The notes beneath the pieces are model-generated. The model had not been told where the DNA came from. It was given only the letters and a program-made list of their open reading frames with translations, and searched no databases. A DNA stretch of 64,000 nt, from the NCBI RefSeq assembly GCF_900452385.1, contig NZ_UGOA01000001.1:2365501-2429500 (forward strand), read 5' to 3'. The position numbers and the translations under genes are program-made. Positions 1-64,000 of the stretch are shown in pieces. Origin of the DNA: Legionella donaldsonii (GTDB taxonomy: Bacteria > Pseudomonadota > Gammaproteobacteria > Legionellales > Legionellaceae). Positions within the stretch are counted from its first letter, which is position 1. Every line of letters begins with the position of its first letter.

Positions 1-927
1 AATAGGATATCCTCGGCCTTTAAGCACCTCAGCCATCACTTTTGCATTCAATAAAACTTGTTGTTGATAGTGCTTAAATTCGGGTTGCAGGGCTTCAGCA
101 AAAGCCACCGCTTTGGCTGCAATAACATGCATTAAAGGGCCACCCTGCATACCAGGAAATACTGACGAATTTAATTTCTTTTCAATTTCTTCATTGGCAC
201 GAGCCAGAATCAACCCGCCACGTGGGCCACGCAACGTTTTATGGGTCGTCGTAGTAACCACATCCGCGTAAGGCAGGGGCGAAGGATAAAGGCCAACAGC
301 TACCAAACCAGCCACATGCGCCATATCAGCCATTAAATAAGCGCCTACTTTATCAGCAATAGACCGGAACCTTGCCCAATCAAGCACCTGCGAATAAGCA
401 GAAAAACCAGCGATAATCATTTTCGGACGATGAGTCACTGCCAACTCTTCCAAGGCGTCATAATTGATGAGACCCGTCTCAGGCTCCAATCCATAGCCTA
501 TTGCTTCATAGAGTTTGCCGGAAAAATTAACTTTAGAGCCATGAGTCAAATGACCGCCATGCGGTAGAGCCATCCCCAGAATGACATCGCCAGGCGAAAG
601 CAACGCCATCATTACTGCGGCATTAGCTTGTGAACCTGAATGCGGCTGTACGTTTACATAGTCAGCACCAAACAATTGCTTGGCGCGGCTAATGGCGAGG
701 TTTTCTGCAATATCCACATATTCGCAACCACCATAATAGCGTTTACCGGGATAGCCTTCAGCATATTTGTTGGTCAATACTGAACCCTGTGCTTCCAGGA
801 CCCGTGGACTGGCATAATTTTCCGAGGCAATAAGCTCGATATGATCTTCCTGGCGCTGACGCTCTGATGCAATTGCTTGCCACAGCACCTCATCAAACCC
901 GGCAATCGTGTAATTTTTATCAAACAT
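1..927 (-). CDS. glyA: Serine hydroxymethyltransferase (3' end outside window)
   Basis: This PLP enzyme interconverts serine and glycine and feeds one-carbon units into folate. The ATG is at 925-927 and the frame stays open to base 1, giving about 309 of the roughly 417 residues usual for GlyA; the C-terminus is outside the window. Reading the minus strand gives [16 protein letters not shown] at the start, then the conserved [19 protein letters not shown] and [20 protein letters not shown] blocks and the PLP-lysine segment [14 protein letters not shown]. The next gene on this strand (BON lipoprotein) lies upstream across 169 bp, so glyA probably has its own promoter. The identification is secure. 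Confidence 0.97.
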
Positions 928-1096
928 TAGCAATCCTTAACCCTGTCGGTAATTAAACGTAACTTCACATGACCTCGGCTAATTGCTTAAAGCACGGAGG
1001 TAGGAAAGACATTCCCTATCCAGACGATAATTAAATAATTATAATAGCTACTCAGCCAGGTTTGTAGCTCCTACTTACATTAGCCATTAATTCTCG
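928..1096. other. Intergenic region upstream of glyA
   Basis: These 169 bp separate glyA from the upstream BON-domain gene on the same strand. I see no ORF of note and no convincing riboswitch. It presumably carries the glyA promoter, but no good -35/-10 pair stands out. Confidence 0.4.
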
Positions 1097-1402
1097 TTAT
1101 TCAACCAAGAGAGAATTACGTACTCGCCTGACTCCATCAATATTCGCTGCGATCGCAGCAGCACGCTGCTTGGTTATGGGGCTATTTACAATACCACTCA
1201 ATTGCACTTCACCCTTATAGGTTCTGACTGTAATCGCGAACCCTTTTGTTCCTAATTTATCAACCAATTCCGTCTTAACCTTTGCAGTAACCGCTGCACT
1301 ATCAAGGTACTGTCCTGTACTTTCGCTCATTGGCGTAGCAGAGCAAGCAACCATGATTAGCAGTGAAAAAACCAGTAGGATTTCACCCATTATCCTTAAC
1401 AT
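1097..1402 (-). CDS. BON-domain lipoprotein (OsmY-like)
   Basis: This is a 101-residue exported protein. The N-terminus is hydrophobic and ends in a lipobox-like LIMVAC, so it is probably lipidated at Cys20. Residues about 34-100 form one BON domain: VTAKVKTELVD, then the glycine-centred VRTYKGEVQLSGIV, then AAIAANIDGVRRVRNSLLV. BON domains occur in periplasmic and outer-membrane proteins such as OsmY, usually linked to envelope stress and phospholipid contact. A single BON domain is shorter than OsmY, which has two. It sits beside two other small exported proteins on the same strand. The family call is firm; the physiological role is inference. Confidence 0.85.
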   Translation of the reverse strand: MLRIMGEILLVFSLLIMVACSATPMSESTGQYLDSAAVTAKVKTELVDKLGTKGFAITVRTYKGEVQLSGIVNSPITKQRAAAIAANIDGVRRVRNSLLVE

Positions 1403-1450
1403 ACTGCTCTCTTGGAATGAAATTATCCAAGAATATCACAGCACAGTGAA

Positions 1451-1753
1451 CTAGTCATGACCATGCATATGACCTTCCTCCACACTATCATGACCATAAA
1501 CATAGCCATTTCCATAGTTGCCAGGATGTTCGTGTACTCTTGACTCAGGCATCACCGAGCCATGCCCGTGGTAATGTGACTCCCTGTTTTCGTGATGATG
1601 ATAATGATGATAGGCACGAGGGGCTGGTGCAGAATGATGGTAAAAAGGCCTTGGCGCCGGCTCATAATAACGATCATAGTAATAGTAATCGTTCTCCAAT
1701 GTACATGAACCCAGTGATGGTAATAAAGCCAGTAACGCTAACAAACGTTTCAT
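1451..1753 (-). CDS. Histidine/tyrosine-rich putative lipoprotein
   Basis: This 100-residue protein has a short N-terminal signal (MKRLLALLALLPSLGSC) with a lipobox LGSC, predicting lipidation at Cys17. The mature part is low-complexity: a tyrosine cluster (DYYYYDRYY) followed by many histidines in pairs and triplets (YHHYHHHENRESHYHGHG) up to a C-terminal HMHGHD. I recognise no domain. Histidine-rich exported proteins often bind Ni, Zn or Cu, so metal binding is plausible but inferred. It lies 48 bp upstream of the BON lipoprotein and may be co-transcribed with it. A plus-strand frame over the same bases looks like a shadow. Confidence 0.7.
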   Translation of the reverse strand: MKRLLALLALLPSLGSCTLENDYYYYDRYYEPAPRPFYHHSAPAPRAYHHYHHHENRESHYHGHGSVMPESRVHEHPGNYGNGYVYGHDSVEEGHMHGHD

Positions 1754-1778
1754 AAAAACCTCTTAGGCATAACAACAT

Positions 1779-1811
1779 AAAAAAAGAAAGGCACGATTCT
1801 ACAATCGTGCC
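1779..1811 (-). terminator. Rho-independent terminator after the 147-aa gene
   Basis: GGCACGATT at 1790-1798 pairs perfectly with AATCGTGCC at 1803-1811 around a 4-nt loop. On the minus strand the stem is followed by TTTCTTTTTTT. It sits about 50 bp beyond the stop of the gene ending at 1863 and separates it from the His-rich lipoprotein. Confidence 0.88.
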
Positions 1812-1862
1812 CTCTATGTATTTTACAGCTCATAAAAAAATACTACTTCAATTAATTTGGAA

Positions 1863-2294
1863 TTACTGTGCTTTCACCTCGGCTTTTCTTCCATTACGAA
1901 AGGGATATTCACGAAAGGGATAAACGGTTTCGCCTACATAAGCTCTTCTTGCTACGAGTCGCCACCCACTAAAGGTATTAATATCTAAACGCATGCCACT
2001 ATGGCAGCGCATTACACCATCCCTATCTCGATAATACAAACTAATATAATGAGGGCGTTCCATACGATAAATATCAAATGGTTCTAATAAAGTATCATCA
2101 TCGAACCTGCCATAGACACGTATATCGTCGTAGCCATCGTTTAATACCTCTATTTCACAATAGCCAGGCATCATCGCTCTTTTCTCTACAGAAGGACCAG
2201 TATTTGCCTGTGGATGAACATGCCGATTGCTATCGGCATAAACTGATGTTAACAAACCTAAACAACTAACAAAAAGCAGTGACTTAAGCTTCAT
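1863..2294 (-). CDS. Secreted protein of unknown function
   Basis: The product is about 143 residues with a signal peptide (MKLKSLLFVSCLGLLTSVYA, cleavage before DSNRH). The frame opens at a TTG at 2306, but GGAG lies 6 nt before the ATG at 2294, so I place the start there; the ATG at 2297 is the alternative. The mature protein has a His/Pro-rich start and then a compact region with YCEIEVLNDGYDDIRVYGRFDDDT and MRCHSGMRLDI, including two cysteines that could form a disulfide. I recognise no domain. It is the first of three small exported proteins on this strand, but a terminator separates it from the next. Confidence 0.75.
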   Translation of the reverse strand: MKLKSLLFVSCLGLLTSVYADSNRHVHPQANTGPSVEKRAMMPGYCEIEVLNDGYDDIRVYGRFDDDTLLEPFDIYRMERPHYISLYYRDRDGVMRCHSGMRLDINTFSGWRLVARRAYVGETVYPFREYPFRNGRKAEVKAQ

Positions 2295-2624
2295 CATTAA
2301 CTCCAAAGTAACTCTAAGATAGAGTGCAGACCAATTGTTAACAAAGAGTGGTCTTTAGTCAATAGGATTTTTTTGTGACCATGATAAAAATAATTTGCTC
2401 TATTTTCAGGCAATCTATTGACTGTTCAATGACCAATTGTTGATTCTGATTCGACCAAATTATTTATGCTAATCCAGGCTCGCCCCAATTCCCAGTAATC
2501 GAAAAATGCAAAACATCACGAAGTTACTTACTTCATCTATCAAGTAGTTATGGTATATTAAGCCCCAAATTAGGTAGAGGTTTAGTGGAAGTTCCTAAGC
2601 ATTAGCCCGTTCAGAGGAATGAAG
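2295..2624. promoter_or_regulatory. Divergent intergenic region before the RND operon
   Basis: These 330 bp lie between the minus-strand secreted protein and the RND adaptor. GACCAATTGTTRA occurs twice in direct orientation, at 2329-2340 (partial) and 2431-2443, each around a CAATTG palindrome. An AT-rich GGTATATT near 2551-2558 could be a -10 element for the efflux operon. No regulator gene is adjacent. The repeated motif could be an operator, but that is a guess. Confidence 0.35.
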
Positions 2625-3884
2625 ATGAAAAAACGCATGAAGATCATGATTATTGCTTTAATCGTTGTATTTGGAGGCATTATTGCGTTTAACCTCTTCA
2701 AAAGCTTTATGATTAAGCGCTTCTTTGCGAACTATGAACCTCCTGCCGTGAGTGTATCTTCCGTCAAAGCCATCCAAAAAAGCTGGGAACCGCGTATTGC
2801 AACAGTAGGAAATTTTGTCGCCATTAATGGTGTTGATGTCAATTCTGAAGCATCTGGAAACGTGGTGAAAATTCATTTTGAATCAGGCCAGTATTTTGAG
2901 AAAGATAAACCTCTGATTGATATTGATGACAGCGTTGATCAGGCCACGCTTAAATTTAATCTGGCAGAACTGGCTCTAAGAGAGCTCAATTATAAACGCC
3001 AAGCTGATTTATTTAGACGAGGGGCAACCCCCAGTTCAAGTGTTGATGAAGCCACAGCCAATTTGCAACAATCCAAGGCCAATGTCGAAAAAACTGAAGC
3101 GCAAATAAGGCAAAAGCATATTAGCGCACCTTTTTCAGGATTATTAGGCATTCGTCAAGTTAACTTAGGGCAATATATCACACCTGGACAAACCGCGATT
3201 GTGACCTTGCAATCACTCGATCCCCTTTACCTGGAATTTTATTTACCTGAACAGATGCTGAAGAGATTACATATTAATCAAGGCATTCAATTTAACGTAG
3301 AAGAATTTCCTAATGCTATCTTTGAAGGAAAAATCACCGCTATTAACTCCAAGGTCGATACGAATACTCATAACATTCTGGTCCAGGCGACTCTGCCCAA
3401 TTGCCCCGCTGCAGCAACTGACAATCCAGAGAATTCGACGCTCATTAAGCTTGGCAAAAAAATTGGCGAAAAAAGAATTATCAATTGCAACACAGAACTT
3501 AACACCAAAAATCATATTACCCAATTCACTTTTATTCCCGGTATGTTTGCCTCTGTTTCCGTGGAACAACCCTTAATTCCAGACGTGATTGTTTTACCTT
3601 CTACAGCTATTTCTTACAGTCTGTATGGCAACTCTGTTTTTGTGATCGAAAAAGATAAAGACGGTAAAAAAGATGCTGAAGGCAAGGATATTTTGCGAGT
3701 CCAACGTGTGTTTGTCACTACAGGCGAACAGGCCGGCAATTACACAGTGATTAAAAAAGGAATAAAAGCGGGACAGCTGATTGTAAGTTCAGGAGAATTG
3801 AAATTACAAAATGGTACCCCTGTGGTCATTAACAACAGTGTACAACTCAATGATGTCAGTGACGCTGATAATTTAGGCCAATAG
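2625..3884 (+). CDS. RND efflux periplasmic adaptor (membrane fusion protein, HlyD_D23/AcrA type)
   Basis: This is the adaptor that bridges an inner-membrane RND pump and an outer-membrane TolC channel. The frame opens at 2619, but AGAGGA at 2613-2618 abuts that ATG and is 6 nt from the ATG at 2625, which I prefer. The roughly 419-residue protein has one N-terminal membrane anchor (IMIIALIVVFGGIIAFNLF), a lipoyl half-motif (GNVVKIHFESGQYFEKDKPL), an alpha-hairpin, the second half-motif (ISAPFSGLLGIRQVNLGQYI) and beta-barrel and membrane-proximal regions. An insert around residues 255-300 contains three cysteines and is unusual for the family. It is followed after 100 bp by the pump gene. Substrate is unknown. 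Confidence 0.93.
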   Translation: MKKRMKIMIIALIVVFGGIIAFNLFKSFMIKRFFANYEPPAVSVSSVKAIQKSWEPRIATVGNFVAINGVDVNSEASGNVVKIHFESGQYFEKDKPLIDIDDSVDQATLKFNLAELALRELNYKRQADLFRRGATPSSSVDEATANLQQSKANVEKTEAQIRQKHISAPFSGLLGIRQVNLGQYITPGQTAIVTLQSLDPLYLEFYLPEQMLKRLHINQGIQFNVEEFPNAIFEGKITAINSKVDTNTHNILVQATLPNCPAAATDNPENSTLIKLGKKIGEKRIINCNTELNTKNHITQFTFIPGMFASVSVEQPLIPDVIVLPSTAISYSLYGNSVFVIEKDKDGKKDAEGKDILRVQRVFVTTGEQAGNYTVIKKGIKAGQLIVSSGELKLQNGTPVVINNSVQLNDVSDADNLGQ

Positions 3885-3984
3885 CAGTTTTAGCAGCAAG
3901 TGATTTGCCTTAGGCGATGGTTATTTTAACCATTGCTGAGATCAATATCGTCAAAAACGACGAAGGTTTTTTCCAGGATAACGC

Positions 3985-6900
3985 ATGAATTTTACAGATA
4001 TATTTATTAAACGCCCGGTTCTCGCCACAGTCATTAGTTTATTGATCTTTTTGTTTGGCCTGAACTCAATCTCAACCATGCAAATTCGCCAATATCCGCG
4101 CATGGATAATACGGTTATCACAGTGACTACTGCTTATCCTGGTGCTGATGCCGCTCTAATTGCCGGATTCATTACGACACCTCTGGAAGCGGCTGTTGCC
4201 AGTGCGGAAGGGATCGATTACATGACCTCAACCAGCACACAAGGCTTAAGTACAATTACCTTAACGATTAAATTGAATTTTAATCCCCAGGTTGCCTTTA
4301 CCGATGTAATGAGCAAGGTGCAGCAAATCTTAAATCAATTGCCTCCTGAATCACAGCAACCGGTTATTGTTAAAAGTTCGGATACCTCAACCCCGTTAAT
4401 GTATATCAGCCTTGATAGTCCTGATATGACACCGCAGCAAATTACCGATTACGCTACCCGTGTTGTACAGCCACAATTACAAACTGTTGATGGCGTAGCA
4501 AAAGCAGATATCCTGGGTGGGGCGACTTACTCAATGCGGATTTTCCTCGACCCAATCAAAATGGCTGCTTTGAATGTAGCACCCTCCGATGTATCCAGTG
4601 TATTGGCTCGTAATAATTTCCTGACTGCGGCAGGCAATACTAAAGGTGAATATGTTGCGATCAATATGACTGCAAAAACCGATTTAAATAACGCTGAAGA
4701 ATTCAGCCAATTAATCGTCAGAAGCAACAAGAACTCTATTATCCGCCTGCGTGACATTGGTAAAATAGAATTAGGTTCGCAAAACTATGATTCAACGGTA
4801 CGATTTAATGGTAAAAAGGCTGTCTTTCTCGCCATCACACCAACACCAACTGCTAACCCGCTGACCGTGATTACTGATGTACGCAAAATAATGCCCTCTA
4901 TTCAACGTGAATTTCCCCCTTCTTTATCAGGGACTATTGTCTACGATGCGACTGATTTTATTCGCGCCTCTATCGAAGAAGTGATTCAAACCATTGCTGA
5001 AGCCGCGATCATTGTTATTATCGTCATCTTCCTGTTTTTAGGCTCTTTACGCTCCGTTATTATTCCGGTAGTCACAATACCTTTGTCATTGATTGGTGTC
5101 TGTACCTTCATGTTATTTTTAGGCTATTCCATCAATTTACTGACTTTGCTTGCTTTCGTTCTGGCAATTGGTCTCGTAGTTGATGATGCCATTGTAGTTG
5201 TTGAAAACGTACACCGACACATTGAAGAAGGAAAAACGCCTTTCCAAGCTGCAATTATCGGTGCTCGTGAAATTGCAACGCCTGTAATTGCCATGACCAT
5301 TACTTTGGCAGCGGTGTATGCCCCTATCGGATTTATGGGAGGATTAACTGGCGCTCTCTTTAAGGAATTTGCGTTCACCTTGGCAAGTGCCGTAATTATC
5401 TCTGGTATTATTGCATTAACATTGACCCCAATGATGTGTTCTAAAATACTCTCGGCAGAAATCAGTAGCGGACGTTTTGTTCACTTTCTTGATGATAAAT
5501 TTAACCGCCTGAAAATCCGTTATCAACGTGCTCTCCATAGCTTATTGGATACTCGGATCATTATTTTGCTGTTCGCTGCAGTGGTATTACTTATGCTGCC
5601 CTATCTCTATAGCCATACCGCAGAAGAAACGGCCCCTGAAGAAGACCAAGGATTCTTCTTTGTCGTCTCAACAGCACCACAATATGCGACGATTAATTAC
5701 CTCGAAGCCTATACTCAACCTTTTGATGAGATCTATAAAAGTTTTCCTGAAACCGAACATTATTTTACAGTTAATATGAGTGCACCTATTTCCGGTATGG
5801 TACTCAAAGCCTGGGATCGACGAGAACGCAGCCAATTTCAGTTAAAACAGCCTTTACAAGAAAAATTGGACAGCGTGGCGGGTCTTAAATCATTTGCTGT
5901 TATTCCTCCTCCACTCCCGGGCGGCGGTAGTGGTACTCCTATTCAGTTTGTAATCAAGACTACCAATGATTTTCAAACACTCTTTGAAGTATCCAACAAA
6001 TTAATTGATGCGGCACGCAAGAGTGGTCTTTTTATTTATATCGATAACAGCCTTAAGTTCAATCAACCAGAAATTGAATTACAAATTAACCGCTCTAAAG
6101 CCTCTGATCTTGGATTGGACATGCAGGCGATCGGTAGCAGTTTAACCACTGCCCTTTCCGGCAATTACGTTAATTATTTCAATTTGCAAGGACGTAGTTA
6201 TCAGGTGATTCCACAATTAGACAGGCGTTATCGCTTGAATTCCGAGCAACTAGGACAAATTTTTGTGCGTACCGCGAATGGCATCATGGTACCCTTATCG
6301 ACTGTGGTTACACCAAAAGAAAAAGTACAACCTAATGCCGCAACGCACTTCCAACAGTTAAACGCTGCCACTATCCAAGCAGTGATGATGCCAGGTACAA
6401 CGCTTGGACAAGGTTTAGCGTTTCTAAAAGAACAAGCCGATAAGTTATTACCTAAAGGTTTTACTTATGATTATGGCGGGCAGTCAAGGCAATTTATTCA
6501 GGAAGGTAGCGCGCTTATTTTTGCCTTTTTCCTGGCAATCATTGTTATTTTCCTGGTGCTTGCAGCCCAGTATGAAAGTTTCAGAGACCCACTAATTGTA
6601 TTAATCAGCGTCCCGATGTCCATTTGTGGAGCATTGATCCCTCTTAATTTGGGAGCAGCAAGTATTAATATTTACACCCAGGTTGGGTTAATTACCTTAA
6701 TTGGCTTGATCAGTAAGCATGGCATTTTAATTGTTGACTTTGCTAATCAATTACAACGAGAAAAGAATCTTGACCGTCGATCTGCAGTCGAGGAAGCGGC
6801 TGCCATTCGTTTGCGTCCAATCTTAATGACAACGGCAGCCATGGTCTTTGGCGTCCTCCCCCTATTAATCGCAGCGGGGGCTGGGGCTGTCAGTCGTTTT

Positions 6901-7065
6901 GATATTGGTCTGGTGATTTCAACAGGTTTACTGGTTGGTACCTGTTTTACTCTTTTTGTCGTGCCGACTATGTATACTTACATTGCAGCTGACCACCGAC
7001 ATGATTACGATAATGAGAATACCATTTCCCCTTCAGCAATAAGTGATTCTCATAACCCAGTCTAG
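3985..7065 (+). CDS. RND-family inner-membrane efflux pump (AcrB/MdtB-like)
   Basis: This 1026-residue hydrophobe-amphiphile efflux pump is of normal length for the family and works as a proton-driven trimer with the adaptor upstream and a TolC channel. It begins MNFTDIFIKRPVLATVIS, typical of RND pumps. TM4 carries the proton-relay aspartate pair in LAIGLVVDDAIVVVEN (D400, D401). Two large periplasmic loops separate the two six-helix bundles. The second bundle has GLISKHGILIVDFANQL and RPILMTTAAMVFGVLPL. No outer-membrane partner lies beside it; the tolC-like gene at 28.8 kb is a candidate. The substrate cannot be read from sequence. Confidence 0.95.
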   Translation: MNFTDIFIKRPVLATVISLLIFLFGLNSISTMQIRQYPRMDNTVITVTTAYPGADAALIAGFITTPLEAAVASAEGIDYMTSTSTQGLSTITLTIKLNFNPQVAFTDVMSKVQQILNQLPPESQQPVIVKSSDTSTPLMYISLDSPDMTPQQITDYATRVVQPQLQTVDGVAKADILGGATYSMRIFLDPIKMAALNVAPSDVSSVLARNNFLTAAGNTKGEYVAINMTAKTDLNNAEEFSQLIVRSNKNSIIRLRDIGKIELGSQNYDSTVRFNGKKAVFLAITPTPTANPLTVITDVRKIMPSIQREFPPSLSGTIVYDATDFIRASIEEVIQTIAEAAIIVIIVIFLFLGSLRSVIIPVVTIPLSLIGVCTFMLFLGYSINLLTLLAFVLAIGLVVDDAIVVVENVHRHIEEGKTPFQAAIIGAREIATPVIAMTITLAAVYAPIGFMGGLTGALFKEFAFTLASAVIISGIIALTLTPMMCSKILSAEISSGRFVHFLDDKFNRLKIRYQRALHSLLDTRIIILLFAAVVLLMLPYLYSHTAEETAPEEDQGFFFVVSTAPQYATINYLEAYTQPFDEIYKSFPETEHYFTVNMSAPISGMVLKAWDRRERSQFQLKQPLQEKLDSVAGLKSFAVIPPPLPGGGSGTPIQFVIKTTNDFQTLFEVSNKLIDAARKSGLFIYIDNSLKFNQPEIELQINRSKASDLGLDMQAIGSSLTTALSGNYVNYFNLQGRSYQVIPQLDRRYRLNSEQLGQIFVRTANGIMVPLSTVVTPKEKVQPNAATHFQQLNAATIQAVMMPGTTLGQGLAFLKEQADKLLPKGFTYDYGGQSRQFIQEGSALIFAFFLAIIVIFLVLAAQYESFRDPLIVLISVPMSICGALIPLNLGAASINIYTQVGLITLIGLISKHGILIVDFANQLQREKNLDRRSAVEEAAAIRLRPILMTTAAMVFGVLPLLIAAGAGAVSRFDIGLVISTGLLVGTCFTLFVVPTMYTYIAADHRHDYDNENTISPSAISDSHNPV

Positions 7066-7083
7066 GTTTGGGGTTATGAGAAT
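7046..7083. terminator. Perfect 13-bp inverted repeat spanning the pump stop codon
   Basis: ATTCTCATAACCC at 7046-7058 and GGGTTATGAGAAT at 7071-7083 are perfect complements around a 12-nt loop that contains the stop codon TAG (7063-7065). No T-run follows, so it is not a classical intrinsic terminator. It may protect the 3' end of the efflux mRNA or act with Rho. Confidence 0.55.
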
Positions 7084-7176
7084 GACCCTAGCAAGTGAAT
7101 AATCGGTCGTTTAGCGATCGATTTATTGCCATTGAATATGTTAGAATTCGCGATTTTCACCAGTACAGGTTAAATC

Positions 7177-9942
7177 ATGGATAAGACTTATTCCCCCCAA
7201 GCGATAGAACGTGCATGCTATGAAAAATGGGAAAGCCACCATTATTTTCAGCCGCGCGGCGAAGGAAAGGCTTATTGCATTATGTTACCTCCTCCTAATG
7301 TAACCGGTAGCTTACATATGGGACATGGTTTTCAACATACTTTAATGGATGCCCTGATTCGGTATAAACGTATGCAAGGCGCAAAAACCCTTTGGCAACC
7401 TGGTACTGATCATGCGGGAATCTCAACGCAACTCGTTGTGGAACGCCAATTGGATAGCAAGGGATTATCCCGCAAAGACATGAGTCGTGAGGAATTTCTA
7501 GAGCATGTATGGCGTTGGAAGGAAGAATCAGGAAATCAGATTACTAGCCAGATGCGCCGCATCGGTTCTTCCGTGGATTGGTCGCGCGAACGATTTACCA
7601 TGGATGAAGGCTTGTCAGCTGCTGTACAAAAAGTATTTGTTCAATTATACGATGAAGGGCTTATCTATCGCGGTACCCGTCTGGTAAATTGGGATCCCAA
7701 ATTAGGTACAGCTGTTTCAGATCTGGAAGTTATTTCTGAAGAAGAAGATGGGTGTTTATGGCATATACGCTACCCTGTCGTTGATTCAAGCGAATCAATT
7801 ATTATCGCCACAACAAGACCAGAAACTTTGCTTGGTGATACAGCGGTTGCCGTTCATCCAGATGATCCCCGCTATCAACATTTGATCGGTAAACAGCTAC
7901 AACTTCCTTTATGTGACAGAACGATTCCTGTTATTGCAGATGACTATGTCGATATGGAATTTGGTAGTGGTTGTGTCAAAATTACGCCAGCTCATGATTT
8001 TAATGATCACGAAATTGGTAAACGCCACAATTTGCCGTCAATTAACATCCTAACAAAAAAAGCAACCATCAATAAGAACGCCCCCTTACCTTACCAGGGG
8101 ATGGATCGCTTTGTAGCTCGTGAACTCATTATTCAAGACCTGGGTAAAGCAGAGCTCTTAGTTAAAATTGAACCACACAAATTAAAAGTGCCTCGCGGCG
8201 AAAAATCGAATGTTATCATCGAGCCACTTTTAACTGATCAATGGTATGTAAAAATTAAACCGTTGGCTGAACCAGCTATCGAAGCCGTTGAAAAGGGAGA
8301 AATCCGCTTTATTCCTGAGAATTGGTCTAAAACGTATTTTCAATGGATGGAAAACATTGAAGATTGGTGTATTAGTAGACAATTATGGTGGGGACATCGT
8401 ATTCCAGCCTGGTATGACAGCCATGGCCATGTTTATGTTGGCTATAGTGAAAACGATGTTCGCTTTAAATATTCCCTGGATGAATCCGTCTCATTAAAAC
8501 AAGATGAAGATGTTCTGGATACCTGGTTTTCTTCTGCACTTTGGCCTTTCTCCACCTTGGGCTGGCCAGAACGTACGCCGGAGCTTGAACAATTTTACCC
8601 AACGTCAGTCTTGGTAACTGGCTTTGATATTATTTTCTTTTGGGTTGCCCGCATGATTATGATGGGCTTAAAATTTACAGGTAAAGTCCCCTTCAAAGAG
8701 GTCATCATTACTGGGCTTATTCGCGATAGCGAAGGGCAAAAAATGTCTAAATCCAAAGGGAATGTCTTGGATCCTATTGATATTATTGATGGGATTGATC
8801 TCGACAAACTCATTGAAAAACGAACTTCCAACCTGATGTTGCCTTCAGTACGTGATAAAATAGCAAAGGCCACCCGCAAAGAATTTCCAGAAGGCATTGC
8901 CTCTTTTGGGACTGATGCACTTCGTTTTACCTTTTGTTCGTTAGCATCCACCGGTCGAAATGTACGTTTCGATATGGGGCGAGTTGAAGGGTATAGAAAT
9001 TTTTGTAATAAGCTATGGAATGCTTCACGTTATGTATTACTTAATACCGATGAGGAGCAGATTGATTTTGGTGATGGCGCATTTCAATATAGTCCTGCCG
9101 ATCAATGGATACTTTCACGTCTGCAACATACGATTACTCAGTGCCATCATTATTTTGAAACCTACCGTTTTGATTTACTGACAAACACACTGTATGAGTT
9201 TGTCTGGCATGAGTATTGTGATTGGTATCTTGAATTATCAAAACCAGTGCTCTATGACAATAATGCCTTGGCAGCGATGAAGCGAGGAACTCGGCGTACT
9301 CTGATTCATGTGCTTGATCAGATCTTAAAACTCTTGCACCCTATTATGCCGTTCATTACTGAAGAAATATGGCAACGTACCAGCAAACTTACCAGCCAAA
9401 ATGGTGAAACCATTATGCTAAGTCACTACCCGCAGGTAAACAAGGATTTCATTAATCCTGACGTGGAAGAAGAATTAGCCTGGTTAAAGTCAGTCATTCA
9501 ATCTGTCCGTACCATTCGCAGTGAAATGACTATTTCCCCTGCTAAATTAATTCCCTTACATTTCAGAAACGTAACACCGGTAATAGAAGAGCGGATTAAG
9601 AAATATCATGGAACTTTAATTGCGTTAAATAAACTGACTCACATCCGTTGCATGGATAAGAATGAATCACTATCAGTTTCAGCCTCTGCTGTAGTTGGTG
9701 AGCTCGAGTTACTTATTCCTATGGCAGGCCTCATTGACAAACAAGCAGAATTATCTCGTCTAGAAAAAGAAATTGCTAAATTGGATAAAGATATAGCTCT
9801 TGCTGAAGGTAAACTTGGTAACCCTAAATTTACTGACAAAGCACCTGCTGAAATTATTAGTAAAGAACAAGAAAAATTAGCTCAGGCAAAACTAACCAAG
9901 AGTAAGTTGTTACACCATAAAAAAACGGTAGAAACACTCTAG
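7177..9942 (+). CDS. valS: Valyl-tRNA synthetase
   Basis: This class I aminoacyl-tRNA synthetase charges tRNA-Val. The 921 residues fit the usual bacterial ValS. The HIGH-type signature is in [15 protein letters not shown] (HMGH at 47-50), and the KMSKS signature with its GN tail is at 522-529. Between them lie the CP1 editing domain ([17 protein letters not shown]) and DQWYVKI. A tRNA-binding anticodon domain follows, and a C-terminal coiled coil (about 850-921, rich in K, E and L) is typical of ValS. It is transcribed alone, with no partner closely linked. Confidence 0.99.
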
Positions 9943-10216
9943 GCAGGAGGTGGGCGCTTCGTCCAACAGGTTATTATTTGGAAACATGTTGAGTCAAGAT
10001 CGCCGACCTACAGGGTTTATGGTTTGATATTGCGCGTTTCGCTGCTCACATAGACTAACGTGTATGCCCCGCTGCGATGCGCGAATATCAAGCCATGGGC
10101 ACTCATCACACCGCTTAAACAACAGTTCAAAACTAACATGACAAGAATGGATTCTTGCCTTTACATCGTCTTGTTACACAGGCATGCTTACCCTTACCCT
10201 AATTCGGGATTTCAGT
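9943..10216. repeat. Intergenic region with large imperfect stem-loop (TTATGGTTTGAT type)
   Basis: This stretch between valS and the DUF255 gene holds an imperfect inverted repeat. The left arm near 10013-10036 contains TTTATGGTTTGATATTGCGC and the right arm 10079-10100 reads GCGCGAATATCAAGCCATGG. A similar TTATGGTTTGATG stem-loop lies at 22.71-22.77 kb, suggesting a dispersed element. I see no gene here. Confidence 0.5.
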
Positions 10217-12238
10217 ATGGTCAAGGAACAAAAAGCAAATCACCTGCTTCACGAAAAAAGCCCTTATCTACAACAACATGCCCATAATCCCGTAGACTGG
10301 TATCCTTGGGGAAAAGCAGCCCTTGACAAAGCACGGGAAGAAAATAAGCCGATTCTGCTTTCTATAGGTTACGCTGCCTGCCATTGGTGTCATGTCATGG
10401 CCCATGAGTCCTTTGAAGACGAAGAAACCGCGATGGAGATGAATAAAGGCTTTATTAATATAAAAGTAGATAAAGAAGAACGACCCGATTTGGACAAAAT
10501 TTACCAAACAGCCCATTATTTTTTAAGCCAACAACACGGTGGCTGGCCTCTGACGATTTTTTTAGCATCTGATCTTACCCCTTTTTTCAGTGGGACTTAT
10601 TTTCCTCGCGAAGACCACTATCAATTACCCGCCTTTAAAAAAATTTTGCACTTCGTTACTGCGATCTATAACAATCAACAACAGGATATCCAAGAACAAG
10701 CCAAGCAATTAAAAAAAATCTTGCAGCAACAGCGACATAGCCCGACCAATTCCGTTTTAAATAATCGTCCCTTAGAGCTCGCTCTGTATAATCTGTCTGC
10801 AAGTTATGATGCGAATCATGGTGGCTTTGGTGTCGCTCCCAAATTTCCTCAAGCACCTAAGCTTGATTATTTACTAGACCATCATTCACCCCTTGCTTCA
10901 GCCACTCTGGAGCATATTGCAAAAGGTGGGATCTATGACCAATTAGCAGGAGGCTTTTATCGTTATTCGGTTGACGAAAAATGGAACATCCCTCATTTTG
11001 AAAAAATGCTTTACGATAATGGGCAATTATTAATGCTCTACTCGATTGCTGGCCAAAATCACGCAGAGGCATTTTTCCACGAAATTGCTGCTGAAACCGC
11101 CGAATGGGTAATTGAGGAAATGCAATCTTCCGAAGGCGGGTATTACTCCAGTCTCGATGCAGACTCTGAAGGGGAAGAAGGAAAATTTTATCGTTGGGAC
11201 AACACAGAGATTCAGGCTGAACTCACTGAAATAGAATATGCTGTCCTGAGCCATTATTTCGGTTTAATACAACCACCTAATTTTGAGCAATATTGGCATT
11301 TTTATGTTGCTCAGCCTTTAGAAAAAGTCAGTAAACAGCTAACCCTCTCCATGGCAGATACTAAAAAACTGCTGTCCACGGCAAAAAAGAAACTACTCGC
11401 TAAACGTAATCAACGACCAAAACCTTTTCGTGATGAAAAAATTTTGACTTCATGGAATAGCTTGATGATTAAAGGTATGCTCCTTGCCGGATATTATTTG
11501 GCGGAGCAGCGCTACCTGAACTCCGCTGAACGAGCAATTCGCTTCATTAAAGAAAAACTTTATTGTAAACAACAATTACTAGCCAGTTATAAAGATGGTG
11601 ACGCTTATCTTCAAGCCTATTTGGATGATTACGCTTTTTTAATTGATGCGCTACTGACTTCGTTGACCATCTCTTGGCATACTGAACATTTATTTTTTGC
11701 TATCGAACTGGCTGATAGCGTATTAAACCATTTTTCTGATCAAGTGGCTGGAGGATTCTTCTTCACCGCTGACAATCATGAAAAATTATTATATCGCCCC
11801 AAAACAATGTCTGATGACGCAATACCTGCTGGAAATGGGATCCTCGTCAGAGCTTTGCTAACTCTTGGTCATTTATTAGGTGAACCACGCTATTTAAACG
11901 CCGCAGAAAAAACGTTGCAGACCGCCTGGGCAGCTTTAATGCAATTTCCTGCGGAACACTGCAGTTTACTACAAGGGTTAAGCGATTATTTAACCCCACC
12001 GCAAGTGGTGATTATTCGTGGCAAACAAGATGAAATCAACTCTTGGTGGGAATATGCGCGACCACGTAACCCTTATACCTTTGCCATACCCAATGAAACG
12101 CTAAATCTTCCCCAAGCCCTTTCTACAAAAAAGCCACAGGGAAAAACCTGTGCTTATATTTGCCAGGGTTTGCAGTGTAATGAGGTAATAACGGAGCTAG
12201 AAAAATTTAAAATGCTTCTGCAAGATAATACTAATTAA
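10217..12238 (+). CDS. DUF255/YyaL-family thioredoxin-fold protein
   Basis: This is a thioredoxin-like N-terminal domain (Thioredox_DsbH/DUF255) joined to a six-hairpin glycosidase-like domain, as in bacterial YyaL and human SPATA20. The frame is open from an ATG at 10184, but the ATG at 10217, with GGGA 8 nt before it, gives the family's usual start just before [21 protein letters not shown]. The hallmark WYPWG and [18 protein letters not shown] contain the CHWC motif. [14 protein letters not shown] and GGWPLTIFL follow, and [12 protein letters not shown] lies in the all-alpha domain. Length of about 673 matches relatives. Biochemical function in bacteria is unsettled. Confidence 0.9.
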
Positions 12239-12352
12239 AATTAACGAGTTAATTTCAAAAAGACTTAGGAAAAACATTGAGTCGAGGCAAAGGCAACATT
12301 TGATTTTAACGAGAGAATTTAGCCTCACTAAAGCCCGAATTAAAAGCAAATT

Positions 12353-13390
12353 TTAACGAAGTGATCGACGTTTTGCGTAAGTCCTATTTAAGAAATGGCA
12401 CAGCATTGCACACACCAGTCCTATCCCACCACCAATAATCACGTGAGAAAGGCGTTCAAAAGCGATTGCTCTTGAGTGCGTAATCAACATCACCACTGTT
12501 GCCACGAAGACACAGCGTAGCGTGTAAGCGATGATATAACGCCGAAAGGCTACCAGCGTTAAAAACAGCGCAACTGTAGTAAGCGTTAAATCAAAAGGCG
12601 TAGAAGGAACAACAAATTGGCCAAGTAGAATACCTACTGGAACACCAATTAAAACACCAATAAGACGCTGATGGAACTTCCCAGGCGTTGTTTCGATTTC
12701 TCCTGTAATAACACTTGCGACTCCCCAAATCATCCATTGACCATTTTGCATCGGAATATATTGGACTAAAAAGGCTGAAACACCGACACCCAAAGCCATT
12801 GCGATCATGCTCTCGGTATTATTCTTTTTCGCACCAAAATCAGACAAATACGAGAGTTGTAGAAATTGATAACCTTTGCTGTCTTTATAAAATTTTATTT
12901 GATTAAACAAGGTAATGGCTAAGGTAGGAATCAAGGCCACAAGTAAATAAGGCACTAAACGAGTGAAGCTGTATAAGGAAAAGACTGGTTTCATTTCAGA
13001 AGCGAGTTCTATGGAAAGAATGATAGCTGGAATAAATGTCCAATTTCCCAATGTCCGTAACTTATCACCTTTGCAGGCTATCCAGATGATCGCTGTGGCT
13101 GACAAGGTGCTACTTAAAATAAAAAGTATAGGCAGCTCTTGGGTAAAAAATAATAAATAAAATAAGAAAATGATTGCTAACCCATGCAGTAATACTCCCA
13201 AGACAGTAAGCTGCAATTTTTCCTCAACGATTAACGTTGCCATCGCTAAGACCGATACTTCTAACCAATAGGAATTCTCAGTAACCAGGAAAAGAACGGC
13301 AAAGGGTATTAAGACAATCATGCCAAGCAAGAGGAACCATCCTCTAATTTCATTTTTTATCCATTGTATGCTCTTCGCTAAAATTTGCAT
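12353..13390 (-). CDS. FUSC-family (fusaric acid resistance/YccS-like) membrane protein
   Basis: This 345-residue polytopic inner-membrane protein has about ten hydrophobic segments in two blocks. The C-terminal block contains GQWMIWGVASVITGEIETTPGKFHQRLIGVLIGVPVGILLG, which matches the FUSC_2 conserved core; relatives include aromatic-acid exporters such as AaeB and YccS. It is short for an AaeB-type protein and lacks a large soluble domain. It converges with the DUF255 gene and is upstream of nothing on its strand. A transport role is inferred from family; the substrate is unknown. Confidence 0.75.
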   Translation of the reverse strand: MQILAKSIQWIKNEIRGWFLLLGMIVLIPFAVLFLVTENSYWLEVSVLAMATLIVEEKLQLTVLGVLLHGLAIIFLFYLLFFTQELPILFILSSTLSATAIIWIACKGDKLRTLGNWTFIPAIILSIELASEMKPVFSLYSFTRLVPYLLVALIPTLAITLFNQIKFYKDSKGYQFLQLSYLSDFGAKKNNTESMIAMALGVGVSAFLVQYIPMQNGQWMIWGVASVITGEIETTPGKFHQRLIGVLIGVPVGILLGQFVVPSTPFDLTLTTVALFLTLVAFRRYIIAYTLRCVFVATVVMLITHSRAIAFERLSHVIIGGGIGLVCAMLCHFLNRTYAKRRSLR

Positions 13391-13633
13391 TTTAAATGTT
13401 GCTCACATTTACTAATCGGCATCGTTGGTTTATTGCTGCATTGCAGTGCTAACCTCCGTCCGAAACGCTCCGCCTTGCACGAAAACACAAAAATACACAG
13501 GTTATGCAAGAAGGCCAATTCGAAGTCGAAAGAATAAGATTTACAAGCTTATAATAACCTTTTACTGTTATCTTTGTCGTTGTTCTAACATACAACGTTA
13601 TTTAGAAATGTAAATTGGCTTTTAAGGATTACT
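13391..13633. repeat. Intergenic region with remnant of repeat family 1
   Basis: The interval separates the divergent FUSC and PAP2 genes. Bases 13461-13489 (CGAAACGCTCCGCCTTGCAC then GAAAACACA) match the interior of the repeat at 46760-46789 almost exactly, and GCAAGAAGGCC near 13505-13515 resembles that repeat's end. The opposite end is not recognisable, so I read this as a decayed or partial copy. The ribosome binding site AAGGA for the PAP2 gene is at 13624-13628. Confidence 0.5.
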
Positions 13634-14344
13634 GTGATACGGAATAATCAGAACCGACTGTCTTATTATCTGTTGGGCATTATTGTATGCCTTTTTTTAT
13701 TTCTTTTCTTAACCGCCATTGTCGCGTGGCACGGTCCCTATCTCTTTCTTAATACGTATGTGCATCGCACCATTGAGACGATACAAACATCTTACCTTAC
13801 TCTCGCTGCTACTTTTCTCTCTATTTTAGGAAACAAGTATATAGTTGTCCCAGCACTGATATTGACTAGTCTATTTTTATTTTTTCAAGCACAGAGAAGA
13901 CTTGCCGTGCATTTTTTTCTTGTCATTGTTTTAGCCGCTACCATAGCGTTCCTCTTCAAGAATTTTTTCCCCATTCCCCGGCCTGAAGAGCATGGTGTTA
14001 TAGAGAGCTTTGCCTTCCCAAGTCGGCATGTCGCCCTATGCTCAGCTTATTTAATTTTTATATTGGCAATTGTGAGTCCCAAGATTAAATCGAGTCGGTG
14101 GTTAACAATGACCATTTTTTGTTTGATTTTAGCGGAATCTATCGCACGCCTAATACTAAAAGTTCATTGGCTAACTGATGTGATGGGTGGTTTTTTTCTT
14201 GGTTCTGCTTGTGGCCTAATTGGAGCCTATAGTTATCATCTTAAACCGGATCCTGCCTTGGATCTTCCTGTATTTTTTAAAACCCTTGGCATTATTTTCG
14301 GTATCACTAGCATGGTTTATTATTTAATACCCGGTTTCTTTTAG
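13634..14344 (+). CDS. PAP2-family phosphatase
   Basis: This 236-residue membrane phosphatase starts at GTG, with AAGGA five bases before it. Six transmembrane segments are expected. The three PAP2 motifs are visible in order: KNFFPIPRP (K-x6-RP), FAFPSRHVALCSAY (PSRH in place of the common PSGH) and ARLILKVHWLTDVMGGF (R-x5-H-x3-D). Such enzymes dephosphorylate undecaprenyl pyrophosphate, phosphatidate or phosphatidylglycerol phosphate. The PSRH variant is common in the PgpB/BcrC branch. Which lipid this one uses cannot be told from sequence. An intrinsic terminator follows. Confidence 0.92.
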   Translation: MIRNNQNRLSYYLLGIIVCLFLFLFLTAIVAWHGPYLFLNTYVHRTIETIQTSYLTLAATFLSILGNKYIVVPALILTSLFLFFQAQRRLAVHFFLVIVLAATIAFLFKNFFPIPRPEEHGVIESFAFPSRHVALCSAYLIFILAIVSPKIKSSRWLTMTIFCLILAESIARLILKVHWLTDVMGGFFLGSACGLIGAYSYHLKPDPALDLPVFFKTLGIIFGITSMVYYLIPGFF

Positions 14345-14380
14345 TTCTACCCTAAGATTTACTCTCGTTAATAAAATGAC

Positions 14381-14413
14381 GGCCCCAATTCGGGGCTATC
14401 CTTTTATTTTTTT
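14381..14413 (+). terminator. Intrinsic terminator after the PAP2 gene
   Basis: GCCCC (14382-14386) pairs with GGGGC (14392-14396), and a T-rich tract (CTTTTATTTTTTT) follows on the plus strand, running into the 3' end of the convergent OPT gene. Confidence 0.75.
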
Positions 14414-16404
14414 CCACAGACACGACGCTCTATCCAATACGCCAGTATCAGGGTCGAGACAATACCTAACATGATTCCATAATTCTGCCAATTCTTTCCT
14501 ACCATGGTTAATGCATTGGGAGTATGGAAAATAGAGAAGGGGATAGCTAATAAAACATCAACCAATGCTGAACCTGCTACCAAGCCACAGGCAATCAACA
14601 CCCCCCTTTGTCTCCGTAGCTGACTTTCTTCATCAGGAAGCTTCTTTTTACTGAGACGCCACTGCGTGACCATTGCAATCATTCCGCCAAGAAATAAAGG
14701 AAAAGAAGAAGCGATTGGTAAATACATTCCTATAGCAACGCCTAATATAGAAAGTCTAATACAACGATCTAATTTAACTACATGGATGAAAAAAATAAGC
14801 GCGAGAATTACTGCTGCTCCGATAAACATCATCGTCCAAGGCAAGGCATTACGAAATACTGCTTCAGTGATTGCCGCCATTAATGCAGCGGTGGGTGCGG
14901 GCAGTGACTGGCCAGGATCCATTCCATCATGAGGCATAACCCCTGCAATACCATAGACATCAAACATCAATTGCATGACAGGTGGTATTACCAAGGAAGA
15001 AATGATTACCCCTAGCAAAAGCATAACCTGCTGCTTCCACGGAGTCGCGCCAACCAATTGTCCCACCTTCAAATCTTGCGTATTATCGTTGGCAATAGCA
15101 GCAATGCCTGTTACCACCGAACCAATAATAATTGTGATTGCCTCTGCTGCCTTAATCTGGTTAACGCTAAAAGGTAACGGTAAAAGCTTGTTAATCATCG
15201 TCAGCAATATCCAGGCTGCAAATAGCATGCCGGCAATAACTATTGCACTACCAGGACTCGCTGTTACTCCGACCATACCTGAAAAATAGCCTGTAATAAC
15301 CGAGAATAAAAAGCCAATGATCAAAACATAGAGTACTGCCCCAAACACTAAGGTAGGGGCGAAATCACCGTCCAGCCCGATTTCCTCCAAAGGGAAAATA
15401 AATTGAAAAAACAAAAATAAAATAGCAGACATAAGTGTTACGCCAATTAAAATAAAGGGCATGGGAATGTCTTTATCCGTGCGCGGCAATTGCGTTTCTT
15501 GATGACTTTTAGACATAAAAGCACGGAAAGAAATCCGCATACTCTTAAGTAAAGGCCTTATTAATTTCAAGAAAGTCCAGGTACCGGCAAAAAGCATTGC
15601 TCCAATCCCTAAATAACGCATTTCACTATTCCAGAGAAAAGTAGCCGCTTTTTGTGCAGGATAATGGGTAAGAAACTCTGGGTAAAATTGACTAATAATC
15701 GGCATGGCTATCAGCCAGGAAATAATAGCCCCCAAGAAAATACTCAAAGCCATTTCATGTCCGACTAAATAACCGGCCCCTATCATCGTTGCAGAAAATC
15801 CCACACCAAAACCTAATAGCGAACGCTTGATCGAAAACCAAAAACTCCAATTGTTTGCAATAATTTTAAAACCGGTTTGGAAGAGCTCCAGCAGGCCACC
15901 TACAGCCCCCCCGAGAAAAATATCTCGAATACCCGCTTTTTCTGCTGATGATTTCAATACTTCGGCAATAGCCCTCCCCTCCGGAAATCTTAACACCGGT
16001 TCATTCACTAAAACCCGGCGAAGAGGAATTGAAAATAAAACACCCAAAATACCACCACAGACAGCAATAAAAAAATTAGTGAGATAATCAAAACCATCCC
16101 AGTATTGAATAATAATCAATGCAGGAATGGTATAGACAATACCTCCAGCAACTGCTTCGCCCGCAGAAGCGGCTGTTTGGACTGCGTTATTCTCCAGAAT
16201 GGTAGAGTTTTTAAACAAACGTAAAATACCCATGGAAATAATAGCTGCAGGAATGGAAGCCGACGTCAAAATGCCCAACTTTAACGCCAGATAAGCATTC
16301 GATAAGGCCAAAATAATCGTCAAAATAATTGCTAAGACAATACTACGAATAGTTAATTCAGCAATTTTTTCATCCGCTTTGATAAACGGAACAAATGTAC
16401 TCAT
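14404..16404 (-). CDS. OPT-family oligopeptide transporter
   Basis: This 666-residue inner-membrane protein has about 15 hydrophobic segments. The N-terminal half has ILALSNAYLALKLGILTSASIPAAIISMGI and NNAVQTAASAGEAVAGGIVYTIPAL, the conserved core of the bacterial OPT (TIGR00733) branch. The family imports small peptides or metal chelates; glutathione and siderophore-like substrates are also known. Its ATG overlaps the stop of the upstream DUF3298 gene as ATGA, implying translational coupling. Co-location with hutI suggests it supplies peptides or amino acids for catabolism, which is inference. Confidence 0.9.
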   Translation of the reverse strand: MSTFVPFIKADEKIAELTIRSIVLAIILTIILALSNAYLALKLGILTSASIPAAIISMGILRLFKNSTILENNAVQTAASAGEAVAGGIVYTIPALIIIQYWDGFDYLTNFFIAVCGGILGVLFSIPLRRVLVNEPVLRFPEGRAIAEVLKSSAEKAGIRDIFLGGAVGGLLELFQTGFKIIANNWSFWFSIKRSLLGFGVGFSATMIGAGYLVGHEMALSIFLGAIISWLIAMPIISQFYPEFLTHYPAQKAATFLWNSEMRYLGIGAMLFAGTWTFLKLIRPLLKSMRISFRAFMSKSHQETQLPRTDKDIPMPFILIGVTLMSAILFLFFQFIFPLEEIGLDGDFAPTLVFGAVLYVLIIGFLFSVITGYFSGMVGVTASPGSAIVIAGMLFAAWILLTMINKLLPLPFSVNQIKAAEAITIIIGSVVTGIAAIANDNTQDLKVGQLVGATPWKQQVMLLLGVIISSLVIPPVMQLMFDVYGIAGVMPHDGMDPGQSLPAPTAALMAAITEAVFRNALPWTMMFIGAAVILALIFFIHVVKLDRCIRLSILGVAIGMYLPIASSFPLFLGGMIAMVTQWRLSKKKLPDEESQLRRQRGVLIACGLVAGSALVDVLLAIPFSIFHTPNALTMVGKNWQNYGIMLGIVSTLILAYWIERRVCGKK

Positions 16405-17093
16405 TCATTACCCCATACTGCTTTGGTTACATCAGGACGTAACCAGTTCTTGAGTTCAGATTTAGAAATTTTTACTGTTTGTGGACCGTAAAAATAAGGC
16501 GCGACTTGATAAGTATCAAACACAATAGCTAAACCATCTTGTGTAAAATGCCAATTTCTATAATTCTCCTGGGTCGCCGTTGTTCCTTTTATTAACCAAT
16601 CCCGATCGGTCATTTTTTTCTTCCCTAAAGCTTTACGGCATATAGTGGCTATTTGGTTTAAGTAATTACTATTTGGTACAAACAAATGATCTAACGTCAC
16701 TGATTGGCCTTGGATAAAATTGAACGTTTTTACAGAATTACTGGGATGTGCAGCACCTTGACTATAAGCCGATACGGAGAACAAGATACTTAACGCATTT
16801 TTATTTTGAAACTCTATTTTATAATCAATATATAAACTACCTTTTCCCAAAGTATCACCTGTCTTTTTCACCCCAGGTACTTCAAGAGCGGCTGCACTCT
16901 TTTGGCTTTCAGCTATAAACGCTTTTATCCTTTCACCCACTTCTTCATCTGGAAATCCTTCTGGATATTTAATACTAAGATCAAAATCAGCAGTTTCTTT
17001 TTTGATGACTATTGTCTTTGGCGGTGCTGCCCAAACCAAACTCTGTAACAAGAAATAACTCAGCCCTAACAGACTTATAATAAATTTCTTCAT
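16401..17093 (-). CDS. DUF3298/RsiV-like periplasmic protein
   Basis: This 230-residue exported protein has a signal peptide ([22 protein letters not shown], cleavage before APPK). It shows DUF4163-like then DUF3298-like features: [21 protein letters not shown] followed by [21 protein letters not shown] and a late [13 protein letters not shown]. This is the fold of the RsiV extracellular domain and related lysozyme-binding or unknown periplasmic proteins. No sigma factor is nearby, so an anti-sigma role is unlikely. Both its ends overlap neighbours by four bases (hutI stop and its own ATG, its stop and the OPT ATG), so it is firmly within the operon. Confidence 0.8.
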
Positions 17094-18322
17094 CGTTGTA
17101 CTCCCTCAAATTCCCTTAACCAATTTCCCGCTACCATTGTACTGTGTTGTATGGGATAACCAAAGTGATAACAAAGTGAGGCACTATCCTTTATTGACCA
17201 ACGGACTAAATCCGCAGTCATTCCCGCTGCAAGAGAACCTGTTTCCCGCTCCAGATCAAGTGCTCTCGCCGCTTGATACGTGACTGCCATTAAAGCCTCC
17301 GGTACTGTTAGGCCAAAAAGCTGACAGGCCATATTGAGCATTAGTAATAATGATGTCGTAGGTGATGAGCCTGGATTAGCATCGGTGGCAATTGCTATAC
17401 CCACCCCCATTTCACGCAGCAACGCTACAGGCGGTTTGACTGTCTCGCGTAAAAAATAGTAAGCGCCCGGTAACAGGACAGCTACTGTTCCATTATTAGC
17501 CATTGCAGCAACTCCTTCGCGATCCAGGTACTCTAAATGATCACAAGACAGAGCCCCTAAGCTGGCAGCCAATTTTGTCGCTCCGAGATTAGACAATTGT
17601 TCTGCGTGGCACTTAATAGGGAAAGCCAAGGCCTTTGCTTGGGTAAACAACTGTTCTGTTTGAGCCAAGGTAAAACCAATGGATTCACAAAATACATCTA
17701 CCGCATCAGCCAATCTCATCTCAGCTATAGCAGGCAACATATCTTGACAAAGAAAATCGACATAAGCCTGGGCATTATTTTTATATTCTGGCGGCACCGC
17801 ATGAGCCCCTAGAAAAGTAGTCCTTACTCGCAGACCAACCACTTCCCCCAAACGCCTCGCCACACGCAAGATTTTAAGCTCATTATCCCAATCTAGACCA
17901 TAACCCGATTTAATCTCAACGGTAGTTACGCCTTCTGCCCGTAAAGCCAACATTCTGGGTAATGATTGTTGAAAAAGCTCTTCTTCAGAGGCAGCACGCG
18001 TTTGTCTGACAGTCGATAAAATGCCTCCCCCGGCGCGCGCAATTTCAGCATAAATTTTTCCTTCAAGTCGTTGCTTAAATTCATCAGCACGATTACCGGC
18101 ATAAACCAAATGAGTATGACAATCAATCAAGCCTGGCGTAATTAATAAATTACCACAGTCTTCAGTAACAGTAGCCTGTTGCGAGTAAGAGGCAGGTAAC
18201 TCACTCATGGCACCACACCAAACTATCATTCCTTTGCTAATAGCAATCGCTTGATTTTCGAGTTGCTTACCTTGTGCATCAATTGTCGTTGCATTTGATA
18301 ATAAGCGGTCACATGCCTGCAT
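17090..18322 (-). CDS. hutI: Imidazolonepropionase
   Basis: HutI is the third enzyme of histidine degradation and opens 4-imidazolone-5-propanoate to N-formimidoyl-L-glutamate. The 410-residue amidohydrolase has the metal-binding [63 protein letters not shown] and [11 protein letters not shown]. It lies 2 bp after the SDR gene and overlaps the DUF3298 gene by four bases, so all four are one operon. hutG is divergent 1.2 kb away; hutH and hutU are not in the window. Confidence 0.97.
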
Positions 18323-18324
18323 GT

Positions 18325-19089
18325 TTACTCCCAGTCAGGCACTTGTTGCGATGCCTTGAGCCATTGTTGGTGGTGGCTTTTGTCATAGATATCCCATTCT
18401 TGGGCTACATAGTCTGTTTTATCCACATCGATTAATAACCATATTAAAAAATCAGCTACGGTGGTAGTGGATAAGAGACGTTTTTCTTGCTTGAGAACCC
18501 TGAAAAAATCACGTTTTTCCTCATCCATCAACGAAGCGTGTCGAATGGTGGTCTGCATGTCGGTATCAATAATCCCAGGCATCACACTGGCAAAAGCCAG
18601 GTTTTGATTTTCTAACTGTAAACAACGGGTGAGCATAGCTAGAGCCGCCTTGGACACACAGTAAGCAGCCCAACCTGCAACAGGGAAATGCGCTGCACCA
18701 GAACCGATATGCAATACACGACCTTGCTCTAATTTGGCAAGCAACATCTGCGTTAAAAATAAAGGTGCATTGAGATTAGTGGCAAGAACTTGCTGCCAGG
18801 AAGCTTCATCGATAGCAGCAACAGGCATAATCGGCTCAATAACACCCGCGTTGTGGATCAACCCCTCAAGCGCGTTAATTTGAATTTGCTCTATATGGGC
18901 AACAATTTCCCGGCGTCCTTTACTCGTTGAAACATCCGCAACAAGGTAACTAATTTGGGGAGAATAGGCTGCCGTTTCTACTAAAGCCTCTTCGCGTCGA
19001 CCTACAATTAAAATCTGCTTTTGTCGAACCGCCAAAGCATGAGCCAGAGCCCGTCCAATTCCACTCCCTCCACCAGTAATCACAAACAT
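18325..19089 (-). CDS. Short-chain dehydrogenase/reductase
   Basis: This 254-residue SDR is the first gene of the hutI operon. It begins [20 protein letters not shown] with the classical TGxxxGIG cofactor motif. Asp in YLVADVS, NAG in IHNAGVIEP, and the YxxxK pair in [12 protein letters not shown] are all present, so it should be active. The second residue block IVGRR suggests preference for NADP(H). Substrate is unknown; its position next to hutI (2 bp gap) suggests a linked role but none is established. The closing [13 protein letters not shown] region is typical of a YciK/BenD-like branch only loosely. Confidence 0.88.
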
Positions 19090-19513
19090 GATATTTCTCC
19101 AGCTAGCTTAATCTTTGGCTATTCGCTTGTAATCCAGCAAACATCGATTTTATAGGCCTCAATACAGAAGAGCGATGAGAACTTAAAATCACCACTTCGT
19201 GAACTTCAGAGAAGAATACCGAACCACACTAGACTTCTTTCGCAAACGCGTTGCAGTGAGAGCAATGCAGAGGAGAAACGGCACGCAAAGCCGGAGTGTA
19301 CACATCAGTACATGAGGCTCCAAGCACCGCATCAACGAAGCTGTGCTTCAATGCTGTAGCTCCTGAAGAGGTCTACTCTTAAAATAAGGCCCGATAATAA
19401 CAGACCTGCTTAGGATTGGCACCGATTTTAGAATAAAGAAATAATTACAGTGACATTATCCTATACAGGAAGATATATTATCCTTATATCAAATTTCTGC
19501 TTTGAAATTGACT
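19090..19513. other. Divergent hut intergenic region
   Basis: These 424 bp separate the SDR-hutI operon from hutG. The middle is occupied by a 146-bp family-1 repeat (listed separately). The hutG-proximal part is AT-rich and includes TTATCC-N17-TATCCT near 19456-19484, a weak promoter candidate. I see no ORF and no clear HutC operator. Confidence 0.4.
19230..19375. repeat. Family-1 dispersed element, 146 bp, TAGACTTCTT ends
   Basis: The element begins TAGACTTCTT (19230-19239) and ends GAAGAGGTCTA (19365-19375), an imperfect terminal inverted repeat that extends inward for about 30 bp. Its interior, including GAGTGTACACATCAGTACAT and GAGCACCG-like CAAGCACCGCATC, aligns over its full length with the reverse complement of 63070-63215, which is also 146 bp. 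It has no coding capacity and looks like a MITE-type element. Confidence 0.8.
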
Positions 19514-20476
19514 ATGTTTGCAAACCTAAAAAATTACGAACCAACTGAGCAATCTATTTGGCAAGGGCGTCAAGATAGCTTGCCTGGGGAACGTTTCTTC
19601 CAACGTGTTCGTTGTATCGATCTGCGTTCCCAAACTCTACATGATAACCAGCAAAACCTGATTATGCTGGGATTTTGTAGTGACGAAGGGATCAGGCGTA
19701 ACGAAGGTCGTACTGGCGCTAAATTAGGTCCATTCAAATTGCGTGAACAATTAGCAAAACTTTCCTGCAATCTCGATAAGCAGTTTACCGATATAGGTAA
19801 TATCGTCTGTGAGCAAGAACAATTGGAATCTGCTCAACAAGAATTCGCATCCTTAATTACGGCTTGTCATCAACAGGGTTATAAAACCTTGGCTTTCGGT
19901 GGTGGTCATGAAATTGCATGGCCGCATTTTTCTGGTTTGGCTGCTCATTATCCCAAAATAGGTATTATTAATTTTGATGCCCATTTTGATCTGCGTCCTT
20001 TAAAAGACGGGCATTATGCTACTTCAGGAACCCCTTTTCGCCAAATCAGCCAATATTGTCAACAAAATCGGCTATCCTTTGACTACTGTTGTTTAGGAGT
20101 CCAATATATTGCGAATACAGCTAGTTTGTTTGCTACTGCCGATGAATTAAAAGTATCTTATCTTAGCGCAGAACAAATCCATAATGAGGATATTGCCTGG
20201 CAACTCGCTTTCCTGGATACGTTTCTTTTACGGCATGAATATATTTATTTAACGATTTGTTTGGATGTATTTGCCGAATGCTTTGCACCAGGGGTCAGTG
20301 CGCCCCAAGCCCTGGGTTTAACACCATGGCAAGCATTAGCCCTGTTGAAATACATCTTACAAACTGGCAAAGTGATAAGTCTTGATGTAGCTGAGCTCTC
20401 CCCCCCTCTGGATCAAGAGCAAAAAACCACACGACTGGCTGCCAGCCTAGTGGCAGAGTTGTTGGATTATTATTAA
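19514..20476 (+). CDS. hutG: Formimidoylglutamase (arginase/agmatinase fold)
   Basis: HutG hydrolyses N-formimidoyl-L-glutamate to glutamate and formamide, the last step of the short Hut route. The open frame starts with a TTG at 19502, but the first ATG is at 19514 and gives MFANLKNYEPTEQSIWQGR, which fits the family; no strong Shine-Dalgarno is visible for either. The 320-residue protein shows the arginase-type Mn ligands in GGGHEIAW and NFDAHFDLRP, with a later LTICLDVFAECFAPG standing for the SxDxDxxDP motif. It is divergent from hutI and presumably co-regulated. Confidence 0.93.
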   Translation: MFANLKNYEPTEQSIWQGRQDSLPGERFFQRVRCIDLRSQTLHDNQQNLIMLGFCSDEGIRRNEGRTGAKLGPFKLREQLAKLSCNLDKQFTDIGNIVCEQEQLESAQQEFASLITACHQQGYKTLAFGGGHEIAWPHFSGLAAHYPKIGIINFDAHFDLRPLKDGHYATSGTPFRQISQYCQQNRLSFDYCCLGVQYIANTASLFATADELKVSYLSAEQIHNEDIAWQLAFLDTFLLRHEYIYLTICLDVFAECFAPGVSAPQALGLTPWQALALLKYILQTGKVISLDVAELSPPLDQEQKTTRLAASLVAELLDYY

Positions 20477-20489
20477 AGGAGTGTTATTA

Positions 20490-21446
20490 ATGAAAAAATC
20501 CATGCTATGCGCAGGATTGATGACTGTTTTATGTACAACAATCTATGCTGAAAATAGTGCTCAACCCGCGAACAGTAACGCTGGCGACACCTTGCAAACA
20601 AAACCAGCACCTACAACACTGGGAGCAAGTGCATCGCCTGCAGTAGTGCAACCTGCTCCTTCTCAAACCGCACCAACCCAAACACCACAGGGTACACCTG
20701 CTCCTACGCCACAGGGTACGCCTGCTCCTACGCCACAGGGTACGCCTACTCCTACGCCACAGGGTACGCCTACTCCTACGCCACAGGGTACGCCTACTCC
20801 TACGCCACAGGGTACACCTACTCCTGCACTACAAGGTACACCAGCACCTGTATCGCAAGGGACAGTAATACCCGCAGGGACTTCTACAACTACACCAGCA
20901 AAAACTCCCATGCAAGTAACCCCTATTACGCCCCCCCAACCCATTGACTGTAACTATCGTATCCCTGCAGAAACAACCCACATTGAGCAAGCGCTGGTAT
21001 TAAAATGGGCAGAGAAAGCTGCGGCCCAATCATTTGATTTTGATTACAGCACACTTGATAAACAATTATTAACTTTAAAATCATGTTATACCGATCAAGG
21101 ATGGCAAGGATTTAATGATGCCTTACAAAAATCAGGTAATCTCAATGCTATTAAATCACAACAACTCATGGTCAGCTCTATGGTCAATGGTACACCGACC
21201 ATTACTGAGCTTAAAGAAAACCAATGGAAAGTGGTTCTGCCTTTGCAAGTGGTTTATCAAAATGATAAGGAAAAATTAACTCAACCACTTACCATTAATT
21301 TAGTTGTCGGACGAAAAATTTCGGGTGATCTTGGTATTATGCAAATGATTGCAACACCTCGCCAATCTTCTGGTCAAGGTAGTGCTCAAACCACTCCAAC
21401 AACAAATACCACAACATCGCCAGCTAGTACGACGAAATCTAATTAA
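20490..21446 (+). CDS. Secreted IcmL/DotI-like protein with an 8-residue Pro-Thr repeat
   Basis: The frame opens at a GTG at 20481; AAGGAG lies 8 nt before the ATG at 20490, which I take as start (318 residues). A signal peptide (MKKSMLCAGLMTVLCTTIYA) is followed by a Pro/Thr/Gln-rich stretch with PQGTPTPT units in tandem (about residues 66-130). From about residue 152 to 290 the protein resembles the IcmL/DotI domain of type IVB secretion: VLKWAEKAAAQSFDFDY, CYTDQGWQGFNDALQKSGN, QQLMVSSMVNG and WKVVLPLQVVYQ. True IcmL has an N-terminal TM anchor instead of a signal peptide and repeats, so this is a paralogue. It is not beside other icm/dot genes; function is unknown. Confidence 0.85.
   Translation: MKKSMLCAGLMTVLCTTIYAENSAQPANSNAGDTLQTKPAPTTLGASASPAVVQPAPSQTAPTQTPQGTPAPTPQGTPAPTPQGTPTPTPQGTPTPTPQGTPTPTPQGTPTPALQGTPAPVSQGTVIPAGTSTTTPAKTPMQVTPITPPQPIDCNYRIPAETTHIEQALVLKWAEKAAAQSFDFDYSTLDKQLLTLKSCYTDQGWQGFNDALQKSGNLNAIKSQQLMVSSMVNGTPTITELKENQWKVVLPLQVVYQNDKEKLTQPLTINLVVGRKISGDLGIMQMIATPRQSSGQGSAQTTPTTNTTTSPASTTKSN
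20685..20852 (+). repeat. 24-bp tandem repeat, seven units (in-frame VNTR)
   Basis: Units of 24 bp begin at 20685, 20709, 20733, 20757, 20781, 20805 and 20829, each starting CCACAGGGTA or a variant. Units three to five are identical; the last one or two are degenerate. Each encodes PQGTP(A/T)PT. The near-identity of the core suggests recent slippage and copy-number variation between strains. Confidence 0.93.
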
Positions 21447-21460
21447 CGTGAATAGAGTGC

Positions 21461-21494
21461 CGTACAGGTATTTTTCATACCTGTACGTCTTTTT
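21461..21494 (+). terminator. Intrinsic terminator after the IcmL-like gene
   Basis: CGTACAGGTAT (21461-21471) and ATACCTGTACG (21477-21487) form an 11-bp perfect stem with a 5-nt loop, followed by TCTTTTT. It lies 15 bp after the stop. Confidence 0.93.
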
Positions 21495-21507
21495 GATTAG
21501 GATAATC

Positions 21508-22683
21508 ATGCGCTACAAATTCGCGATTATACTGTGCTTTACCAGTGTTAACGCATCGGCAAATGTGCTGCAATATTTTGCGGGGTTAAGCTATCACAAT
21601 CCGGCAGAATTATTTAAAGTTAAAAAAAATGAATTCATTATTGGGGGTACTAGCTTTTATGCCGACATTGGTTTTCAAGGCAACGTATTAAATCTTAATA
21701 CTTTTCAATATGATAGTGGTATCGCCCACTCGCGGCGAGTAAGTTTACTTCCTTTTGGCCGCATTGCGGCTCGCGCAAACGAGAAAATCGTTCTTGCTGT
21801 TGATGTGACGGAACCTTTTCATTCCAACCTGGTCTATGGAGGAAAGGCATTTACTCGCTATGCCGCAACTGAAACACTGATGACGGATGTTGATATCAGT
21901 CCACGTTTTTCTTTGAATATTTATCCGCAACTTTATTTTGGAGGTGGCTTAAATTTTAATTTTCTAAAGAATAATGAAACAAATTGGGCCTTACCCATCA
22001 ACCAAACTGATTATGCAACCTTAATCAATCGTACCTCCGGTTTTGGTGTAGGCTATGATACTGGTCTTTATTACATGGCCAATCAAACCAATTTTTTTGG
22101 TATCGCTTATTATTCTTCTATTAAACAAAAAACACGTGGGGAAAGTTTATTCGACGGCGATGTTAATAACGCGCTTAGCTTTAATTTCCGTATGCCAGCA
22201 ACTACCATACTCAATTACGTACATCTTTTCAGCCAAACCTGGCTTGCCAGTTTACAAGCCTTCCGCAGTGAATGGAATGCTAATCAATACGCTCGCATTC
22301 GCAATACAGCTGCTCGCCCTCCAGTGAATAAAGACTTTACATTTACGATGAAATATAAGGAGTCATGGGCTTATTCAGCAGCAATACACCATCAATACAA
22401 AGAGAGTTTGGGATTTACACTAATTGGACTTATCGATGATGGTCCGGAGCGAGACCCTCTCCGAACCATTAATTTTCCTTCCGATGTTCAATATTTCATT
22501 GGGTTAGCAACGGATTACCATTTTAATAAAGAAGCGAGTTTGGAACTTCTTTACGGCCATGTGTTTTCCAACACGACTATTGGTAATCGCATAACGATTA
22601 ATAATCAATCGCTGCCCTTTACCACAGGAAAAATCCGCATTAATGCCGATGTCATTGATTTAAGATTTAAAATGCAAGCTTAG
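21508..22683 (+). CDS. FadL/OmpP1-type outer-membrane beta-barrel protein
   Basis: The frame is open from 21349, but the terminator at 21461-21494 and AGGA 7 nt before the ATG at 21508 fix the start there (391 residues). A signal peptide (MRYKFAIILCFTSVNASA) precedes a beta-rich protein with many alternating aromatic strands, a FadL-like NPAELF segment near the N-terminus and a barrel pattern to a C-terminal VIDLRFKMQA. FadL/TodX proteins carry hydrophobic compounds across the outer membrane. The segment SYHNPAELFKVKKNEFIIG and later GLATDYHFNKEASLELLYGH fit this family. Substrate unknown; the fit is moderate. Confidence 0.75.
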   Translation: MRYKFAIILCFTSVNASANVLQYFAGLSYHNPAELFKVKKNEFIIGGTSFYADIGFQGNVLNLNTFQYDSGIAHSRRVSLLPFGRIAARANEKIVLAVDVTEPFHSNLVYGGKAFTRYAATETLMTDVDISPRFSLNIYPQLYFGGGLNFNFLKNNETNWALPINQTDYATLINRTSGFGVGYDTGLYYMANQTNFFGIAYYSSIKQKTRGESLFDGDVNNALSFNFRMPATTILNYVHLFSQTWLASLQAFRSEWNANQYARIRNTAARPPVNKDFTFTMKYKESWAYSAAIHHQYKESLGFTLIGLIDDGPERDPLRTINFPSDVQYFIGLATDYHFNKEASLELLYGHVFSNTTIGNRITINNQSLPFTTGKIRINADVIDLRFKMQA

Positions 22684-22712
22684 GGGGTTGTTTCCATTTC
22701 GCTCGCTTGAGG

Positions 22713-22770
22713 GCTTATGGTTTGATGAACGCACATTGCGGAGAAGCACAGCACATCAAGAGCCATAAGC
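22713..22770. repeat. Stem-loop, TTATGGTTTGATG type
   Basis: GCTTATGGTTTGATG at 22713-22727 pairs imperfectly with CATCAAGAGCCATAAGC at 22754-22770. The arms resemble the stem-loop at 10013-10100. It lies between the convergent barrel and L,D-transpeptidase genes and may be a REP-like element or a terminator for both. Confidence 0.5.
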
Positions 22771-22786
22771 ACCAAGATAGTATAAC

Positions 22787-23374
22787 CTAATGGTTGGAGC
22801 CATTCTCATTGGTATACGAAAGCACAGTAACCTGTGTTCCGACAGTAACAAATTGCTCATTGAGCCATTTTGCTGCACTGGGAAGTACGCGAATACAACC
22901 ATGGCTTGAGTTCGCATAAGGAACCTCATAAGCAGCATGAATAGTAAAACCGCGGTTGAAGTACATGCAATAAGGCATTTTTGCCCCGCCTGTTGTTTCT
23001 ACCGGATACTCACCGGAACGGCAATCAATTCCTCGTTTATTGTAGACATGGAAACTACCGGTCACCGTACGGCAAGGCTGCCCCACATCTTCACAAAAAT
23101 CTTTTCCTCCTGAAGCAGCTCCAGTCATCACTCGATTACCCTCTGGATCATAAGCTGCCCAGGCAAAAGCTTTGGGATCAAAAATAAATTGTTTTTTTCC
23201 TGTTGCTGGTGCTTTTAAAGGAAAGTAATCTCGGCCACGTTTATCATTTAAATAGTGGGTTGTCTTATGGACGTAACCATTATCATCAGTAATAAAACAA
23301 GACTCATCGCAGGTATCCATAAAACAACCGGAAAGCCCAAGGCCTAATAAGCAAACCCACAACAACTTCTTCAT
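22787..23374 (-). CDS. L,D-transpeptidase lipoprotein (YkuD domain)
   Basis: This 195-residue envelope enzyme has a lipoprotein signal ending LSGC (Cys17), followed by a short Cys-containing linker. The YkuD domain spans about residues 60-185 and ends with the catalytic IHAAYEVPYANSSHGCIRVL, where the His of IHAA and the SHGCIR cysteine are the hallmarks. Such enzymes form 3-3 peptidoglycan crosslinks or attach lipoproteins to peptidoglycan. It is a single gene, convergent with the FadL-like gene. Confidence 0.92.
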   Translation of the reverse strand: MKKLLWVCLLGLGLSGCFMDTCDESCFITDDNGYVHKTTHYLNDKRGRDYFPLKAPATGKKQFIFDPKAFAWAAYDPEGNRVMTGAASGGKDFCEDVGQPCRTVTGSFHVYNKRGIDCRSGEYPVETTGGAKMPYCMYFNRGFTIHAAYEVPYANSSHGCIRVLPSAAKWLNEQFVTVGTQVTVLSYTNENGSNH

Positions 23375-23530
23375 GGTAAAAAATTCTCTCTTAAGTTTAT
23401 TAACACATCCAGACTGTTAACCTATCGCTAGCTTGAATTCCTGGTTATAGAAATTAAACAGCGCTATAAGTTTACAGGCAGCAAGGATAACACAGAAAAA
23501 TACACTTTGAATTACCTTTATACTTATACT

Positions 23531-23557
23531 GCAGCAATTTAACGTATAAATTGCTGC
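23531..23557. terminator. Hairpin after ettA
   Basis: GCAGCAATTTA (23531-23541) and TAAATTGCTGC (23547-23557) form an 11-bp perfect stem with a 5-nt loop, starting 10 bases after the ettA stop on the minus strand. No T-run follows, so it is a probable rather than certain terminator. Confidence 0.55.
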
Positions 23558-23567
23558 CAACTCTGTA

Positions 23568-25241
23568 TCAAGATTTTAAACGACGATATTTAATACGCGA
23601 CGGCCTATCTGCTTCATCGCCTAATCGCCGCTTCCTATCCAGTTCATAATCGCTGTAATTTCCTTCAACAAAAACGACTTGCGAATCACCTTCAAAAGCC
23701 ATTAAATGTGTACAGATACGATCTAAAAACCACCGATCATGTGAAATGACAATCGCACAACCCGGAAAATTCAAAATAGCCTCTTCCAGTGCACGTAACG
23801 TTTCTACATCCAGATCATTACTTGGCTCGTCAAGCAATAATACATTTCCACCGCGCTTAAGTAGTTTGGCTAAATGGACACGGTTTCTTTCTCCACCTGA
23901 TAACTGTGCCATTTTCTTCTGTTGATCCGCACCTTTAAAATTAAAGCGTCCAACATAGGCTCTTGAAGGCATTTGGAAAGAACCCACCTGCATGATGTCA
24001 TGTCCGTCTGCAATTTCTTGCCAAACCGTTTTGTTATCATCTAAATGATCACGCATCTGGTCGACATAAGCCAAATTGACTGTATCACCTACACGAATCT
24101 CACCGTCATCAGGTTTTTCTTGTCCAGTAATCATTTTTAAGAAAGTCGATTTACCCGCGCCATTGGGACCAATAATACCAAGCACTCCACCTTTAGGTAA
24201 TTGAAAACTCAGATTATCGATTAACAGACGATCGCCAAATGACTTGCTTAATTTTATTCCTTCCAAGACCAAATCACCTAAACGATCACCTGGTGGAATA
24301 TAGAGCTCATTGGTTTCATTACGCTTTTGGAATTCCTTGGAGTTCATCTCTTCGAAACGTGCAAGACGGGCTTTATTTTTGGCATGGCGTCCTTTAGGCG
24401 AAGTACGAACCCACTCTAATTCGGCTTTGATAGCTCGTTGATGTGACGCTTGCTGTTTATCTTCCATGGCCAAACGAGCCTCTTTTTGTTCAAGCCAGGC
24501 AGTATAATTTCCTTTATAGGGTATCCCCTCACCTCGATCAAGTTCCAAAATCCACTCAGCGGCATTATCAAGAAAATATCTATCGTGGGTAATTGCAACC
24601 ACCGTACCAGGGAACTCTTCCAAATAACGCTCAAGCCAGGCAACACTTTCAGCATCCAGATGGTTAGTTGGCTCATCTAATAACAACATGTCTGGATTGG
24701 ATAATAATAAACGGCACAATGCCACACGCCGACGTTCCCCTCCAGAAAGCAGACTGATTTTGGCCTCCCAATCAGGTAAGCGGAGTGCATCGGCAGCAAT
24801 ATCTAATCTGCGATCCAAATCCCAACCACCACAGGCCTCTATTTCATTTTGCAGCTCACCCTGTTTAGCCAGCAAGTCATTCATCTCATCATCGCCCATC
24901 GGCTCGGCAAAACGCATGCTGATCTCATCAAATTGAGTCAATTTGGCTTTAATTTCAGCCACGCCTTCTTCTACAACCGCTCGTACAGTTTTGTCTAAAT
25001 CAAGATCAGGCTCTTGCGCCAAATAACCAATCTTAATACCTGGTTGTGGCCTCGCTTCCCCTTCGAATTGTTTATCAACGCCTGCCATGATACGCAATAA
25101 AGTAGATTTACCCGAACCATTCAAACCGAGTACACCAATTTTAGCGCCTGGAAAAAAGCTCAGGGAAATATCTTTCAAAATAAAACGTTGATTATCAACG
25201 ATTTTACTCACTCGGTTCATAGTAAAAATATATTGCGACAT
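23568..25241 (-). CDS. ettA: Energy-dependent translational throttle protein EttA (ABC-F)
   Basis: EttA binds the ribosomal E site and tunes entry into elongation according to ATP/ADP. The frame opens at a GTG at 25247; GGAG lies 5 nt before the ATG at 25241, giving MSQYIFTMNRVSK and 557 residues (E. coli 555). It has two ABC domains without membrane segments. The first has Walker A GLNGSGKST, signature LSGGERRRVALCRLL and Walker B MLLLDEPTNHLD. The second has GPNGAGKST, LSGGERNRVHLAKLL and VLLLDEPSNDLD. The arm between the Walker A and signature of domain one is present, as is the charged linker. Confidence 0.97.
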   Translation of the reverse strand: MSQYIFTMNRVSKIVDNQRFILKDISLSFFPGAKIGVLGLNGSGKSTLLRIMAGVDKQFEGEARPQPGIKIGYLAQEPDLDLDKTVRAVVEEGVAEIKAKLTQFDEISMRFAEPMGDDEMNDLLAKQGELQNEIEACGGWDLDRRLDIAADALRLPDWEAKISLLSGGERRRVALCRLLLSNPDMLLLDEPTNHLDAESVAWLERYLEEFPGTVVAITHDRYFLDNAAEWILELDRGEGIPYKGNYTAWLEQKEARLAMEDKQQASHQRAIKAELEWVRTSPKGRHAKNKARLARFEEMNSKEFQKRNETNELYIPPGDRLGDLVLEGIKLSKSFGDRLLIDNLSFQLPKGGVLGIIGPNGAGKSTFLKMITGQEKPDDGEIRVGDTVNLAYVDQMRDHLDDNKTVWQEIADGHDIMQVGSFQMPSRAYVGRFNFKGADQQKKMAQLSGGERNRVHLAKLLKRGGNVLLLDEPSNDLDVETLRALEEAILNFPGCAIVISHDRWFLDRICTHLMAFEGDSQVVFVEGNYSDYELDRKRRLGDEADRPSRIKYRRLKS

Positions 25242-25345
25242 ACACACTCCATCCCACTAAAAATGGGCAGACGTTAACCCAAACCTGTTATTTTCTCAAG
25301 GGCGCCATACAACTGACTTGTTAATACCCATAAAAAACCTAATAT

Positions 25346-25454
25346 AGGAACTGCTGCATGTCGCTAGCTCCAGAAATTCTAGCTTGATTTGCGAGCAACG
25401 AAGTACAGAAAATCAAAGCAGAACGGCCAAGCTAGTCGGCATGTAACAGCGCCT
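25346..25454. repeat. Family-2 dispersed element, copy A
   Basis: This 109-bp element has imperfect terminal inverted repeats: AGGAACTGCTGCATGTCGCT on the left against the reverse complement of GGCATGTAACAGCGCCT on the right, with inner CTAGCT/AGCTAG. It shares AACGAAGYACAGRAAATCAA and CGGCCAAGCTAGT with copy B at 30200-30341. Its right end overlaps the tdh stop codon. Confidence 0.65.
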
Positions 25455-26478
25455 AAGACCAGTCAAGAATCACTTTTCCTGACTGCCCTGAAGCCATCAT
25501 TTCAAAACCCTGCTGGTATTCTGCCACTGGGAAATGATGCGTAATGACGGGTTCTATATTTAGACCACTTTGTAACATTGCTATCATTTTGTACCAGGTT
25601 TCAAACATTTCTCGGCCATAAATTCCCTTGATAACCAAGCCTTTAAAAATAACCTGATTCCAATCAATCGCTGTTTCCTGTGGGGGGATTCCCAACATCG
25701 CTATATGGCCGCCATGATTCATCGCTTTGACCATATCATTTAGAGCCATAGGATTTCCGGACATTTCCAAACCAACATCAAAGCCTTCAGTCATCCCTAA
25801 CTCGGTCATCACATCTTTAATTGCTTGACGTTTTATATTGACTGCTCGTGTAGCTCCCATCTTACGGGCTAACTCCAGACGATATTCATTCACATCGGTG
25901 ATCACTACATGGCGTGCGCCAATGTGACGTACAATCGCTACAGCCATAATACCGATTGGTCCCGCACCGGTAATTAATACATCTTCACCGACAACATCGA
26001 ACGCCAGGGCACAGTGTGTTGCATTACCAAAGGGATCAAGAATTGAAGCCTGATCACCGCTAATATTATCTGGTAAGACCACCACATTAGACGCTGGCAT
26101 AGCCAGATATTCTGCAAAGCAACCGGGTCGATTAACACCTACGCCTAAGGTATTACGACATAAATGGCGCTTCCCTGCACGGCAATTTCTGCATATACCG
26201 CAGGTAACGTGTCCTTCTCCTGAAACACGTTGACCAACTTTAAGCCCTTTTACTTCTCGACCTACTTCAACAATTTCACCATAAAATTCATGACCCACTG
26301 TCATAGGTACCGGAATGGTTGCCTGCGCCCAATCATCCCAGGAGTAGATATGAATATCAGTTCCGCAGATGGCTGTTTTATGAATTTTTATCAGCACGTC
26401 ATTGACACTGTACTCAGGTACGGGAATATCTTCCATCCAAATACCTGGTTCGCGTTTGGCTTTTACTAGAGATTTCAT
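25453..26478 (-). CDS. tdh: L-threonine 3-dehydrogenase
   Basis: Tdh oxidises L-threonine to 2-amino-3-ketobutyrate with NAD+. The 341-residue zinc alcohol dehydrogenase-type protein shows the catalytic zinc site [15 protein letters not shown], the [12 protein letters not shown] block, the structural-zinc cysteines in [15 protein letters not shown] and the NAD fold [12 protein letters not shown]. Length is that of E. coli Tdh. It follows kbl on the same strand after 80 bp, making the usual kbl-tdh pair for threonine to glycine plus acetyl-CoA. Its stop codon TAG lies within the end of a family-2 element. Confidence 0.98.
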
Positions 26479-26558
26479 GCAACTCCCCTACAGTTAATAA
26501 CACCAGCTATACTGACGTTATTAATTTTAAAATGTTAGAACTCAGCAACTTGAAGTGA

Positions 26559-27743
26559 TTAAATAACTCCAAGTTCTCGACCCACGTTCGCAAACGCATC
26601 CAATGCCTTATCCAAATGTTCCAATTCATGTGCTGCGGACATCTGGGTACGAATCCTTGCTTTCCCTTTCGGGACGACTGGATAGGAAAACCCAACCACA
26701 TAAATTCCTTGCTTGAGTAAATGCTCTGCCATCCGGCCAGCCAAAGCTGCATCCCCTAACATCACAGGAATAATAGGATGCTCACCTGGTACCAGAGTGA
26801 ATCCAAGCTCAGTCATGCCCTCACGAAAATATTGGCTATTGCGTTTTAGTTTTTGTCCTAATTCATTGCTAGTTTCAAGCATGTCTATAACAGCAATTGA
26901 ACAATCAGCAATCATTGGTGCCAGCGTATTGGAGAAAAGATAGGGTCTGGAGCGTTGGCGCAACCAATCAATAATGACTGCATTGGCTGCAGTATATCCT
27001 CCTGAAGCACCACCTAATGCTTTACCCAGGGTACCGGTGATAATGTCAATCTTATCTGCCACACCACAATATTCAGGCGTACCGCGTCCTGTTTCGCCCA
27101 TAAAACCAACAGCGTGTGAATCATCAACCATGACCATAGCGTCATATCGCTCAGCCAATTCACAGATGGCAGGTAAATTAGCAATAATACCATCCATAGA
27201 AAAAACACCGTCGGTAGCAATCAAACGAAAACGGGCATTCTTGGCAGCAATGAGTTGTTCTTCCAAATCCTTCATATCATTATTGGCATAACGAAACCGT
27301 GCTGCCTTGCATAAACGAATCCCATCAATAATACTGGCGTGGTTCAGAGCATCACTTATAATGGCATCCTCTGGTCCCAACAACGTTTCAAATAAACCGG
27401 TATTCGCATCAAAGCAAGATGAGTAAAGAATAGTATCTTCTTTACTGAGAAAATGGCTTATTCTTTTCTCCAGAGCTTTATGAGGTGTTTGTGTACCACA
27501 AATGAAGCGAACAGAAGCCATTCCATAACCATATTTTTCCAGGGCTTTCTGACCTTCGGCAATTAAATCGGGGTGATTGGCAAGCCCGAGATAATTGTTT
27601 GCACACAAATTGATAACTTCACCTTCCTTCACTTGGACAGCCGCTTTTTGCTGGCTGGATATTACTCGCTCTGCCTTATATAACCCCTCTTTTCTGAGGG
27701 TATCTAACTCGGATTGCAAAAACTCGGTAAATTGCTCAAGCAC
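26559..27743 (-). CDS. kbl: Glycine C-acetyltransferase (2-amino-3-ketobutyrate CoA ligase)
   Basis: Kbl cleaves 2-amino-3-ketobutyrate with CoA to glycine and acetyl-CoA. The 394-residue PLP enzyme of the alpha-oxoamine synthase family has [15 protein letters not shown], the PLP-facing [18 protein letters not shown], and the Schiff-base lysine in [14 protein letters not shown]. The C-terminal [19 protein letters not shown] is conserved. It leads tdh in a two-gene operon. Its upstream region is divergent with the Pcm-type gene and contains strong folded structure. Confidence 0.98.
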
Positions 27744-28125
27744 TGTTCTCTCCTTTGAGTCTCACCAAAATGGGGCGATAATAACAAATTTTACACAGCT
27801 CCACTATGAAATCATTTCACTTCATGCTCTTAATTCTAAAAAATTATCTTTGAGGAGGGGCAATTCTAAAAGAAATCCCTCTTTTTAGATTAAATTAACG
27901 AATCAGTGTTGAATTAATCGCACCTTTTAGCAATTCTTGCTAAAATCCTCTCAACACTTTAACCTAGGTTTGGTTGATAATTCGTTAACTTAGCGCGAAA
28001 GTTCTTTGTTTAGGCAGTATGACGACAGACGACCGCAACTATTTGCTGTTGTGCAACAGAAAAATAAAGAATTTTTAGCCAAAATCGCATTATCACGCCT
28101 GAAATATTGAATGTATGGTGATCCA
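27744..28125. promoter_or_regulatory. Divergent kbl/pcm intergenic region with dense secondary structure
   Basis: This stretch of about 380 bp has no gene. On the plus strand a GC-rich imperfect hairpin (GAGGGG at 27854-27859 with CCCTC near 27877-27881) is followed by TTTTT. Next comes a multi-stem unit at 27895-27988, listed separately. Both lie on the upstream side of the plus-strand Pcm-tolC genes and would form part of a leader if transcription starts early. Confidence 0.5.
27895..27988. other. Nested multi-stem structure, candidate structured RNA or repeat
   Basis: Three perfect stems nest here. TTAACGAAT (27895-27903) pairs with ATTCGTTAA (27980-27988). Inside it GTGTTGA (27906-27912) pairs with TCAACAC (27951-27957). 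Inside that TTTTAGCAA (27925-27933) pairs with TTGCTAAAA (27937-27945) across a 3-nt loop. The remaining AACCTAGGTTTGGTT could fold as a side hairpin. No known RNA family is recognised; it could also be a palindromic mobile element. Confidence 0.5.
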
Positions 28126-28773
28126 ATGACTAACGCTCAAACCAATATGATTAAGCAACAACTTCGTACGGGTGATGTTCTTGATGAAAAAATTCTCAAC
28201 CTTTACGATTTGCTACCACGTCATGAGTTTGTGCCCCATGCTTTTCAGCATTTTGCTTATTCAGATATGCAAATCCCTCTGGCTCATAATCAGCGGATGC
28301 TGACTCCTTTGGAAGAAGGTAAAATCCTGCAAGCCTTGGCCCTGCAAGGTAGTGAAACCGTTTTGGAAATAGGTACTGGAACCGGTTTTTTCACCGCTCT
28401 TTTAAGCCGTTTATGTAAAAAAGTAATCAGTGTTGACTATTACACAGAATTTACCACCCATGCTCAACAAAAATTAAAAACCCACCACTGTAATAACGTT
28501 GAGCTGGCAACCGGCGATGCCTGTCGTGGTTGGCTTGAAAAAGCCCCTTATGATGTGGTTGTTTTTACTGGCTCTATCGAGTCACTGTGTGATACACAAC
28601 GCTTACAAGTGCTGCCAGGTGGAAAATTATTTGCCATTATTGGGAAAGAGCCTGTGATGCAGGGGCAATTGCACACATTACAGCAGGATGGAAAATGGCA
28701 TGGAACAGTATTGTTCGAAACAAGCATCCCTCCATTAATTGATAAATCAAAACCCAAAGAATTCGTCTTCTAG
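28126..28773 (+). CDS. Protein-L-isoaspartate O-methyltransferase family protein
   Basis: This 215-residue SAM methyltransferase is of the Pcm family, which repairs isoaspartyl residues in aged proteins. The frame opens at an ATG at 28111 with no ribosome site; the ATG at 28126, preceded by GGTG, gives MTNAQTNMIKQQLRTGDVL, matching relatives. RHEFVPHAFQHFAYSDMQIPLAHNQRMLTPL and the SAM motif VLEIGTGTGFFTALL are present. Pcm usually has an IPxGxGQTIS-like motif; here it is altered (IPLAHNQRMLTPL), so activity on isoaspartate is not assured. It is 11 bp upstream of the tolC-like gene and likely co-transcribed. Confidence 0.85.
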   Translation: MTNAQTNMIKQQLRTGDVLDEKILNLYDLLPRHEFVPHAFQHFAYSDMQIPLAHNQRMLTPLEEGKILQALALQGSETVLEIGTGTGFFTALLSRLCKKVISVDYYTEFTTHAQQKLKTHHCNNVELATGDACRGWLEKAPYDVVVFTGSIESLCDTQRLQVLPGGKLFAIIGKEPVMQGQLHTLQQDGKWHGTVLFETSIPPLIDKSKPKEFVF

Positions 28774-28784
28774 GACAAGCTTGT

Positions 28785-30170
28785 ATGAAAAAAACGTTAT
28801 TGTGCCTGCTATTAGGTCTCGGTTTACCTTCCTGGTCACACGCTACAGATCTAATGGATATTTATCAGCAGGCGCTAGAAAATGATCCTACTTTCAAGCA
28901 AGCCTATAGCACCTACATGTCGAGTACGGAAGCTATACCTCAGGCTCGTGCAGCACTGTTTCCTCAACTGACAGTATCTGCACAGACCGGACGTAGCGTT
29001 CAGAATGTTATCGCCTCTGGTACAGCCCTCGAAACGACTTACAATAACAATCTATGGTCAGTGAGTGCTTCACAGGCCATGTTTAACTATCAGGCGTGGG
29101 CTCTTGTGCAACAGGCAAAAGCATCTGTTAAAGCAGCACAAGCCAATTTTAATAATGCAGCCCAAGATTTGATTTTGCGTACGGCAAGCGCTTATTTTCA
29201 GGTTTTGCTCGCTAAAGATACGTTAAATTTTGCTGAAGCAAAAAAACGCGCTAACAAACGCCAATTTGAGCAAGCAGAACAACGTTTCAAAGTGGGTTTA
29301 GATGCAATTACTTCCGTCTATGAAGCAAAGGCGGCTTATGATCAATCCGTAGCGGAAGTTATTTCAGCCAAAAATAACCAAATTAACCAAAACGAGAATT
29401 TGCGTAAGTTAACCAATCACGTTTATGAAATCCTGGCACCATTAAGGGATAGCCGTATCCCTCTTATCAAACCCGAACCGGATAATGTCGATGAATGGGT
29501 TAATACCGGACTCAAACAAAATTATAAACTTTATGCCGCCAAATATAGCCTGGAATCATCGCGTGATAATATCAAGGCACAATCTGCAGGTAATTGGCCT
29601 ACTTTTGCATTGCAAGGTACCGCAACACAAACTCATAACAGCGGCGGTAGTAGTTCTTTTTTCGTTCCCGCTCGCCAAGGTACCGCTAACGTTGCTATCG
29701 CTTTAAATTTCCCTGTCTTTCAGGGGGGCTTAGTAGAATCTCAAACTCGACAGGCACAATACGATTTTCAAACCTCAAGTCAACAATTAGAACAAACGTA
29801 TCGAGATGTTGTGGTCAATAGCCGTATTGCTTTCAATACTATTATTGATGGTATCTCTAAAGTAAAAGCAGACAGACAAACCATTATCTCTCAGCAAAAC
29901 TCTTTAGAAAGTACCGAAGCGCAATTTCAGGTTGGAACGCGCACGATGGTGGACGTGGTGAACGCGCAACAAAAACTTTTTGAAGCTCAAGAACAACTGG
30001 CCAGCGATCAATATAATTTAATCAATGCAATGCTAAATTTAAAGTACCTTGCTGGCACCTTAAATGTTAACGATTTGGAAGAAGTTAACTCCTGGTTAAC
30101 GACCGCTCGTATTGCAAACTTTCCACCACAAAACCCGGCAGTCTCAAAAGCAAAAGCCACTACCGAGTAA
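28785..30170 (+). CDS. tolC: TolC-family outer-membrane efflux channel
   Basis: This 461-residue outer-membrane channel has a signal peptide (MKKTLLCLLLGLGLPSWSHA) and starts DLMDIYQQALENDPTFKQAYS, characteristic of TolC. Two structural repeats follow: FNYQAWALVQQAKASVKAAQANFNNAAQDLI in the first and the related FPVFQGGLVESQTRQAQYDFQTS in the second. VGTRTMVDVVNAQQKLFEAQEQLASDQYNLI is the conserved second-repeat helix. It works with RND pumps or type I exporters; the RND pair at 2.6-7.1 kb is a possible partner. Operon with the Pcm-type gene is likely. Confidence 0.95.
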   Translation: MKKTLLCLLLGLGLPSWSHATDLMDIYQQALENDPTFKQAYSTYMSSTEAIPQARAALFPQLTVSAQTGRSVQNVIASGTALETTYNNNLWSVSASQAMFNYQAWALVQQAKASVKAAQANFNNAAQDLILRTASAYFQVLLAKDTLNFAEAKKRANKRQFEQAEQRFKVGLDAITSVYEAKAAYDQSVAEVISAKNNQINQNENLRKLTNHVYEILAPLRDSRIPLIKPEPDNVDEWVNTGLKQNYKLYAAKYSLESSRDNIKAQSAGNWPTFALQGTATQTHNSGGSSSFFVPARQGTANVAIALNFPVFQGGLVESQTRQAQYDFQTSSQQLEQTYRDVVVNSRIAFNTIIDGISKVKADRQTIISQQNSLESTEAQFQVGTRTMVDVVNAQQKLFEAQEQLASDQYNLINAMLNLKYLAGTLNVNDLEEVNSWLTTARIANFPPQNPAVSKAKATTE

Positions 30171-30199
30171 AATACAAGCGTAAACATCAGTATATGACC

Positions 30200-30341
30200 A
30201 GGTCTGCTAACATTGCACCGCCATGAGTCAAGAGCATTGATTTACACGCATCACAGCACAGTTTACACAGTAGTCAATGAGTAACGAAGCACAGGAAATC
30301 AATCTTTTCGGCCAAGCTAGTAGAAAATGTCAACAGACCCT
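30200..30341. repeat. Family-2 dispersed element, copy B
   Basis: This 142-bp element lies between the tolC-like gene and ttcA. Ends GGTCTGCTAACATT (30201-30214) and AATGTCAACAGACC (30326-30339) form an imperfect terminal inverted repeat. It shares GTAACGAAGCACAGGAAATC and CGGCCAAGCTAGT with copy A at 25346-25454 in the same orientation. No coding capacity. Confidence 0.65.
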
Positions 30342-30403
30342 AAGTAATATGATAGAATCGCTGCCAATATTTTGATCCGTTTTTATTACCTTAGGTTGTA
30401 ACT

Positions 30404-31255
30404 ATGTCTGCTACTCCTTCTGCCGTTGAAAAAAAACTATTGCATTACACCGGTAAAGCCATTGCCGATTTTAATATGATCCAGCGTGGTGACCGAGTGA
30501 TGGTATGCTTATCTGGCGGTAAAGATTCCTTTAGCTTATTAACTTTGCTTCACACTCTTCGACGTCGTTCAAATAATAAGTTTGAGCTGTTTGCCTTTAC
30601 TTTAGATCAAGCCCAACCGGGTTGGGATGATAGTAAATTGCATGCCTGGCTAAAGGAAAGAAACATTCCTTACGAGATCCTAACTCGTGATACCTATAGT
30701 ATTGTTAAAGAGAAAATACCTGAGGGTAAAACCTACTGTTCACTTTGCTCAAGATTACGACGCGGAATAATTTATCGTTATGCAGAAGAACACGGTTTTA
30801 ATAAAATTGCCTTGGGACACCACCGCGATGATTTGATTCGTACACTTATGATGTCCATTCTTTACAATGGTGATGTACGTTCCATGCCCCCCAAACTACT
30901 TAGTGATAATAAAAAACATATTGTTATTCGTCCCCTTTGTTATGTACAAGAACGCGACATCATTACGTTTGCACAAGAACAAGCTTATCCAATTATTCCC
31001 TGTACTTTATGCGGCTCACAGGAAAATCTTGCTCGCAAGCGCATTGGCAGGCTTATTGATCAATTAGCGGAAGAAAACCCTAAAGTCCCTAGTAATATTT
31101 TACATGCTTTACAAAGCATCAAACCGAGTCAATTAATGGATCAGGATCTTTGGCAATTTAAAACGCTTGAAAATCAATTGCTCCTTGCTAATACTAACGC
31201 AAGTGAGACGATTTTTGCTGAAGAAGAATTGTTATCTCTTGAAGAGGAATGCTAG
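30404..31255 (+). CDS. ttcA: tRNA 2-thiocytidine biosynthesis protein TtcA
   Basis: TtcA thiolates cytidine-32 in several tRNAs using an iron-sulfur cluster and ATP. The 283-residue protein has the PP-loop [13 protein letters not shown], the CxxC of [18 protein letters not shown], the [13 protein letters not shown] block and a second pair in IPCTLCGSQ. These cysteines bind the cluster. It stands alone, with a family-2 repeat just upstream and 152 bp to the next gene. The C-terminal acidic tail ([11 protein letters not shown]) is unremarkable. Confidence 0.97.
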
Positions 31256-31407
31256 AAATTTATACAAATTTGGATAAGGAATTTTATTTTTGCATAAAAA
31301 ACTAGCAAAGCAATCACATAAAAGTTAAGATATTTATCTTTATTGTAAAGAAACAATAATTGAACAACCTGATTTACCAATGAACTGAAACCAGGGTATA
31401 AATAAAG

Positions 31408-33750
31408 ATGAATGAAATACTAGCCACAAATATCCGAAAATTCCGTATTTATAGGCATCGCTCGCTAAAATATGATTTTATAGCAGCTATTGTTGTATTT
31501 CTGGTTGCTATTCCACTCTGTTTGGGAATTGCTCTGGCTTCCGGCGCACCATTATTCTCCGGTATTTTAAGTGGTATTGTTGGGGGGATTATTGTTGGTG
31601 CACTTAGTGGCTCTCAAGTTAGCGTCAGCGGTCCCGCCGCCGGAATGGCAGCCGTCGTTCTTGCCGCTATTTCTCAATTAGGTGATTTCAATACATTTCT
31701 TTTAGCATTGGTGCTGGCAGGATTTCTACAGCTGATTGTAGGCAGTCTGCGTGCAGGTTTTGTTGCTGATTATATCCCTTCCAATGTAGTACAAGGGTTA
31801 TTGTGTGCTATCGGTATTTTGCTGATTATTAAACAACTTCCCTTGGCTTTTTCGCTCTCTACCGATCTAAAAGAACTAAAATTACACCTATTAGAAACCA
31901 CTGAAAGTCTGACTTTAAACCCACTTTATGATTTACCATCGCATATCAATACAGGCGCTGCGATTATTTCACTCATCTCTTTAGCCATTTTAATTTATGC
32001 TGAAAAAACAAAAATTAAATGGCTACGAGGTATCCCTGCGCCGATTGTCGTTGTGGTTGCCGGGATTTTAATTAATGAGCTATTCCTTATAACCGGCTCA
32101 CCCTTTGCCCAAAACAACCCGCATCTGGTTAACATACCGCAACAAGATGGATTTGGCGATTTTTTTAGTGAACTGGAATTCCCTCGTTGGTCGGCATGGA
32201 CTAATCCAAAAATTTATTTATACGCGTGTATCATCGCTATTGTTGCTTCATTAGAAAGCTTGCTTAATGTTAAAGCAGGTGAAAAACTCGATAAGAAACG
32301 GCGTTACTGTTCCAAGGATCAAGAGTTAATCGCTCAGGGATTTGGCAATCTTACTGCCGGTTTAATTGGAGGTATTCCTCTCACTTCCGTTATTGTCCGT
32401 ACATCGGTTAACATTCAAGCCGGCGCTAAAACCAAGATGTCAGCCGTGTTACATGGTGTTTTTCTTCTTCTTGCCGTCGTGTTTATTTCAACCTGGCTGA
32501 ATAAGATCCCTTTATCCTCGTTGGCAGCCATTTTAATCTTCACAGGTTATAAATTAACGAAGCCGTCTATTTACACCACCATTTACCAGCATGGTATGGA
32601 TAGGTTTATTCCTTTTATTGCAACGGTCATCAGTATTGTTTCATTTAATTTATTGGCAGGTATTCTTATCGGTTTGGCAATCAGCCTCTTTTATATCTTA
32701 AAATCTAACAGCCAAGCCCGACTGGATATTATCAAAGAAATATACCCAACAGGTGTAACCAACCGCCTTATGTTGCCACAACAAATTACTTTCTTGAATA
32801 AAGCATCCCTAATTGCTGAGCTTGATTCCATTCCAAGAAACTCCCAATTAATTATCGATGCGCGTTACACAAACTACATTGATAAAGAAATTGTCGAATT
32901 ACTTAAAGAGTTTCAACAAGAGCAAGCACCATTAAAACAAATCGCTTTAAACCTGATAGGCTTTAAAGATCATTACGACATTCATAATTATGTTGATTTC
33001 ATCAATGTCACTACTTACGACGTCTTAGCCACTTTAGAACCGCCTCAAGTACTTAACATATTGCGTGAAGGTAACCAACGTTTCCTGCACGATACGCGTA
33101 TCCACCGTAGTCTTAAAACCGATATTAAATACACCGCTGAAACACAACATCCTATTGCAGTGGTTTTGGGTTGCATCGATTCCCGCGTACCGGTAGAAAC
33201 CATTTTTGATATGAGCTTCGGTGATTTATTCTGTATACGCGTAGCTGGGAATGTGGTTAATGACGATGTGTTAGCCAGCATTGAATATGCATGTAACGTT
33301 GTGGGTGCAAAATTAATCGTTGTCTTGGGCCACACGCGATGTGGCGCTATTCAAGCAGCTTGTGATGGGGTTGAAAAAGGCCATATCACGCAATTGTTGA
33401 GCAAAATTCAACCCGCTGTCGCAGCAGAAAGAGAAACTATAAATAATCGTACAAGCAAAAATACTGAGTTTGTAAATCATGTGACTGAATTCAATATTGC
33501 TAATACCTTGCAGCAAATATACAAGGATAGTGAAATCTTAAGATTGATGATTGATCAGGACAATATCGCCATGATTGGTGCAAACTATGATGTTACAAGT
33601 GGTAAAGTTAATTTTAATGACTATTCACACGCATTGACCCACCTAGATGGGGCAGATCAGAATAATATGCTTAGTGAAAAAATGAGAAGCGTACTGGAGA
33701 AAGCCAAAAAAACGCCTATTACTGTTGACACAGAAAATACGGTTTCCTAG
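31408..33750 (+). CDS. SulP-type bicarbonate transporter fused to beta-carbonic anhydrase
   Basis: This is a 780-residue fusion. Residues about 18-435 form a SulP (SLC26-like) transporter with VVFLVAIPLCLGIALASGAP and SGSQVSVSGPAAGMAAVVLA. Residues about 455-525 look like a STAS-type linker. Residues about 545-750 are a beta-carbonic anhydrase: GCIDSRVP (zinc Cys589, Asp591-Arg593 dyad) and GHTRCGA (zinc His642, Cys645). All zinc ligands are present, so the enzyme part should be active. Coupling CO2/HCO3- interconversion to transport is inferred from the architecture; such fusions are known in some bacteria. No operon partner; a hairpin follows the stop. Confidence 0.93.
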   Translation: MNEILATNIRKFRIYRHRSLKYDFIAAIVVFLVAIPLCLGIALASGAPLFSGILSGIVGGIIVGALSGSQVSVSGPAAGMAAVVLAAISQLGDFNTFLLALVLAGFLQLIVGSLRAGFVADYIPSNVVQGLLCAIGILLIIKQLPLAFSLSTDLKELKLHLLETTESLTLNPLYDLPSHINTGAAIISLISLAILIYAEKTKIKWLRGIPAPIVVVVAGILINELFLITGSPFAQNNPHLVNIPQQDGFGDFFSELEFPRWSAWTNPKIYLYACIIAIVASLESLLNVKAGEKLDKKRRYCSKDQELIAQGFGNLTAGLIGGIPLTSVIVRTSVNIQAGAKTKMSAVLHGVFLLLAVVFISTWLNKIPLSSLAAILIFTGYKLTKPSIYTTIYQHGMDRFIPFIATVISIVSFNLLAGILIGLAISLFYILKSNSQARLDIIKEIYPTGVTNRLMLPQQITFLNKASLIAELDSIPRNSQLIIDARYTNYIDKEIVELLKEFQQEQAPLKQIALNLIGFKDHYDIHNYVDFINVTTYDVLATLEPPQVLNILREGNQRFLHDTRIHRSLKTDIKYTAETQHPIAVVLGCIDSRVPVETIFDMSFGDLFCIRVAGNVVNDDVLASIEYACNVVGAKLIVVLGHTRCGAIQAACDGVEKGHITQLLSKIQPAVAAERETINNRTSKNTEFVNHVTEFNIANTLQQIYKDSEILRLMIDQDNIAMIGANYDVTSGKVNFNDYSHALTHLDGADQNNMLSEKMRSVLEKAKKTPITVDTENTVS

Positions 33751-33759
33751 CTCCCAATC

Positions 33760-33780
33760 TGCCGTGCTTTATGCACGGCA
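33760..33780. terminator. Hairpin after the SulP-CA gene
   Basis: TGCCGTGC (33760-33767) and GCACGGCA (33773-33780) form an 8-bp GC-rich stem with loop TTTAT ten bases after the stop. A T-run is absent, so the terminator call is moderate. Confidence 0.6.
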
Positions 33781-33860
33781 CACATAATGTTCCCGAAAAT
33801 ACAACCTTTCTCGCATAATACATTGATTATCGGTAATCGTGTTCTTTTCACCTTTCTATC

Positions 33861-35618
33861 CTACGTTTCGCACCAAGATAAACGATTTTTATAATTATTC
33901 TGTTCAATAGCCAGGCAGGAGAAGCCTGTGCCACGCGCAGATTCTGCGGCAAGTCCATAGATTTCAAGAGCATACTGACCAAAATAAGAAATGATTTGTT
34001 GATGTACTGGTTTTAGATTAGTTACCACACGATGTTTTTGATCGTTTGTCAGGATGGTTACAACAGCTATCACGTTCATCAGCTCAGCAATCCATTTCAT
34101 TGTGGGATTTTGTACTGGCTTACCCAGCTGATTGGGAAGTGCTTCATCATGCTCCTTTAAGCATTGCCTGATGTGAGCTTGAGCAAAATTGTACACCATG
34201 AGACAAAGCGTCATTACCATCATCAAGGCTGTAATTCGCTCAGGTGTTTTAAGGAAGAAAGAGTCCAGTTCGAAGGCATTGTTTTTCATGAATTTAAAGC
34301 TTGATTCGACACAGGATTGCTCTTTATATTGTTGAAGCATGGCATGATTATTCAATAGCGAGCTATCACATTGATTACTGGCCAAAATAAAGCGTCCCAG
34401 TGTTTCTTTTTTAGCACCCACCCTCTCCAGACAGGTAGAAAGACAGGCTTGTATTTGATATCCAATCACCATTTTTTGAGCTCCAGGTTTTGGGCGACCT
34501 TTCCCTGTATGGCGTTCAACAGGTAGAATCTCATAATGAATTTGGTGGTATTTGAGTGATTTGATGAGCGGTTTTAATGCCTGCTTTGCATCGTCAGGAC
34601 ATTGAAAGACCTGGTGACCAAGATGCCATAAGGATTTAATGAGCTCTTGAGATTTTTTATCCAAATGCCTCTGAAAAGTCTTTAGCTCTCGCAACCTCGC
34701 CTGTTGCGACTCAATCAAAACCCAGCGTTGTGGAATACCATAAAGAACCGTTTCATGAACACTTCCACGATAGTTTGCATCAAACGGCTCCCAGGTCAGA
34801 GCATCACAAGGCTTGTTCAACAATACTTTGGCTTCATTAAGCTGTGCAGGTACTCGGGTTATCCAAAACACGTTATTGAGGCTTGCCAACTGCTCTGGAA
34901 CATAAAAGGCGGCATCAACCACAAAACAAAGGCCATCAGGCATCCCATGAATACTTTGTGTAAACGCTTGCACCCTCCTAACCGTCTCTTGGAAACTTGT
35001 TTTATCACTACTATTCCCATCTAAGGCCTCCATCCATAAGGGGATATTCGCAGCTCCTCCTTGTACTAGTGACAGCATCACTTGCTTTAGATCAGAGCGA
35101 TTCGCTTTGGAATATCCGTAGTCTGGTTGCGCAATCCCGGGCGCGGCCTCTTCTGTGTCATAGCGGCCGTAAAGAACAAAGCTTGTACTGTCTAAATGCA
35201 GTCTCTGGCTTAGTAAATTTTTTTCTCGGGCAATCTCAAAAGCCAATTCCGAATAAAGCCTGGTCACACCGTATTCTGCGATTTTATCCAGGCAGCGACC
35301 AAGACTGTCATCATTCAGGTGTGCCGCGTCTAGTTCTGAACCAAGCAGTTGAGCCACAGGCTTATCTTGGAAAAAATGCGGCGTCATATACAACCGGCTA
35401 TTCATAAAACCCAACCCATTGATAACCATCGCCGCTACTCGACGACCATAGCTTACCACGCCTCCTTTTTTTTCATTTAACTCAAGGCGTGCATCAATTC
35501 TCTCTATTATCCCTAATTCTCTAATCGTTGCTGCAACAAGTCCTAAATGCCCCAATTGCTCTGAACTTACTGTATCTCGATTCAGCATCCTTCTCTCCAA
35601 TAGGTCTTTGGGAGACAA
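33861..35618 (-). CDS. IS1634-like (DUF4277) DDE transposase
   Basis: This 585-residue transposase has an N-terminal DUF4277-type region (LGHLGLVAATIRELGIIERID) and an IS4-superfamily catalytic core. The DDE residues are likely D143 in LHLDSTSF, D235 in FVVDAAFYV and E438 in CVESSFKFMK. The length is typical of IS1634 members and the frame is unbroken, so it may still be active. I could not delimit terminal inverted repeats or target duplications. It lies between the SulP-CA and LysR genes and does not interrupt a visible gene. Confidence 0.88.
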   Translation of the reverse strand: MSPKDLLERRMLNRDTVSSEQLGHLGLVAATIRELGIIERIDARLELNEKKGGVVSYGRRVAAMVINGLGFMNSRLYMTPHFFQDKPVAQLLGSELDAAHLNDDSLGRCLDKIAEYGVTRLYSELAFEIAREKNLLSQRLHLDSTSFVLYGRYDTEEAAPGIAQPDYGYSKANRSDLKQVMLSLVQGGAANIPLWMEALDGNSSDKTSFQETVRRVQAFTQSIHGMPDGLCFVVDAAFYVPEQLASLNNVFWITRVPAQLNEAKVLLNKPCDALTWEPFDANYRGSVHETVLYGIPQRWVLIESQQARLRELKTFQRHLDKKSQELIKSLWHLGHQVFQCPDDAKQALKPLIKSLKYHQIHYEILPVERHTGKGRPKPGAQKMVIGYQIQACLSTCLERVGAKKETLGRFILASNQCDSSLLNNHAMLQQYKEQSCVESSFKFMKNNAFELDSFFLKTPERITALMMVMTLCLMVYNFAQAHIRQCLKEHDEALPNQLGKPVQNPTMKWIAELMNVIAVVTILTNDQKHRVVTNLKPVHQQIISYFGQYALEIYGLAAESARGTGFSCLAIEQNNYKNRLSWCET

Positions 35619-35963
35619 GGGTACCTGATTCTTCTCTTGTGGGCTGTGATCTTTTTCTTATATCGGCTTGATCTTTTTCTCAATTTAACTAATGCGATAA
35701 TTCCTTGGGGATAATTCTAATTTTAGCTTTTTCATGCTGCGGAATGTCCGTTCTATCATCGCTAGTAAATAGCTCTATCTAAAAAACTGACTAACAGAGC
35801 TGATTGTATAATTGACGTAGTTTCCTGAATTCGTTCTAAAGTAAAAATCACTGAAACTTATGTTTCGCTTATGAATTATTTTAATTTCCACAAGAAGAAG
35901 CTCAACCTTGACTACCGGCGTTACTTGTCCAATATCTCTCAAACTTCAAGCAAAATACACAGG
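35619..35963. other. Intergenic region upstream of the transposase
   Basis: These 345 bp hold no gene. TGATCTTTTTCT occurs twice in direct orientation (35647-35658 and 35669-35680), 22 bp apart. They could be subterminal sites of the IS element or chance in an AT-rich tract. I see no clear IS boundary. Confidence 0.4.
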
Positions 35964-36845
35964 CTACATAAAATCCTTTAACTGTTTTGACATTGCTTCT
36001 ATCCAAACACGAACTTTGGGCTGAATGAATCGTGCTGGATGATAAAAAAGATAGACAGGGATAACAGGCATTTTATAGGTTGGGAAAAGCTCGACAAGCT
36101 CACCTCTTTCCAGCGCCCTCGCTACCTGATAATGGTGTAAGGCAACAATCCCTATACCACGGCAAGCACAATCACAAAGTGCTGCGGCATCATTTAAATA
36201 GAGCGAGGGCTCCAAAAAGACAGTCTCTCCTGAAGCAAAAGTCCAACTATTATTTGGCTGACGCATACTATGAGTTAAATAATGATGTTGTTGCAATTGA
36301 ATAGGTTTTTCAGGAGTACCAAAATTTGCAAGATAAGCAGGTGATGCGCAAAACACATAACGGGTAGTGGTAATTTTTTTTTGTATTGAATTCGATGCGA
36401 CCTGCATAGACATCCCAAATGCTATATCGAGTCCTTCCTCTAAAAGATGGGGTACTTGCTCCGCAATTTGTAAATCGAGAACAACCTGCGGATAGTGTAC
36501 CTGAAACTCTGGCATGCGCGGTAAAATAATATTCTCGGCAAAAAAACGTGAACTTTTTACTCTTAACAGGCCTTTGGGCTCTGCTTGTGAAGCGGCAACC
36601 ACACTATTGGCTTGTTCCAACGCTTGTAAAACTGCCTGTACCTCTCGGTAATAAGATTCACCTACACTGGTTAGCGTTATTTTGCGTGTTGTTCGCTCCA
36701 ATAAAGTAACACCTAACTCTGATTCCAGGAGGCTAATTTGCTTGCTCACTGCCGCAGCAGAAATATCCAACTGTTTGGCCGCTGCGGTCAAACCTTGACA
36801 TTGCACTACCTTGCAAAAAGTTTGAATAAGCGCAATTGTGTTCAT
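35964..36845 (-). CDS. LysR-family transcriptional regulator
   Basis: This 293-residue regulator has an N-terminal winged helix (GLTAAAKQLDISAAAVSKQISLLESELGVTLLERTTRKITLT, residues about 17-58) and a substrate-binding domain with GLLRVKSSRFFAEN and LLEEGLDIAFGM. The CrgA/DsdC-like branch (many single-domain inducers unknown) is suggested by the ERTTRKITLT ending. It is divergent from proS, which it is unlikely to control. The target and ligand are unknown. Confidence 0.93.
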   Translation of the reverse strand: MNTIALIQTFCKVVQCQGLTAAAKQLDISAAAVSKQISLLESELGVTLLERTTRKITLTSVGESYYREVQAVLQALEQANSVVAASQAEPKGLLRVKSSRFFAENIILPRMPEFQVHYPQVVLDLQIAEQVPHLLEEGLDIAFGMSMQVASNSIQKKITTTRYVFCASPAYLANFGTPEKPIQLQQHHYLTHSMRQPNNSWTFASGETVFLEPSLYLNDAAALCDCACRGIGIVALHHYQVARALERGELVELFPTYKMPVIPVYLFYHPARFIQPKVRVWIEAMSKQLKDFM

Positions 36846-36897
36846 TCTCTCTCCACCTGAGCGCGAAGGAATTATTTTGTTTATAACTGGTGAAGTA

Positions 36898-36903
36898 TAT
36901 AAT
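36898..36903 (+). promoter_or_regulatory. -10 element of the proS promoter
   Basis: A perfect TATAAT lies 38 bp before the proS ATG. A weak -35 (TTGTTT) sits 15 bp upstream, a short spacer. AGGAGCAGGC before the ATG supplies the ribosome binding site. Confidence 0.55.
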
Positions 36904-36940
36904 GACTCTCTTTTTAAAACTAATATGATCAGGAGCAGGC

Positions 36941-38650
36941 ATGCGCGCGTCTCAATGGCTATCAGCTACCCTTAAAGAAACACCGAGTGATGCTGAAATT
37001 GTTTCACATCAACTTATGCTACGAGCTGGCATGATCCGCAAACTTGGCTCCGGTCTTTACACTTGGTTACCGCTTGGTTTAAAAGTTTTACGTAAAGTTG
37101 AACAAATTGTACGTGAAGAGATGAATCGTGCTAATGCAATGGAAGTCTTAATGCCTGCCGTACAACCCGCTGAATTGTGGCAGGAAACAGGACGTTGGGA
37201 TACCTTTGGCGGCCTGTTATTAACAATGCGTGATAGCAATGGAAGAGACTATTGCTTTGGACCAACTCATGAAGAAGTGATTACTGATTTAATGAGAAAT
37301 GAATTGCAATCTTATAAACAATTGCCCATTAATCTCTACCAAATTCAAACTAAATTTCGCGATGAAATAAGACCTCGTTTTGGTGTTATGCGTGCGCGTG
37401 AATTTATTATGAAAGATTCTTACTCCTTTCATTTAAGCCAGGCATGTCTACAACGTACTTATGATGCAATGTACCACGCTTATTGTCGCATTTTTGATCG
37501 GCTTGGTCTTCGCTATCGCGCAGTCGAAGCAGATACCGGTGCAATTGGTGGTTCGGCATCACATGAATTTCAGGTATTAGCCGATTCTGGTGAAGATTTG
37601 ATTTTTTATAGTGATGGTAGTAACTACGCGGCTAATATTGAACAAGCAACCAGCTTACTTCCTCCAAAGGCAACCGCGTTGCCAGAAGAAATTATTACGC
37701 TCGTCGATACACCGGAGCAAAAAACGATTACGGAGGTTGCCAATTTTTTACAGGTCGATACTGCTCAAACAGTAAAAACATTGATTGTTGAAGGTAAAGA
37801 ACATCCCTTGGTTGCCCTGGTATTGCGCGGTGATGACGAATTAAATGAAGTAAAAGCCAGCAAACATCCTTTGCTAAAATCACCTCTTCGATTTGCTGAT
37901 GAACAAACTATAGCAACAGCACTCAAAGCGCCTATAGGCTCTCTTGGTCCTGTTGGTCTTACTATTCCTGTTATTGCTGATCACCATGCCTTGGCATTAA
38001 CGTCCTTCATCTGCGGCGCTAATCAAGCTGATAAGCACTATAAGCATGCTGCCTGGGGTCGAGATGCCCACTATCAAGATGCTTTTGATCTACGTAATGT
38101 CAAAAAAGGCGATTCAAGCCCCGATGGTAAAGGGACGCTCCATTCTTGCCGTGGTATTGAAGTTGGGCATGTATTCCAACTCGGTGATAAATACGCGAAA
38201 GCCATGAACGCTGCAGTTATCAATGAAGAAGGCCAGTTACAAACCATGTTAATGGGATGTTATGGCTTAGGTATTACTCGTGTTGTTGCAGCCGCGATTG
38301 AACAACACCATGATGCTCATGGTATTGTCTGGCCGCAAACTATTGCCCCGTTCCAACTAGTTATAGTCCCCATTAATGGCCATCGCTCGGCGCTTGTTAA
38401 AGAAAAAGCAGAATCCCTTTATCAACAACTCAGTGCACAAGGCCTTGATGTTTTGCTTGATGATCGCAATGAGCGTCCGGGCGTTTTATTTGCTGATAAT
38501 GATTTAATCGGTATCCCACACCGCCTCGTGGTAAGCGAACGCAACCTGGAACAGCAAGCAGTAGAGTATAAAGCACGCAATAAGGGAGAAGTCACTCGTA
38601 TTGCCTTGTCAGAGCTGGATCAATTTATTAGCCAGCTATTACAAAAATAG
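36941..38650 (+). CDS. proS: Prolyl-tRNA synthetase (bacterial type with editing domain)
   Basis: This class II synthetase charges tRNA-Pro. The 569 residues match E. coli ProS. It starts [20 protein letters not shown], has [20 protein letters not shown], motif 2 [25 protein letters not shown], the INS editing domain (about 225-400, including KTLIV and [15 protein letters not shown]) and motif 3 [17 protein letters not shown]. The editing domain removes mischarged Ala. AGGAG lies 7 nt before the ATG, and a hairpin follows. Confidence 0.99.
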
Positions 38651-38663
38651 CCGACTCTTAGGT

Positions 38664-38701
38664 AGCAATCCCTTAGCAATGCTGTGGTAAAAGGGATTGC
38701 T
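38664..38701. terminator. Hairpin between convergent proS and the ABC ATPase gene
   Basis: AGCAATCCCTT (38664-38674) and AAGGGATTGCT (38691-38701) form an 11-bp perfect stem with a 16-nt loop. It is 14 bp after the proS stop and 5 bp after the stop of the minus-strand ABC gene, so it may serve both. Confidence 0.6.
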
Positions 38702-38705
38702 CCAT

Positions 38706-40520
38706 TTAAACTGTTAGAACACTAGCTAATAATCGACGTGTATAGTCTTGTTGCGGTTGCTGTAAGATTTGTTCACAAAGACCTTTTTCAATCGCACGGC
38801 CATCACGCATGACTAACACATCATCAGCAATATAAGAAACAACTGCCATATTGTGAGTAATAAATAAATAAGATAGGCCTCTCTCTTGCTGTAATTCCTT
38901 AAGCAAATTCAGGATTTGTGCCTGCACAGAAACATCAAGCGCACTAGTCGGCTCATCACAAATTAACAATTCAGGTTCGGTAGCCAATGCCCGGGCGATA
39001 CAAATCCGCTGCCGTTGGCCACCGGAAAATTGATGAGGATAACGATGCAGACTGTTACGGGGTAAATTGACTTGTTCAAGCAACGTTTGTTGCTTACGCT
39101 TGATAATCGTCGAAGCTAAACCCTGAGCCAACATTCCTTCAGCTAAAATCTCACCCACTGTCATACGGGGATTCATTGAAGAAAAAGGATCCTGAAAAAT
39201 AATCTGTACCTGTTTACGGTAATTTCGCAAGTGACGACCTTGCATAGTATTAATATTTTTATCACGATAGCTTATCTCACCAACAGTAACAGGTTGTAAT
39301 CTTAATACAGCACGACTTACTGTTGTTTTGCCGCATCCTGACTCACCTACCAAGGCCAGAGTTCTACCCTTGTATAAATCAAAAGACAAGCCATCCACTG
39401 CTTTGATCACTTCTTTATTATGTCTCAATATACCCCGTTTAGTATAAAAATGAACACTTAACTCGTTGACACGCAGTAGAATTTCTTCTGTTCTTTGGTT
39501 AGGTTTAGGCTGCCAATTCCTTTCTTCAATAGCTAAAGCAGGCGGCTTAGCGAGATCCGGGTATAAATGACAACGCACTATCCGATTTTGTATTGTTTGT
39601 AATTGTGGTTCCTGAGCATCACAGGGTCCAAAAGCATGTGCGCAACGGGGATGAAAACGGCAACCATTGGGAAGGCAATCTAAGGTTGGCACAGCGCCTG
39701 GTATAGTTTGTAAACGATAATGGCGCTTATTAAAAGATGGCAAAGCAGCAAGTAATTGCTGGGAATAAGGGTGTTTCACTTGCGAGAAAAATTCTCTGAC
39801 TGTGGCTTGCTCCACAACTTGCCCTGCGTACATAACACAGACTCTATCAGCCATTGCTTTTACCACACCAAGATCATGGGTGATTAAAAGCAGACTCATC
39901 TGGTGTTGGCCTTGTAGTTTTTTTAATAACGCCAAAATTTGTGCCTGAATAGTCACATCAAGTGCGGTTGTTGGTTCATCTGCAATCAATATTTCCGGAT
40001 TGTTCGCTATAGCCATAGCGATTACTACCCGTTGTTTTTGGCCTCCCGATAATTGGTGCGGATACTGATTTAGCCGCAAATGAGGCTTGGGCATTTCAAC
40101 TTCGTCAAGAAGAGCAAGCAAGCGCTCATCCATTTGTTCTTTAGGTATTTTTTGCTGTTTGGATATCGCTTCGGCCAATTGCTGTCCGATAGTTAACACT
40201 GGATTTAGTGCGGTCATTGGTTCCTGGAAGATCATAGCCAACCGTCGTCCGCGCAACCCTCTCATCACAGATTCAGGTAAGTTCAGTAAATCCGTATTTT
40301 CAACATTAATTTCACTCGTTTTGCCATAAACACCATTGACTGGTAAAAGACGCATCAATGCGAGCGAGGTTAACGATTTACCACAACCCGACTCACCAAG
40401 CAGTGCCAGTGTTTCACCAGGATTAAGAGTAAAGCTTACTGCATCTACAGCAGTAATTACCTGCTCAGGCGCTTGGAAGGCAACGCTTAATTTTTTGATT
40501 TCAGCAAGATTTTTTACCAT
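38706..40520 (-). CDS. Peptide ABC transporter double ATP-binding protein (YejF-like)
   Basis: This protein fuses the two ATPases (OppD and OppF types) of a peptide importer. The frame opens at a GTG at 40553; ATGs at 40532 and 40520 follow, and I take 40520 because it gives the family start [15 protein letters not shown] (604 residues). ATPase 1 has [16 protein letters not shown] and [12 protein letters not shown], ending with an oligopeptide C-terminal extension holding [15 protein letters not shown]. ATPase 2 has [16 protein letters not shown] and [12 protein letters not shown]. The permease and binding-protein genes of the system are not adjacent. Relatives include YejF, which imports microcin C and antimicrobial peptides. 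Confidence 0.9.
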
Positions 40521-40607
40521 AAAGAACTTCATTATAAAAAGGGATTTCACCACTGCAATTACCAGCCATAAGTGATTGGTTGTGCAGTATCGTCATTTCT
40601 TCTAATC

Positions 40608-40637
40608 GTGACATAAAAGAGAAGAGGTGTGTATAAT
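40608..40637 (+). promoter_or_regulatory. Strong sigma-70-type promoter for the CsiV-like gene
   Basis: GTGACA (40608-40613) and a perfect TATAAT (40632-40637) are separated by 18 bp. They lie about 57 bp upstream of the ATG at 40694. The match is five of six and six of six to consensus. Confidence 0.65.
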
Positions 40638-40693
40638 CATGAGCAATAAACTGTACATTAAGAGTTACATAGCCCTAAAAAGAAGAAGAAATT

Positions 40694-41251
40694 ATGCTTA
40701 GACTATTCATTTTGATAATCACGCTTTTATTTACCTGTGTTGGACAAGCAAAAAAAACCGCCTCTTTTTATCAGGTTGACCTGATTGTCTTTACCCATCA
40801 GAGTGCTTATTCTCTACCTGATGATTTATCCCTGGCAAGTAACATCACAGCAAATACCTCTCAGGCCATTCCGTTAAGTACGGAAGCCAAGAACTCCCTG
40901 ACACCGTATCATTTATTGCCCGTCTCGTCTTCACAACTGCGGCAGGAATATTGGGCTTTGCACCGTAAACCGCAATATAGAGTGCTTTTACATTACACCT
41001 GGTTACAGCCTTTAAATAACCAGCGCCCGATCATGTTACCTAAAACAACAAAAGATGGCTGGCAAATAGAAGGTACTCTACGTATTCGCCGTTCCAATTA
41101 TTATTTACTTGACACTGAACTGCTATTTTCAGCACCAAGCAGCCAAGCAGCTTTTGTTTTTTCCCAAAAACAACGCCTGAAAGGCGGGGCGATTTATTAT
41201 CTGGATCATCCACAAGCTGGCATGCTGATTAAGGTCCATCAGCTCGCTTAG
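40694..41251 (+). CDS. CsiV/DUF2803-like periplasmic protein
   Basis: This 185-residue exported protein has a signal peptide (MLRLFILIITLLFTCVGQA). The mature part shows the CsiV pattern: FYQVDLIVFTHQ near the start, LRQEYWALHRKPQYRVLLHYTWLQPL in the middle, and WQIEGTLRIRRSNYYLLDTELLF followed by KGGAIYYLDHPQAGMLIKVHQL at the end. In Vibrio cholerae CsiV binds peptidoglycan and supports PBP1A through LpoA. A similar role here is inferred from family. It has its own promoter and converges with oxyR. Confidence 0.8.
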   Translation: MLRLFILIITLLFTCVGQAKKTASFYQVDLIVFTHQSAYSLPDDLSLASNITANTSQAIPLSTEAKNSLTPYHLLPVSSSQLRQEYWALHRKPQYRVLLHYTWLQPLNNQRPIMLPKTTKDGWQIEGTLRIRRSNYYLLDTELLFSAPSSQAAFVFSQKQRLKGGAIYYLDHPQAGMLIKVHQLA

Positions 41252-41259
41252 CTTCAAAG

Positions 41260-41293
41260 CTTGTCTCTGCTGCGTGAAAGCAGTAAAGACAAG
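41260..41293. terminator. Hairpin between convergent CsiV-like and oxyR genes
   Basis: CTTGTCT-CTGCT (41260-41271) pairs with AGCAG (41279-41283) and AGACAAG (41287-41293), a 12-bp stem with a three-base bulge. It probably ends one or both transcripts; no long T-run. Confidence 0.5.
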
Positions 41294-41298
41294 AACAA

Positions 41299-42204
41299 TT
41301 ATGGCCGCTTTTCTTTTAATAAATTCTGGATAGTGATACTAATTAATCGTGCCAAGGCTTCGAAGCAAGAAAGTCTGGCAGTACCTGTGCGCCAATATAA
41401 GGCAATAGTACGAAACGGTGCAGGTTGGACAAAAGGAATAATTTGTAAATCACTAGGCGCAACCTTATAAACAGATAACGCAGGCAACAGAGTGACACCC
41501 CTCCCTGCTTGTACCATTAATCGTAAAGTTTCCAAACTTGTTGCAGTAAAATCAGCCTGCACAACATCAGTCTTTGCCAATTGGCATACAGCCATTGCCT
41601 GTTCACGTAAACAATGACCCTCTTCTAATAACATTACCGGCTGATTAGCCAAATCATCAACTCGCATTTCAGTTTTATCAGGGGATACAACATTAGCTGC
41701 GCAAGCAAAATAGAAGGGCTCATTAAAAAGAATTTGCTTGCTAAATTCAGCCTCCACGGGTGTCGCCATTATAGCCGCATCCAATTGACCTGCAGCCAAT
41801 TTAGCAATTAAGCGATCGGTTTTTTCTTCAAGTAACCAGACGCGTAAATTCGGTAAGGTCTCTTGAATCACTGGCATGACATGAGGTAATAAATAAGGTC
41901 CTAATGTAGGGATAACCCCTAAACGTAACTCACCTGTATAAGGATCAGAGGCAGCACGTGCCATTTCTTTCATTTCAGTAATCTGAGTCAGTATATGTTG
42001 AGCTCGACTAAGCAACATACGTCCACTGTCAGTTAACATAACTTGCTTGTTAGTCCGTTCAAAAAGTGGCACGCCCAACTCTTCTTCCAGTTTTTTCAAC
42101 TGCATACTCAAAGTAGGTTGACTTACATGGCAGCGCCTGGCAGCCTCGCCAAAATGCATAACGTCAGCCAATACAACAAAATAATGCAAATCGCGTAAAT
42201 TCAT
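41299..42204 (-). CDS. oxyR: Hydrogen peroxide-inducible transcriptional activator OxyR
   Basis: OxyR is the LysR-type peroxide sensor. The 301-residue protein starts MNLRDLHYFVVLADVMHFGEAARRCHVSQPTLSMQLKKLEEELGVPLFER with the winged helix, and the redox pair is visible in EEGHCLREQAMAVC, with the same nine-residue spacing as E. coli Cys199 and Cys208. These cysteines form the disulfide that activates the regulator. Its regulon (catalase, peroxiredoxins) is not beside it; an MFS gene is divergent. Confidence 0.95.
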   Translation of the reverse strand: MNLRDLHYFVVLADVMHFGEAARRCHVSQPTLSMQLKKLEEELGVPLFERTNKQVMLTDSGRMLLSRAQHILTQITEMKEMARAASDPYTGELRLGVIPTLGPYLLPHVMPVIQETLPNLRVWLLEEKTDRLIAKLAAGQLDAAIMATPVEAEFSKQILFNEPFYFACAANVVSPDKTEMRVDDLANQPVMLLEEGHCLREQAMAVCQLAKTDVVQADFTATSLETLRLMVQAGRGVTLLPALSVYKVAPSDLQIIPFVQPAPFRTIALYWRTGTARLSCFEALARLISITIQNLLKEKRP

Positions 42205-42353
42205 TTTATCCCCATAATACTGTTATTGTATTAGTTCCTCCAACCATCGCTACTCTCATTTACCTCGAATGAAAACCAAATTAGATACGGCTTATATAAC
42301 CTGAATTTATGCGCACTTATCCCGTATTTGTTAAACACAGTGCCATTTAAATC

Positions 42354-42382
42354 TACACATTCCTACGACGATTGGGTATAGT
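42354..42382 (+). promoter_or_regulatory. Candidate promoter for the MFS gene
   Basis: TACACA (42354-42359), a 17-bp spacer and TATAGT (42377-42382) resemble a sigma-70 promoter. Because it overlaps the TTG at 42372, it supports the ATG at 42411 as the real start. The surrounding GATTGGGTATAGTCT recurs upstream of the liu operon. Confidence 0.45.
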
Positions 42383-42410
42383 CTCTTCTTTTTTACAGCC
42401 TAATGAATCA

Positions 42411-43643
42411 ATGACTCCAATTAGTATTCCCATTGCCAAAACAACACAGCGCTCTCTTATCTGGCTTGTTGGTGTTTCTTTTGTTCTGTTCCAATTTTTC
42501 TTGCAATTATCATCAGGGGTCATTATTGGTGCCATTATGTATGATATGCAATTGTCTGCGTGGCAGGCAGGACTTTTAAGCAGTTCTTTTTATTATGTTT
42601 ATACTAGCATGCAAATTCCTGTGGGAATGCTTTTTGATCGTAAAAACACCCGGTTGTTACTCACACTCAATGCACTCCTCTGTACCATTGGTTGTGTTTT
42701 TTTCGCTCAAAGCACCAGCCTGTTTTGCCTAATTATTGGGCGTCTTCTAATAGGTGCCGGCTCAGCCTTTGCTTTTGTTGGTTTATCCCACTTATTAAGA
42801 CAACATTTTCCACTCAAACAATTTGCTTTCATGATTGGGCTTTCCGAAACCTTGGGATTTCTGGTCACCATGTTTGGTTTGATAGGGTTGGGCGCTTTGA
42901 TTAGCGAGTGGGGATGGCGAAGTTTCATTAACAGTGCAGCACTTTTAGGCCTGATTATTTCTTGTCTGTGTTGGTTATATATTCCTGTTGCTTCGCAAGA
43001 AACATTTTCTTTACCCAAATATAGCAAACAACTGTCAGGGATTTTAAGCAATGGGAAAGCGTGGATCAATGGATTATTTGTGGGTTTAAGTTTTACCGTT
43101 ATCACAGTTTTTGGAGCCATGTGGGCAGTACCTTTTATTCAGGTAAAACTTGCCTGCAGTTTAAAACAAGCCAGTTTTATTGACGCCATGATCTTTTTAG
43201 GTGCTGGACTGAGCTGCCCTCTTTTTGGTAAGTTGGCTAGCCTTTTTAAGCGCCGCAAACCACTTATGGTAAGTTCATGTTTATCGACAGCATTTTTGAT
43301 AAGTGTCGTCCTTTATCTGCCGTTTGATAATGCGGTGACCCTCGGCTGGTTAATGTTTCTAATCGGCTTGTGTTGTGGGGCTTATATGCTGGCATTTTCT
43401 ATCGCTAACGAACTGGCTCCTGCTGACTCCCTCTCTACTTGTACGGGCTTTACAAATACACTGGCCATGCTTAGTGCACCTCTTATGCAACCATTCATTG
43501 GATATATACTCGACAGTATCAATCATACCGGCAAGACCTATACTCTTGCTAACTACCAAACGGCTCTTCTTATTATCCCAATTAGCTTAGTCCTTTCCAG
43601 CTGCCTCGTTTTATTTTTACCAGAAAAAACAACAAATTATTAA
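42411..43643 (+). CDS. MFS transporter
   Basis: This major facilitator superfamily transporter has about 12 membrane helices and 410 residues. The open frame starts at a TTG at 42372, but the promoter-like sequence and first ATG favour 42411 (MTPISIPIAKTTQRSLIW). The loop 2-3 motif is GMLFDRKNTRLLL, near the GxxxDRxGR consensus. RLLIGAGSAFAFVGLSHLLRQHFP is typical of the family. A substrate is not evident; Legionella has many such carriers, some for amino acids (Pht). Its stop codon overlaps that of the convergent GNAT gene by three bases. Confidence 0.85.
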   Translation: MTPISIPIAKTTQRSLIWLVGVSFVLFQFFLQLSSGVIIGAIMYDMQLSAWQAGLLSSSFYYVYTSMQIPVGMLFDRKNTRLLLTLNALLCTIGCVFFAQSTSLFCLIIGRLLIGAGSAFAFVGLSHLLRQHFPLKQFAFMIGLSETLGFLVTMFGLIGLGALISEWGWRSFINSAALLGLIISCLCWLYIPVASQETFSLPKYSKQLSGILSNGKAWINGLFVGLSFTVITVFGAMWAVPFIQVKLACSLKQASFIDAMIFLGAGLSCPLFGKLASLFKRRKPLMVSSCLSTAFLISVVLYLPFDNAVTLGWLMFLIGLCCGAYMLAFSIANELAPADSLSTCTGFTNTLAMLSAPLMQPFIGYILDSINHTGKTYTLANYQTALLIIPISLVLSSCLVLFLPEKTTNY

Positions 43644-44299
43644 TAGAAAGTAGGTGATAAACTTTGGCTGGCTAATGGCTCAACTTGCTTCTGAATACCA
43701 CCATCAAAAAAATTTAATCCGGCTGTTACACTACCAACCGCTTTTTGGTTCATCCGGTGAAAATCGGCTATTTTTTTCTCAATAACTTTCTTTGCAAAAG
43801 GCAATGTTATTTCAAACGATTGGTGCGCCATTTCAGTAAAATTAAAGCTTCTATAAAATGGTTTACCATAGTCTGACGAGATTAACGAGATGGTATCAAT
43901 CTCTAATTCACAAGCGATATCATGCACAACCAGCATTAAGGCAGAGCCAAGCTTTTTATTCCGGTATTCCTTGTCCACCCCTAATGAATGCAGAATCATA
44001 TATTTCTCGTCCCCCCCAACACAACTAACCGTTATACTGCCGATAACCACACCACCCTTCAAGCAAATAATGGAAAGAACATTATCCACAGAACTTAATA
44101 GTTGACTGGGTTTATAATCATCGACTTCTCTTGGTGGAAAAATCTCTTCCATTAAAAGATCAGCCTCAGCCACTTCAGTGTCACCTTCCTCAAGTAGTCG
44201 CAGTTGAAAATCACTATTTGCCAATGCTTTCTCTAATGGTTTAGACAAAATATCGTTGAAATTTACTTCCCCACACACAATTTCATTAAAACTCGGCAT
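43640..44299 (-). CDS. GNAT-family acetyltransferase
   Basis: This 219-residue protein has a GNAT fold in its central part. VVIGSITVSCVGG and YMILHSLGVDKEYRNKKLGSALMLVVHDIACE include the acetyl-CoA-binding R-x-x-x-x-GSAL-type P-loop, and FYRSFNFTEMAHQSFEI forms the last strand. The N-terminal 30 and C-terminal 50 residues are not part of the fold. It lies 60 bp after the GNAT-MazG gene on the same strand, so the two may be co-expressed. Substrate is unknown. Confidence 0.8.
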   Translation of the reverse strand: MPSFNEIVCGEVNFNDILSKPLEKALANSDFQLRLLEEGDTEVAEADLLMEEIFPPREVDDYKPSQLLSSVDNVLSIICLKGGVVIGSITVSCVGGDEKYMILHSLGVDKEYRNKKLGSALMLVVHDIACELEIDTISLISSDYGKPFYRSFNFTEMAHQSFEITLPFAKKVIEKKIADFHRMNQKAVGSVTAGLNFFDGGIQKQVEPLASQSLSPTFY

Positions 44300-44359
44300 A
44301 ATCGTCTCAAATCTCTCAAGTCAACCAATATATGCCCAGACAAGTACAATACTCAAGTC

Positions 44360-45184
44360 TCAGCATGCCTTGGTTCGAGTTTTAGCCTCAGCCCAGAGCA
44401 TAAGCAGCAATTTGATTGGCTGTCCTTTGAGAGTTACTAATCCTCTTTCTCTTGTAATGGCTTTTAAAGCCTGCATACGCGCCGAAAATTTTTCTACTGT
44501 TTTTAATAACGTTTGCTCTGGCTCAAAGCCGGTAAAAAGACATAAAGACAGGACGCTATGTAATAAATCTCCTATTTCTTCTTGAATACGTTCTTTTGGT
44601 TCCTGTAGTTCAAGTGCCTCCTTGATCTCGTCACATTCACTAATAATCTGCTCTATAATCATCGCTTGATTAGGCCAGTCAAAACCAAACCATCTTGCAT
44701 TTTTCTCCAGAGCAACAAGATCGCACAAAGGATTGCTTAATGGTTTTAGCATATAAACCATTCCCGCTTCAGAAGACCCATTCAACAGCGGTTGAAAACC
44801 GTGTTTTTCATAAAATTGATAGCTTTTTAAATACTCATTATTTTCTTTGTCTGGACTAACTACGGCTACCGTCATTGTTTGAACCTGCTGTTGTTTTGCA
44901 TACACATAAGCAGCGTGCATCAGTGACGTCCTGGCACCCCGCCCTTGATAATCAGGCAAAACGCCCAACCAACCAATATGAGCGTTTGCAGAATAAGGGA
45001 ACTTAAGATTTAGAAGTCCGACTTGTTTCTCCTTAACTCTCGCAGCAAGATAAACTTGCAGATCCGTTGCCTCTATAAACTCGTTTGAGTCTATTACCTC
45101 ATCGCACTTGACCCAGTTGGCTCTAATCTGGGCACTTAATTCCAGGGCAGAGGTAGCAGAAATAAACTCTATCTTGTAAACCAT
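44360..45184 (-). CDS. GNAT acetyltransferase-MazG nucleotide pyrophosphohydrolase fusion
   Basis: This 274-residue protein joins two domains. Residues about 1-150 are GNAT-like: AARVKEKQVGLLNLKF, HIGWLGVLPDYQGRGARTSLM (the Q-x-x-GRGA CoA loop) and FYEKHGFQPLL. Residues about 160-255 carry a MazG/dUTPase-like all-alpha NTP pyrophosphohydrolase: IISECDEIKEALELQEP, then RIQEEIGDLLHSVLSL with the E-x-x-E and EExGD metal-binding residues. MazG domains hydrolyse NTPs to NMPs and PPi. The combination is unusual, and the GNAT domain could act on a nucleotide-derived or antibiotic substrate. AGGA precedes the ATG. Confidence 0.82.
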   Translation of the reverse strand: MVYKIEFISATSALELSAQIRANWVKCDEVIDSNEFIEATDLQVYLAARVKEKQVGLLNLKFPYSANAHIGWLGVLPDYQGRGARTSLMHAAYVYAKQQQVQTMTVAVVSPDKENNEYLKSYQFYEKHGFQPLLNGSSEAGMVYMLKPLSNPLCDLVALEKNARWFGFDWPNQAMIIEQIISECDEIKEALELQEPKERIQEEIGDLLHSVLSLCLFTGFEPEQTLLKTVEKFSARMQALKAITRERGLVTLKGQPIKLLLMLWAEAKTRTKAC

Positions 45185-45374
45185 TTAATTGTCCTAAACG
45201 TCAATCCAGTCGCCGAAACTCTAATGCATTGCAGCAAATATTATTAGCCACAAAGCAAAATTTAAAAAGATAAAAGAAGCGCCAGGCCGGGGGGAGTTTA
45301 CAAGATCTTTAACCTGTATTACGCTGCGCTGTTGCTACATTAACGTACCTTGTTCTCAAGAAGCGAGAAGAAAC

Positions 45375-46688
45375 ATGAAAGATCTTAACCGGTTAGCCAG
45401 ACCAGTGGAGCAGCCTAAAACCACTGACCGCCTTAAATCAATCTTTCGTGGTTCAATAGGTAATTTAATAGAATGGTATGATTGGTACGCCTACGCCGCA
45501 TTTTCAATTTATTTCGCTAAATCTTTTTTTCCTCAAGGCGATTTAACAGCACAGCTAATGAATACGGCAGCCATTTTTGCAGTTGGCTTTTTTATGCGCC
45601 CCATAGGCGGATGGTTAATGGGAGTCTATGCTGATCGTTGTGGGCGTAAAAAAGCGCTGTTGGCTTCTGTATTACTCATGTGCGTTGGTTCACTTATTAT
45701 TGCATTGACCCCTGGTTATGAAACCATTGGACTGCTCGCACCTATACTACTTGTTTTAGCCCGTTTGCTGCAGGGGATCTCGGTAGGTGGCGAATATGCC
45801 ACTTCGGCTACTTACTTAAGCGAAATGGCTACAAGAGAAAGACGTGGGTTTTTCTCCAGTTTCCAATATGTGACACTTATTGCAGGCCAATTAATTGCTT
45901 TATCTTTATTGATAGTACTACAACAGTTTTTTCTTACCACAGAACAGTTAGAAAATTGGGGCTGGCGCATTCCTTTCCTGGTAGGCGCACTTCTAGCAAT
46001 CGTAGCGCTGTATCTGCGGAAGGGGATGGAGGAAACCACCTCCTTTATCACTCAGAAACAAACCACAAAAAAAGAAAATTTATTATTTGCCTTAATGCGT
46101 CATCCTAAAGAAATTCTTCTCGTCGTCGGTTTAACTATGGGTGGCACACTGGCTTTCTACACTTATAGTACCTACATGCAGAAATTTCTCACGAATAGCG
46201 TGGGAATGAGTAAAATTGAAGCGACACTTATTTCGGCAGCAAGTCTATTTGTCTTCATGTTACTACAGCCGGTTATAGGGGCGTTATCGGACCGAGTTGG
46301 TCGAAGACCGATTTTGATCGCATTTGGTGTACTAGGCACCCTTTTTACAGTACCTATTCTTTCTCTACTCAGTACCATTGAAACCTGGTGGGGAGCATTA
46401 CTCTTGATTATGGCTGCCTTAACCATCGTCAGTGGTTATACGGCAATCAATGCCGTAGTTAAAGCTGAATTGTTTCCTGTAGAAATTCGCACTCTTGGTG
46501 TCGGTTTACCTTATGCCATTACGGTTTCACTATTTGGTGGGACAGCTGAATATATCGCTTTATGGTTTAAATCCAAGGGGATAGAAAGCGGTTTTTATTG
46601 GTATGTTACGATTTGTATTGCTTGTTCACTGATAGTTTATCTTTTTATGAGAGATACCAAACAAGATTCACAACTGGACTATCAATAG
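45375..46688 (+). CDS. MHS-family MFS transporter (KgtP/ProP-like)
   Basis: This 437-residue metabolite:H+ symporter has 12 predicted helices. FRGSIGNLIEWYDWYAYAAFSIYFAKSFFP is the characteristic MHS start. GVYADRCGRKKALLASVLLM is the loop 2-3 motif, LLQGISVGGEYATSATYLSEMA and SDRVGRRPILIAFG follow. The family includes alpha-ketoglutarate (KgtP), proline/betaine (ProP) and citrate carriers; which applies is unknown. Its TAG stop lies within the terminal repeat of a family-1 element. Confidence 0.9.
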   Translation: MKDLNRLARPVEQPKTTDRLKSIFRGSIGNLIEWYDWYAYAAFSIYFAKSFFPQGDLTAQLMNTAAIFAVGFFMRPIGGWLMGVYADRCGRKKALLASVLLMCVGSLIIALTPGYETIGLLAPILLVLARLLQGISVGGEYATSATYLSEMATRERRGFFSSFQYVTLIAGQLIALSLLIVLQQFFLTTEQLENWGWRIPFLVGALLAIVALYLRKGMEETTSFITQKQTTKKENLLFALMRHPKEILLVVGLTMGGTLAFYTYSTYMQKFLTNSVGMSKIEATLISAASLFVFMLLQPVIGALSDRVGRRPILIAFGVLGTLFTVPILSLLSTIETWWGALLLIMAALTIVSGYTAINAVVKAELFPVEIRTLGVGLPYAITVSLFGGTAEYIALWFKSKGIESGFYWYVTICIACSLIVYLFMRDTKQDSQLDYQ

Positions 46689-46807
46689 ACCTCTTGCATA
46701 CTCTGTATCTTTTGCTGCGTTTCTCGGTTGCTCATTTACTTCATGTAAACTTCGCTCCTCGAAACGCTTACGCCTTGCACTAAAACACAGAGTATACAAG
46801 AAGTCTA
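46686..46807. repeat. Family-1 dispersed element, 122 bp, shorter subtype
   Basis: TAGACCTCTTGCATACTCTG (46686-46705) and the reverse complement of the right end (CAGAGTATACAAGAAGTCTA, 46788-46807) form a 20-bp terminal inverted repeat with few mismatches. The interior CGAAACGCTTACGCCTTGCA matches a remnant at 13.46 kb. The left end supplies the stop codon of the MHS gene. No coding capacity. Confidence 0.8.
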
Positions 46808-46819
46808 ATAAAATAATTT

Positions 46820-46847
46820 TTGCATAATAAATAATTTGTGTTAAAAT
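46820..46847 (+). promoter_or_regulatory. Promoter driving the manganese riboswitch
   Basis: TTGCAT (46820-46825), 16-bp spacer and TAAAAT (46842-46847) would start a transcript near 46854, just before the riboswitch P1 helix. Confidence 0.55.
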
Positions 46848-46858
46848 CGCGCGGGTCA

Positions 46859-46962
46859 ATAGGGAGTAGCTGCACCTCACCTAGAGGTGGCTTACATCAA
46901 CATCCTTGGTTACAAACCATGGTGTAAGCAGCTTAGGCCTAGCAAGACTTTTGACTACCTAT
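46859..46962 (+). ncRNA. yybP-ykoY manganese riboswitch
   Basis: The sequence matches the yybP-ykoY consensus in order: P1 strand ATAGG (46859-46863), GGGAGTAGC, a P2 strand, the internal loop element TACATCAACA (46893-46902), a hairpin TGGTTACAAACCATGG, then TGTAAGCAGCTTAGGCCTAG, GCAAGACTTTTGACTACCT and the closing P1 strand CCTAT (46958-46962). The conserved loop nucleotides bind Mn2+. The gene downstream is a UPF0016 exporter, the commonest partner of this riboswitch. Confidence 0.93.
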
Positions 46963-47015
46963 CTTCTTGAAGCTGGTGAGAAGATTAGTAGTCATTTGTC
47001 TATCACCAGCTGAGG
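46953..47015 (+). promoter_or_regulatory. Riboswitch expression platform
   Basis: GACTAC (46953-46958) and ATCTTCT (46961-46967) can pair with AGAAGAT (46979-46985) and GTAGTC (46988-46993), which competes with riboswitch P1. AGCTGGTGA (46971-46979) can pair with TCACCAGCT (47003-47011), which abuts the ribosome binding site GAGG (47012-47015). The two helices are partly exclusive, so a translational switch is likely. Confidence 0.6.
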
Positions 47016-47023
47016 CAAACCAA

Positions 47024-47599
47024 ATGGAATCTTTACTTGTATCAACTGGTGCAATCGCCTTCGCGGAAATAGGTGATAAGACCCAATTACTCGCCATAAT
47101 CTTAGCAGCACATTTTAAGCGACCTATACCGCTTATTTTAGGTATTCTATTTGCTACCTTAATCAACCACAGTCTGGCAGCCGCTGCTGGCATCTGGTTA
47201 GCTTCCACTATCAATCATACGACATTACGTTGGATACTCGCCGGCTCCTTTATTGCAATGGCAATCTGGGCCTTTGTACCCGATAAACTAGAAGAAAACC
47301 AACCAATGATCAAAGGTAAAATGGGTGTTTTCTGGGTTACTTTCTTCACTTTTTTTCTGGTTGAAATGGGAGATAAAACACAGTTAGCCACAATTGCTTT
47401 CACTGCTCATTATGCAACGCCTTTCATGGTTGTCATGGGAACAACGCTGGGGATGCTGATCGCCGACGTTCCAGCCATTATGCTTGTAAGCAAGACAACT
47501 AATAAGCTATCGCTGAAACTGGTACGCTCTATTAGCGCTGTGTTTTTTATCTTTATGGGAATAGTGACTTTGCTCAATGTTAACCGATTTTTTTCCTAA
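47024..47599 (+). CDS. UPF0016/GDT1-TMEM165 family manganese exporter
   Basis: This is a 191-residue inner-membrane protein with six helices and two internally repeated EIGDKTQL motifs: AFAEIGDKTQLLAI and LVEMGDKTQLATIAF. The frame is open from 46967, but GAGG 8 nt before the ATG at 47024 gives MESLLVSTGAIAF, the family start. UPF0016 proteins move Mn2+ (and Ca2+) by proton exchange; the Mn riboswitch directly upstream supports Mn export. It stands alone and is followed by a 10-bp hairpin. Confidence 0.93.
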   Translation: MESLLVSTGAIAFAEIGDKTQLLAIILAAHFKRPIPLILGILFATLINHSLAAAAGIWLASTINHTTLRWILAGSFIAMAIWAFVPDKLEENQPMIKGKMGVFWVTFFTFFLVEMGDKTQLATIAFTAHYATPFMVVMGTTLGMLIADVPAIMLVSKTTNKLSLKLVRSISAVFFIFMGIVTLLNVNRFFS

Positions 47600-47616
47600 A
47601 ATAACAATAGCTTAAT

Positions 47617-47640
47617 CGACATAAAAGGCATTTTATGTCG
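47617..47640. terminator. Hairpin after the Mn exporter gene
   Basis: CGACATAAAA (47617-47626) and TTTTATGTCG (47631-47640) are perfect complements around GGCA, 18 bases after the stop. No T-run beyond the stem, but the stem ends AT-rich. Confidence 0.6.
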
Positions 47641-47817
47641 TTAAAGGAACGTTAATTGTGAGCGCTGACGAGGTACACGATTCTTTGAGAACTGATAAAA
47701 AACAGTCGCCATAGCGAACAAAGGGAAGCAATCCCGTTCATCTCCAATGAGCATCGTTCTGGATTACTTCGACAGGGCTCGCAACGACGAAATACATAGC
47801 CCCCGGAACACTTACCG
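47641..47817. other. Non-coding intergenic with REP-like sequence
   Basis: These 177 bp between convergent genes contain GGATTACTTCGACAGGGCTC followed by GCAACGACG, typical of REP-like sequences found in many gammaproteobacteria. The minus-strand frame across it reads like a translated repeat (GYVFRRCEPCRSNPERC) and is not a gene. Confidence 0.45.
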
Positions 47818-48774
47818 TTAATTAATTGCTTCTGCCCCAGGTTGCTGCTGACCAATTTTATCTTTACTTATTGTACAAAACCCGGGCATCATACCATCCG
47901 TCAACCCAGCAATCAGTTGATGTTGGTTATCATTCTCGGCTAATGCATTCTGCAAGGATAAACGCACTTTCGGTGAAGCAATACGAATATGCCAGACGCC
48001 CTCTTTCTCTTCTTGCAAAGTCACAAATTGTGACATAGACACCGCTTTTCCTTCTATATTTCTCCAGCCCGCTACAGCTCCTCTTAAAGCATCAGGTTCC
48101 TGTAAGTTCACTGAATAAAAACCACTACCATCATTGAATTGGCATAAAATTCCAATGAAGGGATGGAGAGATTCCTGGGGTTTACTAACCCAGATCTGCC
48201 TAAACCAGGCCTTTTGGGCGGTAACAAATTGCTCTTTACTATCCTCACCCGTTTGTAGATGTCCATTCAAACGACCAGTTTGATTAACTAAAAGCTCTAT
48301 TCCAGAACGCAAGTCTTGAATAGTGGGTGTATTTCCTGCCTGCTTTAACATATCAACCTTGAAATTGAATCCTTTTTGGGCCTTTGTTTTTACACCGAAA
48401 ACCCAGCTGTTGTTAATGGGATTAAATTGGAGGAAAGCTCGTCCTACCTGCCAATTACTGACAGCAGGTTGTTCAATAGTTGTGATAGCCTCTTCAAAGA
48501 GCAATACTTTTTGAGTTTGCCCATCAATGAGGGTTGCGATAGCATGGAATTGATTATTATCGCGTTGCATTTGGAAATAATAGTTGTAGCGTTCCCCACT
48601 TTCATTAGTCACCATACCAGAAAATACCCAATCCGCTTGTAGCGCAGTGGAAGAAAGTGCCTGTTTCGTTTCTTCCGGTTTCACTGCTGTCTCGGCTATA
48701 GGTTGTGCGCCAACGTAACTGGTAGCCAATAAGGCAAAACAGGCGAATAACTTGGATAATTGTGTACGTTTCAT
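47818..48774 (-). CDS. Secreted protein, family not recognised
   Basis: This exported protein has about 318 residues. The frame opens at 48801, but the ATG at 48774 comes one base after the lpxK stop (TGA-G-ATG) and gives a good signal peptide (MKRTQLSKLFACFALLATSYVGA). The mature part is beta-rich with tryptophans: WVFSGMVTNESGERYNYYFQMQRD, WQVGRAFLQFNPINNSWVFGV and FIGILCQFNDGSGFYSVNL. This resembles AttH/CrtC lipocalin-like proteins, but I cannot assign it with confidence. Position after msbA-lpxK suggests a role at the envelope, by inference. Confidence 0.6.
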   Translation of the reverse strand: MKRTQLSKLFACFALLATSYVGAQPIAETAVKPEETKQALSSTALQADWVFSGMVTNESGERYNYYFQMQRDNNQFHAIATLIDGQTQKVLLFEEAITTIEQPAVSNWQVGRAFLQFNPINNSWVFGVKTKAQKGFNFKVDMLKQAGNTPTIQDLRSGIELLVNQTGRLNGHLQTGEDSKEQFVTAQKAWFRQIWVSKPQESLHPFIGILCQFNDGSGFYSVNLQEPDALRGAVAGWRNIEGKAVSMSQFVTLQEEKEGVWHIRIASPKVRLSLQNALAENDNQHQLIAGLTDGMMPGFCTISKDKIGQQQPGAEAIN

Positions 48775-48775
48775 C

Positions 48776-49747
48776 TCAAATATGACCTTGTAAGTGTTCA
48801 TGGGACCATAGCGCCTCCCAAAATGAGTCGCTTAATTTAGCTTCTACAGGTAAAAAATACCATGAATCATCGGCAAAAACCTGGCATTTAACGGCGTCTT
48901 TTTCTGTCATTAGTACTGCTTTTTCCGTGAATTGTAGTTCATTTTTCAAAAAATGATGATGATCTGGAAAAGGATATTTTTTAAAAGTAATTCCAAGATT
49001 CTGCAAGGTAGCGAAAAATCGTTGTGGATGCCCAATGGCTGCAACAGCCGCCACAGGAAACTCTAGGGCGCTAATAGGTACATTTCGTCCAGTGGACAAA
49101 TGAGTTAATTCACCTGGTTGCAAAACCATGGAATAAGCGCCTGGCCACTCTCCCCCATTCACTACAATTAAATCACTTTTCTGCAAGCGGTTAACATTTT
49201 CACGCAATGGGCCTGCGGGTAAACAAAAGCCATTTCCTAATCGGCGCAGACCATCAATCACAACAATTTCTACCGCCCGCCCCATAGCATAATGTTGCAA
49301 GCCATCGTCACTAATGATGATTTGACTCTGATACTTATCTAACAGATATTGAACTGCCTTTACTCTCTTCGGAGCAATGACTACCGGACAACCCGTTTTC
49401 CTGGCCAGTAATAAAGGTTCATCTCCAACTAAAATTGCCTGATCGCTAGCAGAAACCTCGTGGGGAAATTGAGTAATCGTAGCGCCATAACCACGACTAA
49501 CAATACCAACCCGTAATCCTTTTGCCTGAAACGCCTTTGCCAAGGCAATTACCAGAGGTGTTTTTCCCACTCCCCCTACTGTCAAATTACCAACGATAAT
49601 AATAGGAACAGAAAATTGTTGTTGCCAAAAACATTGTAAAAAGATTCGGCGTGTCGCAATAACCAGTTGGTAAAGCAGGGCAAATGGCCATAAAAACCAA
49701 CGAAAAAAATGCTTTTTATACCATAGTTTTTCGATAAATTGTGACAT
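48776..49747 (-). CDS. lpxK: Tetraacyldisaccharide 4'-kinase
   Basis: LpxK phosphorylates the lipid A disaccharide at the 4' position in the inner membrane. The 323-residue protein has an N-terminal membrane helix ([18 protein letters not shown]), Walker A in [21 protein letters not shown], and [40 protein letters not shown], the conserved lipid A-kinase block. The C-terminal half shows MTEKDAVKC. Its ATG overlaps the msbA stop (TAATG), so msbA and lpxK are translationally coupled. Confidence 0.98.
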
Positions 49748-51507
49748 TAGCCAATAACTTCTTCTGCACTATCTATACCCAGTTGATACAATTGAGCATA
49801 GTGACCTTCCAAGGCCAATAATTGCTGATGGGAGCCTTGTTCAACTACCCGCCCTTGATTCATCACGATAATTTTATTAGCTCGTTTAATTGTTGACAAT
49901 CGATGCGCAATAACCAATGTAGTCCTTGTTTTCATTACTTGCTCCAGTGCAGATTGAATATAACGCTCTGATTCACTATCTAAGGCCGAAGTTGCTTCAT
50001 CTAGAATTAAAAGTGGGGCATCTTTTAGTATGGCACGCGCTATAGCTAAACGCTGACGTTGCCCGCCTGAGAGAAGAACCCCATTTTCCCCTATTTTGGT
50101 ATCGTAACCGCTGGGTAAACGAACAATAAATTCATGGGCAAAAGCCAGTTTGGCTGCATGAATAATTTGTTCACGGCTCACATCAAAACAACCATAAGCA
50201 ATATTGTTAGCCATGGTATCATTAAACAAAGTTACGTGTTGACTCACTAAAGCAATTTGCTCTCGCAAGCTTGCTAACGTTAACTCTTGAATGCTTTCTC
50301 CATCTAACAAAATCCGACCCTGGCTAAGCTCATAAAAACGCGGAATTAAACTGGCAATCGTTGTTTTACCACTACCGGAATGACCTACCAAAGCGACTGT
50401 TTCACCAGCAGCGACGCTAAAACTGACCTCATGCAGTACCTGCTGGCCTCGACGGTATGCAAAACTAACTTTATCAAACACAAGATCACCGCGCACTTTC
50501 TGGGCTATTTTTTTACCTTGATCAGGCTCAGTAGCCTTATCCAATAAATTAAAAACACTCTCCGCTCCGGCCAATCCGCGTTGAATCGCGGCATTGAGTG
50601 TCGTGAGTGTTTTCATTGGTTTGATAAGCTGGAACATCGCAGCAATAATAGCCAGGAAAGCTCCAGCGGTAATCGTAATGACGGTTGCTAACTTAATAGC
50701 AGCCAGAATGATTAAAGCAATCCCCACAGCAATCACAAATTGTACCCCGGCAACATTCATTACCTTGGTTACAGCTACTTTCATATCATTTTTGCGTGAC
50801 GTTTCTGTCGCTTGATTAAATTTGGTCACTTCGTGGCTCTCGCCGCCAAAAATCCTTACAACCCGATAACCTTCAATCGCTTCCCCAGCAATTTCAGTCA
50901 CCTCTCCCATCGATTTTTGCACTTTGTGGCTAATTCTTCGCACTCGTTTATTAGTGTAACTGACAATGAGCCCCACAAAAGGGACAGTCAGCAGAAACAT
51001 CAATGACAGTTGCCAGCAAATAACCATCATCACTGTTAATAGTCCTATCACTAAACAGGTATTTTGGACAAAGTCAGTCAATGCATCAGCACTGACTTGG
51101 GCTACCTGCTCAACATCGTAGAGGATCTTAGATAATAGTTGTCCTGAAGTAGCTTCATCATAATAGTCAGCAGGCAGACGAATAATATGCGCAAAAACAC
51201 GCTGACGAAGCACTTTGACCACAGAGCGGGCAACCCAGGTCATACAGTAACTGCCAGCAGAACTTACCAAGCCCCGGATTGTAATCCCCAGTAATATGAT
51301 AAGAGGAATTTTCTTAACAAAGGTCATGTCGACATCAATAAAGCCTTTATCCAGAAAAGGCCGCATCATGTACGTAAGGCCAGCATCAATAGCCGAATAC
51401 AAGATATTGGCAAAAATGCCAAGAAGAAGAATAGGCCAAAAAGGCTTAACATAAGACAGTAACCGTCGATAAAGCAGGCCTGTTTTACCAATTGTATTTT
51501 TTTGCAT
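49747..51507 (-). CDS. msbA: Lipid A export ATP-binding/permease MsbA
   Basis: MsbA flips lipid A-core across the inner membrane. The 586-residue ABC half-transporter has six N-terminal helices and one ATPase with Walker [20 protein letters not shown], signature [17 protein letters not shown] and Walker [19 protein letters not shown]. The N-terminal [19 protein letters not shown] is typical. It leads msbA-lpxK-secreted protein. No regulatory signal is seen in the 124-bp upstream gap. Confidence 0.96.
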
Positions 51508-51631
51508 GGGCTAAGCGCTAGGGTTGGCATTCAGGGGGCGAATTGTACCGTAATTAGAGGAAACTGCCAATTTATCGGGTCAAAAAACGACTCAAACAAC
51601 AAGCCGTTTAAAGGTGAACTTATAAGGGTTG

Positions 51632-52624
51632 TTATAAATTTCTCGCCAAGGTGTCAATCAAATCAGGCCCTTTATATATGAGGCCTGTATACACTTGCAA
51701 TAAAGAAGCTCCAGCCTGCAGTTTTTCACGGGCCACCTGGCTATTATCAATACCACCAACACCGATTAAGGTTACTTCATTGCCCACTACCTGCTTTAAT
51801 AAACGCAAACACTGGGTTGAACGCTCAGCAAGGGGTTTACCACTTAATCCGCCTGTTTCATTTCCATGAGCCAACGCACTGACAGTATCCCGTCTACAAG
51901 TAGTATTAGTCGCTATAATGCCAGCTACCTGATATTGGAGGATCACGTCAGCCATTTGTTTTAATGTCTCATCTGATTCATCGGGTGATAATTTAATGAC
52001 TAAAGGAACCAGGCGTTGTTGCTCATCGGCTAAACGTTTTTGCTCTTCACACAATTGGCCAAGCAGTACACGGAAAAATTTATCTTGCTGCAATAAACGC
52101 AAATCCGGCGTGTTAGGTGAAGAAATATTGATAGTGATATAGGACGCGTATTGGTACACCTTCTGTAAACAATAAAGATAATCTTCAACCGCGCTCGTCA
52201 GGGGAGTCTCTTTGTTTTTACCAATATTAATCCCCAAGATACCTTTGTAACGAGCTTTAGCCACATTCGCTATTAAGGCATCAACACCAAGATTGTTAAA
52301 CCCCATGCGATTGATGATGGCTTCAGCCTGCGGCAGGCGAAAAAGACGAGGTTTAGGATTACCTGCCTGCGCACGAGGCGTTACTGTCCCCAATTCGATG
52401 AAGGAAAATCCCAGTTTGCTTAAAGCATCCAAATGCTCACCGTTTTTATCTAATCCTGCCGCTAAACCAACAGCATGAGGAAACTCTAGGCCCATAGCCT
52501 TAATAACTGTTTTTTGCGGCTGTTTAAAGCAGCTTTTCGGTAAATAATGGAGGGTAGAAAGCACCAGCTGGTGCGCTCTCTCAGCATCTAGTTTAAAAAG
52601 CAATGGACGAAGAAGTGAATACAT
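51632..52624 (-). CDS. pyrD: Dihydroorotate dehydrogenase (quinone), class 2
   Basis: PyrD oxidises dihydroorotate to orotate in pyrimidine synthesis and passes electrons to quinone. The 330-residue class 2 enzyme begins with [22 protein letters not shown], an N-terminal membrane-associating helix. The FMN-binding [21 protein letters not shown], the catalytic-Ser segment [17 protein letters not shown] and [19 protein letters not shown] are present. It stands alone between msbA and the (CxG) locus. Confidence 0.98.
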
Positions 52625-52752
52625 GACAGCTCCAAAAAAAGCAATCTTACAATAGGTTCATAAGGGGAGAAAGCGATTAAATCAGTTTATTTCCAAGATA
52701 ACCATGCCTGTTATTTTGACCCTACTGAGAATTAAGGAATATATCCTAACCA

Positions 52753-53496
52753 CTAAATAACGATTTCATTCTTCGGAGCCGTTTCGGTAGTCAATAACCA
52801 TTGTATCTGCTGGTTAAGATCAATTGTAATTGCCGACCATTCTTCAATCTGCTTATCTTCATAAGCATTCTCTGTGGGAAAAAGTGTTTTGTGTCGGGCA
52901 ACAGCCGCATCTCGTGCTTGATGTAGCCAGGCAATTTGCGGGGAAAACAAATGCAGCATACCCTCTACCCATTGATCGAGAATTTTCCAATAAGGATCAG
53001 CTAAGGTCATTTTGAATTGTTTGATAAAACGCGAGATGTGTTTGGCATCGTACCAAATTTCATATGAAATCCAGCGATTAACCGTAAATAAACGAATAGG
53101 TTGGCCAAAACGATTCATTGCAATAGCAACTAGATGCGTCATAGGATTATCGATATTTTTATCCCAATCTGGCAAATCAGTCGGTTTTATCTGTTTTGGA
53201 ATATGTTTATAGCGTAAAAAACAATGGAAATGGCCGTGTTCATTACTCGCAAGATCTTCGCGATGACAGTGATAAAAATACTGCGCACCAGTATCATGAT
53301 CGATACGATCCCCTTTAGGATAATGATTCATTCGCACATGGCGACGTTTCTTTTCCAACGTGTAGTGGAGAATATTCTTGCCTTTCTTGGTAGTCATTTG
53401 CTGCTGTGCTTCAAGCACTTGCATCGCATAACGCAGATATCGCTCTTTGCTACCGTTTGTCAGAGAAGGCAACTTAAATTCAGCAATTGTTAGCAT
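52753..53496 (-). CDS. Unknown protein next to the (CxG) peptide gene
   Basis: The frame opens at a GTG at 53505; the ATG at 53496, with GGTG upstream, gives MLTIAEFKLPSL and 247 residues. I do not recognise the family with certainty (a DUF6969-like protein is possible). The middle carries clustered potential metal ligands: YFYHCHRED and NEHGHFHCFLRYKH. There is no signal peptide or membrane segment, so it should be cytoplasmic. It follows the (CxG)13 gene on the same strand across a hairpin. Its role could be to act on or with that peptide; this is inference. Confidence 0.65.
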   Translation of the reverse strand: MLTIAEFKLPSLTNGSKERYLRYAMQVLEAQQQMTTKKGKNILHYTLEKKRRHVRMNHYPKGDRIDHDTGAQYFYHCHREDLASNEHGHFHCFLRYKHIPKQIKPTDLPDWDKNIDNPMTHLVAIAMNRFGQPIRLFTVNRWISYEIWYDAKHISRFIKQFKMTLADPYWKILDQWVEGMLHLFSPQIAWLHQARDAAVARHKTLFPTENAYEDKQIEEWSAITIDLNQQIQWLLTTETAPKNEIVI

Positions 53497-53511
53497 AGAA
53501 TACACCGATAA

Positions 53512-53543
53512 TAAAGAGGTAGTAATTTCATACTACCTCTTTA
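53512..53543. terminator. Hairpin between the (CxG) gene and the next gene
   Basis: TAAAGAGGTAGTA (53512-53524) and TACTACCTCTTTA (53531-53543) form a 13-bp perfect stem with a 6-nt loop, starting 13 bases after the (CxG) stop on the minus strand. It may act as a partial terminator giving more peptide than downstream protein, or as an mRNA-stabilising hairpin. Confidence 0.7.
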
Positions 53544-53555
53544 TTTAACAAGCGA

Positions 53556-53786
53556 TTAACTACCAGAGCAACCGCCGCAACCACCGCAACCTTTACAACC
53601 GTTGCAGCCTTTGCAACCGTTACAACCTTTGCAGCCCTTGCAGCCAGTGCAGCCTTTGCAACCTTTACAGCCAGTGCAGGCAATTTGAGAACCAGCAGCT
53701 TGATTGTCTGCAAAAGCAACAGGAACTACAGCAGCAGTTGAAAGTGCAGATAACAGAGCAGCAACAGCTAATGATGACTTTTTCAT
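53556..53786 (-). CDS. Secreted (Cys-x-Gly)13 peptide
   Basis: This is a 76-residue precursor. The start ATG at 53786 has AAGGAAGG 6 nt before it. A clear signal peptide (MKKSSLAVAALLSALSTAAVVPVAFA) precedes DNQAAGSQIA, and then 13 consecutive Cys-x-Gly triplets fill the rest (CTG CKG CKG CTG CKG and so on, ending CSGS). The x residues are mostly Lys, Thr, Asn and Gly. All cysteines share one spacing, which would suit thiolate metal binding or a modified peptide. The frame is kept despite the 9-base low-complexity DNA. Function is unknown; I know no exact characterised family. Confidence 0.8.
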   Translation of the reverse strand: MKKSSLAVAALLSALSTAAVVPVAFADNQAAGSQIACTGCKGCKGCTGCKGCKGCNGCKGCNGCKGCGGCGGCSGS

Positions 53787-54119
53787 AGTGAGCCTTCCTT
53801 GCAAAATTAATAATTAAAACAAATTTAATACTAGCAAAACATTCTTACATCTTTTTACTAAATTAATAAAGACGTTATCTAAAATAATTTCTCACCTCCT
53901 GATTGATAGGTATCAACATGTTTTACAAAATATCAAATCGCTAATGACATTCTCAAATCATAGGGACAAGTTTACTTTTCACCATACAGTCAACAATATA
54001 ATTGGGAGTATAGATGAAGAAACGTTTTTTTTCATAGGTGGTATTTAGATAAATCTGGGGCACAAAACCTTAAACTGAGTCCCAACAAATTCAGGATCTT
54101 AAAGACAATAGGTTTTCAG
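53787..54119. promoter_or_regulatory. Upstream region of the (CxG) gene
   Basis: These 333 bp are AT-rich with no gene. TTGATAGGTATCAA (53903-53916) is a perfect 14-bp palindrome, a candidate operator. On the minus strand TGCTAGTAT near 53831-53839 looks like an extended -10 for the peptide gene. AGGAGGTGAG at 53890-53899 (minus strand) is a perfect Shine-Dalgarno with no ORF behind it. Confidence 0.45.
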
Positions 54120-54803
54120 CTAAAGCTGGCATTGTTGTGCCCAGACTCGCAGCATCGCGTTCCCGCCGGGTTGCAAATGATAAGCGACTTCTCGCACCTC
54201 TACCCCTAAATTATCCTGTTGTAAGCCGAGAAGGACAGGTCCTAAAAAGGGAGATGGGTGGCCGTAACGATCAATCAGAGGAAAAATTCTCACCTCTTTG
54301 GCTACACGTGCCAGTTCTTTTATCACTTGCAGGTGAAAATCCACATCTTGATCATCAAGATCAGCAAATAAATAATGAGAACTTAAAGCAAATTCAAAGG
54401 AAAAATCAGCAAATGGCAAGGCATAATTCCCTATTCCTATATAACGCTTAGCCATCTTACCTTTTTCATAATCACCAAAAAACTGAGCCATTCCTTCGCG
54501 CCTTTTTGCAAATAAGGCCTCAGGATTACCATAGCGACTAAAATCAAATTTCTCTTGATCCCTTACCACTCTACTGACCATATCAGCAAAAATTAAAGTA
54601 ACTTTGCTGTATAAAGTATCCTTATCCAAATTAAACAGTGGATCACAACTCACTATTTGCTGTGTATGGGCAGTTAATTCCGCGTTCACTGCACTTGGAC
54701 CACAACCATATTCCAACAGGCGAGTTTCCATATCTGCTTTTGATAAATCAAACATTTCCTGGTATTCATCAGCATGATGGCCCCACAGCACAAGTTTACG
54801 CAT
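54120..54803 (-). CDS. SAM-dependent methyltransferase
   Basis: The frame opens at 54854, but AAGGAAGGGG precedes ATGs at 54809 and 54803; I take 54803 (MRKLVLWGHHADEYQEMFDLS, 227 residues) because the purine tract is then at normal distance. LLEYGCGPSAVNAEL is SAM motif I, followed by IVSCDPLF. The rest (ALPFADFSFEFALSSHYLF) fits a class I methyltransferase. Substrate is unknown. It lies upstream of the (CxG) peptide gene on the same strand, 333 bp away; a link with the peptide is possible but not shown. Confidence 0.75.
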   Translation of the reverse strand: MRKLVLWGHHADEYQEMFDLSKADMETRLLEYGCGPSAVNAELTAHTQQIVSCDPLFNLDKDTLYSKVTLIFADMVSRVVRDQEKFDFSRYGNPEALFAKRREGMAQFFGDYEKGKMAKRYIGIGNYALPFADFSFEFALSSHYLFADLDDQDVDFHLQVIKELARVAKEVRIFPLIDRYGHPSPFLGPVLLGLQQDNLGVEVREVAYHLQPGGNAMLRVWAQQCQL

Positions 54804-54909
54804 ATACATCCCCTTCCTTTGTCGATTACCTATTTCAAAACAGGTGCTCTTCATTCACTTGGCACAGTCCAAGACAAACGCTTGCAACAAGTTCTCATTT
54901 AAATTGATG

Positions 54910-54937
54910 TTGCAACTTGAATTTGATTGGGTATAGT
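54910..54937 (+). promoter_or_regulatory. Candidate promoter of the liu operon
   Basis: TTGCAA (54910-54915), 16-bp spacer and TATAGT (54932-54937) lie 35 bp upstream of the ivd ATG. GATTGGGTATAGTCT around the -10 is identical to the sequence upstream of the MFS gene at 42.37 kb. Confidence 0.5.
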
Positions 54938-54971
54938 CTAGCCTATTTGCTTCAGTAACAGGAAGTCATCT

Positions 54972-56132
54972 ATGCACGTCGGTATACAACATCAACTTGG
55001 CGAAACCTATGATCTTTTGCGAGATAGTGTTTATCAATTCGCCCAAAAAGAAATCGCTCCTCTGGCAGCTCAGATCGATGCAGATAATACTTTCCCCAAT
55101 CATCTATGGCAAAAATTGGGCGAAATGGGTTTATTGGGCATCACGGTTAGTGAAGAATATGGCGGGGCGAACATGGGTTATCTTGCGCATGCCATTGCGA
55201 TGGAGGAAATTTCCCGCGCATCAGCCTCTGTTGGCCTAAGTTATGGGGCTCATTCCAATTTATGTGTGAACCAAATTTACCTCAATGGCACAACGGAGCA
55301 AAAGCACCGTTATTTGCCTAAACTAATAAGTGGAGAATATATTGGCGCATTGGCAATGAGTGAGTCAAATGCTGGCTCCGATGTTGTCAGCATGCAACTT
55401 CAAGCGCAGGCTGCGGGCGACAAATTCATTCTCAATGGTACCAAGATGTGGATCACGAATGGTCCAGATGCAGATGTTTTGGTTGTTTATGCAAAAACCG
55501 ATAAACAAGCAGCAAGCAAAGGCATCACCGCGTTTATCATTGAGAAAGGATTTAACGGTTTTCGGACGGCACAGAAACTTGATAAACTCGGTATGCGCGG
55601 TTCAAATACCTGCGAATTAGTATTTGACAATTGTGAAGTACCTGCGAAAAACGTGTTAGGAGAAGTGAATAAAGGCGTAAGAGTATTAATGAGCGGTCTT
55701 GATTATGAACGCACGGTATTAGCAGCAGGTCCTGTTGGAATCATGCAAGCCTGTCTGGATGTGGTCTTACCTTATATTCATGAACGCAAGCAATTTGAAC
55801 AAGCCATTGGCGAATTCCAATTTATTCAAGGTAAGTTAGCGGACATGTATACGGAATTAAGCGCGTCACGGGCTTATCTGTACACCGTAGCTCGGGCCTG
55901 TGATCAGGGCATGGTTAGCCGTAAAGACGCAGCAGGCGTTATTTTATATACAGCCGAAAGAGCCACACAAATGGCTCTGCAGGCCATTCAAACTTTAGGT
56001 GGGAATGGTTATATTAATGAGTACCCTACTGGGCGCTTGCTGCGTGATGCAAAACTCTACGAGATCGGTGCTGGTACCTCTGAAATCAGGCGGATGTTGA
56101 TTGGACGCGAACTATTTAACGAAACTGCATAA
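54972..56132 (+). CDS. liuA: Isovaleryl-CoA dehydrogenase
   Basis: This FAD flavoenzyme oxidises isovaleryl-CoA to 3-methylcrotonyl-CoA, the first committed step of leucine catabolism after the branched-chain keto-acid complex. The 386-residue acyl-CoA dehydrogenase has [41 protein letters not shown], and the distinctive [15 protein letters not shown], in which the Glu matches the catalytic base position of isovaleryl-CoA dehydrogenase. [28 protein letters not shown] closes the protein. It opens the liu cluster, with AGGAAG before the ATG. Confidence 0.96.
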
Positions 56133-56143
56133 GGAAAATGAAT

Positions 56144-57328
56144 ATGGAACCAAATGATATTGTTATTGTTGCAGCCAAAAGAACACCAATGGGTAATATG
56201 CTTGGTAGCTTATCCGCTTTATCAGCACCCGAGTTAGGCGCGGTAGCCCATCAAGCGGTTATCGAACAAGCTGGCCTTTCCCCTGCAGACATTGATGAAG
56301 TGATCACTGGTTGTGTATTGCAAGCAGGCATAGGTCAAGCGCCAGGAAGACAAGCAGCAATCAAAGCCGGCATTCCCAATTCAGCTGGTGCGACTACGAT
56401 CAATAAAATGTGTGGTTCAGGGATGAAAGCCGTCATGTTAGCCCATGATTTATTGAAAGTTGGTTCGGCAAACATCGTTCTTGCCAGCGGTATGGAAAGC
56501 ATGAGTAACGCGCCCTATTTACTGAGTAAGGCACGAGCAGGTTATCGTTTGGGTCATGGTGAACTAAAAGATCATATGTTTCTTGACGGCCTTGAAGATG
56601 CATACGAGCGCGGCCAATTAATGGGCTGTTTTGCTGAAGCAACAGCAACCCATTTTCAATTTACCCGCCAGCAACAAGATGACTATGCTATTCGCTCTTT
56701 GACTCGGGCACTGCAAGCGCAACAAGATAATTCTTTCGCTGAAGAAATAGCGCCCGTCACTATTGCCGGACGTAAAGGTGATATCGTTGTTTCTCTGGAT
56801 GAAGGCCCAGACGCCAGTAAACTGGCTAAAATTCCGCAACTCCGCCCTGCTTTCAAGACTGATGGTACTGTAACTGCCGCGAATTCTTCCTCAATCTCAG
56901 ATGGTGCAGCCAGCCTGATTTTAATGACTGCAGCTAATGCAAAAAAACGTGGTTTAACGCCGTTGGCTCGAATTATCGCTCATGCAACCCATGCACAGGC
57001 ACCACAATGGTTTACTACCGCTCCTGTTGACGCAATTCGCAAAGTATTAAACAGAGCTGGTTGGCATCAAAGTGAGGTTGATCTTTTTGAGATTAATGAA
57101 GCGTTTGCTGTAGTCGCTATGGCAGCAATTACACAACTTGAACTCAATGATGAAAAAGTCAATGTTCATGGTGGAGCCTGTGCCCTCGGCCATCCTATTG
57201 GAGCATCGGGTGCACGCATTATTGTTACCTTAATGCATGCTCTAAAACAACAACGCAAAGCACGTGGTGTAGCGGCCTTATGTATCGGTGGTGGTGAAGC
57301 AACTGCTGTTGCTATTGAAATGGTGTAA
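56144..57328 (+). CDS. Acetyl-CoA acetyltransferase (thiolase)
   Basis: This biosynthetic-type thiolase condenses or cleaves acetoacetyl-CoA. The frame opens at an ATG at 56138 only two bases after AGGA; the ATG at 56144 is better spaced (394 residues, MEPNDIVIVAAKRTPMG). The acyl-accepting Cys is in NKMCGSGMKAVMLAHD, and GGACALGHPIGASGARI and ALCIGGGEATAVAIE carry the active-site His and second Cys. Placed directly after liuA, it can process acetoacetate-derived acetoacetyl-CoA from the end of the pathway. Confidence 0.95.
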   Translation: MEPNDIVIVAAKRTPMGNMLGSLSALSAPELGAVAHQAVIEQAGLSPADIDEVITGCVLQAGIGQAPGRQAAIKAGIPNSAGATTINKMCGSGMKAVMLAHDLLKVGSANIVLASGMESMSNAPYLLSKARAGYRLGHGELKDHMFLDGLEDAYERGQLMGCFAEATATHFQFTRQQQDDYAIRSLTRALQAQQDNSFAEEIAPVTIAGRKGDIVVSLDEGPDASKLAKIPQLRPAFKTDGTVTAANSSSISDGAASLILMTAANAKKRGLTPLARIIAHATHAQAPQWFTTAPVDAIRKVLNRAGWHQSEVDLFEINEAFAVVAMAAITQLELNDEKVNVHGGACALGHPIGASGARIIVTLMHALKQQRKARGVAALCIGGGEATAVAIEMV

Positions 57329-57374
57329 CCCCCAGGTATTATGAATTTACTTGGGTCTAGTAGAAATAAAGTCC

Positions 57375-57403
57375 GCATCACTCTTCAGTCCGCAGAGTGA
57401 TGC
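57375..57403 (+). terminator. Hairpin between the thiolase and small membrane-protein genes
   Basis: GCATCACTCT (57375-57384) and AGAGTGATGC (57394-57403) are perfect 10-bp complements with a 9-nt loop. No T-run follows. It may cause partial termination or mRNA processing within the liu operon. Confidence 0.5.
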
Positions 57404-57424
57404 ACTAACTGCTTAAGGATGTAC

Positions 57425-57739
57425 ATGCTTAGACAAAGTCTTATTTATTTAGCGTTAAGTATTGTGGTTGTAATTTTTGCTAAATATGCCCATATGCTCA
57501 TTGTTTATATAGGGATGCTCTATGCTTTTATTAATGTCAAATTGACACCCATTTTTAGCCAAAGTGGTTTGGGATTAATGATCCGTAAAGTGATTCTTCT
57601 CGTATTTATCCCAGTTCTAATTGCGGCCGTTCCAGCGCTCACTTACCGGCTCATCAAAGGGAATGACATGCCCTATCTTATCGAATTCACCTGGTGCCTA
57701 TGGCTGGTAATTGTACTCAGTAATATCTTGATACATTAA
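57425..57739 (+). CDS. Small inner-membrane protein in the liu operon
   Basis: This 104-residue protein has three hydrophobic segments (LIYLALSIVVVIFA, ILLVFIPVLIAAVPALTY and FTWCLWLVIVLSNILI). The ATG at 57419 directly abuts AAGG; the ATG at 57425 is 6 nt away and preferred (MLRQSLIYLALS). I recognise no family. It sits between the thiolase and the carboxyltransferase gene with only 9 bp to the next ATG, so it is almost certainly co-expressed with leucine catabolism. Its role is unknown. Confidence 0.7.
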   Translation: MLRQSLIYLALSIVVVIFAKYAHMLIVYIGMLYAFINVKLTPIFSQSGLGLMIRKVILLVFIPVLIAAVPALTYRLIKGNDMPYLIEFTWCLWLVIVLSNILIH

Positions 57740-57748
57740 GGATTATCG

Positions 57749-59356
57749 ATGGCTAAAATCACTAGTCAATTAAATCCCGCCAGCAAGGATTTCAAAGACA
57801 ATGAAGCGGTCATGCAAAAATTGCTTGGTGAACTGCAGAACACTATCCAGGAAATTGCTCAGGGTGGTGATGAAAAAGCGCGTCAAAGACATTTAAAACA
57901 TGGAAAATTACTACCCCGTGAGCGCTTACAGTACTTACTTGATCCAGGCAGTCCTTTTCTTGAATTATCCCAGCTGGCCGCCTACCGGGTTTATGAAGAT
58001 AAGGTTCCTGCTGCAGGAATTATTACCGGAATAGGACGGATTGCTGGTACTGAATGTATGATTGTGGTGAATGATGCCACGGTTAAGGGTGGAACCTACT
58101 ATCCCCTTACTGTTAAAAAACATTTGCGAGCCCAGGAGATTGCTAAAGCTAATCACCTTCCCTGTGTTTATTTAGTTGATTCAGGAGGCGCTTTTCTACC
58201 CCGTCAAGATGAAGTTTTTCCGGATCGAGATCATTTCGGCCGTATTTTTTATAATCAAGCCATGTTATCAGCAAACAATATTCCTCAGATTGCGGTGGTG
58301 ATGGGCTCTTGCACCGCAGGCGGTGCTTATGTACCCGCGATGGCTGATGAATCCATTATGGTACAAAATCAGGCTACTATCTTTTTAGCTGGCCCACCCC
58401 TGGTAAAAGCGGCTACCGGCGAAATTATCAGTGCAGAGGAATTGGGTGGTGCTGATGTCCATTGCAGGCAATCTGGTGTAGCTGATCACTATGCCGAGAA
58501 TGATGCCCATGCGTTACACTTGGCCCGTGTCTCGGTAAGTCATCTAAACCGTAAGAAACCTGATGGTCTTTGTCGTATTGCCAGCAGAGAGCCTCTCTAT
58601 GATCCCAAAGAATTAAATGGTGTTGTACCAGCCGATCCACGAAAACCTTTCGATATCCGGGAAGTAATTGCCCGCCTTGTTGATGGTTCAGAGTTGGACG
58701 AATTTAAAGCACTTTATGGTACCACCCTGGTTTGTGGTTTTGCCCATTTGTTTGGTTATCCTATCGGCGTAATTGCCAATAATGGTGTTTTATTTGCTGA
58801 AAGTGCTTTAAAAGGAGCGCATTTTATCGAGCTATGCGCTCAACGTCGTATCCCTTTATTATTTCTGCAAAATATCACTGGTTTTATGGTGGGTAGCAAA
58901 TACGAAGCAGCGGGTATAGCCAAACACGGTGCCAAGATGGTGACCGCTGTTGCCAATGCTAACGTTCCTAAATTCACTGTAATAGTAGGCGGTAGTTTCG
59001 GTGCGGGTAATTATGCCATGTGTGGCCGCGCTTATGAGCCCCGTTTTTTATGGTCCTGGCCGAATACCCGTATCTCGGTCATGGGAGGGGAGCAAGCCGC
59101 AAATGTTTTAGCGCAAGTTAACCGCGATAAACATTTGAAGCATGGAACAACCTGGTCTGTTGAGGAAGAAGAGAAATTTAAAGCTGATTTACGCAACCAA
59201 TATGAAACTCAAGGCAATCCCTATTACGCGAGCGCAAGACTCTGGGACGATGGTGTTATTGCCCCGGCAGATACTCGTAAAATCCTTGGATTAAGCTTGT
59301 CTGCTGCCTTAAATGCTCCCATCCCTGGAACCAATTTTGGTGTATTTCGCATGTAA
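57749..59356 (+). CDS. liuB: Methylcrotonoyl-CoA carboxylase beta subunit (carboxyltransferase)
   Basis: This 535-residue subunit transfers carboxyl from biotin to 3-methylcrotonyl-CoA. The crotonase-like halves show [19 protein letters not shown] and [33 protein letters not shown], the latter diagnostic of the MCC beta branch. [17 protein letters not shown] and [27 protein letters not shown] are also present. It pairs with the biotin-carrying alpha subunit at 60.2 kb. AAGGA precedes the ATG. Confidence 0.97.
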
Positions 59357-59402
59357 GAGAATCTAATGACAAAATGCCAAAACAGCACGATAGGGACAAA
59401 CA

Positions 59403-60179
59403 ATGACTGATTTACTAAGTGAGTTGCATGATCGCGTTTTTATAATTACTTTAAATCGAGCAGGTAAACATAATGCTTTTGATGACAACTTGCTGGCAGC
59501 ATTGCAACAGCTACTTGATGAAGCCATTAGTAATCCGCAAGCAAGAGTTATTTTACTAAAAGCAAATGGAAAACATTTTTCAGCAGGCGCGGACCTTGCC
59601 TGGATGCAACGCATGGCTCAATTTAGCGAAGAAGAAAACTTACAGGATGCCCTGGTACTTGCTCGTGTCATGCACACTCTACATATCAGCCCTAAACCCA
59701 CTATAGCGATGGTACAAGGTGCCGCTTATGGTGGTGGCGCTGGTTTAGTAGCCGCTTGTGATCTGGCAATTGCTTCGCGAACTGCCCGATTTTGTTTTTC
59801 AGAAGTAAAACTGGGTTTAGTCCCTGCTGTCATTAGTCCTTATGTCGTAAAAGCGATAGGTGAGCGAACTGCAAAATGGCTATTTATAACAGCAGAGATC
59901 TTTGATGCGGAAGAAGCAAAGAAATTACAATTAGTACAACACTGTGTAGCTGAAGAGGAATTGTTGGCCTTTACTGTCAATTATGCTCAACAAATAGCCC
60001 GACTAGCTCCTGAAGCAGTGAAGGCTTGTAAAACGCTGGTTTCACAGGTTGCAGCTCGGCCTATTAATGAGGAGTTGTTGCAGCAAACTGCGACGCTCAT
60101 TGCCAAGAAACGGGTTTCCGCAGAAGGGCAACGGGGATTAACCGCATTTCTTAATAAAGAAACACCCATTTGGGATTAG
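59403..60179 (+). CDS. liuC: Methylglutaconyl-CoA hydratase (enoyl-CoA hydratase family)
   Basis: This 258-residue crotonase-fold enzyme hydrates 3-methylglutaconyl-CoA to HMG-CoA. The oxyanion-hole blocks [17 protein letters not shown] and [20 protein letters not shown] are visible, followed by [20 protein letters not shown], the segment typical of the liuC branch. It lies between the two carboxylase subunit genes, 46 bp after liuB, and 8 bp before the alpha subunit ATG at 60188. The assignment is by context and sequence together. Confidence 0.92.
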
Positions 60180-60187
60180 GGGCTTTC

Positions 60188-62146
60188 ATGTTTAACAAAA
60201 TTCTTATCGCTAACCGCGGTGAAATTGCCTGTCGGGTTATTAAAACTGCACGACAAATGGGTATCCACACTGTTGCTATTTATTCAACCGCGGATAAAGA
60301 CAGTCAACATGTGTCACAGGCCGATAGTGCATTTTGTGTAGGTGATGCAACAGCCAAAAACAGTTATCTCAATATTGAAGCGATTATTGCTGCGGCTAAA
60401 ACCAGTGGTGCTCAAGCCATTCATCCCGGCTATGGTTTTTTATCTGAAAATCCCTTATTTGCCCAAGCTTGCGCCGATGCAGGAATCGTATTTGTTGGCC
60501 CCTCGATTGCAGCGATGGAAGCAATGGCATCAAAACAAATAGCCAAACAATTACTGGAAAACACTGGCGTACCTCTTACCCCAGGCTATCATGGTAGCGA
60601 TCAATCCGATGAGCGCTTATTACAAGAGGCACGTCAGATTGGTTTTCCAGTCTTGCTAAAAGCAGCCAGTGGCGGCGGTGGCAAAGGTATGCGTGCTGTC
60701 TATAAAGAAGCTGAATTTTCTCAAGCGTTAGCAGGTGCTCGTCGTGAAGCGATGGCCAGTTTTAGAGATGACACCATGCTCATTGAAAAATTAATCAGTA
60801 ATCCCCGCCACGTCGAGGTCCAGATCATGGCGGATAATTATGATCAAATTGTCCATCTTTTCGAACGGGATTGCTCCATTCAGCGACGGCATCAAAAAAT
60901 TATTGAAGAAGCACCAGCACCTAATTTAACAGCGACCATGCGGCAGGGTTTGGCAGAGGCAGCCTGTGAAGTTGCTCGTTCGATTGCCTATCGTGGTGCG
61001 GGCACAGTTGAGTTTTTAGTAGATGGTGACAAAAACCATTTTTATTTCATGGAAATGAATACGCGTTTACAAGTCGAACATCCCGTCACTGAAATGATAA
61101 CCGGTTTTGATCTGGTAGCATGGCAATTGAAAATAGCAGCTAATGAACCACTCCCCTGCCTCCAGGAAACAATTGCAGCTCATGGCCATGCATTTGAGTG
61201 CCGGATCTATGCTGAAGATCCCCAACAAGGCTTCCTGCCATCGATCGGCCAACTGCGTTTTTTACACGAACCGGCAGGCTCGGGTATTCGAATAGATAGT
61301 GGTGTATCACTTCATTCGCACATTACCATGCATTATGATCCCATGATTGCCAAATTAATTACCTGGGGGGAAACAAGAGACCAAGCCCTACAACGCATGC
61401 AATACGCGCTTGCAAACTATGCCGTAGGTGGAGTGAAAACTAACATTGCTTTTTTACAAGCTATTTGTAGACATCCCCGCTTCGCTAAAGCAGATTTAAG
61501 CACTGATTTTTTAACTCAGGAAGCGATTAATCTTCCCCTCCCTGACGAACGCTTGGCACTCCTGGCAGTGGCTAGTCATGATTACCTGGTACTCAACAAC
61601 AATGAAACAGATCCGCTTCGTAACAGTAGTTTTGCCTGGCAAATGCATTTGTCCAGTTATTGGTATTGGCGTTACTTCATTGAAGGTCAACAACAAGAAA
61701 TCAAGATCCTTCCTCTGACAAATACGTCCTTTAAAGTAAAAATCAGCGAAGAAGAATTCACTTTGTCGCCACGCTTGATTGCTGATAAATTATATCTCGA
61801 TGACGGTCAGCAAATGAGAGAAATCCTCGTTGATAACCAGGGGCCCAAAATCACTCTATATCTGGCGCAAGGTCCGTTGGTGATTGAACGGTTTAATTGG
61901 CAGAATTTTGATCCGCAAGTTGCCACAAAAAAAGGACAACTCACCGCCCCGATGCCAGCAACCGTAGTGGCTATCCTGAAAAATAAGGGTGATAAAGTTA
62001 AAGAGGGTGAGAGTTTAATCGTTTTGGAAGCAATGAAAATGGAACACACTATTCATGCCCCCAAAGACGGTATACTGGCTGAATTATTTTACGATGTGGG
62101 CTCGCAAGTGAGTGAAGGCGCTGAATTGTTAGCTTTAAAAGATTGA
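60188..62146 (+). CDS. liuD: Methylcrotonoyl-CoA carboxylase alpha subunit (biotin carboxylase and carrier)
   Basis: This 652-residue subunit carboxylates biotin with bicarbonate and ATP. The frame is open from a TTG at 60170, but AGGGG 6 nt before the ATG at 60188 gives [21 protein letters not shown]. The biotin carboxylase half shows [19 protein letters not shown], the ATP-grasp [15 protein letters not shown] and [19 protein letters not shown]. The C-terminal biotinyl domain has [14 protein letters not shown] with the biotin lysine. It follows liuC directly and precedes the lyase. Confidence 0.97.
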
Positions 62147-62158
62147 CTAGGGACAAGC

Positions 62159-63064
62159 ATGAACTATCCACAACGAGTCACGATAGTTGAAGTGGGGCCA
62201 CGGGATGGGTTACAGAATGAATCATCCTTTGTTGCTACTGAAAGCAAAGTAGAATTGATCAATTTACTGAGCCAAAGTGGTTTAAAACACATTGAGGTCA
62301 CCAGCTTTGTTTCAGCAAAAGCGATTCCTCAACTGGCTGACAATGAAACGGTCTTTACCAGCATCGCTAAACCAGCAGGCATTCATTATTCAGCATTAGT
62401 ACCCAACGAACGCGGCATGTTAAAAGCACTCGAAGCGGGCGTAAAAGAAATTGCAGTCTTTACAGCAGCGAGTGAAGCCTTTAATCAACGTAATATTAAT
62501 TGTTCAATCAGCGAGAGTATTCATCGCTTTGAGCCCGTTATCGCTTTGGCTAAGGCAAACAAAATTCGCGTACGGGCTTACATTTCCTGTGTTCTCGGCT
62601 GTCCTTATGAAGGTGAAATTGCCCCGCGACAGGTCGCTGAGGTTACACGTCAGTTGCTGGCTCTCGAGGTTGATGAAATTTGCCTGGGCGATACCATTGG
62701 TGTTGGCACCCCCAAACAAACTATCGCTGTTTTACAACAAGTCCTGGAATTTTTACCTTTGCCTCAGTTAGCGATGCATTTTCATGATACATACGGCCAG
62801 GCAATTGCCAATATTTATGCCTCTCTTGAATACGGTATCTATCGTTTTGACAGTTCTGTCGCTGGTCTTGGCGGCTGTCCATATGCCCGAGGTGCAAGTG
62901 GAAATGTTGCAACGGAGGATGTTTTATACTTGATGCACGGACTGGGGATTGAAACCGGTGTTGATATTTTCAAGATCGTCGCTGCAGGCGATAAAATATG
63001 TAAGCTGTTAGGGAAAAAGAACCAATCGAAAGTAGCGAATGCCCTGCTGGCAAATCAAAGCTAA
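62159..63064 (+). CDS. liuE: Hydroxymethylglutaryl-CoA lyase
   Basis: This enzyme cleaves HMG-CoA to acetoacetate and acetyl-CoA, ending leucine degradation. The 301-residue TIM-barrel lyase begins RVTIVEVGPRDGLQNES, has SYISCVLGCPYEGEI-like RAYISCVLGCPYEGE, metal-binding HFHDTYGQAIANI, and the catalytic-Cys loop GLGGCPYARGASGNVATEDV. AGGGA precedes the ATG. The gene is also known as mvaB. A family-1 repeat begins five bases after the stop. Confidence 0.97.
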   Translation: MNYPQRVTIVEVGPRDGLQNESSFVATESKVELINLLSQSGLKHIEVTSFVSAKAIPQLADNETVFTSIAKPAGIHYSALVPNERGMLKALEAGVKEIAVFTAASEAFNQRNINCSISESIHRFEPVIALAKANKIRVRAYISCVLGCPYEGEIAPRQVAEVTRQLLALEVDEICLGDTIGVGTPKQTIAVLQQVLEFLPLPQLAMHFHDTYGQAIANIYASLEYGIYRFDSSVAGLGGCPYARGASGNVATEDVLYLMHGLGIETGVDIFKIVAAGDKICKLLGKKNQSKVANALLANQS

Positions 63065-63425
63065 ATCAATAGACTTCTTCGGGAACTCTACTACAGAGGA
63101 GAATTGCTGCGTCGATACGGTGCTCGAATCCTCATGTACTGGCGCCGTACACTACGGTTCTGTGCTCCGTGTCTCCTCGCACTTCTCCTCTGTAGCGGGT
63201 TTCTGAAGAAGTCCACTGAAAATTCATGATTGTACTTACCAGGAAATCACTCTAAACTCCTTCGCGGGACTGGGTTTGACCAAGGTTGGAATCCTACCTA
63301 AAACTCGAAGTAAACTGTATACATAAAAACCAATTGGTTATATCATACAGCAACTTTTTATTCGAGATATCCAACAGTCCAAGAGTTGTTGATATTCTTT
63401 TTATAGATTAAACGTGAGGCTCAAG
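63065..63425. other. Intergenic region after the liu operon
   Basis: These 361 bp contain the family-1 repeat at 63070-63215. The rest is AT-rich with no ORF and leads to the amidase gene, with GAGG 8 bases before its ATG. Confidence 0.5.
63070..63215. repeat. Family-1 dispersed element, 146 bp, inverted copy
   Basis: The element starts TAGACTTCTT (63070-63079) and ends GAAGAAGTCCA (63205-63215). Its reverse complement aligns end to end with 19230-19375, including AGTACATGAGG and AGCACCG, and both are 146 bp. The TIR arms extend for about 30 bp (CTACAGAGGAGAA on one side, TTCTCCTCTGTAG on the other). Confidence 0.85.
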
Positions 63426-64000
63426 ATGACGAGTAGTAAATTAAAAGTAGGCTTAGTACAGGAGAAGTGGTCTGAAAATCTACAAGAACATCAAGACCGT
63501 CTTGCCTCAGGCATTTTTGCCGCTGCTAAACAAGGGGCTCAACTCGTCTGCCTGCAAGAATTAACGTTGTCACCTTATTTTTGTACCCGCCATGATGTCG
63601 ATGGTACAGCTTATCAAGAAGAGCTGCACACAGGCCCTACAGCACAATTTGTCAGTGCCATGGCAAAAGCAGCGAAAGTAACTATTACGTCCTCTTTATT
63701 TGAAAAAGCAGGCTATAACACTGCCGTAGCTTTTAATGAGTCAGGTGAATTGGTTGCTGTAACCCGCAAACAGCATATTCCCAGTGGTGAAAAATACCAT
63801 GAAAATTATTACTTCAAACCAGGTGATTCCGATTATCCGGTCCACAACCTGGTTGGACATCGATTTGGTTTACCTACCTGTTATGATCAATGGTTCCCTG
63901 AGTTGTCGCGCATTTACGGTTTAAAAGGAGCAGAGGTTCTGGTTTATCCTACTGCCATTGGTGGAGAACCCACTGCACCAGGTTTTGATAGCCAACCCAT
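63426..64000 (+). CDS. N-carbamoylputrescine amidase-like nitrilase-fold protein (3' end outside window)
   Basis: This carbon-nitrogen hydrolase likely opens N-carbamoylputrescine to putrescine in the agmatine route (AguB type). The reading frame from the ATG at 63426 runs to the window end, giving about 191 of roughly 290 residues. The start SSKLKVGLVQEKWSENLQEHQ is typical. The catalytic Glu is in VCLQELTLSPYF, Lys in VTRKQHIPSGEKYHENYYFKPGD and Cys in LPTCYDQWFPELSRIY. Whether an agmatine deiminase follows is outside the window. Confidence 0.88.
   Translation, partial: MTSSKLKVGLVQEKWSENLQEHQDRLASGIFAAAKQGAQLVCLQELTLSPYFCTRHDVDGTAYQEELHTGPTAQFVSAMAKAAKVTITSSLFEKAGYNTAVAFNESGELVAVTRKQHIPSGEKYHENYYFKPGDSDYPVHNLVGHRFGLPTCYDQWFPELSRIYGLKGAEVLVYPTAIGGEPTAPGFDSQP

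What the first reader, a model, noticed from the sequence alone, without database searches (positions are those of the whole stretch)
52753..54803. Secreted (Cys-x-Gly)13 peptide with a His-rich partner and a methyltransferase
The 76-residue precursor has a Sec signal and then 13 unbroken Cys-x-Gly triplets. The next gene on the same strand encodes an unrecognised protein with clustered HxH and Cys ligands (YFYHCHRED, NEHGHFHCF), separated by a 13-bp hairpin that could set a high peptide-to-protein ratio. A SAM methyltransferase lies upstream on the same strand. The arrangement suggests an exported metal-buffering or modified-peptide system. The repeat and signal are seen directly; the system is inference. 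The reading frame has stayed intact across an expandable 9-bp repeat, which points to selection.
Basis: partly seen in the sequence, partly recalled or inferred. Interest (0 to 1): 0.78.

Follow-up and report, generated by a model that had tools for sequence, protein, structure and literature searches.

The report
DUF6969 and its exported cysteine-repeat peptide
A gene for a small exported peptide made largely of Cys-x-Gly repeats sits beside a gene for an uncharacterised histidine-rich protein, and such pairs recur in many bacteria with different cysteine repeats, which suggests an overlooked way of making exported cysteine peptides.

Summary
The peptide (53556-53786, minus) has a Sec-type signal and 13 Cys-x-Gly units; its neighbour is Pfam DUF6969 (52753-53496; 254.9 bits, cut-off 27). 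In the window's own family DUF6969 occurs in 69 of 140 genomes; 68 of 72 readable loci carry a peptide with the same leader just upstream. The leader is better conserved than TolC signal peptides, while the core varies. A hairpin with changing letters separates the genes in many lineages. Outside the family, Sec proteins with other Cys repeats (NPCAAK, PCGL, KCGAK) lie near DUF6969 in 31 of 49 sampled loci against 0 of 29 control stretches. Five His, one Glu and one Asn are invariant in 207 sequences; its two Cys are not. DUF6969 shows no similarity to MNIO enzymes, and 22 of 69 genomes with it lack MNIO matches. The methyltransferase is not part of the system. Best reading: a bufferin-like system in which DUF6969 is a cytosolic, metal-dependent maturation factor reading the leader before export. 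The coupling is shown; chemistry and cargo are inferred. Eight literature searches found no description.

The parts
53556..53786 (-). Cys-x-Gly repeat precursor peptide gene (76 aa plus stop)
   Evidence: homologues
53709..53786 (-). Sec-type signal peptide, probably also the leader (residues 1-26)
   Evidence: conservation against TolC signal peptides
53562..53678 (-). 13 tandem Cys-x-Gly units, residues 37-75 (variable core)
53510..53545 (-). 15-bp intergenic hairpin; attenuator or processing site is an inference
   Evidence: not listed as a terminator
52753..53496 (-). DUF6969 (PF22308) protein, 247 aa, probable cytosolic metalloprotein
53224..53274 (-). motif Y-H-x-H ... E-H-G-H-x-H of DUF6969, residues 75-91 (candidate metal site)
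   Evidence: H76, H78, E86, G88, H89, H91 in 207 of 207; Y75 206, H87 202
53793..53836 (-). ribosome-binding-site-like AAGGAAGG (53793-53800) and -10-like TGCTAGTAT (53828-53836) upstream of the peptide; related words recur in relatives
   Evidence: CAAGGAAG in 47 of 68, TTAGCAAA in 43 of 68

Best explanation
A two-gene system in which the peptide is the client of DUF6969. DUF6969 is a cytosolic protein with an invariant set of five His, one Glu and one Asn, most simply a metal-dependent enzyme. It reads the conserved signal peptide as a leader and acts on the Cys repeats before Sec export. The hairpin lets many more peptides than enzymes be made. The exported product is a thiol-rich sink or carrier for soft metal ions or sulfane sulfur. 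Shown: the pairing, its breadth, leader against core conservation, the hairpin, and agreement of peptide type with the DUF6969 tree. Inferred: that the Cys are chemically modified, that DUF6969 binds a metal, what the hairpin does, and what the exported peptide carries.
For: Own family: DUF6969 in 69 of 140 genomes. 76 unique DUF6969 loci fetched; 4 at contig edges; of the other 72, 63 have the peptide by a rule that ignores leader sequence, and all 63 pass a leader pattern that adds 5 more: 68 of 72. Median leader identity 0.73 and 0.85 where DUF6969 identity is 0.65-0.75 and 0.75-0.85, against 0.43 and 0.52 for TolC signals at the same TolC identity. Cores range from CxG runs to CCGAAAPK, ACAAAP or three Cys. 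Hairpin stems of at least 10 Watson-Crick pairs in 37 of 68 loci and in none of 1360 shuffles, with different letters in different lineages. Elsewhere: 31 of 49 loci against 0 of 29 controls (p 2e-9); 57 of 80 named loci. Peptide type follows the DUF6969 tree: 6 changes on 99 rows against 23.2 shuffled. Invariant residues in 207 sequences; 79 of 80 named DUF6969 proteins lack a signal-like start.
Against: No structure, no biochemistry, no homologue of known function: 'enzyme' rests on invariant polar residues. Three genomes (G089, G099, G107; L210-L212) keep a Cys-rich leader peptide without DUF6969. Four second DUF6969 copies have no peptide, three of them beside hemF, and Azospirillum lipoferum has DUF6969 with none found nearby. 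By the rule 18 of 49 sampled loci and 23 of 80 named loci had no such protein; several of the 18 have one by eye, some do not. Some partners' peptides keep only two or three Cys. No metal-regulator box was found. The leader comparison rests on one control protein, and the tree has long branches.
Confidence: 0.55

Rival explanations
1. DUF6969 is a dedicated chaperone or loader: it binds leader and thiols in the cytosol, keeps the Cys reduced or loads a metal ion, and hands the peptide to Sec without covalent change.
For: The same genetic facts; many thiols could scavenge cytosolic metal before export (inference); the invariant His/Glu set could be a metal-transfer site.
Against: Invariant Glu and Asn and a near-invariant Arg (205 of 207) beside five His look more catalytic than mere holding needs (inference).
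Confidence: 0.2
2. Sulfane-sulfur system: the exported Cys repeats carry or quench persulfide or thiosulfate sulfur, and DUF6969 serves that chemistry.
For: In the 49 sampled loci: SoxA/TsdA-like cytochrome 17, YeeE-type Sulf_transp 16, rhodanese 18, against 0, 0 and 1 of 29 controls (names). Some cytochromes carry the Cys repeats themselves.
Against: The models were built from the same loci, so enrichment is partly by construction. Rhodanese is in 0 and Sulf_transp in 16 of 80 named loci. None of these shows among the 16 largest neighbour groups of the window's own family.
Confidence: 0.12
3. A bufferin whose MNIO enzyme lies elsewhere in the genome; DUF6969 is an accessory.
For: The same genome has a BufA2-like precursor with MNIO and a DUF2063-type partner (L002); a weak match of the peptide to BufA2 (19.9 bits); MNIO near DUF6969 in a few other bacteria.
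Against: 22 of 69 DUF6969 genomes have no MNIO match, 9 of these 97% or more complete; the BufA2 match is far under its cut-off of 60; MNIO within the stretch in 2 of 49 sampled loci (one query).
Confidence: 0.07
4. Plain secreted metallothionein-like peptide; DUF6969 is an unrelated or regulatory neighbour.
For: Thiols alone bind soft metals; three genomes keep the Cys-rich peptide without DUF6969.
Against: The pair stays together in different gene neighbourhoods and across classes, and peptide type follows the partner's tree.
Confidence: 0.05

Closest known systems
Bufferins and captophorins (MNIO plus DUF2063-type partner; BufA1, BufA2, oxazolin/EGKCG)
   Same: Sec signal on a Cys-rich precursor and a dedicated cytosolic partner encoded next to it (PMC12452194: abstract, sections 15, 17, 20 and passages; PMC13097082: passages).
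   Different: The partner is DUF6969, with no profile similarity to MNIO or DUF2063 alignments made here; different Cys motifs; no MNIO match in 22 of 69 genomes with DUF6969.
Pfam PF22308 DUF6969
   Same: The partner is a clear member.
   Different: The library gives no function; its link to exported Cys-repeat proteins was not found in print (and 8 for bufferins).
SoxA/TsdA-type cytochromes, YeeE-type transporters, rhodaneses
   Same: They lie near DUF6969 in many other bacteria, some cytochromes bearing the Cys repeats.
   Different: Not among the genes read beside the pair in the window.

Membership tests
Pfam DUF6969 | score above the curated cut-off over the domain | tested here: met
   254.9 bits against 27, profile positions 4-201 of 201
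Bufferin/captophorin | Sec signal on a Cys-rich precursor | tested here: met
   (no trained predictor used)
Bufferin/captophorin | match to a precursor model (BufA2) | tested here: not met
   19.9 bits against 60
Bufferin/captophorin | MNIO and DUF2063-type genes in the cluster | tested here: not met
   none beside the pair; the genome's one MNIO match is about 157 kb away
Bufferin/captophorin | oxidised Cys (thiooxazole or similar) and copper binding | not testable with these tools
   needs mass spectrometry and metal assays
MNIO enzyme | profile similarity of DUF6969 to MNIO | tested here: not met
   hhalign probability 0.1 against 10 MNIO sequences
RiPP system in general | conserved leader, variable core, dedicated partner gene | tested here: met
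RiPP system in general | enzymatic modification of the core | not testable with these tools
   needs mass spectrometry
Metallothionein | match to a metallothionein model | tested here: not met
   none among Pfam or NCBIfam results for the peptide

The most novel reading that the evidence does not exclude
DUF6969 is the founding member of a new class of metal-dependent maturation enzymes, unrelated to MNIO, that read Sec signal peptides as leaders and modify tandem Cys repeats in small peptides and in the tails of cytochromes across Pseudomonadota.
Probability: 0.42. Interest if true: 0.9.

Novelty: new variant of a known kind. Interest (0 to 1): 0.77.

Why it matters
If the reading is right, exported Cys-repeat peptides are made by at least one route besides the MNIO route, in hundreds of species (at least 563 stretches of the species-level genome collection encode DUF6969). 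It would give a function to a Pfam family without one, explain NPC-repeat tails on SoxA/TsdA-type and P460 cytochromes, and offer a leader-directed handle for placing modified or metal-loaded cysteines on exported proteins.

Tried and rejected
Methyltransferase as a part: rejected; among the 161 loci then held its homologue was beside the pair only in the window's genome and two close ones (L011, L013; 1.5-kb flanks for L003-L081). Cys ligands of the partner: rejected. DUF6969 as a divergent MNIO or DUF2063: no support. Solved homologue: none (best E 0.17). Fur, CueR and Zur boxes upstream of 68 peptides: no better than shuffles. Hairpin as an intrinsic terminator: the scan does not list it, so its role is inferred. 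Phage origin: no match. Structure prediction: switched off, so the fold is unknown. Literature (openly licensed PMC papers only): DUF6969 0 papers; the six sequence words and PF22308 gave 19 papers, all by a chance letter string; searches listed nothing on this pair; one search covered bufferins.

Caveats on counts. The signal rule is my own. One search left out proteins overlapping the DUF6969 frame (31 of 49); without that the rule gives 34 of 49, 0 of 29 controls and 59 of 80 named. By eye I add L229, L237, L239, L243, L245, L246, L264, L268 (L237 and L239 with two Cys) and L260 (seen as L073): 40 of 49. The controls were not read by eye, and L236 and L248 were not inspected. 31 control stretches in 13 of the sampled genomes were asked for and 29 obtained. 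Of the two sets outside the family, L111 and L250 are the same stretch. The 68 leaders were picked with a leader pattern, so its fixed positions are conserved by construction; the 63 were not. In one search only rows 1-6 and 9 carry labels that match the printed representative, so only those are used, and its models come from the same loci. The tree used only loci with a detected protein plus 12 of the own family; one 'other' label (L136) is a wrong frame. In the genome table one genome (G015) was dropped as unreadable. In mending this report I lowered the sulfur rival from 0.20 to 0.12 and the MNIO rival from 0.08 to 0.07 because of the zero of 80 for rhodanese, the built-in bias, and to make the odds add up; the main reading is unchanged.

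Full report
What was checked. The peptide and its neighbour are at the stated places. The peptide gene (53556-53786, minus) encodes a Sec-type signal and 13 tandem Cys-x-Gly units. The next gene on the strand (52753-53496) is Pfam DUF6969, 254.9 bits against a cut-off of 27. Between them lies a 15-bp hairpin (-22.3 kcal/mol, z -6.3). The gene called a methyltransferase scores under Pfam cut-offs and was found beside the pair only in the window's genome and two close ones.

Own family. I take the window's family (code f1) to be Legionellaceae from recall; no call names it. DUF6969 occurs in 69 of 140 of its genomes and 18 of 33 genera (72 of 143 genomes of the order). I fetched 78 DUF6969 loci, 76 unique; a second fragment in G026 was not fetched. 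Four unique loci lie at contig edges. Of the other 72, 63 have a Sec Cys peptide upstream by a rule blind to leader sequence; all 63 pass a leader pattern, which adds L167, L172, L196, L200 and L202, whose cores have few Cys. The other four (L183, L191, L194, L195) are second copies in genomes that also hold a first pair; three lie beside hemF (L183, L191, L194; hemF named from recall).

By genome: of 70 with a peptide match, 63 have DUF6969; in one of these (G061) the match is a bufferin and the leader peptide is the one in L167. Two (G014, G022) hold only a bufferin beside MNIO. Five (G012, G049, G089, G099, G107) keep a leader peptide without a DUF6969 match. In G012 (88% complete) the core has no Cys and in G049 it has three; in the other three it stays Cys-rich. 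Cores with three Cys also occur beside DUF6969, so this decay is weak evidence. Six DUF6969 genomes without a peptide match have a divergent peptide at the locus (G025, G026, G031, G037, G041) or a contig edge (G015).

Leader, core and hairpin. Median leader identity exceeds that of TolC signal peptides (29 used) at equal partner or mature identity: 0.73 against 0.43 in the 0.65-0.75 bin, 0.85 against 0.52 in the 0.75-0.85 bin (TolC loci). This is one control protein, and DUF6969 identity and TolC identity are different yardsticks. The core varies from 0 to 15 tandem CxG units and 3 to 15 Cys. A stem of at least 10 Watson-Crick pairs follows the peptide stop within 70 nt in 37 of 68 loci and in none of 1360 shuffles; at 8 pairs it is 41 of 68 against 1.0%. 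The letters differ between lineages, so the structure rather than the sequence is kept; 27 of 68 lack such a stem. Neighbours beyond the pair differ between lineages; a DsbD-like gene (my reading) is near 8 of the 78 loci there.

Outside the family. DUF6969 is in 30 of 369 genomes sampled in the class and 20 of 398 in the phylum, the window's genome included in both. Around 49 sampled loci (up to 6 kb each side) a Sec protein with a repeated Cys tripeptide was found in 31, against 0 of 29 control stretches (p 2e-9); the nearest was on the same strand in 28 of 31. In the named loci it was found in 57 of 80; over both sets 56 of 88 lie within 300 bp and 72 of 88 on the same strand. The repeats differ: NPCAAK, GGNPCAPSAR, PCGLD, GCCGCC, CAAGC, KCGAK. 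Their type follows the DUF6969 tree: 6 changes on 99 rows against 23.2 shuffled, 0 of 200 as low; some branches are long. Sinorhizobium meliloti 1021, Ciceribacter thiooxidans and a Burkholderia glumae plasmid carry such a peptide next to DUF6969; Azospirillum lipoferum does not (DUF6969 confirmed). The Sinorhizobium leader and the gammaproteobacterial PCGL leaders share A-x-D-H-x-x-H-x-x-P at the signal end, which may be a recognition site.

What DUF6969 is. In 207 near full-length sequences H76, H78, E86, G88, H89, H91, H121 and N140 are invariant, with Y75 in 206, R195 in 205 and H87 in 202; C77 and C92 of the window protein are not kept. One of 80 has a signal-like start. There is no convincing solved relative, no other Pfam family matched by more than one of 36 members, and no profile similarity to MNIO or DUF2063. 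The same genome carries a separate BufA2-like gene with MNIO and partner (L002). No MNIO match was found in 22 of 69 DUF6969 genomes, 9 of them at least 97% complete.

What it may handle. In the 49 sampled loci the neighbours include SoxA/TsdA-type cytochromes (17), Sulf_transp of the YeeE type (16) and rhodaneses (18), against 0, 0 and 1 of 29 controls; in the 80 named loci the counts are 56, 16 and 0 (p 1e-4, 2e-4, 5e-4; names). The models were made from groups that recur in these same loci, so the contrast is partly built in; single-sequence searches give Sulf_transp in 13 and rhodanese in 18 of 49, none in controls. Some cytochromes, and a P460 protein, carry the Cys repeats themselves. 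Secreted FGE-sulfatase-like proteins (5 of 49, 24 of 80), ECF sigma factors (5, 18), AhpD-like proteins (5, 20) and thioredoxins (7, 8) also recur, but FGE and ECF are not significant in the sample (p 0.09). This leans to sulfane sulfur as much as to copper; nothing beside the window pair decides it, and no metal-regulator box was found.

Judgement. The coupling of DUF6969 to exported Cys-repeat peptides is well supported. That DUF6969 is a leader-reading maturation enzyme is the simplest account of leader conservation, core variability, hairpin and invariant residues, but no chemistry is shown. It works like a bufferin system and is not filed as a member, since the enzyme, the partner and the precursor model were tested and not met. 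Of the papers I read the abstract, sections 15, 17 and 20 and passages of PMC12452194 and passages of PMC13097082; all others were seen only in search listings.

Noticed in passing
L002 (G000:C1 near 2575602): A BufA2-like precursor followed by MNIO and a DUF2063-type partner lies in the same genome, about 157 kb from the pair.
   Followed up: partly
L183, L191, L194, L195: Second DUF6969 copies without a peptide; in the first three next to hemF (hemF named from recall). Another client or a haem link is possible.
   Followed up: partly
L085, L104, L116, L127 (cytochrome type); L087, L091, L125 (P460 type): Cytochromes with long NPC-repeat blocks near DUF6969; Pfam checked only for L085 and L087.
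   Followed up: partly
L330 4586-4957; L237-L246, L268: Leader motif A-x-D-H-x-x-H-x-x-P shared by a Sinorhizobium peptide and gammaproteobacterial PCGL peptides, several of which follow a YeeE-like transporter gene (Pfam checked for L268).
   Followed up: partly
L332: On a Burkholderia glumae plasmid the pair lies beside genes annotated for arsenosugar biosynthesis.
   Followed up: no
L124 72-1031, L153 1633-2583: Secreted FGE-sulfatase-like proteins recur near DUF6969 (24 of 80 named loci); possibly a second maturation factor.
   Followed up: no
L210, L211, L212: Three genomes keep a Cys-rich leader peptide without DUF6969; in L210 the genes that flank related pairs are still in place.
   Followed up: partly
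window 53828-53836 and relatives: A -10-like TGCTAATAT/TGCTAGTAT element and an AAGGAAG site recur upstream of the peptides (TTAGCAAA in 43 of 68, CAAGGAAG in 47 of 68).
   Followed up: partly
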